64,000 nucleotides of DNA from Xiphias gladius. Its lineage: Eukaryota > Chordata > Actinopteri > Istiophoriformes > Xiphiidae. A program made the position numbers and the translations under genes. This document shows, in pieces, positions 1 to 64,000 of this stretch (position 1 is its first letter; every line of letters starts with the position of its first letter). Where the stretch lies: contig NC_053402.1 in assembly GCF_016859285.1 (NCBI RefSeq), positions 8,794,031 to 8,858,030 of the forward strand, given 5' to 3'. The notes under the pieces are model-generated. The model saw only the letters and a list, made by a program, of their open reading frames with translations. It did no database searches and was not told where the DNA came from.

Positions 1-205
1 TAATCACAACAATATATACAATAATATAGTGATAATAATAAAATGTATAGACAATGCAAATAATCAGTTAGAAATTTAAGATCCCTTCATCCTGCCATAT
101 ATCATCAGTTTCATCATTCATATTACTAACAGTATTCTTTGGAGAAATGTTGTTGTTGTATCTTTGTGCAGTAGAGTTGATAAAAACAATCTATGTCTAT
201 CACAG

Positions 206-349
206 ACCAGACCACCACCGCCTCCATTCAACCCGCCATCCCCACCTTCAACAGGGACACCATCGGAGTCAGCTTACAGTGAGATAGAGCATCGTCCCTA
301 CCTGGATATTCTGCCAGAGGAAAAGATGGTGACAGAGACACTACACGCT

Positions 350-387
<38 letters not shown>

Positions 388-2273
388 ACAAAGAGCTGTA
401 CACTCTAAAACCGAGCACATAATATTTCTGTACATTAAGGCAATGGTGTGTTTTAATTTATTTCGGAGACCTTAATCTATTGCCATTCAACACTACCAGA
501 CAAAATGGAGGTCAATGCCTCGTTCTGGACTACACTTCCAGAGTGGCTGTTTCTCTTCACGTCAAGAGGCGACAGAAGTCACAGATGTAAGGCTTGTCTT
601 ACCCTAAATATTCTACTTGCTCCCTCCTCTCCCTGCAAATAAAACTGTGATTTAGCACAATTTGGTTTACTGTGCTTTACTTAAATAATTTTTAAGAGGT
701 TTGTTCCCACTCTAACATGATTAGTTCTTTTCATTATACACTTTACATTTGAGATAAATTGTTAACCTACCTCCGAGACACAGTGACCAAAAGCCAGAGC
801 TAAAAGTCAGTATTCTGTCGCTACAAAGTGTTTTTCACATGAAAATGATCTGTTTTCCTCAGGACATCGATAGGATGTTGAGATGGTTGACAAGAGTGTC
901 AAGTAAGTACAAATTTTGTATCATTATGTGTGTAGCAACAAACTTTGGTGTGTGTCATTTTTATACTCTTATTTTATTGATGACCAATAATGTATATTAA
1001 TTTATTTTAAAAGAAATGTGCAAAAAATGAATAAATCAGTAACACTGAAGAATTTAAAAAATGTCTCCCTCAGTAACAGAGAGCATTATCAAAATGTACA
1101 GAATGTAATTTATCTTTGTGCTGTCATTCCAACAGAATCTGATGACATGAGTCTGTCAGTGCATGGCCTCAGTATAGAAGAGGAAATCAGGTAACGACAC
1201 AGGAACTATCATGTGAACTGGTGATGCTCTTTAAGTTTCATGTTATAATATGTCTCGAAATTTAAAGTGTATTTTATGTATCTTTTCAGAGGAAATAGTG
1301 CTTCAGAGTAGGCAAGTTAGATTTACAATGCAGAATACCTACAGTTTTCTAGTGACTAGTTCTAGATACATATTTACATCATGGCTTTTTGCATAACAAC
1401 TTAAATGTCACAAGGGAAGTTAATGAGCGAAACTATTTCAGAATTCATATTAAATTCAAAGACATGAGCTAGATAAAGAAGCGGATGTCCGTTAGGTCTG
1501 TCCCATCACTGTCCCTATGCAGATCATTTAATCAGAGAGCCGTGAATGTGAACAAGGCCCTGCGCCTCTACAACCTTCTCATGATGAAGCGCAGTGAAAG
1601 CCTGCGGAATGTCATCACAGAGCTCAGCTCCATCTCCAACAATCTGGACAAGATGCAGAAGAAGACCAAAACCATGGGCATTGCTGGTGGCACCACAGGT
1701 GCTGTGGGAGGGGTGACTGCAGTGGTGGGCATTGCCTTGGCTCCTATGACCATGGGTGCCTCACTGATAGCTACAGCTGTTGGTGCTGGCATGGTGGCAT
1801 CCGCTGGCGGTATGGGCACTCACACTGTTAAGGCCAACAGGAAGATTGTGAATAGGATGACAGTTGAGAAACTAGTGTCCAATTATAAGGCAAATATTGT
1901 TGACCTGGGACATTGTCTGGCTTTTATCCTCTCTGAGATGAATGAGCTGCGAAGGCACGACATTGCCAGGGTACAGAGGGCAGGAGCCCAGCCTGACGCA
2001 CTGAAGATGGCACATCTGTCACAGTCTGTGTTTAGGAATAACACAAGCTATGAAAGCAGGACTTCTGTTATACACACAGCTGGGATGTCATCTGAGAGAC
2101 TGCTTCTGGCTTTTACTAAGGATATGGATCAGTTTTTTACAGGAGAGGATGGTCAGAATCTGAAAAACTCGACCAGGAGCAGGAACACGTTTTCGGATAG
2201 GGTTCACCTGCTGGCTGAAAATCTGCAGGATGAACTAGACCACCTGAATCTTATGTGGGAAATGTTTAGTTGA
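206..2273 (+). CDS. Apolipoprotein L-like protein, 3' part of gene
   Basis: The last exon (1523-2273, stop 2271-2273) carries an APOL-family domain: a helix beginning ALRLYNLLMMKRSE, then IAGGTTGAVGGVTAVVGIAL and a second Gly/Ala-rich hydrophobic stretch, giving a membrane-inserting hairpin typical of APOL proteins, then a helical C-terminus. Upstream exons 863-902 and 1136-1190 have clean AG/GT borders and their phases join exactly to 1523 (AG|A makes Arg). A proline-rich exon 206-328 joins in phase 0 but its donor (GTGACA) is weak, so this exon is tentative. The true start lies either in this region or before the window. Family role (known): lipid and membrane association, ion-channel-like activity in some members; the specific role here is unknown. 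An apparent ATG at 1485 lies in the intron before the 1522/1523 acceptor and is probably not the start. Confidence 0.78.
355..381. repeat. (CA)n microsatellite
   Basis: Short CA dinucleotide run with one T interruption, in the putative intron after the proline-rich apolipoprotein L-like exon. Confidence 0.9.
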
Positions 2274-2285
2274 ATCAGAGAAGTC

Positions 2286-2287
<2 letters not shown>

Positions 2288-2341
<54 letters not shown>
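2288..2341. repeat. (TG)n microsatellite in the 3' UTR of the apolipoprotein L-like gene
   Basis: A pure TG run of about 54 bases starts only 15 bases after the stop codon, so it should be transcribed as a UG repeat in the 3' UTR. It is followed by a short GA-rich tract. Confidence 0.92.
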
Positions 2342-2345
<4 letters not shown>

Positions 2346-2424
2346 GGAGAGAGAGAAAGACATAGAGATGTTTTATAATGTTCCAGTTGGTGCAGTTACA
2401 TTCCTTATTTACCATATATATTTT

Positions 2425-2430
2425 AATAAA
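2425..2430 (+). terminator. Polyadenylation signal of the apolipoprotein L-like gene
   Basis: AATAAA about 150 bases after the stop codon, the first such signal downstream. Confidence 0.7.
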
Positions 2431-2740
2431 CAATTTATAATTGTAAAGCCTAATGTGTGATTTATTAGAGCCAGTATTTAAGTGTAGTTCACGATTGTAG
2501 TTCGAGCACCAGCTATGACTGTTGAACAGCAGAATTCATGGAAATCACGGTCATAGGTTAATAAATCTTGTATTTATAAACAAAACTGTGTTACTTTGCA
2601 AAATGTAGTCCCAGTGATTGCTTTTTAAGATAACAGTAGACGGGAATGTGGATAACAAACAGTGGCGGAGTGATAATGTGGGCACTGCGGAAGGATACCT
2701 CCAGTCCCTGCTTTAGCTCAATATTAGCACCGCGCCACAG

Positions 2741-2756
2741 CGTGCGCCATTTTCCT
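2741..2756 (+). promoter_or_regulatory. YY1-like motif in atf4 promoter/5' UTR region
   Basis: The sequence GCGCCATTTTCC fits the reverse complement of the YY1 consensus. A second strong match, AAAATGGCGGCG, is at 3294-3305 in atf4 intron 1. YY1 sites near the start site are common in housekeeping promoters lacking a TATA box. Function here is inferred from motif and position only. Confidence 0.4.
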
Positions 2757-2813
2757 TTCCGAGGGACAAAAAACGAAGTAGCAGTATTGTCGGACATCGC
2801 TCAATTGGTCGAA

Positions 2814-2825
2814 ATGGCAGTGTAA
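2814..2825 (+). promoter_or_regulatory. atf4 uORF1 (three codons)
   Basis: ATG GCA GTG TAA in the predicted first exon of atf4. The first ATF4 uORF of mammals also has three codons and is known to let ribosomes resume scanning after it. The stop lies 77 bases before the uORF2 start codon, in spliced-exon coordinates. The exon shows no other ATG between the two. The role is inferred from conservation with the mammalian ATF4 leader. Confidence 0.85.
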
Positions 2826-2902
2826 AAGTGTGCAGCGACCCAGCAGCAGCCAACAAAACAGTGCATCCAGCCAGTGCACTGAGTCACTTCTAATTCAGCA
2901 AA

Positions 2903-3862
2903 ATGTCGTAAGTATTATTTTCACATCACTTGGTCGATGACAGCTGTCAGCTCTACAGTGCCGCGTGCACTAAACTAGATTTCGATAAATTTCTCTTTAG
3001 AGTTGTTTGACCATTTACAGTTAATTTGACTTATACTGGGTTTTCGAGTATTTGGATACAATGTCTTTTAATGAATATTAAGACAGGATTTGCCACTGGG
3101 ATGACGTAACACGTGACATTAACATGTAATGTTACATTTTGTACTATTGGTTAAAATGGTCTCGCTACATTGTATCGATCTTAAAGCCCTGGACAGCCCG
3201 CGACACTTGTATCAAACTGGAGTGTTAAATTATCACGGCTGACTTTGCGTGCCAGCGTGGCAGACAGAAAATGGGTCTTTTCCTCTTTGTGTCAAAATGG
3301 CGGCGTGAGAACAAAAGTGTGACTGTTTTGTAGAGAGGGAGGGCGGCGGACTCTGACCTCGTTGAGAGACAGACCTACGTCAGAGTCTTGAGACTGTTAG
3401 CTGGGCGGAAACACGTGACGTGTAGCAGGTGCATTGCAGGGAGGGGGGCAGTGTCGTACCAAAATGGGAAAGGATTTGTCTGACCAGATCAGAATCCTTG
3501 TATTCATACCCAGTTTTTTTTTTTTTTTTTTTTTGGGCACACATGTAGTGCTGACAGTCTGAATTGTGAATCAACAAATGTTTTTGATGACGGGTATTAA
3601 CTATAATCTATTTCTACAATATCGGTGTTCATATTTTCACCAAAAATGTCTTTCTCCCCCCCCCCCATTCCTCAGGTCCCACGTGGAAACCCTCATCACT
3701 GCTGCTTTCGACAGCATAAAAGAATTCGACGCTCTCCTAGCATCGTCACGCACTCCATTTGTGACCAACAACAGCCACTATGACCATGATGATGACAAAC
3801 TCACAGTTTGGCCTGGAAGACATGGAGGCCCTTCTCTGGGGGCCTTCCTCTCTCATGGCTGA
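2903..3862 (+). promoter_or_regulatory. atf4 uORF2 (63 codons, spliced, overlaps the main ORF)
   Basis: ATG at 2903 is followed by TC and a strong donor (GTAAGT at 2908). The acceptor CTCAG precedes 3676, and splicing 2903-2907 to 3676-3862 gives an uninterrupted 63-residue ORF ending in TGA at 3860-3862. It overlaps the atf4 start (3780) out of frame by 83 bases, the same overlap as reported for mammalian ATF4, whose uORF2 has 59 codons. In that system uORF2 is the inhibitory element that is bypassed when eIF2 is phosphorylated. If intron 1 is retained, the frame reads ATG TCG TAA, so the inhibitory uORF needs splicing. Confidence 0.88.
3515..3534. repeat. Poly-T tract in atf4 intron 1
   Basis: About 20 consecutive T bases, with a C-rich run further on just before the exon 2 acceptor. 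Low-complexity intron sequence. Confidence 0.8.
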
Positions 3863-5285
3863 CGCCATGGGCTCCCAATTCGATAACCCTGACCAAAAGG
3901 AACATCAGGAAGGAGGAGGAACCTCTCTGGAGGGAGACACTTCACCTGCGTCACCCCTCACCTCCTCATCACTGTCTTCTTCCTCCTCTCCTCCTCCCTT
4001 TTACTCTCCTCCTCCCTCGCCGCCAGCTGTCCTCCTCCCTGGGGACAAAGCCGGGAATGAGTCTGACCTGCTCTCCCTCCCGTGGTTGGGCCACCCCGGT
4101 CAGCTGAGATGTAGCCAGACAGTCTCAGATGACAGGAAAGGTGAATTTGATAACCAGAAATGTAACACTTCAGCACACTTAATAACATACTTGAAATAGT
4201 TTTAGATAACCATCTCATTAGTATAGACAACCAGCAATGGTGTTACTGAGTAATGTAGTGCCTCATTTGCTTCCACAGAGGAAACGTTTGGTGACCTGGA
4301 CTGGATGGCTGAGAGGATGGATCTAAGCGAGTTTGACCTGGAGTCTCTGATTGGCTCCTGCAGTCCAACTGAAGACTCCCCCAGCTCTACAGAAGACCTC
4401 CTGGCCTCCCTAGATTGCCCCATGGAGCTTGACTCCCTCCCAATACCCACTCTCTCAACTCCTGCGGTTTTGAGTCCTCCCTCTGCTCCTCTTCAAAGTA
4501 CACCGCCCCCTGCCCTTCCCGCTGTCTGTGAAGATGCCCCAGTTGTTACGGTCGATGACTCTGAATCCTACATTGATGGGCAGGAGGCCCCCTCCCCTCC
4601 CCCGTGTGTCGCAGAGCCACAAGAGGAGCTTGAAATCAAATCTGAGCCCGCTTCTCCTGACCCGGCCTCCCCCTTGGTTGATTCTCCTTCCTCCCCAGTC
4701 TACACCCTGGACTTGGGCAGTGAGGTAGACGTCTCAGAGAGCGAGGTGAAGCCAGTGTTAGCTGCTGTGGTCCCACAGGTCCCGAGACTTGTACTCTCCC
4801 TTTCACCAACCCGCATTGTCCTCGTGCTGGCTCCCAAACATGAAGTCGGTATCACCACCACTACTGTAACCACCACGTCAGAGGTCATTCACTCCTCCCC
4901 TCCTGCCTCCCCTCCACAAAGGTCCTCTCGAAGCAGACCATACCCAGAGTTCAAATACAAATCTAGCCCACCCTCTCCCAGTGCCACCAGTGTCAAAGTC
5001 AAGTCCCTCCGGGGTGCAAGTGGTGAAGAAAGGGTAGCTTTAAAGGCGCCAAAGGAAAAGAAACTAAAGAAGATGGAGCAGAATAAGACGGCTGCCACTC
5101 GTTACAGGCAGAAGAAGAGGGCTGAGCACGAAGCACTTACTGCAGAGCATGCACTGCTGGAGAGGAAGAACATGGAGCTGACTGAGAAAGCTGAATCCAT
5201 GGCCAGGGAGATCCAGTACCTCAAAGAGCTGATGGAGGAGGTTCGTCTGGCCAGGATCAAAAAAGGTCTTAGTGCTGACCCCTAG
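3780..5285 (+). CDS. atf4: Activating transcription factor 4 (cAMP-dependent transcription factor ATF-4)
   Basis: CDS joins 3780-4140 and 4279-5285 (phase 1 at the junction, GAG codon), giving 455 aa. The C-terminus is a bZIP: basic region NKTAATRYRQKKR at about residues 389-401, then heptads L407, L414, L421, M428, L435, V442; the stretch KKMEQNKTAATRYRQKKRAE is shared with human ATF4. An N-terminal activation-region motif, DLDWMAERMDLSEFDLESL, also matches human DWMLEKMDLKEFDLDAL. The middle is rich in Pro, Ser and acidic residues. ATF4 is the nuclear effector of the integrated stress response, inducing amino-acid synthesis, transport and redox genes. Translation is probably controlled by the two uORFs in its leader. 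The canonical DSGxxxS degron of mammals is not evident; an Asp/Ser-rich stretch occupies the region. Teleosts often have two atf4 paralogues and I cannot say which this is. Confidence 0.96.
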
Positions 5286-5688
5286 AGGTTGGACCTAACT
5301 ATGACAGATTAGATGTGTGTAATAGGAGGTGGACTATTGAAAAAAGTGGGCACAGCAGATTTTATTTTTAATGCAAACATTTATCAGTATAATATGTGTT
5401 CTGTCAACTCAACATGACTTGGATTCACAATCCAATAGAACTGTTTTGTCAGAATATCTCCTTTTTAAATACCTAATACTGGTATTAAATATATACAATA
5501 GTTTTGTCATGTTAAGAGTAATTGTATGGAAACAAGTATTTTCCATTCAGTATATCAACTTGTGTGCTGTTTCTTGCAATGTATGTAATTTTTTCTGATA
5601 TCTGGACCTTAGTAACTTGCCAGGAAGTCTTTTTAAACTTTTTAAAACATGTATATTATAACCGGACCACCTGTATTATCAATCTCTT

Positions 5689-5694
5689 AATAAA
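5689..5694 (+). terminator. Polyadenylation signal of atf4
   Basis: AATAAA about 400 bases after the atf4 stop codon; the 3' UTR before it is AT-rich and has no other full signal. Confidence 0.75.
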
Positions 5695-5860
5695 GAGTCT
5701 TAAACCTAATTGCACTAGTTTGTTGTGATCACTTGTGGGCATGATGTTGGGAGAGAAATGTAGGCCAGTAAATACTAACGGCTTTTTTTCTTTCATCCAT
5801 TGGGAGCTTCAATAGAATGGCTGTGTAAATGTATGCATCATCAAACTGTAGAAAGGTGTT

Positions 5861-5898
5861 TGTGAGAGTTTATGTATTTTTTGAATACATAAACTCAC
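5861..5898. repeat. Short perfect-stem hairpin downstream of atf4
   Basis: TGTGAG(AG)TTTATGTATT pairs with AATACATAAACTCACA across a loop of about four bases: a 16-bp stem with one two-base bulge. It lies about 165 bases after the polyadenylation signal. No family recognised. Confidence 0.7.
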
Positions 5899-5994
5899 AA
5901 AAAATAAGTAAATACAACTCCAGCAAACTTGAAATGGTAATGCACTGTTACCTTTTATTTCATGAACTTAACAAAAAAACAAAACAAACAAAAC

Positions 5995-7012
5995 TAACTG
6001 TGACGTGCAATGGTTTGGGCATGCTACTAAGTCAGCACATATCCAGGCTTGCAAATGCTTGTAGCAGCTAAGAGTCTTTCTATTACTGAAATAGGAATTT
6101 TGACCCACTTCCTACAAATCACTAAAGTTTCTGAGATATTTTTAGGCTGTCTTTTACACACAACATGTTTAAGGTCCACCCAGCATTCTGCCCTCTTATC
6201 TTTGCAATGTTTCCTGTGCCACTGAATGCCACACAACCGCAAAGGAGAGTATTCAGGTGTTGCTTTGCAGACTTAGTATGTTGACCATTGTGATGAGGTC
6301 GCAGGTAAGGTTTCCTTCTGATGACGACTCCAGGATTTAGACCCTGTTTGTGAATCAACGTGCTACAGTGGACTGATGCACCGCCACTCCTGTTTCAGCT
6401 AAACCTTCATGCAGCTCCTTTGTAGTCATATGGGGGCTTTGCTTTGCATTTCTGGCCCGCAGACGTGCAATTTTATCTGAAAGTTTTGTTGATCTTCCAC
6501 TTGTCGTAACTTCCACAGTTTCCCTCTGATGCCATTTCTTAATGACATTTCAGACAGTGGAAATTTCAAGCTAGAAGCTTTTTGATATCTTTTTATATTC
6601 TGCCCTGCTGCAATTAGCTTCATTTTGGCTCCTCAGTCAGTGGTTTAGAAGAGCCCATAGGTGATGAGTGTTAACACAGTTTGAAGGCTCAGAGAATTTA
6701 GTAGCTCTGGAAATGTCATCAGCTGACAGTTCGGAATGACAAGTCTTGTCCTGACTTACAAGTCCTAACGAATGAAGTTCTGAGTGTTTTACAAGTAGCC
6801 CGAATGTTTGAAATTAGTTTATTTTTTCCTTTTTTAAGATAAAATATATATCATATATTATGAAGTAAAAAGTACCAATGCATTAATATTTGACTAAAGG
6901 CTAATTTTTTAATGTCTGTTTGCTGAAGGGGTTGTATTTACTTCTTTCGACTTCAAAAATCAAAATATGGAATTTGTCCATGGGGGGGCCAAACTTTTTC
7001 ATGCCACTGTAC
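5995..7012 (-). mobile_element. Decayed Tc1/mariner-like element
   Basis: The right end reads TTTTTCATGCCACTGTA, the reverse complement of a Tc1-type terminus (CAGTGGCATGAAAAAG). Minus-strand translation gives broken pieces of a transposase N-terminal DNA-binding region: a helix starting near MKLIAAGQ around 6620, then TTKELHEGLAETGVAVHQST and HKQGLNPGVVIRRKP, split by frameshifts and stops. The DDE core is missing; reading passes directly into what looks like the C-terminal tail (around 6030-6240). No matching terminus was found near 5990, so that end is truncated. Non-functional. Confidence 0.65.
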
Positions 7013-8788
7013 CTGTAGTGTAAACTTCAGGTTTGCATCAGTAAAGCACGTTTATGACCTTTTTAGAGACTCTTTTCAGTCTGTTCAGAATGTAACCTTG
7101 TCCCAGACACAAAGAGTCTTTGTTCCCGGTCTGATAATACTTTACAATGAGCCTGTAGATGTCCCTCTGAGTGGAGCCTCTTTCAAACAAACAGGGAGGT
7201 GGAGGATAATGGAGCCCGCCTGACCAGCAGTGTGCTGTAGACACATGGGTGTTCAATCAACTGACAGTCATGTGAAGGTTAAAATGGCATTTTTCTACAT
7301 ACTAAGGACTCCATATACAATATTTCTTGTTTTTGTGTGTTTTCTCCCTCTGCTGTTTGCTAAACGAAGACACTTGTTTGTGTATTTAAAGGAAAACCTT
7401 CAGTATGTATTTGTCTTAACTGTGGGAGAATGGAAGAGCATGCGAGAAAGGAAAAAAAGAGAGTGCTGACTCATGCTGACCTAGGCACAGCTTGAATAAT
7501 ATTACCATGAAGAATGCGTACATACAGCCTGTAACTGGCCCTAGGTCTGCACACCATAATTGGTGAAGGCTTTCGTCCAGATAGCTTAGGGACAATCTAT
7601 ATATGGAGGCAGGCCAAAGTCAAGATGGTGCAGAACTACTTACAAGAGGAAAAACATTCCCTCCAGAAAACAATGGGCTATTTCTCTGTGGATGCTGCCT
7701 ATGTAAATGCCCTCATTTCACATGGAACATTTGACTTAAGATGGCTAGAGCGTTATTTCAACATTAAAACTTTGAGAATTATATTGAACTCGCGCAGTAA
7801 GAGGTTTATATTGGGATGAAACATGGACACATTTGAGTTTATATACAGTGGATTTACCTTCCACTATTATACTGCCATCGAAGTGCTTTATTTTGGAGCA
7901 AAGAGGGATAATCAAGATTAATACTTTCTTAACAACATATTCATGAAGGGCCTAATCTTCTTTTCCACATTTAGAATTGGGTTATACATAGTGACATACA
8001 GTATAAATGGTAACCGGACCAGATTTATCAGCTAAGACCAATAAAACCCTGCAAAAAGAAAGCAGGAGACTTTCTTGTTTTTTGAAAAGTCAAAGATTGT
8101 GACCATAAATGGATTTCAAAAGAACAAAAATTCTAAAAACCCTCAGTCTAGAATCTGTGTATGATGGCAAATCTGCTTGCCACAGTGCCACCTAGTGACA
8201 ATACTGCACAATTAATACTTCCTCCCCAGAGTAGTCTACTCAGCATGTCTGAATAAAGATGCTTTTTGTCTTCTAGGATCGTATTGCAGTCCATCGATGA
8301 GAACAAAATCCATGACAGACTGAAGAAAATAGTTAAATAATGAGATGAAAGCCAAATGTACACAACAATATATCCACATATTTTATTGTTGTCTGGGGAT
8401 GAACAAAGTACTGATGATGCAATCACCGTGTAGGATGGACCATACAGGAAGTAATGTCACTTTGGCTACAGTAAATTGGTACACAGTGCAAAATGCTTCG
8501 CTAAAAGCCTACAATGTAACATATTTTACACTGTAAATATACACAGCTTATACAATATATTCACAGGTGGAGTGGGACTAAGACTCTGAATGATATCTGA
8601 AACATCATCATATCAATTTGTAAAGTCATGCTTGTCACACTAAGTGTTGCTGAAGCCTACATCACTAGATGAAGCACAAGTGCCTGTAAAGCTTAGAGGA
8701 AGCAGTGTCATAGTTTCTTTAATAGGCTACATCATTTGTATAAAATCAAAATTTTACAGCATGGCAGTGGTATTGGTCACATACTGTA
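7013..8788. other. Intergenic, no feature recognised
   Basis: I see no exon series, RNA gene or repeat I can name here. All open frames are short and lack splice-consistent neighbours or family resemblance. The composition is AT-rich. Confidence 0.55.
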
Positions 8789-9017
8789 CAGTCCAGACCA
8801 TAAGTATTTGGACAAATATACATTAAAAAAATTTTTTTTTGTTCTTCAGGCTCTCAGCATGCTCACTTTTAATATTGATCTAAACCCTTTCAAATTAAAG
8901 ATGAGACTTGGCACTTTAATGCTGTATCTGTCATTTTATTTCTAACTGAATGTGCTGACACATAGAGCCTGAAGAATGAAAAATGTGTAACTATCCAAAT
9001 ACTTATGGCCTGGACTG
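8789..9017. mobile_element. Tc1-like MITE, complete, 229 bp
   Basis: The left end CAGTCCAGACCATAAGTATT and the reverse complement of the right end, CAGTCCAGGCCATAAGTATT, differ at one base. TA dinucleotides flank both ends (8787-8788 and 9018-9019), as expected for Tc1/mariner target-site duplication. The inside has no coding capacity. This is a non-autonomous element whose two ends are nearly identical, so it may be fairly young. Confidence 0.88.
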
Positions 9018-9257
9018 TATATACTTACTTATATACTTATTTTTTATCTTTCAGAAAGCAAAGTCTCTTTTTTCCACTTTTTTCTTGTATTTTCTTGCAG
9101 TTGTAAAGGTAGAGGTGGTGGTGGTAGTTGTGATGTCAGACCAGAAATTCACATAGACCTGCTCAAGCAAGAGTCACAGCAATAAGAAGTGAGGTTGCCT
9201 TCAACTCTATAGGCACTCATGTATCTGCATGCAGTGTCTTAACATGCCTCTGAGAGC

Positions 9258-9306
<49 letters not shown>

Positions 9307-10791
9307 TATTTTTTCAAAATATCAGTTTAAATGACAGGAACAGATGTCTCAAGGATGTAGAAAAAGGTATTAAAAGCCCTATGTGAGCTTGAATGGTTCA
9401 TGAGGTTATGTTGTTTCTGTAGCAGGCGAAAGCTTGATGTAGCCTGTAGGATACTGCCCTGCTGCAGGGCTGTACTCCCACTCTCACGCTTTGATGCTGA
9501 GGCACATAGCTGAATCTACCTTGTCGGTAAATGCACCGGATGCATGACCACAAAAAACGAAGCAGAGCCAGCCCAAGTTGCTCCACAGGGATCTGAGACC
9601 GCACATAGTTTCATTACAGCCTTTCCTAAATGTTATTAGGGCTCCCCTTGAGCATGAATGCTTTGGCAAAGGTGGGATAAAAATATATATTTACCACTTT
9701 AGATGGTTTCAGTAAATTTTTTCGCACAAGAGAACCAAAGTAACCAATTACAACCAAAGTGCAAAGACTGACTCCTTTTTAGTTTCAGCAAACTAAAGCA
9801 AATACTCACAGAAAAACTCCAATTTGAAATTAATATGTGACTCACGTCTGCAGTTTTGCAATCAGCATTAACGAGTGTTTCTGTAAATTAGCCAGATTTT
9901 GCCCTGGAGGAATCAATTCAACCCTGACTTCCTGAGCTAAACCAATCAAATGTTGATGAAGAAAATTTTAATATTGCTCTAATGAGAGATCAGGAAGTTA
10001 CCACATTTCATGTCTGAAGGTATACTTTTATGTTACTGGAGTGCACAAAGTCAAGATTCTCACGACTTTTTTGCTTTACATTGGTGAATACATATTCCAA
10101 TATACATTATTATCTTTTGTTGTTTGGCACATGATGCAGAAAGGGATAACTATACTGTAAAATCCATCTAAAACTTATATAAGACAAGCATAGAAACATT
10201 CCTCTTAGTCTTCCAATAACCAAGATTGACTAACTTGCTGCAGACATGACCCCTACCCCCAAATCTACCAGGTCATGATCATGTTATCTTCTTCATACCC
10301 CTTTTTGTTTTCATTTACGCTTTCAACTTGTAATACAAATCTTATCAGTGCAGTCTGAACATAGAGTTACAATGACGAGTAATTCTTTACTCTGCAGAGC
10401 TGAAACAGGGTCTCTTTAGCAGTAGGTAATTTCTGTGAACGAGCTCATGAGCAGGGGATTCTGGTCCCGTGAAGCAAAAGCAGAATAATTTTCCTACTCT
10501 TGGGTTTGAGGGGACTGTTTTGAACATTTAGTCTCAGACGTGGTTATTCACTGCACAATCAGTCCAAGTCGAGCTTTGCTCGGTGATCAGTGAGTTTGGT
10601 CTTTTCATTTCTAACAAAGAGCTACTTGTGACGAAATTCCTGTTCCAACAACGTTTGTTTTCCCTAAAGCTCCTCAGAGTTGGAAAGGGATAGCTAGATG
10701 AGGTTTAAGTTACATGAGGTTATGTTTGGGCCTACTGGAGACCCAGAACACGGATAAAAAGCTGGACGGCTTTCCTTTTAGTGCGATTGTA
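9018..10791. other. Intergenic, AT microsatellite at 9260-9304, otherwise nothing recognised
   Basis: An (AT)n run of about 45 bases lies at 9260-9304. The rest, up to the last exon of the minus-strand GIMAP-like gene, has only short unrelated open frames. It should include the 3' UTR of that gene, but I found no convincing minus-strand AATAAA close to the stop. Confidence 0.6.
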
Positions 10792-14897
<4,106 letters not shown>

Positions 14898-15536
14898 CTT
14901 GTGTGTAGAACCTCTGGCTTCCTCCTCCTCAGCCCCCCTCCTCCTTCTCCTTCTTGCCTCCACGGTGGTTTCCTCCAGATCCCTCTTCAGAAAGCAACGG
15001 ATCCTAAGTGGCGTGCAAAAGGGTGGCAGCTCAAATGCTTCTTGGCTCTCCCTTTCACCCTAACCCTCATTCTACTGCAGTGTAACTCACTCTATATTCT
15101 GTTCTCTCTGTCTACCACTGCCTCCCTTCCTGTCGTCATACCCCCTCTGCCATTCAACCGCTCCCACTTTTTTAAAAACTATTCTTCCACACCCCCCTAC
15201 CCTACTATGGCTCGTTTCCGTCCTTTTCTCTTTATCCTCTCTCCCCTTCTCCTCGTCTTCCAGCGCTCCTTCTTTTGTCTTATTTATCTGTCTGAGCAGA
15301 GGGGAAAGATTGTGCAATGCAGGAGGCTGGAAGCCAAATCCACCCCTGCTGCAGCAGCTCCAGGAAGATGTCTCTTCATTTTTTTTTTTTGGTGGCAAAA
15401 CAGAGTAAGCTGTTCCTCCCACTCGCTTGTATCACACAGCAGCAGCAGCAGCAGCAGTAGCAGCAGTGTTACACTGTATGCAGACTGCAGTCAGGGGGAC
15501 AGATAGAAAGATGGATAGACAGAGAGAGAGAGGGAG

Positions 15537-15575
<39 letters not shown>

Positions 15576-16382
15576 CCCTCTGTTCTCTTTACAGCTGGAT
15601 GTGTTCCCCAGCTGCTGCATCACGCAAACACAACTATTTATATGATGCTTGCAGACACAGAAATATTGTGAGGCAGTGAGGACATGCATACTGCATGAAT
15701 AAATTTAAATATTGATGTAAGACATGCAGCCACAGCTTACATAATACATAAAAGCTCCTATAAATAGCAGATGACTGTGAGACGGTATCTAGTTGAACTG
15801 AATTCAAAGCACTGTCACCTTAGTGTGAATAAATTCTGAAGGATACATCATGTGTGGTAGAAAAAAAAATCATATAAATCACCCTGAATGACTGAGCTCA
15901 CCCTTGACTCCTGAACAGGTTAATTATGTTCGCTATATGGCGAGACACAATCACGGACCCAGGGGAAGTCACGTAAGACAGAGGGTTTAAAAACAACATT
16001 CGCTGCATGTATTTTGAAGAAGGAAATAACGACATTGATACATTTTGTCACGTTTGTTGGCGTACTTTTATGTGTTGTAGCAGTTGTAACGCTCTAGTGT
16101 CGCGGCTATTTAGGAAAAAAAAAGAAAAAAGAACTGAAGCGCAATTAAATTGTGACATGTTCGCCGCTCTCTGCCGTACACTGTTAGAAGTGTGACATTC
16201 AGACCTCACGCCGTACGCCGACCTGGGATGTCGTAAAAACTCGCTGCCTTGTCCATGTGATGCTACCAAGCTGAAGTCGGTGCGGCTACTTGAGAAGCTA
16301 GTGTGTATGTATGTATGTATGTATGAGAAGGTGCCGGGCAGACCTGTATTTTTTTTAGCGGACACCCCCGGGTCTTACAAAC
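14898..16382. promoter_or_regulatory. Divergent intergenic region between the GIMAP-like gene and adsl
   Basis: About 1.5 kb separates the two start codons, which face away from each other, so both promoters should lie here. It holds a (CAG)n stretch near 15438-15465, a (GA)n stretch near 15520-15571, and a (TATG)n run near 16303-16325 just upstream of adsl. CpG-containing sequence is concentrated at about 16080-16260. No TATA box was clear for either gene. Confidence 0.5.
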
Positions 16383-23575
<7,193 letters not shown>

Positions 23576-23659
23576 CGCATGCACACTGACTTGCACACAA
23601 GCCAAGAGAAAGAGACTTCATCCTGGTGTGCGGCCGTGGTGAATGCTGCACTGTACCTA

Positions 23660-23665
23660 AATAAA
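23660..23665 (+). terminator. Polyadenylation signal of adsl
   Basis: AATAAA 85 bases after the adsl stop codon, giving a very short 3' UTR. Confidence 0.85.
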
Positions 23666-24581
23666 GAACAGTTGTTAAATTAATTTTTCTTTATCATAGT
23701 ATTCATTTCTGCCTGCTGCATTTGAATAATAATTTTATTCAACTATAACTCATATGAAATATTATTGACAGGAACCAAAGGTCATATGTGCCTCTAGGGC
23801 TTTTACAACATGCTTTGTCATAAAAAATGCTAATTCAATACTTGTGTGAATTATTAATCCACCACTTTATTACCCTTTATTAATTCTGCAATCATTCACA
23901 CGCACCAAGTGCCGAGTTTGGGTCATTAAAGTTTAAACCATTCGACTGAAATTCCAGCTCTTGTTTAGTGTTTGGTTGTGGGGTTTTTTTTTTCACTTAA
24001 CGGATAGCAAAAGGTAAACTGTTGAGGAGAGGAAACCCCCAGTTAGAACTGGGAAGAACTTGTACAAGAGGTTGTCAATCTAAAAAAAACAACCCCTGGC
24101 TCAAAGTCTATCCCAGCCCCTTTAAATAGAACAGTCACATTACCGTATTTTACAGGGTAGTGCCCCACCTGTGTATTTCTCATCACCTCCGTCTACAACC
24201 CTCCACACTCAGTAAATACTGACCTTTGATACCAGATACTAGGCACAACCTTTGTGATCATTTTTATTCTATACTTCTGAAGCAAAGTTGACTTATCACT
24301 CCATGTGTGCAACGTCAGGAAAAAGTGCAGTAGTGTCCCAGCTCACATCATGTGCTAGTGTCATTATGGTAATGGTGAGAACAGAAGGAGTTACTTTTCA
24401 TGAAGTTCTAATAGAGAGCTGTATCTCAACCAGCAACAAGCCATACCTCAGCACAGAGTGAGTAGTTCATATGTTAATATTGCATTTTTACCTGACTTAT
24501 TTTTTGTTTTGTGAGGGAGAAGTGGCCTTTCATTTTGAACGTTTCTCTTCATATGAACCAAAGCAGCAGCCGTTCTGCAAC
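23666..24581. promoter_or_regulatory. Intergenic region upstream of the TMEM150B-like gene
   Basis: About 0.9 kb between adsl and the next start codon, same orientation. It should hold the promoter and 5' UTR of the TMEM150B-like gene, but I see no clear core-promoter motif. Confidence 0.4.
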
Positions 24582-27500
24582 ATGTGGCAGTGGGCATTGC
24601 TCCCCATCTGCCTGGCTGTCTTTGGCACTGTGGGCATTTGGACTGTGTGAGTATTTCGCCCCCTCCTATATTAACATTTTCTTTCTGAAATATGAAATGT
24701 TCAACATGAAATATTCTTTATTTAACTCTCCTGGTCTGAGTGTTACTTAGTGTAGCAAGCAGGAATATGTCCACAACAGACTCAACAGCATTTACTATAC
24801 TTGTAGCTCAACAGGCATTATGGATCAGTGCATTATGGATACACGACTGATCATTTAAAGTATTTCTTAATAAAATACTGCTTTCTTAATTTCTAACTGA
24901 AATGTGTAACAAGGTTCTGTAGCTGCGTTCTAGGTCCTAAAACTACCAAAAAGCGCTGGAAGGACACCATGCAGGTGAACTTCTGCCCGCCTTCCACCTT
25001 TTTAATCCTATAATGCTTTAGATTAAAGCCTACAAATTACAATGTAAATATTTTGTGTACAGTATGTGGGGTATCCGGGAAATACTTACTGGGTATCTTT
25101 TTGTAGGTAGAAGGGAAAAGGTACAAGGAATAAGGGACTTGGAAGATTTGTTTTAGGAGGGACGTAGAGATGAAACACACAAATCCTTTTATTATAGCTA
25201 CGTCCTGAAAAGGAGCCAAACTGTGTGCAGTGCTTTCAATAGGTTAAAACAACATTTTTATAATATACTCTCATATAAAATATGATTTTCATTGTGGGCA
25301 CATACCTGAAAGGGGGGATAGCTTCTTGCCACTCGTGTTACATATACTGTATGTTGTCCAGTAAACCACAACAGTTTGTTTGTGAGTGTATCTATGTATC
25401 CCTTTATTTTTATATAATCTGATGATAGACAGGACATGCAAGCTTGTTTATGTTCTTCACAGATCAGTTGTGACTGTCAGATGGATCTTATACTGGACCC
25501 CCAAACTACATTACTGTTCTTCAGTAGTTTATCATCAATTTAAAAGTGTACAGCATTTAAAACTACAAACAAAAACACTTATACCTAGACGCCCTTCCCA
25601 GGCTTAGTTCAATTTTTTTTTAAATCTCCAATAGTGCACTGTATTTAAAAATATTGATGTAATTTACCATACAAAATTTTGGTAAAAGTATACTATATAA
25701 TATAATTTTTAAACAAATGATTCGTAACTAATTTCATTAAAATATCTGCACTGTTACCTCGTTTTCCCCATTTTTCCTGTCTTGTTGAAATTGGATTCAT
25801 AGGCCTACTCACTATCAAAACTAAGAACAATGACAATAAGACAAAATGATAATAATAACTACAACAGATTCAATAACATATTTAAGGTAGAACACAATAC
25901 AGATGTACAAAACATACAGTTGTATAAAGACATGCAATTTATATTATATTACATAACAAACCTCATGCTCCTGAGTCTAGTATCTGATGAGCTGATTGTT
26001 TAAAGAAGAGGTGTTTGCTTCTCCTCTGCTTAAAAGTCTGCTCTGATAATTAATAATACAAAGTCGCAAATGTTTCCTGTGACGGCTATCAGGGCCAGTA
26101 GGTAAGAGAGAGAAAAAAAAAAAGAAAACGCAGCCAAAGGAGGTGGGTAATATTCCATGAAAAAAAACCTCAGAATTTCTGAGATTAAAATTGTAAATTC
26201 ATGAGAGAAAAAAATCACAAATTTCAGAGAAAAAACTCAAATATTCCCTGAGTTTATAAAGCCATACATTTGCAAGAAAAAACTCAGGAAATCTCTGAGA
26301 TTAAAGTCGCAGATTTAAGAGAAAAAACAGTTTTTTTTGAAGGAACTACATCCATTCACTTTACAAGGTTTGATCAACTTCATCACACCACAGACGGCAC
26401 TGCTTGCCGTGTGTTAGGACTTAATCGAATTATACTTTGCAGTCAGATTTAGAAATATAATAATACTTGAAATTTTAGCCCAGAATCACCATATTATCAT
26501 AAGCATAGGGACTTTGAAGAAACATTGCTCTCAACTGGGCCTATCCGTTCATTCATAATACAATCTTTGTCTTCCCATTAGCTTTGCTGTAGCTGTAACA
26601 AATGGATCAGTCAACCTCACAGAGGGAGTCCCTTACATCAGGTTAGTATAAATCCTGCGTGTCCTGAGAGATGATTTGGAATAAATAACGTAGTTCAACT
26701 GAAACGGACAACCTGCTGTAGAGAGTTTAACCACCTCAAGTGAACTTCAAGTTCCTGTTTGCTCTCCTTAATACGTATAGCGAAATGCCAAGCCAGTACA
26801 GTAATTAAAGAAATTAATGCTGAATGATATTGATTCTATTTTCTCACTCTCTTATCAGCAAGTGTGGCACATACAACCCTCAGAGCTGTCTTTTCTCCCA
26901 GGTCTGCAACATCTGCTCTGTTTTAGGTAATGACATATATTTATGCCAGTCTTAACAGACTAGGGGGAGTCCTTATTTACTAATGTTCCTAGGTGCCTAC
27001 ATACTGTATGTATTATTCCTGGCTATAGTAGTCAAGACCTATTTAAGTCTTGGGGCATTTGCCTGTTTGTTATTTTTTAAATGTTATTTGTTATTGATAT
27101 TGGTTTCTTTCCTCTCTCATAATATGGACAGATTGAGGATTTGCTTTTACAGGAAATTGTGTATGCAGTAGTCCTAAATTTTTTAGGTGTTGATCTGACA
27201 GTTTCTGTCCTCAGATAAGTTGGATGTTGGTTCTTGCAGACTGACTTACTCAACTTTGATCTCATATTATCTACTATTATTATATAATGTAGATCAAGGG
27301 TTGTAGAATTTTAAAGTGACATTGTCTCTCTTTAAGTTTGACTTTAATCATAAATCTCGTGACTTTTTTGTAACCATCTTTGCCATTTCCTCTGCCCTCC
27401 TCTCTCTCTCTGTCTTTCTTTCTCAGCCCTGTGGATTGTGGTGATCCGTTTTCAGCAGGTTAAGGACTATGGTAACCATGGCAGGGCTAACACTGCCAGC

Positions 27501-28544
27501 ATTGTTTTGGGATTCATCTCCTCTGTGGGGATCTCTGTCATTGGCAATTTCCAGGTAACACCTTAAAAAAATAGGCAAATAAATAATAAAATAACAAAGA
27601 ACTTTTGTTTACCTTTTTTTCTTTAACTCATAATGTTTAATCTGTGCTCACTAACATCTCCACTTCTTCTGCCTTCACCACTTAGCAGTCAGTTTTAATG
27701 GAAATTCACCTTTTGGGAGCATTCCTGGCTTTCTTCCTTGGCCTCGCCTACTTCTGGGTACAGCTGTTTCTAAACTTTCAGGCTCTGCCTTCTCAGGACC
27801 GATGCTGGGTGGCGTCAGCCAGGGCAACCTGCTGCATCCTCTGTACCATCCTGGTCATCGTTAGTATCCTTCCTATCTGTATGCATTACGTAATTACAGT
27901 ATTCACATTTGTTGAGAGATAAACTCACTGGATCTTCATCAATTATCAATTTTTTGTTTTTGCTTTGAGAATTGCAGACAGTTACAGTATATTGGACAGA
28001 TATTCAAACTGGTTTTTGATTGCACTAGAATTTATTTTAAGAACATGTGTATTACTCTTAGACTCAGTATTTATTTTGAAAGATCCCCCACATTGTTTGC
28101 TACCATACAACCTCAAAATGGAACAGAAAACTACAGATAGAGAGGTGCAAGAGGAAGGCACTAAGAACGCAAACATTGGACTACATCATACAAAAGTAAC
28201 ATGCACCCAAGTACGACTAAGGAAAGGTGTCAAAGAAAGTGCAAAGCAAACTCACATTTTTACAACATTTTGAATTACTATGATGTGCATTTCTTATGTG
28301 TTGTGCTCCTTGACCGCTTTCCCCTCCTACAGTGTCCGTTCTCCACAATAGAGGCTATCCCTCTGGGGCTGCCGTGTGTGAATGGGCCTTGGTCATGTTG
28401 TTCTTCTGCCTGTTTGGCCTTTTTGCAGCTGAGTTCAGACACATCGACTGCCACCACCTCACTGTCCAGACACAAGCTTTGAGGAATGACTGCAGCCCTG
28501 CCTCAACAGAAATGAATGGTTATGCTGCAAATGCACTCAGCTGA
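24582..28544 (+). CDS. tmem150b: TMEM150B-like (DRAM/FRAG1/Sfk1 family) membrane protein
   Basis: Six exons join in phase: 24582-24646, 26582-26641, 26859-26926, 27427-27554, 27686-27863, 28333-28544 (TGA); 711 nt, 236 aa against 233 for human TMEM150B. N-terminus MWQWALLPICLAVFGTVG is the first membrane segment. Shared family motifs are FAVAVTNGSVNL, PYISKCGTYNPQSC, VIGNFQ, GAFLAFFLGLAYFWVQL and AAVCEWALVMLFFCLFGL, giving about six membrane segments with a Cys-bearing extracellular first loop (NGS and NLT glycosylation sequons). The short first loop fits TMEM150B better than TMEM150A. The DRAM-related family is linked to autophagy and plasma-membrane lipid regulation; the role in fish is unknown. 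Exon 5 begins at a tandem TAGCAG acceptor, so a Gln may be optional at the junction. Confidence 0.9.
24647..26581. other. TMEM150B-like intron 1
   Basis: Intron of 1.9 kb. It is AT-rich, with no recognisable exon, apart from the degenerate tandem repeat at 26120-26340. Confidence 0.6.
26120..26340. repeat. Degenerate tandem repeat in TMEM150B-like intron 1
   Basis: Repeated blocks of the kind GAGAAAAAAxTCxxAAATTT alternate with TCTGAGATTAAA-like blocks, about 30-45 bases apart. Copies are diverged. It is similar in style to a common fish satellite-like repeat, but I cannot name it. Confidence 0.55.
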
Positions 28545-28814
28545 ACACACACACAACTGCATACAAGTGAATGTTGTTCAAAAACAACTTCCTCTGTACC
28601 TACAGTTGCCATATTGACTTAAATGTGGGTATAATGCCTGGGCACTAGATTCATAATGTACATATTCTATTACTGTGTACAGTATTACTGCTTTAGTTTC
28701 TTTCAGCCACTCAATGGGGAGTTTCTGATATTGCTATTTATTATATTTTTGTATTTGCCATTTTAAAAGATTCAATAACATATTTGTTTGATAGCAGCAT
28801 ATTTGAATCTCTTT

Positions 28815-28820
28815 AATAAA
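28815..28820 (+). terminator. Polyadenylation signal of the TMEM150B-like gene
   Basis: AATAAA about 270 bases after the stop codon. Confidence 0.75.
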
Positions 28821-28954
28821 ACTGTATTGAACCCTTCAAAAAATTATTTAAAAAAATACCCACCATATTATTCAAAAGACCAAGGTGATGTAATTGAATC
28901 GGCTTGTTATGCTTCATCCCAATACATATTAGAAAAAAATAGCAGAAAATCCTT

Positions 28955-29105
28955 GCAATTGAAAAGCTGGAACTAGAGAAGTTTTGGCATTGTTGCTTGA
29001 AAATACCTTAAAGGATTAATAAATTATCAAAATAGTTTTCAAATATTTTTCTATCAGTTAACTTATCAATTAATCAACTAATCATTTAGCTGTTGCAAGA
29101 AACTT
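28955..29105. mobile_element. Teleost hAT-derived repeat fragment
   Basis: Contains GAAAAGCTGGAACTAGAGAA, TTTGGCATTGTTGCTTGAAA and ATCAATTAATCAACTAATCA, matching the order of the other copies of this repeat in the window. Only one half is present. Confidence 0.65.
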
Positions 29106-32100
29106 TCAATTCTGAGCTTCTAAAACTTTACTTGGCCCAAACCGCAGTAATTACATTCCAACACATGGTGGCACCATTCAGCTTTCATTCACTCTGCACA
29201 GTTTGAACTTTATTCAAATATTGCCCTTTAAATGGAATGCTAAATTAACTAGACGATTATATTCCATCTCCAATCACGTATAAAAGTCATTTATGCACGT
29301 TTTGTTATCTCTTCTGATATTTTTCCCAAATAAAATCCCCTTAATGCTTTCTCAGCATGGGATTTCATACTCTGCATTATATTTTTTGTTTCCAAAACGA
29401 TTTCATGATTAGTGCCTAGACTCTAAATACCAGGAAAAGTCTGGTCTTTTTCAGCCTCACTCTCCACCTGTCAGCTGGGTAATACAACAGAGGAAGGGGA
29501 GCAGAAAAGGAGGATGGAGGTGTGACGGAAAGGTTGGGTTAGCAAGAGAAAGAAAAAAGCTTTCTTATTACATAATGCATAATGAGAATTGTTACCCACT
29601 TTTAGATACATGTTAAGTACTTTTATTTTGAAGCACTTTGCAAAACCATTCCAAAATCATGTTATTCCATGTCAGCTGAAAATGTAATCTTTGGATCAGC
29701 TCTCTACATCACTACAGATACTTCCCTTCTTATAAAATCTTACCTGCACGCTTAAGATACCCTTCTGAAACAGCCCTGGCCAGCATTGGTGCTGTGGAGC
29801 GATGCTGGCTGATGATAATTTTACCGATGGGAAAATGCAGCTCTGGCGCTGTGCCAGCATGTTTTTGGAGGATGCCTCTGGTTTAGACAGAGGTTCTACA
29901 TTCAGCACAATTTGTCAGGGCTATTTGAGATGGACAAAACAATGGAGCTCACATAGCACTGTTGATGGTGGGAGAGGTCCTACTCTTGGCTCTAGTACTC
30001 AAACTCTTTGTCTCATCCAAGTTCTCTGTTTATTTAAACATATTGTCTTGGGGTCTGTTGGCACTGTCTTTGGTCGCACTTTGTGATCAAATTTTCACTT
30101 TTGTTTGTATTTTTCATTGATGCCAGTAAAAAAATCACCGGGGGCATGTAGGGAAGCTTTAGATGGGAATACTGAGCCCCATGTGTCCTGCTATGTCCCG
30201 GCAGCATTCTTTCACATACTCCATGCTGTGTGATCACCAGATGGGGGCTTTGATGAGCGGGCACAGGGATCAGATGGACAGCTCAGAATTCTATGGGAAT
30301 TTCTCAAGTGCTGTTAGTTACCAGTGTTTCTGCTGCAGACGGCATGCAGATTTTACCCATACTTGTGGTTCAGCAGTGCTGCCTCTGGTCTCCGATAAAC
30401 TTGTTTACTGCATCTGACTGGCAACATAAACTTCAGGTTGCTCTGACTTGACAAAGTGGACTACATTTTGATTGTCCCAAAACCAGAGAACTTGGTTTGT
30501 TCTACCTTGCAAACAAGTGTTTTAGCCAGCTGAGGGATCAGACGCATAACTTCACCTCAAATGGTGTGAATATTTTAAATCATTTTCAAAGTGCAGTCCG
30601 TCTTGGCCAGCAGTGCTGAAATGACAAAATGTTTTGAATTATACAGCAGCTCATACAGAGGAATTCAGAGGGAGAGCTTTGGCGCCAAAATACCCTTAAC
30701 CCTGCTGTTTTCATTAGTGAGTATAAAAGGCTTCTGATAAAGTAATAAAACTCATAAAATCACCAGGAGCGACGTGCAAAGACTGGGAGGCCCATGATGT
30801 AAATGTCAGAAAAAAGGTCTGGATCCTCTATTGTGGTGTAAGAGAACATGGTTTATGTGACACCTGCCTTGTTGCTTTTGACTTTGATTCAAGAACAAGG
30901 TGATAGCAGACATGCTTCCTAGGCCTATACTGTAATCTGTCCTAACACCTGCTTGTGCTCTCGTCTGTCTTATCCCCTCAACAGTTCTTGAGCAGAAACA
31001 ATAGCAATGCTTTCCTATAATGCACCGGAGCGGTCGCCTCCACTATCAGACATCAGAGTGGTCGCCTTCAACCGCTGGGCTTCTCTGTAACATTGTAACT
31101 TGTCAGCTCTTATCATTGGAGAACCAAATCCTGTGCATTCCGCATCGAAGGGCCACTTTATCTTTAAGACAACTGGATCTGCAACACTTGAAGACTTGGA
31201 GAGCATGGCAGTTAAGTGTTGGGGAGAATGGTTGGTGAGTGGTGGAGGGATAGCGATGGGATTGTCCAGAAGTGAGAAAGCTAGATCCTAGAGACAGGCG
31301 AGAGAGTCCCCGAAAAATGGACTGAGTGATAGAGACAGAAGAGAGAGAAAAAGAAGAGTGGGCACCAGCAGCCGTGATCTCACCCTCCTCTCCTCTCCTT
31401 TGGCAGTGGCCTCCAGAAAACTGCCCTTTTGCTGAAAAATGCCAAGCACACCGCATTCCACCAGCCACACAAAGGCCCTCCCTCGTCTCAGCTGCACAGG
31501 CACAATCAGACAAGGGATAATTATATAATTAGGCTGGCTGGTGCAGACAGGGATCTTCAGATGGTGTGTTGGTGTGTCATATTTATGTTATCAGACAATG
31601 AGGAGAGTCTGGCCTTATCAGAGGAGGCAGCAGAGTATGTGGGGGGGATCCATCTGTGGCACCAAGGAACAGATTGTCGTGATAGAGAATAACGGGCAGT
31701 AGAATGACCTTCAGTCCATGGCCCAGGTGAGATTAGGGCATATATTGTGTCTGAACCTCAGTGTGTATGTGTGTATGTTGGGAGGAGGTGGGGACTTTTT
31801 GGGGCTCCCACAACCAGAAGATATAAACTAATAGAAGGTGAAAAACAGAAGACAACATTAAAATAAAACAGATAGAGGAGAAACTTAGGCAAAAACTTCT
31901 CTCAACCCACCATGTTGTAGCTGTGCCCAAAGATATGAACACACTAGGATACATTATAGTGCTCATTCACATTCGTGAATATACACATAAACGTGTGCAT
32001 ACACTAAATATGTGGCTCCCAGTCTTTTTTTCCTGATGTACCCTCACACCCCTGTCTGAACTCAAGTACCCCAGTTATGTACCAAATGTGTTCAATGGAT

Positions 32101-32106
32101 TTTTAA
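29106..32106. other. Intergenic, no feature recognised
   Basis: About 3 kb. Open frames such as those near 29802-30086 and 31103-31513 have no splice-consistent partners or recognisable domains. A short purine-rich tract lies near 31325-31360. I see no gene. Confidence 0.5.
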
Positions 32107-32107
32107 T

Positions 32108-32162
<55 letters not shown>
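32107..32162. repeat. (TA)n microsatellite
   Basis: About 55 bases of alternating TA, followed by AT-rich DNA. Confidence 0.92.
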
Positions 32163-32166
<4 letters not shown>

Positions 32167-32344
32167 TTATTATATTAAACTGGATATTTAATGCTATTAA
32201 TTGTTTCTCTCATACAATTGAACTGTCAGTGTTTAGGTTGTTTGGGTCAGGAGTTGCATTCCTACTACCATATGGAGTGGCAGTGTTGGACATTTCAACC
32301 ATTTATCAATTACTTTTTTCTTTTTTTTCTTTTTTTTTTCCTTT

Positions 32345-32720
32345 TTCTTTTAGCTAACTAGCTAATTTAGCTAATGTTAACTATTTACCTATTGTAATTT
32401 CAGCAATTTATCCACAACATTTTGACCATTTATCAATTACTTTTAGTTAACTATTTCAACCATTTATCCTTTAAGTAGCTAACTTAAACCATTAACCATT
32501 AATTTTATCAGCTAACCCATTTATCCACAGCTTTTTCACTTTTTATGTTACTTTTAGCAAACTATTTCAATAGTTTATCCATTTCTTTTTTTTGTTTGTT
32601 TTTTAGTTAACTAGTAATTTCAACGATTTATTCACTCCTTTTAGCTTTTTCGCCTTTTACTTTTAGTTAACTACTTAATGTGTTTATCCATTACTGGATC
32701 CATTTGAACAATCTCTCCAT
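32345..32720. repeat. Degenerate tandem repeat with TTAGTTAACTA / CCATTTATCCA blocks
   Basis: Blocks of the type TTTTAGTTAACTATTTCAAC followed by CATTTATCCAxxxC recur about six times with 60-80 base spacing and many substitutions. Preceded by a T-rich tract and the (TA)n repeat. Confidence 0.7.
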
Positions 32721-35700
32721 TATTTTTTGGGTTGCTAACTAGTTTTCATGCACTCGGATTACATGGTGGTGTGCAGGTGTTACCACTGCGTCAATACATA
32801 TGTTAGAAAAAAAATTATACTATAGATGTCTACAATCTTTCCACATACCCCTCAACTGCAGAAATACCCTTGGTTGGGGAATCAATTTGCTAAATTACCA
32901 CTATAATTTACAGCCAAACAGATAAGACCACCTCTGCCCTCTTGTTGAGGCAGAATCCATGCTCCCAGACGAGAATTGAGCCAGTGTCCCTCTCAGTTGG
33001 CCACCACCCAACAATCTCCCCTTGCACCGTGGCCTTGGCTTTGGGTGTGACTCCACTCGCACGGGACAGCACAGAATAGACTATTGTTGATCGCAGAAGA
33101 CAGAGAACCAGGGGAAGAAGGAGGGGTGGTAGTGGGGGGGCTGGAGATGGTGGGGGGAGAAATGAGCTTTTAACGAGTGAGCAAAAAGCTCATGTACAAT
33201 GAAGCATGGCTCCCCTCCCACTTACATGCATGCGCACTGATGCAGAGCGACTGGACATTTATTTGCGCACACACGTGGACTCCTTAGCCGTAGCTTCAGT
33301 GTGTCCAGATACATGTAATGTCTGCTTTGAGATCAACATAGAACACCAGATGCTCAAATACCAGGCATCTGATATTTCATAAAAAGCATCACATCCAGAA
33401 GCTCGTAAGGACATGTAAAACTTTGCATAAAGCTTGTATGTTCACAGTGATGTATATCAAGAATCACCAGACTCACAAACACCAGACAGAGGTATAGTTT
33501 GGGAATAAAAAAAATAAAGCTTATTTGCTTTCTCACCAAGGAAGTACATGAAAATTTAGCACCACTGTCATGTTTGTATGATAAATATGAAGCTGTAGCC
33601 AGCAGCCAGTTAACTTTGCTGAGCATGAAGTCAGGCAACCATCGCAGTGAGCCTGGTCAAGAAACAGTCCTGGATTATTGCTAAAATGTTGAACCTTAAG
33701 GTTTAGGGCCATCCCTTGCCGGCTAAAACACCCTCAGCAATCCTTGTATTGCTGTCATACACTTCAAACTGTATGTATTAGGATGTTAATCTATTCCTGA
33801 ATTGTTCTTTTAATGGACAAAACTAGAAATCTGCTTCCATAAGGGGTTAGTGATATTAAGGGCTGCTCAGAGCTTTCTTGAATGTACTTACCAGTGTCTA
33901 TTGAAATGTTGTCATTAAAGATGGGAGCATTGTGAAGAATCCATAGGAGTCAAATAGATGGCATTGTAATCCTTATGATTTATATAACCATAGAAAGCAC
34001 AAGACAACATTATACTAAATGACCCCATTGGACCCCACCATACCATTACTGATGTACTGTTTTTCTTTCATCTAACTGGTGCAAAACCTTGGTGAGGGCC
34101 TTTAGTGAATGCAGTTTTGACAGTTGAACATCAAATGAGGAGCACATATACTTAGATAATATCGCAGTGTTACTGATATAAAATGTTGCACGATTCAGCA
34201 GCAGATTGTCCTATTTTTTAATTTCTTATTTATTCAGAAATTGATATTTATGCACAGTTTAGGAGAACTGTTTCTGAAAGACGTGCCATGTTTTTGAATG
34301 GTGCAATGAATGAATGGTGCATTTGTTAAATCAGAGAAATCTCTAACATCTATCTTAAAATGACACCTGTCGTACGCAGACACCCATTGAACCTGTTAAG
34401 ACATGTAGGGCACGAGGGTAAGGAGGAAAGTGTGAGCTGCCTTTGTGAGGCTAATTTTACGTTGTTTTGTGATTAAACTTCCTGGTGTCCCCACGTTTCC
34501 CTTAACCTGTCTCACTGATGTCTGCCTTATTTGCTGATTTCTCATCTACCTTTAGACAGACCCAAGAGAATAAACCAGAACCTGTTGTATTCAAGAGTCA
34601 TTCAGCTTAATCAAAATACATTTTAAATTTTGTTTTGCTTAGTGTTTGTAAATTATAAGGAATGGATTGTTTTGCATATTTTAACTGATTAAGCCAGAAT
34701 TTCCTTACATGATTTGTTCTGACCATTTTCACTGCTCACTATTGATTTTTAGATTGAATTTAGCTTCTGGGCAACCTTCCTTTTTTTGGAAGATATAAAA
34801 CTCAATCAGAGAGGCATGGTGTGCTTTAGAAGAAAAATGTAAAGCATAAGCCATGAGCTAAACATGCAAAACAAGTATGTTGTCCTTTACATTCTGTTTA
34901 TAGTTTTATATTTCTGTTATTTTCTTTTCTTCTTAGTTACACACATGCATACATACACTGATGTTGTTTGTCTGGCATGCACACACGTTTCCAAAAAATG
35001 TATTCTGATGTGAAAAAGCAGACGAGGCACTAAAGACTTTCTTTGTCTCTCATAACCACAGGCGACTGTTTGCCTATAACACCAGCAAACAGTCATTAGC
35101 ACTTATGAGGCTCCAATTGTCTGTCACTTTGGTGCGATAACTGCTTTTGAATACACAGAAAAACAGATCTTCATGCGGTAGAAAGTATCACTCTCATAGC
35201 AACAAAAATAACCCTCTTCAATTACAGATTCGCATCCAGCTCAGAGAAGATATTCACATGTAACCCAGTGCTGCAAAACTATATTTGGGCTTTAGAAGAT
35301 TTTGAGACATGAGAAACTACTCTCTTAGTAGAAATGGCTGCCATTACCAAGGTTCACTGTTTTTAGTCATGTTGTTTTTAGATGTTGGCAACTGTTTCTT
35401 AAACTTTGTTTGTCCCCAGAGGTTTGCATTGCTTTGGAGCTGTTGTAAACATTTTCCAGAGGAAAAAGAAATGTAATTGGGCAGAGGTCGCGTTTCTTGG
35501 CATGGAACATGAATTAAACTAAAAATAAAACTCTCTTTTCATGACATGTTTTGTTAATTTGACTGTGACAGTAAGATATAAATTATAGAATCAACTATTT
35601 GTGCTATGTTTTGCTATTAATGGTAATGGTTGTAAAATTACTAAATTGACAAATTAGTCACTTTATATGACAGTGAGCTGAGCTACCCTCTGAGGTCACG

Positions 35701-38700
35701 TGCTTATGCTCCAAATGACCAGTTGCCCACTCACCACAGTTTAACAAAGCCAGTCTCAGATGTGAAAACACAACCTCATAGGTCACTTTCAACTGGGACA
35801 TAATCAGTATATCAGCATCAAGGTCAGAGAGGGGCTCAAGAAAACTCCTACTGTCCAAATTCCCACTCTCCACGCTAACCTTCTGCACCATGTGAGGCAA
35901 GCTTGCCAGGACCATTCCCTCCTCTCTAATGTCTTGACCTTTTTGTCTTGTTGGAGGACTTCAGAGCGAGGAGAAGGGTATATCTGGTGTGTCACGACAG
36001 AAAATACATGCAGGGATTATGTTAGAGCTGTGACATTTTGTGGTGGGCTGTGGCCTGCTCTGCTCCTTCACTGCTTTGAGGATCAGTGAGACATTCTCTC
36101 AGACGAACCCTTGAGGTCGGCGCCTCTCGTAGGCTGAATTGGTGTCTTGATGCAGCAGCAGTAGAGTTACAGTAGAATGGTTGATCATGGGCTTGTTCTG
36201 TGTGATGTAAGACAACAAAGACGTCATTATCAATGCCTCAAAATATGTAATAAGGAAAATTAGCTATGCATCGTTCCTCATCCATGCTGAAATTTAACTC
36301 AAAAATATGTTTTTCTTATTGCTACCTCACTTGGATGTTTGAATGATGGATGTGCTATATTTCACATTCTGTTGAAGGGGGAGAGTTCCTGTGCTCTCCT
36401 TCAATGTCAATTTAAGACGCGTTCGTACGAGCAGGATTTGTGACATCGCAACTTGTCTGGCACTAATCGTGGTTTAATATGCAAGTTACTCGAAATCTCC
36501 GCCACACATACACTGAGAATGAACTTTTTAGTGAAGCCGGACAAAGGTTTTGTCCAATGGTTAAACTTTTGCACGGAAAATCATTTGAATATTCATAGAT
36601 TAACAATTTAAATATGCATTAAAAGGCTTTTTTAATGAAGTGATTGAAGTTTTTTGTGGAATAAAAACTGTATCAGACAAAAATTATTATTCATCGCAGT
36701 GTTTTTTAATTAACACGTGTCTGGAGAGGATTTTTAAGGAGCAGATATGGTGACTGTCAGATTTCAATATACATAAATCATGCAGGAAGCATGTGTTTGT
36801 ATCTCTGTAACTTATTATCTATAATGAGAACTTTACTGCTGCTATGGAGGAACAATTTCAGGCTTAATCATTATAAGAAGGGACAATAAAATTTGTACTT
36901 GTTGATCAATCTATCACTATTTCAATTGCATAGTTCAAGAAAAATACTAAAAGCGTGCATTTACTGTTTGGAAAAGCTCTACATACTCTTCTATTAAGGC
37001 AAAGTGTTTGTCTGGTTTCTCCTGCTGTGTAACTTTATCATTTCAGTAAAATATCTGTTCACATTGTGAACACTGGTTGATAACACTTTCATTGCAGACC
37101 AGAAACTTCAAGCTGAACCTCTCACCAGAGCTAGCACTAGACTCACTGTAGTTTTTGCTGTGATTTGAATGTGCATTAAGTCTCACAGTGCACCTTTAAA
37201 GTATATTTTAAGCAGACATTTGTTTGTCATTGGACAGAAACCAAACAGTATGTAATACTCTCAGTATATTTTGTCTAATAGTACATTCACTATCATGGTA
37301 GCGATTGTTGTGTGGACAAAATCAGATGTCTACTGAAACTGGCAGCACACCAGCGGGCTCTGATAAACCTGAAGTCCAATCCAAGACTGGGCCAGGCCAT
37401 GGGAAACTTGACGTCAAAGAAGTGCACCCTCCAAAATAAGTAACCTTTTTTCCCCTCTCCTCTCCGGTCTGGCCTGCATTTTCATATTTCATTGGTATTT
37501 CCGGATGGCTCCCACATTTGCAAAATAAAGGCCATCAGAGTAATCATTATAATGTTGAACAATAATAACTGGGGGAACTGAATGAAAGCCTGGAGAGGCT
37601 TGTTGACCTTTCAGAGCTAAACTGGTCCTGGCTTCTGTCTGTGCACTGCTGAGCCCATTGTGTTCCCAGACCTTATCATTGTGTTGCAGTTTCCTCTCCC
37701 CGCTGCGTGTGTGCACATGTGCATGTGCAAGACTGAGTGTATGAGGTGATGCATGTGCACGTGTTTTGCCCTTGTGTATATATATTTGTGTATGCGTGTG
37801 TGTGTGTGTAGATTTATGTGAACTGGGCCGGCGTACTACAAAGATATAGAGGCTTGAAGAGTGTTACATGCCATTTCACACTGAATGGACCCCTCTCCCC
37901 AGTAGACACACACACAGACAGGGTTGCAGATTTCACACGTTTGGATCAAAAATTTTACCTGCTGACAAGACAGTTCAAGGTTATTAACGCTTAATCTATT
38001 TCCTGGATGAGAACACACATGATGACAGCATGTGGTGACGTGATCAAAAAAGATGCAACCGCATTCACAAATGATTTTAATAATGCTTTTTCAAGAATAA
38101 CAGATGATTAGCAAGACGTTATTTCACCCAAGAATGAATTTGGTCTCACAGATACTGTATGTCAGCATAGAGTCACAGCAACAGTCACATGCAGTGAGTA
38201 GATTTCGTAGAGAAGGAGGAATTTTCTTCCCTTGGCATCACGTCTCAGTCAATGCTCTTGCTAAATCCCACAGAAAAAAAAGACTTTTAACAGTGAGGCT
38301 CATTCATAAAAGTTAATAGCTGATGATAGCAATTGTTATCAAAGTTTTACCACAACTCAGGAATGAGCGACGGATTCTGCTTTCACCTGAACCCTCACCA
38401 GTAGTAGTCTGCGCCTGCATGCATGTATAGAGAGAAAGAGAGAAAAACAGAGGGAAAACAAAACTTTTCCAAAAGAAAGAACCACTGCCTCCACCTGCTG
38501 CCGACCCCCACCCTCCTCCCCCTCCCCGACCTTCTCCACTGACTGGTGTAGGAGCGAGACATCCTATGATGTCACGGTCAGCTCTGTTCTCCCAGACAAT
38601 ACACCCACACCTCCGGGGCTTCCCCTGCCCCGGCAACAGGGGGAGCTGTTGTGTCCTGGTGGTATGTGTGCTATGACTCATCGCCTCCTTTCTCCCACGC

Positions 38701-39883
38701 AGGACACACACGCAGTCGTTCACACACACATACTCAAACAGCTGTACACAGCTGCTGTCAGCCAGCGTTCCATAGTGATTCACAGACACACACACATACA
38801 CACAGTGCATCATTGGGTATACAGCGCAGTGCATGGACAAAAGGGACAGGGGCTACATGTAGGATATGGGGGCGGACCGATGGAGATGTTGCCAGGGGCA
38901 ACTGATATCCCAACACAGCTCTGACCCTGGTAACGCCCGTGGCTTATTGAATCAATGGTAGTATTGATACACATGGAGAGAGTGAGACAACAGAGGGGGG
39001 AAATGAGAGAAGGAGAGAGAAGGACAATATCTGTGTGTTTAGTTGCTACGTTTGTAAGCTTTATTTATTTGTGTTTCAAGTTCATACTGCTGAGTCCAAA
39101 AAACTGAGACTCCCAGGCTATTGCCCTGTATGGTGTGTGTGTTGATGAGATGAAAGGTGAAGTGTGTTTGTCTGTGTATTTCACACACAACCCTATACTG
39201 TATGGTACACAGTATTGGGAACTTATTTAAAGATTATTTAAACATTTAAGACACTATAATTTAATTTTACACAGATATAAAGACAACAATGTGATGATTG
39301 CTGTACACTATCTGTCAACAATTATTGCATCTCCTATGAAAACATATTTTAAGTTATTACAACTGTGTTTTACCATATTGTCAGTCATTATCTGACAGCC
39401 TCCACTCACTGGTGCCCACAGGAGTAGTTTATAGTCGGGGAATCGGTAGGGAAAAAAAAAAAAAAGTTTAAAGAATAGAATAAAACTAAACAGATTCTGT
39501 GACTGTAAATGCGGTATTTATTACCAAAGAAAGAATGTTAACTTTCTGTAAAATCAAAATAACTAACTAACACACAGTACACTCTTGCAATCAGTTGATG
39601 CTAATAAGAAAACATATCAAGCCATTTTCTTCCCATGCTTTCTGGTAATTCAGTTACACGTCCATATGTCCTGACATCCTGACACTGGTTAAGGATAAAG
39701 TTGTTCCATACAGTAGCAAACTGCCAAGATCTATAGCTGATCTGGTGATGTTGAGGCTGATAAGGGAGTGCCTACAACAAACTACCTCTGGTCATCAAAG
39801 CTATCCTACTATTGTTCCCCCATGCACAGGAAGCAAGGTTTGTTGTGTTATTGTTGGATGAGGGAAAAAAAGTGAAGTAGCAG
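32721..39883. other. Intergenic, no gene recognised
   Basis: About 7 kb. A fragment at 33560-33640 (AAATATGAAGCTGTAGCCAG, CAGCCAGTTAACTTTGCTGA) belongs to the same dispersed repeat as 40505-40960. A block at about 36410-37205, ending CAGTGCACCTTTAA, looks like interspersed-repeat sequence but I could not define its ends. Poly-purine and CA-rich tracts occur near 38420-38520 and 38700-38810. No exon series was found on either strand. Confidence 0.5.
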
Positions 39884-39952
39884 TGTGTGTGTGTGTGTGT
39901 GTGTATGTGTGTGCGCCTGTGTGTGTGTGTGTGTATGGTGTGTGGGTGCTTA
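39884..39952. repeat. Interrupted (TG)n microsatellite
   Basis: TG run with interruptions (ATG, CGCC), extending as TG-rich sequence to about 40100. Confidence 0.85.
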
Positions 39953-40504
39953 TGTGTGCACACATGTGTGATTCACCATGTGTGTGTATGTCTATGAATC
40001 CTTTATGTTCATTGTGTGATTCATGTCTGTATGTGAATTTGATTACTGAGTGCGTATGTGGGTTCTGGGGGTTTGTGTTTTCATATGTGAACAGTGTGTC
40101 ACAGGCATGTATATTGATCAGTGCGTTATGTATTTTAGCCAGAGGAAGCCATCAGTATACTGTACCTGAGTCAGAACGGAAGAGGAGCTTAAAGCGGCCC
40201 TCTGCTCAGCGGATGATGGAGCTGTGCAGGAAAACACCTGGGACCTGAGGGAGAACAAACAAACCCAGAGGAGGGAAGAGGAAGAAGAGGGAGAGGAGAG
40301 GCAGGATGAGGAGGAGAATTAAAAAGAGAGAGAGTGAGAAAGAGAGGTAGAGCAGCTACTGTTGAAGCCATGTGGAATCCAGGAAGAAGGCCGGGGAATA
40401 GAGTTCCGGTTTATACGTCAGTGTAGCATCATTATGATTGAGCTGCCAGACAATAAGTTGGTTCGTGACTAGAGGTTTAAAAAATCAGATTCCTCCGTGA
40501 TTCC

Positions 40505-40960
40505 ACGTTTTAAGAAGGACTTGTTACCAGCCTTGCTGTTTCCCCGTTTCCAGTCTTTGTGCTAAGCTACGCTAACTAAGCTACGAGTTGGATGAGAAGA
40601 CTGATACCAATCTCTATTCTTTAAATATAAAGTTACACCCAGAATTGCAGCTTCAAAGGAATAGCTTAACACTTTGGGATTTATACACCCTGCCAGAAAT
40701 GACACGAGAATATTAACATAACTCTTGTATCTGTACAATAAATGTGACACTACAGCCATCAGCTGGTTAGCTTAAATTTATCACAAACAAAAAAACCCAG
40801 ACATAATTTGTTATCATGACAATAATAGAGGTGTTACTAGTTTGATTTTGTTACCTTCGGACATAGTCTAACTGGTCTAAGCAAACTGGCTGCCCACTGC
40901 AGCCTCACAATGGAGAGACAGATATGAATGGTATCAATCTTCTCATCTAAGTCTTGGCAA
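40505..40960. mobile_element. Teleost dispersed repeat, two partial copies
   Basis: First copy in reverse: CCCGTTTCCAGTCTTTGTGC, then a GCTAAGCTACGCTAACTAAG stretch and GATGAGAAGACTGATACCA. Second copy forward: AGGAATAGCTTAACACTTTG, then AATAAATGTGACACTACAGC and CATCAGCTGGTTAGCTTAAA. These are conserved pieces of a very common percomorph interspersed repeat. Ends not defined. Confidence 0.6.
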
Positions 40961-41849
40961 GTGCTTGGAAGTTCAGTATAATTATCTACATATTTCTCAT
41001 TTCCTCCCCTTTTCTCCCAGTTTAATTGGCCAATTCCCCATGGATCTTAAATTCTTGTGCTAAGTGCTAACTTATCCCTTTCCCTGACGTAGACAGTCAT
41101 GCATCTCAATTACCAACACTGTCTCCTAAAATAATGTTGATATACAACTAAATTGCAACAGCAAAAATGCTTTGTATGAAACATAATTGCATCTGGATTA
41201 TGTTTTCTATTAATGTAATAAAGACATGTTGTTAATTTTGTATTTGGCAAGTTGCAAATTACTATCACAGTAAGTATGTTCACAGGTAATGTTTTTATTT
41301 CCTGCTAAAATACCTGATCTTGCAGTACAATATCCACATGTAGTGACTACAGCATTATTACACTTTTTTATCATCATGCTTAGGCACTCAGAGAACTTGG
41401 TTAAGGTGAGGGAAAGATCATGGTCTGGTTTACCTGCCTCGACAGCATGGCAGGTATTGTTTTCACCTTGTCATTCTGTGTGTGTGTGTGTGTGTGTGTA
41501 TGTGTTTGTATTTCATCATGGCAAAATGTGTTCCTGGAGACACGTACTGTAGCAGAAACCACCACAGAGGTGGTTTTGAGTAGTTTCGCAGGTGTTTAGA
41601 TGTATATCTGTCTGTGGACAGATTTTGTCAACACAGTAGCGTCACAACTGTGCAACATACAGTGAGATCAAAATGAAGGCCGAGCTTGAAGATGGGTGTG
41701 GTCCAAGTAAGGGCACTGGAAGCAAGGGGGTTGGAAATAGGAAGGGGGCCATGCAACCCCCACTTTACGCCCCTGGCCCATATTCATTTTAAGCCGTGGA
41801 TCACTGTAACTCAGTTTCAATCATTCCCATCCACTCTAAGACATTAGGT
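40961..41849. other. Intergenic, no feature recognised
   Basis: No gene seen. A short (TG)n run is near 41478-41500. Confidence 0.5.
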
Positions 41850-41997
41850 AAAACTACAGACCACCTTGTGATGGTTTCACACCAGCTGCGACGCCTGTCA
41901 ATAATGTAGTACTGAGTACCCATGGGTCGGAACGACAACATGTTGATGGGCGTCGCAGCTAGTGTGGTCCCATCGCAAGAGGATCTCTAGTTTAAAA
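41850..41997. repeat. Foldback element, imperfect palindrome of about 147 bp
   Basis: The left arm from about 41850 to 41912 (core CAGCTGCGACGCC at 41883) pairs with the right arm from about 41937 to 41997 (core GGCGTCGCAGCTAG at 41949). Pairing extends outward through TTGTGATGG/CCATCGCAAG to TAAAACTA/TAGTTTAAAA. The loop is roughly 25 bases. It may be a miniature foldback transposon; transcribed, it would form a long hairpin. Confidence 0.75.
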
Positions 41998-44334
41998 TAG
42001 AAAAAGTTCACAGTGATTTCAGACACAATGTCTTTATGATCTTGTGATCTGAAAACCATGATCTTTCCCGAACCTTAATCAAAGTGCTTTTATTGCCTAA
42101 ACTATAGACAGAACTGTGGTTACGAACTCCAGTCTCTGGTGTGACAGTTGTAATTTCTAGGAGACAAGGTTGAAATTACACAGCAATGGGTCTCCGCTCT
42201 CCTCTTTTTCATTGTTAGCACTTTTGCGCTTTGCATTACAAGCGGTGACAGACCTGCTGCTGTTATTGCTGTTATCGCAAGTGTTTGGTTTCTAGAGGAC
42301 TGAAAGTTGCAGATAATTTAATGTTTCTGAGCAGTGAGCATTTATGTAGCCTGTATAGACAGCTGGATTGATTAAAATAGGAGGACATCTAATCCTTCAG
42401 TTGTACTTGAGACGGAAAACTGAAAAACGCAGCTGAAAAGCTTTCCGTGTAGACACGCCGTTATACCCCGAAAGCAGTCTATAAAATTCAGAATGATTGC
42501 AGGAGACAAAACCATAGTGCAATAGTTTTGCATGTGGCTAAAGAAAAAAAATACAATACAATGAATTGATTGCCGTTATCGTCTGTTTAAAAAACAAGAA
42601 ACAACCAGATTGTCACAAAGTAACACAAGCGCAAACTGGCCCCTTCCTAAGAAACAAGGCCTTGCAGACAGAAGTCCTGGTCAATTGCAGTCCAGACATC
42701 ACATCCTTGACACATTTCCCTGGCTGCCATGCAGCTGAACTGGGCCACTCCAAAGTTTCTTCCCACTCTGTCTCTGCAGATGGCATTGTTTTCAGACACA
42801 ATTTTCATTGTATATGGAGTAGGAGGGGTTGGAAATCACTTCTACAGCAGACGCCAAGCATTTTGTACTCCACGACCCTCACTGGCAGTCAAGAGTCAGT
42901 TGCAGGTCTTCTTGCCTGCCCCTTCCCTCTCCACCCCTCCCACCCCTGACTTCTGGGAGGTAAAGCCTGGATTTCCCCGTTTCCACTCTCCCTACCTCTT
43001 TAACAACTAACACCTTGCTCTCACCCTCTCATTTAGCACCACTCCTCTCATTTCCTCTCCTCCCCTTTTAAAGCATTATGTCCTTTTATTCAGCAAGTTT
43101 TCTCCTCCCCTTTTCCTTTGTACCTACCTGTGCCCTGATCACTCAACCGGTCCCTATGGCATTATATACTGGATATTTACAGCATCCTATTTTTCCATTT
43201 TAATTGTACCAATCATTTCTGACCATTTTCCTTACCATAGTTGTGTTCTAGTCCTGTGAAACAGTGCCCAACTGTGTTTTATATGTGATTTCTGTCACAT
43301 TTTCATATATGTGTACCTATAATTTTGTGTTTGCATACAGTATAGTGTATATGCTTGTGGGAGAGGATTTTTACCTTCAACCAGCAACACTGAGATCCCA
43401 ACATTGTTTGCTTCTTCCATTCTCTTCTCTCTCCTTGCTATCCCCAAATCCATCCGATAAGTAATTACCTGTATAATGTAATAAGCAGGTATGGCAGAGA
43501 TATTTAAGGCATTTTCAGATGCAGCTTTGTATTTGCTCAGTGTTCCCTCTGCTCATGTCTGTGCTGTCTGGACCTGTCTGATTGTTCATTTTGATTACAG
43601 GGTCCTCCCCTCGACCAAGATATTAAAACTTCCTGGTGTTTGAGATACTGTACAGAGGGACAGACTCTGTGTGTGTTTGTTGCAGTGTGTGTGGAACAGA
43701 TGCGTTGACGGCTTAGTGTTTTGTAGGTGTGTATGTTTGTGTGCCTGTACAGTATATGAGTTTGTACTTGTACACATGCATGTTTGTGCAGTATATTGTA
43801 CGCTTGGTTGTGAATGCAGGTGTGCACATTCCCTCTGTATAAAAGCCTTCCAAGAATCATTGAGGACTACTTCACATCTGTGTAATTTATGGCACTCCAA
43901 GGATTTTCAACTTTCGGTTAGCAGCTGCATGGCAAAGGAACAAAGAGAAGCGCTACTAAATTACAAAGGTGTCAAGCTTGGGTTGGTCACATCAGTTAGC
44001 TGGACCTTGTATTTTATGTCTTTTTCAGTGGATCTTTAGAATCTTTATTTTCTCCTTATTAGACCTAATACAGAGTCGTAAGGTACACTGAGGTGCTTAT
44101 AGGTGATAGTTACTACTGACGAGGCCTGTGTGTACACTTTGAAAGAAGGTACTTACATGGAAAGAGATCACAGAAAATTGCTTCCCTAACCCCCTGCAGA
44201 GTTAATACTGAGTTACTATATTGTTAACTGCGTCATTATGTAATATCTGCTAATACAATGATGGCATATTCAAAAAATGACGTGTTCAGATGGCCTCAAA
44301 TTTAAAGCTAGAAAACTGACAAAAAAACCAACTA
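41998..44334. other. Intergenic, no gene recognised
   Basis: No exon series or RNA gene found. A TG-rich stretch occurs at 43665-43830. Confidence 0.5.
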
Positions 44335-44578
44335 GAAAATGCGCTCAGTAGAGCGCAGACCTCGGCCAAGGCCAATGTCAAACCACATACACCAGACTTC
44401 AGAGAAAAAAATTCAAATTCATAGTAAATGATATGGATCTGCCCCGAAATGTAATGATTTCCTCCTTGGCCTACGCCCCATCCCTCCACTAAGTTGGTGC
44501 AAATTCAGTACTTTTTGTATAATCCTGCTGACAAATAAACAAACAAACAAACAAACTAACAAACAAACAGATATTGGT
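44335..44578 (+). mobile_element. Retroposon-like repeat ending in (CAAA)n
   Basis: Begins near AATGCGCTCAGTAGAGCGCA, continues through ATCTGCCCCGAAATGTAATG and CATCCCTCCACTAAGTTGGT, and ends TTTTTGTATAATCCTGCTGA followed by a (CAAA)n tail at about 44534-44575. The tail and the conserved body fit the 3' end of a teleost non-LTR retroposon or SINE. Family not named with certainty. Confidence 0.65.
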
Positions 44579-45051
44579 ATTAACATAACCACTTTGGTAG
44601 ATATAATAATATATATAGACCAGTAAAGAGGGAACAAGTACTGTAACAGCAGCACTATGAAACAAATTTTAGTCTTATTTAGTAGAGGGTTCCTTTTTTT
44701 TTCATGCAAGGCTAAAGTTGGCCTGAACGCAGCCTTGGTGCCATTAACTTTTTTTTTTTTATTGAGTTTTTTTGGGTTTATTGGACATGTTGTGTATGTG
44801 ATCCCATTTGGACCTTATAGTACACGCAAATCAACAATTTCACATTTGTCACTTCAGTGTGTCATAAAAGAATGTCATGTACCCTGCGCCAGGATGTGAA
44901 CACATGTAAGCTACAAACAGGACAGCTGGCAGCTGAGACTGTCAGGTTTAGAAAAGTGAACTCATCACCAAAGCTGTGATCATAGGAATCCTCAATATGA
45001 AGTAAATAAGAAGCAAGAAGGAAAGCGTGTATCTGAAATCTACATTAAAAG

Positions 45052-45190
<139 letters not shown>

Positions 45191-45892
45191 ATACATACAG
45201 GAGTTCTGATTTCTGAAAGGAATACCAGATGACGGACCATGACACACTCAGCACCACATCATCAGGAAGCAACCTTGTAAACAGGAATGACTGGGAGGAT
45301 GGACAGCCTCTTTGCAGTAAAAGAGAAACAAAGTTGAAGGAGGCATTTTTAGATTGACTGTTACACATACACATGTAATCCAGTTCCCTGTCCTCCCTCT
45401 CTCATCCTACTTCCCTTTCTATTTTTGTTATGTGATGATTCTTTTCTCCCACACTCGCCTTACTCTCACCTTCTCCTTTACACTCCCTTTGCTCTCCAGG
45501 TTGCCTGCACACTGGAAGTTCAGTGAGGCAGGTACAGCATGTTATCAGAGCCTTGCAATGCGGAACACATCGAGTATCTTTTTTCTTTCTGTTTTGACAC
45601 AAAACGGAGTGAAATATTTTATAACAAATAAAAAGCTAAACTCAAATCAGATACTAAAATACTTTAAAATATTACCATCAAGCTATGTGCAGGTAGGCTA
45701 CAATAATCAAGAATAATAAAATAACATATAATCAATTTGTGATTGCCAATGCATTTCAGATATTATTTTCTGATTATATATTTTTTGCTTCTGCTTCTTA
45801 TGGGTCGAATTCAAACACTAAACAATTAGAGCAAAGTATAATGTAAATTTATCGAGACTAAGAGTCTACAGCCATAGCAGCTCTGTGAGGCT

Positions 45893-46045
45893 GTATTTAG
45901 CACAGTTGTGTTTTAAGCTAAATGCTATCGTCAGCAAGCTAAAATGTTCACAGGGACAGTGCGAACATGCTGATGTTTAGCAGGTTTAAAGTTGACCGTG
46001 TTCACCATCTTAGTCTAGTGTGATACCATGCTAACATTTGCTGAT
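45893..46045. mobile_element. Teleost dispersed repeat fragment rich in GCTAA motifs
   Basis: Carries TTTTAAGCTAAATGCTATCG, TCAGCAAGCTAAAATGTTCA, CATGCTGATGTTTAGCAGGT and TTCACCATCTTAGTCTAGTG in the order of a well-known fish repeat. No ends or coding capacity. Confidence 0.6.
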
Positions 46046-49000
46046 CAGAGCCGAAAACTAATTAATTGTCCACTAACTTGGCTAAAAAACAGATGACAAA
46101 AAAAGAGATAAGAATCTGATATTAAAACGGATCTTAAAATTTTACTTTACAGAAACACTAACTCATTGATAAACAACTTTATTGTTCATCACATTATCTG
46201 TGTTTATCCTTAAAAGTTTGCACCAATGTTCATATTTATAATTTGTCCCTGCAGTTTGGCCCTTTGAAACAGAATGTCTAGCCCATGAGTATTACAGTGC
46301 CGTTGGACGTGACTCGTGATTGACAAGCTGACGCATGCATGTTTTAGAATAAATGCTCAGAACACTGCATGAGTGTGTAAATTCCACTCCAATATTCTTC
46401 AAGAATACTGAGAAAGTTTGAGAATAAAAGTCTGAGGGAAAATAAATGAGTCCAGCTTTTAAAGGACCGAGGTAAATCATTAGTGCCCTGTGCACAGTCC
46501 TATTAATTATACAGCTATTTACAGTACAGTGGGCCTACGTTGTATTCATTAGAGTACTTTAGTACAGTAGAGAGCAGGGAAGTCCCCTGTGAACCAGGAC
46601 AGGGAGGGGAGGCTGGCAGAAGAATGCTGTTATACACAGCCTCTTGGAGCTGAACAAAACCAGGCATTCCTCATGGAGGTGTTTATACTCTGCAGGGTGG
46701 TGTGGTCCATCCTCAGTGCATCTGTTAGTGTAGTCATAATGTCATCGTCAGCAGCGTGCTCATCCAACAGAAATAAAACAAAGTTAGAAAAGAAATGTTG
46801 ACACATTGTGAATAGTTTGGTTTGGCCCTTCGTAGAAAAGAGACCACCCCATTTTGGCAAAGCTTTGTCTTTTGATAATTGACAATCTGTCTTTTCTACC
46901 TCCATTTTGTTAATTAACAGCCCGTCTAACAATAGTGATCAGAAATATTAAAAAAAAACAAAAACCAAACCACCGTTTGGTCATCCCACAGGTAACATTT
47001 TATACATATGCCAATATTAATTATAACAGTAGGATTGGTTGGCATGAATGTGCAGTGCAGCTTCAGGTTCTTTTTCCACAATATACATATATACTATATC
47101 TTTTCCCTCAGAGTTGTTCTAGTACAAAATAGCATGACAATCATGGGCTATTTTCTTTGGTCAGTCCAGCCGGAAAACATGTCCTGACCAATGCTAATAC
47201 TCCGGTTCAGTTTTGACACCCAATAAAAGTCAGTGATGTGTGTAACAGACTACATGTTAATACAGTATGAGTGAGTTTTGTTACAAGAGCGAGACTGCAT
47301 TAACTTAATGGTCTGGTGCATGAAGAATGACGAATGAGTTGCCGAAGTTTAGGTGTCCCCTTTGCGCTTTGTTTATGTTACCACTTAGAACATGATGGTA
47401 CAGTTAAGTGGGGGTCACAAAACTGCTGATAAACCTGCAGATAAACTAGTGCATGAAGAATAAACAGGCTGGCATTCGAGTCAAGGATGTGATCTGGAAG
47501 AGTCCATATCAGCTGTGAGAATTACTGTACATGCCTGTAAATTAGCCTCACTTGCAACAACAGAGTTACAAACATCAGAGGGACTGCTGCTGGCTCTAAT
47601 CCAGAGGCACTCTGGGCCTTCGAAGAGAGAAACTGACTGACTCTGTGTTTTCTCCTTAACAAAGTGCATGCCTTTACGTCTGAGCATTTTCTGTTCTATC
47701 AAACATGTACCCCAATATCTTTCTACCCTGACTTGCTCCTATTTTTATCAGCTATCTTTTCTGTTTGTCTTTTCTGGGTATGTGTCTTTTCTGCCATTAT
47801 GCATATCTCTCTGTCTGTCTGTCTTTTCTATATCTACCTCTCTCTCCATCCTTGTTTCGATAGAATGCATTCCAACAATTCTTCACTGTCAGTCTTTCTT
47901 TCTCATTCAGACCCATTCGTTAGCTGCTGTTGACAGATCCTTGCTGAGACATGAGGATTTCGAGCTGCCATAACTCTGTCAAACTCCCAGCCACACTCAG
48001 CTCATTCCTGTCCGGTTAATGGTATAAATTAGAAAGAAAATGCACTTGTGAACATGATATTGTATAATCCGACTCATTTAGAGACCATTATAAAAGTCCC
48101 AAATCTAAGTTCTATTATTACTGTTTTATGTGACTGTACACAGAGAGCCTTTAGAGTAGTCTTTTGTGCTTATGACTTTGGTGAATAAAAATATATCAAC
48201 CACTGGTCTCTGCACCTGAATCTATCCATTTTGTCTTTTGATCTGATTCAGCCACATTCCTGCCTCTGGGACGGGGAAACCTGAGAGTGGGTGAGTGGTC
48301 ATACTTGAGGCTTGATGGGCCAACTAATGACTTCCCATCGGGCCATTTGGTGTACATGATCCTCTATTATCTCAGAGACACGCGCTGGAGAGAGCCTATC
48401 CCCGCAACTAATCGAGGGTCAATCGTCTCTCCCCTTGACTCTGATGCATGTGACAGCAGCCATATGTGCACTTCTGCACAAACAGATACACACGCACACA
48501 CTCACGCACACACGCACACACACAAGCGGCAGAAGAACACTCGTGCACATACACAAATCCACAGCCCTTTGTACAACACAAATACAGTAGATTCATGTTT
48601 TTTATCTAGAAAAGCTGATGGTGGGGGGAGGACCCAACTATGCGATTACTGCGTCAAATTAAGTGCTGAAGCTTTTCAGCCAGCGATGGAAAAATGCATG
48701 AAATCAAATGCCATCATTGTTCAAATTGAAGATTAGTTCAGGGTGCTGTGACCTTCTCCGGATCTTCTGAAAAGCTCTTAAATATTTGAGCGAGTGCTGT
48801 CATTTCTCACTCAATTGTTAAGCATAGAGGGCTCTCTGTCCTCCATTCATCGTTGAAAACTGTTGTCAGCTCGGGACACTGAGCGTGACATGTGTGTGTG
48901 TACGTGTGTGAGTCAATTTATGAGGGGGTGTGATTAGTTCCACACAAAAGTATGATTGAACATGTGTGAATGCTCTTCATGTGCAATTTCATTGAATCTC

Positions 49001-49141
49001 ACTGTATTTGTGTGTACATTTGGGCGTGTGTGTGTGCACATGCAAGAGTGTATTTGCATGCATGTGTAATAATTTATTTTCCTGAGATACACGTATGCAT
49101 ATATATATATATATATACACTGACTGAAATGTGGGTTTTTT

Positions 49142-49142
<1 letters not shown>
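46046..49142. other. Intergenic, no gene recognised
   Basis: Open frames at 47664-47973 and 48287-48736 are low-complexity or lack any family resemblance. A CA-rich run occurs at 48482-48525. Confidence 0.5.

Positions 49143-49224
<82 letters not shown>
49143..49224. repeat. (CA)n microsatellite
   Basis: About 80 bases of CA; a shorter (TG)n run is at 49363-49393. Confidence 0.95.
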
Positions 49225-49230
<6 letters not shown>

Positions 49231-49361
49231 TGACTGAGCTCTAGATACAGGTGCATATACACTATTTTTATGAATGTTTCTTATAAAGTCGTTGCTTCTG
49301 TAGAGAATGATGGATGGCCATCTCAGTGGGACTGTGGTGAGACGTTACAGTTGCAGGTGTG

Positions 49362-49399
<38 letters not shown>

Positions 49400-50982
49400 G
49401 GAGAGAAAGTCCGATACAGTGTAATATGAATGCAGGTCCCCGTGGGAAAATCCCTACCTCTAGTCATGAACCTTCTCCCCGCTCCTCATCCTCCTCGTCC
49501 TTCTCCCCCTCCACCTTTTCCCCTTTTCCTTAGAAACCAAACACTCATGTTTTGGGGACCAAGACCTGAGCATAAAATAAAATCCGTTTTGACGTGTACA
49601 GCCATAAAATTAAAACAGATAGGAAAGTGGAAAACCATACTCAAAAACATCTCTTTTCTTACTGGCTTCTACACAGTGATTCCACCCAAAAGTTATACTC
49701 AGCTAATGGTTTAGTGGAAGATTACACAATCCATAATAAATCAGCCTGACAATTTCCCTGTCACGGTATTATGGCCTCATGTCAACAGGCCTATTTACTC
49801 CCTTACCGTTCGTTACCGTTAGAGAAAGATTTTGTCCAATATCATCATCAATATTGAGAAGCATTTCTGCTCAAGGATTATTTTTGATCTTTGGGACTTT
49901 ATACTGAAAAGGAGTGGCATGATGAGTTAATTTTTAAATCTATATATACAGTAAGTTTGGACATAGTCATTAATTCCACTTGGCATCACCTTAGTTTTGC
50001 ATTGTACTGGTGTCTTAAGTCACAATTGTTACCCCATAGTGCCAGCGGCCTTGGCCAAATGTGCGAAAATGACACGCAGTGTAAATATAGCTCCATAGCT
50101 CATGCTGTTTCCTCCATTGACTCTTGTTAGAAAAACAATGGTATCCTATTATTCACTGGGCCATGATTGAACTGAAAGAAAAGACTTTACCAACTGAAGG
50201 GACATTCTTCATAGCTATAGTACAATGCTGTGTGAGAAACCGCGAGGATCTTTCATAAAATGCCTTCATTCAGAAATAATTCAGGAATTTATTGAACAGT
50301 TTTGTTCTTTTCTGCACTTCACATGTCAGACAAAAACTTTCCATGGTAAAAAACTTTCTTGCTCTTTTCCACTGTCATGTAACATTATAAGTCAGTCTAC
50401 TAGGTTGGCCTGCTGATATACGGTATAACTTTTGGGCCTGGGTCAGCAGAGTTTGCACATGCAGAGTCACCGTTGGGCATTGTTCAAAAATGTTCCCTAA
50501 ACATGAGTGACCGTCAAAGGTCAGGAGTCTGAGAATAACTCTTGTGATATTTAGAAACACCTTTTGTTTCCTGATAGCCTAGCTAGCGGTGATGCTGAGG
50601 TAATAAGAGGAGTCAGTTGGCATGGCAACTATCCCTGTGACCTCTCCAGCAATAGTAGCTGCATAAAGGCTTGTTATGCAATAGGCCAAATTTAAGGTTA
50701 TTTAGGGTTATTCATAAGTGTTGACTTTGCTTAAAGCAGCTTTCGTTTTACATAAACTCAATAGATGATAACAATGATTGCAAGGTGATAAATTCACATG
50801 AATTAAAATGGAGCAACATGGCTTGCCTTCAGTCTCTATAACTCACTCAGTGTCTTACAGTTGATAAATATTGGTATTGTTGATTATTTTTCCATCAGAA
50901 CTACAATTTGTCCATACAGCATGGGGGCGTCTGGTTAAAACTTTAAATATAAGTATAGAATGGGCGTGTTGTAACTCATAAA

Positions 50983-51429
50983 CAGTGGTGATGGATGTAT
51001 TCAGATCCTTTACTTTGGCACTAATTGTAATGATGGTAGCAATACTGCAGTGGAACAATTTGCCATTACAAATCCTGCATTCAAAATCATACTCAAATGA
51101 AAGTACATAAATGTTCTAAACACGTACTGATCGTGCAGAAAATGGCCTTAATCATACATTATATTACAGGATTATTAATACCGATGCATTCATGTGTAAG
51201 AAGCATATTTAGTTTATCATGGTGGAGCTAATTTTAACTACTATGTGATGTTTTTGTCTTAATCTATAGCAGTTTAATAATCTAGTGGCGTAAAGGAAAC
51301 ACAATGTTTCCCTCTGAAATGTACTGGAGTAGAATTATAAAGAGGCATAAAATGGTAATACTGAAGTACCTCAAAATTGCCCTTAAGTACAATACTTGAG
51401 GTAATATACTTAGTTACATTCCACCACTG
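50983..51429. mobile_element. hAT-like MITE with target-site duplication, 447 bp
   Basis: Ends CAGTGGTG at 50983 and CACCACTG at 51422-51429 are perfect inverted 8-mers, with weaker pairing further in. Direct repeats CTCATAAA (50975-50982) and CTCATAAG (51430-51437) flank it, matching 7 of 8 as expected for the 8-bp duplications made by hAT transposases. The interior has TACTTTGG, AAGTACATAA and AAGTACAATACTTGAGG motifs of a widespread teleost repeat. No coding capacity. Confidence 0.82.
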
Positions 51430-51540
51430 CTCATAAGCCCGGACACTAGGTTGATATTTTTACACCCTCAGACTTAATTAAACTGAAAGTTTTGCTGTAT
51501 GTGCTGTACATTTCAAACCAGATCATGTGGTGAAAACAAA

Positions 51541-52557
51541 ATTGACATCAACAGAAAAAAAAAAAAAAAAAAAAAATGAAAAACCCACAGGACTTGGCCC
51601 AGTCACAGGAATATCTGCATAAATGATTCACGGCAGAGGAAATGCTGCTCAGACCGGCTGCTGTGAGGCGGTCGTTTGTGGACTGATGTCGTTCCTTTGT
51701 GCGCAGTTTATCACCCATTCCTCAGGCAGGGGGCGGGAGAGAGATACTGTTGAGCGGGCCAACAGCAGACTCCTGGAAATCTGCTCTTCCCCTCACCACC
51801 ACCATCGCCACCGCCGCTGCGTAATCAGGCGGCTCCAGGGCTGAGGCGCACCGAGCCACACAGCGCTTTGCTCATTGATAAGACTTCTTGGAAGAAGAGG
51901 ACCGCAAGCCACCGTCCTGACCTGCGACGTTATTTCCGACGCTCAGCCCGTGAGCTCTACTGTTTTTTTTTTTGTGTTTTTTTTGGGGGACGCATCACGG
52001 TGAAAGAGAGACTTAACTGCCAGGAAAAGTAAAGTCAGTTGGATTTTTAATTTATTATATTTAAAAGAATTTGGGACATTCTTGGAATAATTTAAACTCT
52101 ACTAGTTTTCCGAGTCTGCTGGATAGTTTTGCCTTGTGAAGTTTGGACCTTTGTTGGTTAGAAATGTCGTTAAGTCTCTTGTTAATTCAATCTATTGCTG
52201 TCAATTTGCGCTTTTAGCCGAAAACGCACACGTATGCGCAAGGTGAACCAAATAGAGGAGCCTCAACATCACGTAAAGGAAAAAGTTGGGGGTTTCTCAT
52301 TTCTTCATCACGTAGCCTAGAAGCTTTTTGACCCGTTGTGCGCCGCTGACCGAGCGCCTTCTTCTCCCTCTCCTCCTCCTCCTCCTCCTCCTGCGGATAT
52401 CTCTGCCGGAGAGACGACAGTGTGGACGGGCCGTCTACGCGCGCGCAGTTCCGCCGGGCGAGCCGCTGTCCCCACGCGCGCAGTGCTGAGGAGAGAGGGA
52501 CTCTCGCGCTTCCATAAATGCCCGGTCCGTCGAAGAGGCTCGAGGCTGGGCAGCAAG
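51541..52557 (+). promoter_or_regulatory. pdgfb promoter and 5' UTR region
   Basis: Region leading to the pdgfb start codon. It contains a poly-A run (51556-51576), a GC-rich CACC-repeat stretch at 51795-51830, a T-rich tract (51962-51985), and a (CTC)n run at 52371-52394 followed by CpG-rich DNA to 52560. The start site of transcription is not clear. A uORF with ATG at 52518 overlaps the CDS start. Confidence 0.55.
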
Positions 52558-55500
52558 ATGAGCTCGTGGGTGCCGCTGCTGCTCGTGTTGCTGGCGGCGT
52601 GTCTGCGGTATGGCGTAGCCGAGGTGAGTTAGCATCAATCACAGTATGCTGAACTTTTAGAGGGACTTTACTGTAACAACCATGACTAGTCCTGTAGTAG
52701 CTATACTCTACAAATATCAGAGCATAACGCGACGCCCCGTTTTTTTTTGAAAATTTTACACGAGCACTGACGGGATATAAAATACTATAAAAGTATGCTA
52801 GCTAATATAAACTTAGGTTGTACTCTTTAAACCCCTTTATAACAGTGTAGCAACTATTTCCGAAGAATTACATAAAAAATTGAAAATAAGCTAACAAATA
52901 CTGTATGTGATGAATGTGTTCTTAACAAACACAACAGACGACACACAGACCAACATGATAATCAACCCCAGGTGGTTTTTCTAACTTTGGAGTGCACCTG
53001 CTTCAGTCCAGCCTCCTAATAAAAGCCAGTTTTTCTCTCGCTGCGTCCGAGAGGGGTGGTGGGATCCTTGCAGAAAATAACTGTTATTCCTCCCATTAAC
53101 TGGCGTTATGAATGGATGCCCAGGGGCAGACACATGCTGAGGTCTTCCTCTGTGGGTGATGAGACAGGAAACAGAGGCTGCCATGATAGGCTCTTTTACA
53201 GCTGGATGCTCCACGTGGTTAAGTGATGCAGTCATGGATGCTGTTCCAGATGTTGAGTGAGGATCAGCCAGTGAGTGCCATCCTACTGAGCAACATCATG
53301 CTATAGAGACCACATGTTTGTACAGTTGATGGCCAGGGGGAAAAAACACATGCAGAGACACTGTTTTGTTTTTCTAACTATGACGCCCAGGGTGAAATGT
53401 ATCTGGGGGACAAGATGACATGAGATGGTGTGTTGCTGTGTCTTGATGATTTTGAGAATGTCCAAGCCCTTTCCACTTTCAGCTGAAAATCTAGGCTGTT
53501 TAAGTCGGCTACATGGATTTTGCCATGTAGACGATGCACTTATTACTGCAGTTTCCCCCTCCAGTGAAATGCTGCTCCATTTTTTATTACACTGCATATC
53601 TGTATGAAGGGAATTTTCTTAAAAACTTTTGAAAGTGAACAGGCAGTAGTGAAATATGGATGCAGGATAGATGGACAAAGACTGAATGTCTGCTGAGGTC
53701 AAACAGGAAGACAAAACTTAACCAAGGGTCTCGTCTAGGTCAAGTGAGGCTTGACGATAAGTGACGTTGTAATTTTGGGGGGGGGGGGTCTGGCCTCTTT
53801 TTTGCAAGGGTTAGAAACACAGATAAAATCTGAATGGAGGCAGAAAGAAAGATAAAATCTGATTCTATAGACTTCATATCCTTTTTTTGCTGATATGAAT
53901 TCTATAGAAGTGGGATCAATGCACAGAGAATCTGATTCTGTTTTTCTTTCTGCCTCCATTCAGAATTTATCTGTTTCTGACCATTGCAATTCATGTCCAC
54001 AATGAAACACCAGTGTCAGTGACTTGTAAAACTAAATGGAGTTTAATAAACACACACAGTTAAAAAGTCAGTCATGGGGAGCCCTTTTGCCTAAGTATTT
54101 TTCATCCGGTCAGATGGGGTGGTATGGTTTGCCCCCTGAATGAATAACTTCTGCACATGTTGGAAACTATTAACTGTCAATTGAAATAAAATCAATAAAA
54201 AAAGGAGAGAAAAAAAATACAAACACAGAAGTTATTCAGGATGTGAACTGTTAATGTAATATATAAATTCCCCTACACTGTAAAGCTCCTGAATCATAAA
54301 GCATTATAACTGGTGTTATAAGTGGTTTTATTCCCCCTTTCATTCACTGAACCCATTTAATGTAGACAATGTACTGTATGTAGTCTACCATCACCACTAC
54401 TTCACATAAAGGGAGATTTTGTGAAACATAGCTGTGATGGATGACTTTAAATTCCTGTCGTCAACCCATCTTTTCATTTTATGGCTTCTGTAGACACCAC
54501 ATGTAAAAGAAAGATCAAATTTGACAGGCCAAGTGTTTTAGAGCGAGAATGTTACCAAGGCTTTGAGGTATACAAGCAGGAATTCCCCCATGTCCAATTT
54601 TAAAGTTATAGTCAGGGAATCTGTATGTTCAATCATGCCCCTTATAAAAAGAACATTATCATAAGAGAATGGGTTTAAAACACATATAGTGTTGAGAGTG
54701 AGTGATAATTTAAAACCCTGCTTATATATGAAGTGCTACTTATAATGAACATATACAGCACATTCAACTATGGACCACCAAGGAGGAATACATACATTAA
54801 CTTCTAGCCAACACAAACTCCTCATTATCTTCAGGCACCTTTCCAACTCCATGTAAAATATGACAAAGGAATTAATTAAAGTCACATTCATTCACACATT
54901 CCAGTGTTGCGCACGTGTAGGCGTAGTTTCAGTGACTGCATGTGAAGCCTCACATGTGCTGTGGCTACTGCTGCTGCGCCAGCAGCAAACTCGACCCCCT
55001 AATTATGTACGATTAAATGTTCCCTCTCCTCCCCTGCCCACTGCATCCGCTGCCTGTACCTGGCATTCCTAAACGTGTCCAATAGGCCTTCAGGGGATGG
55101 GAGCTTGCTTCAGGTGATAACTTTTGAATTATGTCAGACTTTTGGAACATGTAAAATGGTAAAAAAAAGTATACTGGACACCATAAGGTTATTGTACGTC
55201 ATTGCACCTGTGGACATTATAGAGAGCAGTTCAGTTAAGTAGTGCAGTTTCTAAGACGTGGTACTGCAGAAAGATTTCTGTGCTGCTGTACATAAACACA
55301 AAGCCAACATCATAATACCTAATCTAACAGCTGCCGTTGTCTCTGCTTCATCAGCAGAAGCCCATTATTTGAAACAGGCCAACTGCTCCAGATGCGGGTG
55401 AATGATGAGACAGACTTTGCTCAGACTCCCAGCACAGGGAAATATTAGCATTAGACTCACTGTCTTCACATTTTATTGCCCAAAGCGTGAACATTTGCCA

Positions 55501-58500
55501 TTTTATGGGCAACTAATCAGCTCTCTACAAAACTACGGGGATGCCCGTACAGCCTCTTGAAAGGAAGGAGGACATTAGAAATAGGAGTTGACAATATCCT
55601 CCCTTTGACAGTCTTGTGAGTAGAGCTGAGGTGATATGTCAATGAAAAGATCGCCAGCTTTTTGGATAATCCATTAATGTTGGAAATTATTTTTCAAGCA
55701 AAAAGGCCAAACACTCTCTAGTTTCAGCTTCTTAATTGTGGAATTTTGCAGTTGTTCTTTGTCTTATTGGATATTTAACTGAATATTTTTTGGTTCTGGA
55801 GTTTTGGTCCTACAAAGTGTGCAATTGGTTGACATCACCCTAGGCTTTAGGAAAGTGTGATGGGCACTTTTCATAATTTTCTCATGTTTTACAGACTAAG
55901 TGATTAATTGTTTAACTGAAAAAATAATCAACAGCTTAATCGATAATGAAAATAATCGCTAGTTGCGGCCTTACTTGTTAGCGTAGTTCTCAGTTGCAGG
56001 ACATATCTTTTTTTCAACGAACTTCCATTATTTTAGTATCTTGATATATTTAATGTATCAAAATACTCGTCCCTCATATTGCACATTGAAAATTATCAGT
56101 ATATGTTTACATATTCTGTCTGAGCAGTTTGATTCTGTTTACATCTGTTTTGTTTATCAGAACCAAAGTGTTTATTTAATATTTCCTGCTTAGACACAAA
56201 TCATCATGACAGCAGGCACCACCGTGAACAAAGGCACATATCCTATAATTAACATCAGACACAATTAGCCAAGCAGGCAGGTTTGCTCCATCAGCGAAGG
56301 GAGGAAATAATCATGATGACTCCTCAGGGGCATCTACAACGGAGATGTAAGTGTAATACAGCAGGCATTTCCCTGCTGGATAACTTGGCTCTATGAAAAT
56401 CCACCCAACAATGGGGCAAAGCAAGTGGCATACGGTACGGGCAGGGTCAGAATACATGTTCATGCATGGATGGCTACTTCCTTTGGCTAAAACCTGGTTC
56501 CCGCCAGATTCATTATATTCTCCAGAACCTAAATGGAATCCTGCACTGGACTGGACTCGCACTATAAAATTAATCTCGGGGCGTGCAACATTAAACATTT
56601 TGTGTATTTCCAAATGCTGATGTATGTTAATTATTAGACAGTAAATATTATGTCGACAGCTGCACAAGCCAGATCACATTGGCTCCCTTGGAATCATCTT
56701 CATTGGTTAATCTCACCGTGGGATGGCAAAGCAAATGAAGCACATCCACCGCATTTAAACAATTGTGAAGAAGTGTGTCGACCCATGTCTGATCCTCTTT
56801 CGTTCATCTATTATCGCTCTTTTTTCAGATGCACCTTTCTTCTCTCCTCCTCTCTATATCATTCCTTCCCCCACTTCCTGACTCCTTCCTGTCTCCTTTG
56901 ACCCCTAAATGTTAGCAGATGAGAAGACACAACGCCAATAGTCATTCACCCTGCTCTTAGTGACCATTGTGTGTCTGCTTTGGTTAATACCCCCCCCAAG
57001 CTCTCATGCCCATGAATGACTGGGGGGGGGGGAGTAAAACCCAGAGTCAGCTGTTGCTTGGTTTTTGTTGTGGTGGTATGGAAATATTTGGTCAAATGCA
57101 TGTTGTTCAAGGATAAAGTTAGTATTAAATAATAAAGCCAGCAATTTTGTTTTTTGTGCTTGATTCTGAGCCAATCATAATTCAGTGTTACTGAAATGTT
57201 TACAGGCATCATGGATGTAAGCAAACCCTTCACAGCCCCAGAGAGTATTATAACTTTAAGTTTAGTTATAATATATAAACAATGTTTTTATATTCAAAGT
57301 CCTGTCAATTTGAGAGTGATAGCAGGTTCGAGTGTCCAGGCTTTGGTTTTGATTTGTGATAGAAGAGATGCTGTTTTGTTTACATTTTGATCACCTATTG
57401 TGCCTCAGTCAACTATTGTAAGTACACATACTGAAAAACCTGTGACATGGTTGTTACAGAAGTGCTGCAGTGTTATTCCACTTCCTCAGAGGAATTGTTC
57501 GGAAAACTCTGTAATGCCTATTGCAGGATGTAGAAGGGTGGGAAATTCTCAAATAGCTATTCTTATTGTCATGCCCACTGCTGAAAAAATGTCTAAATGC
57601 TTATGTGTCATCTTCTTTTCCTCCTTTCCCATAATCATGTTCTAAGATGGTCCAGAGTAATGTATTGTACATTAGTCTTATTTCGTTGGTCTATTATATT
57701 AATTTATATATACCTGTGTGTTTCAGGGGGACCCTCTGCCTGCAGCCCTGGTGGAGCTGGTTAGAAACAGCCCCATCTCCTCCATAGAGGACCTTCAGCT
57801 GCTGCTGCTCTCTGACTCCGTAGGTAAAGATCAGAGCGTTCTACTATTATCTTTACAAACACTGAAACCAGATTCAGTATTTGGGGTTTATTATGGATCC
57901 TAACACAGCTGTGCTCTGTTCAAATTTTTATTTCAACCTTAGCAACATGTTAAACCTTAACCTAAACAGGACTACTTTTAATTTTATCGCTAAAAGTAAC
58001 CAATCAAACCATTTTTAATCTTACACCTAAAGCAAAGCACATAGTAGGGCAGACCAATAATGGTGTTCCTGCCCATAACACTAGCGGGATCTCTAGTTTT
58101 CTGTATCTGTAGCTCATTTATTACAAATAAATAAAATAAATAATATCATGGCATCCTTGTTTAGAATGTGGTTATGTTGAAATACTAAGGTAGAAAGTAT
58201 CATATATGTAGGCAACAATGTCATGAGAAACAGAATTGCCTACTTTATTGCTGAATGGGTTGAAAATCTTGTGCAACCTTCGGGTTTTCTTACTTCCTGA
58301 GAAGATGACAGTGTAGACAGACAGTGAAGACTTTGTTATTTATAATGCAACGATGAACTGAGAACTAACACAACAACAATTAGCGGTTACTATTCTACTC
58401 TAATTGTGACTATTTAACATCATCAGTACTAAATCTAACTCAGACAGAAAAAAGCAGGAGGAATGCATGATCTCAGAAACACACACAAACACACACATGC

Positions 58501-61500
58501 AAATACTCAAAGTTAGAATCATAACAACAGTTACTTTAACTAGGTTTAAGTCTCTGTTTCTTACTCTTTGCATGTGTATGTCCACATGCACACTCAAATG
58601 TGACATTAACTACCCCCACACCCCCTTTGTTCTCCCTCCCTCTTTCTGTCTTCTTGTGCATGCTCACATTTACACACCCACATGCAAGGACTCGGGCTCG
58701 TGTTTTATCTCCACACATGCAGAGGGCGCTAGAAGGCCTTAGAATAAAATATACGCCACGTACCAAAAACAGTTGCCATGTTTAGTCAAATGCTGTGTTT
58801 GTTTAATGTTTTGTCTCAGATGAAGAGGACGGGACTGCTGCAGCCAATGGAGGTCACAGACTACCAAGGAGCCTTGGTGAGATCAGCCCCCCTCCTGCCT
58901 TCGTGTTCCTCTAAAGTGTTATTTAGAAGACTTGCTTGTTGCTCTCAGAATGTAAATTTATTGTATATCAAGAAGGAGATAGCCACCACTGGTATTGCTC
59001 TCATGTAGCTTCTTTAGATATAAAAAAAAAAAAAAGCCTTCTCATGGCATGCATGATAAAACATGCATCAGTTTGTGAGGATAAATGTGTGCCTATTCCT
59101 ACTCAAAAATAGGAAAACAGAGGGCCATGGTGCTGGCATGGAGAATTCCTGAGTTTACTCATGAATGTAAAAGTACTCCGTCCTCATTGGTGTAGGACAG
59201 CCTTCCTTGGAGTTGATTTATGTGACAAGTATTGTTGGCCTGTCAAGTTTTAGTGACACGGTAAAATCCTTCCCATTAACCTTTTTTTTTTGCTATCATG
59301 ATAAAACAGATGTCTAAATGACTAAACATCAATTTACACCAGTCTTGGTGACTTTGCTGGATTCCCTCTCGCATGAGGAGATACTACTGGCCCTACATCA
59401 ATCCTTGTGTAAAGTACGGCCAATATCGTATATGTGTCCTTTTATGTCAGCTCCAGAGAAGCAAAACAGTCTTATTGAACAGTGTACTTTTGTGAAGCAC
59501 AGTGGAATGAGATTCCCTCATGTTTCAGACCAATATGACGCTGATTAGAAGAAGTCATATCATATCAGTTTTATTTTATAATCCAGCTGATTGTTTCTGC
59601 TCTGCAACAGCAAGAAACAGGCTGTAAGGGATGCTGTGCTGCTAATGCAAGTTAGTCATAGGTGAGCTGCATAAGTCATAGCCCCTAATGTATAGAACAG
59701 TAAATTGGGCTTCAATGATAAGAGCTCACATTGCAACGAGCCCCATGTGCTTTTTAATTGTTGTCTCTGAATTATTGGTTTAACAAGCATATACACAAAG
59801 GGAAGGTGCTTCTCAATAGTCAAGAAGAGTAAAAGGTATTTGTTACAATGGAGTATGTTTTGAATACTAATACTCATGCTAATGCTAACACCATTACTAC
59901 CAGTCATAATCATACTCAGTCATATCTCATCCCTCAGATGCCCAGCCGGCCCAGCAGGCTCTGTGTAAAGTACGTACAGAGGTGGTTGAGGTCACCAGGG
60001 CGATGTTGGACCGTAGCAATGCTAACTTTCTGTTATGGCCACCTTGCGTTGAGGTGCAGCGCTGCTCCGGCTGCTGCAACACCAAGAGCCTGCAGTGTGT
60101 CCCTGTTGTCACGCACACCAGATACTTGCAGGTAAAAAACCACATACACACAGATATACATACAAATCATTTCAAAACACAATGCCAAAACACAATGTCA
60201 AAACATACACATGTAGGCACTGTGTTTTTGTTATACTGCTAATTTTCCCCTGTTATTCCCACCTTCCCCTTAACCTCTCCAGGTCATGAAGATTGAATAC
60301 ATAAATAAAAGACCCACTTACGCTAAAGCGGTGGTGTCAGTGTTGGATCATGTGGAGTGCCGTTGTCAGCCGGTGTCACGTCCCCCGGTGCCCAGGAAAA
60401 AATCATCTCGCAGACAGCACAGCCACCAGCATCGAAACCAGACGCTCAGCCAAGAACACGGACAGGGAAAGGTACAGTGTCAATGCTATTGTACATGCTC
60501 TCTCTGTTGTTTGAGGGATGCTAGAACCACACTAAGTGCACAACTTGGATTCGCAAATTATATTGTGGCACAAAATAATGGCAAGACAAAACCCGTTTTT
60601 GTTTTATGTATCCAGACGTTAAAACTGGCACATTTTATGACAACGTTTAGTATGATGAGTTTCAAGCAGTCAAGCTCATGTTTCAACGTAAGGCTAAGGT
60701 TATACACAATACTTATAAAGGTTTGAACACAACAACACAAGAAAAAAACTACCTTTACTACAAGGTTTGAGGTTTCCGCCAAACTTGAGTACAAAACTGC
60801 AACCCTTTGCCTAACCACTTTTATTAAACAATTTCTCTGGCAACAAAATATCTAAATGCAGCCCAACACATCTTCAACACTGATTCACAATAAAACACAT
60901 AATAAAACATAATTTTGCTTTGTAGTAATAATTTTGTGAGTTGATTTTAAAGTATAGGTTTGGACCCATCCTATAACATTAGATAATAAATAAACCGAAA
61001 AATTCGACTGTAGAATTATTTTGTCATACAAATGCCTAGTACACACCATTTGAAATGTTTACTCATCAACACTGATTCTAAATGGACAAAACTGAGACAA
61101 ACTATACCCAATTAAGCTGAACTGAATTTTGTTGAATTTTATTGTCAAAGGTCAAGATGCAATCCAAAGATGAGCTCCATCAGTGGGATGAGCTGAAACA
61201 GAACCAGAGGGCCCACCTGGAGGATCTCCTGGAGCAGCACTGGAGCCCCAGAGGAGACACCTTCAATCAGCCTGGAGAAGGGTACAGTCTGGCTGCGGAC
61301 GACACATCTCGGTCTGGAGAGGCTATTCTCTTTGCTCCACACTGGGCACATAACTCCAGCAGGCCCCATGGGACTGAAGACCAATCTGAGAATCCAGAGA
61401 ATGTGGAGAGGAAGTATGGTATGATCTCAAATGGCAGCAAGACTGTTTCCTCTGCGGATGATGTCGGCGTTGAGGTAAAGAACAAGTTGGTAGAAGGTGG

Positions 61501-62366
61501 GAATGGGTTGCTGTTTAACAGTACGGAAGGGAAAGTTAATGAGGGAAATGGAGGCAAGAACAAAGGCACAAAAACACACAGCCCATTTTTGCAAGAAGAC
61601 AAATCCAAATTTACAAAGAATCACACAAGTGGTATTTTTCAGCCTGTTACTCAGAATGCTCAAGCCAAATTCAGTCCTACTGAGGAAACCATTAGTCAGA
61701 GAGTTGGGAGCAGGTTCCGACCAACCAAAGAGCCAAATCCAGAGCCTCGAGAGCAATCCAGACGGAGAGAGAACGAGACTCCAGAGGAAGAGAGGATATT
61801 ACAGATTGAGGAGGCAAAACTGGAGGAGGAGAGAAAAGAGCTTGTACTTCTCCACAAGAGGTTGGACCAAGAGAAGGACATACTGAGACAGCAGCAGTTG
61901 AAACGAGAAGAAGAGGAAAGGCAGAAAGAAAAGGGGACAGATATTCGACATCACCTGCATGTAAAACATCATCATCTGCAGACAACAACACAGAAACCAG
62001 GTAATAGAAAGTGTTTAATACTGGAGTAATAAAAAAAAATATGAATACCTGTCAGACTAAAATAATGTGGTTAAATGAAATGAGTGTCCTGTTCTCAAGA
62101 ATGTTTTCACAAAGCCACTTGAGTAGAAGTAATAGAGTTTTGGTAGTTTTCTTTTCTTTTTTTTCTTTTTAATGTTTCTTTTTATATATTTCTCGTAATA
62201 TGTAAATTCTATTCTTACAGAGACAACAACATCTACGACTACCACACGAAAGCCCTTGGCTCCAGCAGGCCCCAGACCCCCCGCTCGTCCAAACCAAACA
62301 AAGAGAAGGATGAGGAAGAATCGCAAACGGATCAGCAAGGCAGCTATGAGAGCAATGCTAATGTAG
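52558..62366 (+). CDS. pdgfb: Platelet-derived growth factor subunit B with an expanded C-terminal region
   Basis: Seven coding exons join in phase: 52558-52623, 57727-57823, 58820-58876, 59938-60131, 60283-60471, 61151-62000, 62221-62366 (TAG); 1,599 nt, 532 aa against 241 in human. Residues 1-22 include a signal peptide ([16 protein letters not shown]). The propeptide ends at RLPR71, a furin-type site before SL, like human RGRR-SL. The PDGF/VEGF cystine-knot domain spans about 83-166: CKVRTEV, then [20 protein letters not shown] and CRC at 164-166. Exon 6 adds residues 202-485, hydrophilic, with five N-glycosylation sequons, a Glu/Arg/Lys-rich helix (about 415-465) and a His-rich patch. Exon 7 ends in a basic tail ([10 protein letters not shown]) resembling the human matrix-retention motif. 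PDGF-B is a secreted dimer that recruits pericytes through PDGFR-beta. Teleosts may have two pdgfb paralogues. Confidence 0.93.
53810..53982. repeat. Inverted repeat of about 173 bp in pdgfb intron 1
   Basis: The left arm (TTAGAAACACAGATAAAATC, then TGAATGGAGGCAGAAAGAAA, then TTCTATAGACTTCATATC at 53863-53880) is mirrored in the right arm (GATATGAATTCTATAGAAG at 53892, TTTCTTTCTGCCTCCATTCA at 53943, ATTTATCTGTTTCTGACC at 53965). The loop is about 11 bases and the arms contain mismatches and a small insertion. As RNA it would fold into a long hairpin. Family unknown. Confidence 0.78.
55622..55976. mobile_element. Teleost hAT-derived repeat in pdgfb intron 1
   Basis: Starts AGAGCTGAGGTGATATGTCA and ends AATAATCGCTAGTTGCGGCC; the interior shares TTTTTCAAGCAAAAAGGCC, TTGACATCACCCTAGGCTTT and TTAATCGATAATGAAAATAA with the family seen at 19545-19868. 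Most complete of the four copies. Confidence 0.7.
57824..58819. other. pdgfb intron 2, no further feature
   Basis: Intron of 1.0 kb between the exon ending at 57823 and the small 57-nt exon. Contains CA-rich stretches near 58475-58505 but nothing else recognised. Confidence 0.6.
58877..59937. other. pdgfb intron 3, no further feature
   Basis: Intron of 1.1 kb, ending in the TCCCTCAG acceptor before the growth-factor exon. Nothing recognised. Confidence 0.6.
60472..61150. other. pdgfb intron 5
   Basis: Intron of 0.7 kb before the large extra exon. Its acceptor (TTGTCAAAG) lacks a strong polypyrimidine tract, so recognition of the extra exon could be weak or regulated. Confidence 0.6.
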
Positions 62367-64000
62367 CACTAAAATTACCCCAGGTGAGTAGATCACAGAA
62401 CATGTAGGCAATAAAATAAAATGAATGAAAAAAGTATTAACCAATCAGTTTTGAATCAGTGAATGTAAAACTGTGGAAAACCGTGCTACTATGTGTGAAG
62501 TTTAAATTATGCCTTACTATATTTCCCCTTCAGGGACACAACGTGAACTTGGTGTATTTTGCGGATAATCCAGAGGTGAAGCAGAGTGACTCCCTTCATA
62601 TAAATATTTATTCATTCATTCAGTAACCTGCTCATCCTGTGAGATCTCCTCAGTAACACTACTAATGACTGTCTGGTGAACCTGTATTTACATCTGGACC
62701 AAGTAAGAGGAGGGTGAGAGGAAAAGGGAATATAAAGGTGGACCTTTTTTTTTTTAAAAAGAGAACAATTGCCTCTACAACGAAAGCTGCTGGTATTAAG
62801 TAACAAGTGGCACCTGAAGACTGAAAAAATTGTGTGCAAGCACAGTACATCTGGAGGACTGAAACTGCATCGCTGTAGAACTGTGGATAATAGTGCAATT
62901 TCAAAACTCTACTTGGAACCATGTTTTGATATCAACAGAGAGAAACTGCACTTATATATTGACAAAACCGAGTCTATATGAGGTTTAAATGAGAAAGACT
63001 GTTGCTGAAAGACTTGATTTTGTGATAATGACAGTCAGACTGGACTATGAAGTGCGTTTGGTGGAAAAATGGACATAAAAGTGGACATAACTCTTCTGTT
63101 TCATGAAAGAACGTTTTGTAATGTAATTGGATAATCTAAGAGACAATCATCAACAGACTGAAGTGACAACTAATGCTGACTAAAATGACCAGTATTTCAA
63201 TGTGTGATAGAACTCACATATTTAGGGCTCAGTCTTGACTATGTTGGGAAGATAAAGCTGTGTAGATTTACCATACCAAGGCTAGATATCATTTATTAGC
63301 TCATTAAAACAGTGATGGTCTCTCTTTAACCATATTTAATTATATTTAACTCATTGCAAACACTGGAATCACATGGATGTGATTAGAGAACCGAAACATA
63401 AAATGTGGCATTAGGGAGGTTTCTTTGTTTCAAAATCTCATCACAGGTGTGAAGAAAAAAGAGTAAGGTGCTATCTGAATATGAGGTGATAGCATTACAC
63501 CTGTTACCTGACTGTGTGGTATGTTTTTTATTTATTTATCTATACCATTACTGTGGATTAACTCTTTATAGAAATACTGCAAACAAGTTGTCTTTAAGAT
63601 CGGTAGACACATTCAGTCTGTCACGATGGCTGGATGGTTCAATCAGAAGCAATGAACAAGTTCAAGAAAAAGATCACAACCATTTATGTCCTCCCAATAT
63701 CATGCAGTGTTTAACTATGTCGAAAAAAGTTTGTGCATGTGTGTTTGTTTTGTATGCCTAAGTATGTGGTGTCGTGTGTGTACGGGCATATGCCCACACC
63801 TACACTTCTGTCATGCATCTCAATATTCATGTAGAAGCATATATCTGTTTCTCTCTGTCTCTTTCTCTCTTTGAGACGTCTCTCTTCCACCAGTTACATT
63901 TTGGTAGATACAATCACATTTCTTTCAAACTGTGGGAGGAGGGGGAACACCTATCTACAACATATTTTCTTTAACTGTCCCTATATTTGTTTTATTAATC
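62367..64000 (+). other. pdgfb 3' UTR, interrupted by an intron
   Basis: The stop codon is followed by 17 bases and a donor (GTGAGT at 62384); an acceptor (CCCTTCAG) precedes 62534, so a non-coding last exon is likely, as in human PDGFB, whose final exon is also non-coding. ATTTA motifs occur near 62604, and a T-rich/TG-rich stretch is near 63730-63790. No clear polyadenylation signal was found before the window ends, so the UTR may continue beyond. Confidence 0.55.

Follow-up and report, generated by a model that had tools for sequence, protein, structure and literature searches.

PDGF-B of mammals consists of a signal peptide, a propeptide, a cystine-knot domain and a basic C-terminal retention motif. 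In the human gene, exon 5 joins the exon for the basic tail directly. The mouse protein has a length of 241 aa, and a stop placed at residue 211, in exon 6, has been used to delete its retention motif (PMC8308020). According to the same source, the motif binds heparan sulfate and holds PDGF-B near cells, and the growth factor occurs both with and without it. Long C-terminal extensions have been described for other PDGF/VEGF-family growth factors, namely VEGF-C and VEGF-D, where they contain a repetitive cysteine pattern (PMC10328876). Most surveyed teleosts have duplicated PDGF/VEGF genes, and pdgfba has apparently been lost in five of six salmonids (PMC10328876).

The DNA analysed here, referred to as the window, is a stretch of 64,000 nt from Xiphias gladius (C3:8794031-8858030, NC_053402.1), and the genome searched for comparison comprises 690.8 Mb. 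The window contains a seven-exon coding model from 52558 to 62366 for a protein of 532 aa, with a predicted signal peptide, a predicted RLPR/SL site and a predicted basic tail. A second copy of the gene, discussed below, is located on C15. The parts of the window copy are as follows.

52558..52623, + strand: pdgfb exon 1, coding part with the signal peptide (hydrophobic ATG frame, GTGAGT donor, in frame with exon 2)
57727..57823, + strand: exon 2, propeptide (PDGF_N 30.0 bits, cut-off 29.5)
58820..58876, + strand: exon 3, propeptide with the RLPR/SL cleavage-like site (from the joined model)
59938..60131, + strand: exon 4, first part of the cystine-knot domain (from the joined model and Pfam PDGF)
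60283..60471, + strand: exon 5, end of the cystine-knot domain, then the basic stretch PRKKSSRRQ; ends in phase 0
60472..61150, + strand: additional intron in phase 0 with an AAG/G junction, not present in the C15 copy; single-copy in the genome
61151..62000, + strand: exon 6, a block of 283 residues with no Cys, five sequons and helices predicted at block residues 6-30 and 210-280
62001..62220, + strand: phase-1 intron before the tail, its phase common to the C15 pdgfb and the exon-5 donors of both pdgfa genes
62221..62383, + strand: exon 7, Thr/Pro-rich start and basic tail; stop at 62364-62366, 3' UTR donor after 62383

Judged by its predicted protein, the gene that carries exon 61151-62000 is a pdgfb. 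The modelled protein matches the PDGF/VEGF cystine-knot domain (PF00341) with 89.9 bits against a cut-off of 27, and passes narrowly for the PDGF N-terminal propeptide region (PF04692, 30.0 bits against 29.5). Among solved structures, the PDGFB entry 3mjg is best (139 bits), and the PDGFA entry 3mjk is next in kind (113 bits). As in mammals, signal peptide, propeptide, knot and basic C-terminal motif are present, and the tail has its own exon behind a phase-1 intron. In contrast to mammalian PDGF-B, a block of about 280 residues lies between knot and tail. The 532 aa of the model thus depart from the mammalian length near 241 aa with its short stretch between knot and tail, but protein length is not counted as a defining feature of the PDGF-B family. 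At the 3' end of the gene, the stop in exon 7 precedes a donor by 17 nt. A GT donor is found at most 20 nt past the stop in both pdgfb copies (window 62364-62400; L023:5265-5290), which suggests a 3' UTR intron common to the two.

Other coding stretches were recognized elsewhere in the window. Two AIG1/GIMAP-type GTPase stretches lie on the - strand (10937-11749 and 13463-14074; Pfam AIG1, 117.4 and 75.6 bits), and an apolipoprotein L-like stretch is located at 1473-2270 (Pfam ApoL, 56.9 bits). Part of an adenylosuccinate lyase-like gene at 22160-22585 matches NCBIfam purB (E 1.7e-16) and has no Pfam match; its 60 bits are far under the cut-off for the whole protein, which would not be surprising for a single exon.

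The initial annotation had described 61151-62000 as an 850-nt exon with in-phase splice sites, free of stops across 283 codons, which more than doubles the protein. These points stand. The splice sites are of the GT/AG type (acceptor ...CAAAG/, donor /GTAATA), the exon is entered in phase 0 and left in phase 1, and 283 of the 532 modelled residues come from it. The reading frame contains no stop, against 2 to 13 in the other five frames. A chance open frame can be ruled out, since 283 open codons have a probability of 1.6e-7 for the base composition of the exon and of 1.9e-8 for that of the window, and since the 3-base periodicity is 8.6, compared with a mean of 1.05 and a maximum of 2.8 for controls. 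The controls were 26 window stretches taken as non-coding, some of them overlapping and one including the 66-nt exon 1. A recount confirmed the five N-glycosylation sequons, to which two more are added outside exon 6 (residues 190 and 509 of the modelled protein). The His-rich patch can be read directly from the sequence, and the charged helix was recovered at exon residues 210-280 in a single-sequence structure model.

The pyrimidine tract at the exon 6 acceptor, as read from the sequence, is weak. This would fit a main pdgfb transcript that joins other sites and leaves exon 6 unused, which we regard as very improbable. A direct join of exon 5 to exon 7 (60471 to 62221) shifts the frame, loses the basic tail and reaches a stop at 62311, which is 70 nt upstream of the final junction. 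The open frame and the periodicity also speak against an unused exon, as does the C15 copy, in which the equivalent block lies within an obligatory exon. Exon 61151-62000 is therefore taken as a genuine coding part of this fish pdgfb.

At the search thresholds used, exon 6 matched only itself in the whole genome, both as protein and as DNA. A recent repeat or exonised transposon is rejected, because exon 6 and the intron 60472-61150 each match only themselves genome-wide; an old repeat origin is less firmly ruled out, since the repeat search passes over very common words. Tandem repeats with a score of 30 or more were not found in exon 6. There was no Pfam match for the block at E up to 1, and no NCBIfam match at E up to 0.01, the latter being of little weight for a prokaryote library. 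The sole PDB match, a GrpE chain with an E of 0.94, was set aside as a chance likeness of charged helices. Pattern searches gave 139 and 100 matches in prokaryote contigs and 33 in viral contigs, none of them confirmed as a relative of the block; as these collections comprise prokaryotes and viruses, the result is uninformative about fish.

With a limit of E 10, a genome-wide search with the PF00341 profile returned 20 places, of which 13 scored above the cut-off. One is the second pdgfb, with exons spanning 7043248 to 7050268 of C15. The second half of its knot sits within an open frame of 437 aa. Exon 5 of this copy is 1126 nt long (L023:1822-2947, C15:7046822-7047947) and continues after the knot with a Ser/Pro run and then a hydrophilic block of about 290 aa. 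The donor of this exon is in phase 1, splits a G codon and leads in frame into the tail. The 3-base periodicity of the C15 block is 13.0, compared with the maximum of 2.8 in the 26 window controls. Identity between the copies amounts to 21/32 in exon 2, 54/64 in exon 4 and 19/29 in the exon 5 core. The order of the parts, the block length and the phase-1 intron are alike, and the last 17 residues of the two tails are very similar. The copies differ in that the C15 block is fused to exon 5 and preceded by the Ser/Pro run, that it has Gln/His-rich runs in the middle and no sequon, and that its charged segment near the 3' end is much shorter. Exon 3 of the C15 gene has several possible acceptors, and no convincing candidate for exon 1 was found in about 8 kb upstream of exon 2.

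The two genes have a neighbour in common. For a bZIP gene of the window (by domain match), which we take to be atf4, a genome search returned a relative with 49% identity at C15:6960207, some 85 kb away from the C15 pdgfb; the same search gave two further matches, both weak. The presence of an atf4-like gene beside both pdgfb copies argues, as a single marker, that both sit in duplicated segments. On the basis of this one marker and of general knowledge, we presume that the duplication is that of the teleost whole genome.

It is less obvious whether the blocks themselves are related. Only 69 of 243 aligned positions are identical, the BLASTP comparison of block against block gives an E of 0.016, and neither block retrieves its counterpart in a search of the genome. 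Their compositions differ as well, being Gln/His-rich in one copy and Glu/Lys-rich in the other, and the sequons are not shared. These observations would agree with an independent origin in the two genes once they had been duplicated, at a place in exon 5 where the growth of hydrophilic sequence is tolerated. However, the score of the global block alignment was reached by none of 500 full shuffles and by two of 500 block shuffles. Local alignment of the whole blocks was weaker than global alignment, its score being reached by 3/500 full and 8/500 block shuffles. Beyond this overall likeness, there are collinear islands near the 5' and 3' ends of the block.

61163..61225, + strand: 5' island, 21 residues in the window copy, common to the C15 block (BLASTP E 0.016)
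61946..61981, + strand: His-rich patch, 12 residues, with the C15 counterpart HLHPHHPLQ

The 5' island (SKxxLHxxDxLKxNQ, about 21-22 residues) is the best-kept stretch of the block and falls in a predicted helix; its score was reached by 1/2000 full and 2/2000 block shuffles. For the entire 3' end (EEERxxK ... HLHxHHxLQ), the score was reached more often (43/2000 and 79/2000 shuffles). A middle island, ETxSQxVG, was discarded as homology evidence, because 299/2000 and 290/2000 shuffles reach its score. The blocks also correspond in position, length, flanking exons and donor phase. Given the collinear islands, the global alignment and the similar lengths and positions, an independent origin is unlikely, and a common origin of the two blocks is likely. 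Since an apparently diverged form of the block is also present in the second pdgfb copy, it is probably an old feature that has been kept.

The pdgfa genes help to place the block in the exon structure. Two copies were found, on C3 at 14.18-14.19 Mb and on C15 at 7.266 Mb. In both, exon 5 ends shortly after the knot, at a donor in phase 1 that splits a G codon, and the coding region before the tail ends likewise in both pdgfb copies; unlike in pdgfb, no long block is attached. The basic tail exon of the C3 pdgfa starts about 690 nt past the start of exon 5, and two basic stretches lie downstream of exon 5 in the C15 pdgfa (near 5869 and 6074 in L024). It was also observed that C3 (8.85 and 14.19 Mb) and C15 (7.05 and 7.27 Mb) each carry one pdgfb and one pdgfa, only about 220 kb apart on C15.

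As the phase-1 donor before the tail is common to pdgfa and pdgfb, the block is best understood as an extension of exon 5 upstream of an old intron. With the phase-1 intron being old, the phase-0 intron 60472-61150 becomes the additional one. A simple cassette exon placed in intron 5 is disfavoured, because the old donor is in phase 1 and exon 6 is entered in phase 0. The "large extra exon" of the initial annotation is thus correct in part: the block is a separate exon in the window copy, but belongs to the growth-factor exon in the C15 copy. We suggest that the block arose by 3' expansion of the growth-factor exon, before the duplication that gave the two pdgfb genes. The long exon would then have been split in the window copy by the phase-0 intron, at the AAG/G site.

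The phase-0 intron is absent from the C15 copy, and the comparison is one of two copies. Alternatively, the intron may be the older state and may have been lost from C15. This order of events is doubtful, though it deserves serious consideration: fish genes are also known to lose introns (PMC2939575), and two copies are a small basis for comparison. A phase-0 intron upstream of the exon-5 donor is missing from the pdgfa copies, which is unfavourable to loss, but these genes cannot decide between gain and loss, because they lack the block. Also unfavourable to loss is the AAG/G junction, as it conforms to the proto-splice form that has been reported where fish introns were gained (PMC3151243). 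Raised intron turnover has been reported for teleosts (PMC12357937). Gain in the window copy is thought likelier than loss in C15, and is the probable course of events.

What the block does can be approached from its composition and position. Neither block contains a cysteine, which sets them apart from the cysteine-patterned extensions of VEGF-C and VEGF-D. The window block has 33% charged residues and low hydropathy, and a charge-hydropathy analysis places both blocks on the disordered side. The single-sequence model of the window block shows helices at 6-30 and 210-280 with low confidence between them, and pLDDT is under 50 at 126 of the 283 residues, which for a prediction from one sequence is a hint only. 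With five sequons in the window block and none in the C15 block, glycosylation is not a property common to both. In the predicted proteins of both copies, the basic tail is preceded by a long flexible region whose start is related between them and whose end is rich in His. The "long spacer" proposed initially fits the lack of cysteine, the low hydropathy, the low-confidence model and the basic tail that follows in both copies. The "interaction module" proposed alongside gains less, the best-kept stretch being the 5' island in the predicted helix.

Composition and position thus point most of all to a long, mostly disordered linker between the receptor-binding dimer and the matrix-binding tail. 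Such a linker, glycosylatable in the window copy, would keep the dimer away from the basic tail. The window block is flanked by basic cleavage-like sites, and is probably severable by proteolysis. Cleavage at such sites, for example at KKSSRR/Q just past the knot, would free a diffusible dimer from linker and tail. In other words, receptor binding and matrix binding may be kept apart by a long tether or by a large C-terminal propeptide, which could be cut at basic sites.

The same flanking sites could also belong to a fast-changing and largely functionless part of a disordered C-terminal propeptide, which is cut away and whose presence, rather than sequence, is tolerated. Most of the block is indeed not conserved between the copies and is predicted to be without structure. 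However, strong periodicity and a frame that has stayed open for some 290 codons are seen in both copies, the 5' island has been kept, and a block with so little function is a rather improbable explanation. The account given here as a whole, that is a coding block, expansion of exon 5 before the duplication, later intron gain and a role as a linker, is the best explanation of the data, and we hold it with slightly better than even confidence.

A bolder extension would see the block as a module that is ancient in the PDGF-B of ray-finned fishes and provides an adjustable tether in both duplicates, with exon 6 skipping as a splice switch. The additional phase-0 intron would make the block skippable in the window copy. 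As skipping also removes the basic tail, one splice choice could select between a long-tethered, matrix-bound and a short, diffusible PDGF-B. In platelets, it is proteolytic processing that has been described for the switch between matrix-bound and diffusible PDGF-B (PMC8308020). We consider the splice switch a long shot.

In the open-licence literature, as far as its accessible text extends, no description of such a block in fish PDGF-B was found. Models of pericyte recruitment give a central place to the retention of PDGF-B near the vessel through its basic tail (PMC8308020), and the two zebrafish pdgfb genes jointly act in the recruitment of smooth muscle (PMC7719186). If fish PDGF-B has a spacer of about 280 residues, fish would be a natural system in which to test the influence of tether length and processing on the gradient. 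Two copies whose linkers differ, and of which one has an exon that could be skipped, would lend themselves to comparison. If the finding holds, the retention-motif picture drawn from the mouse should allow for the spacer when it is applied to fish.
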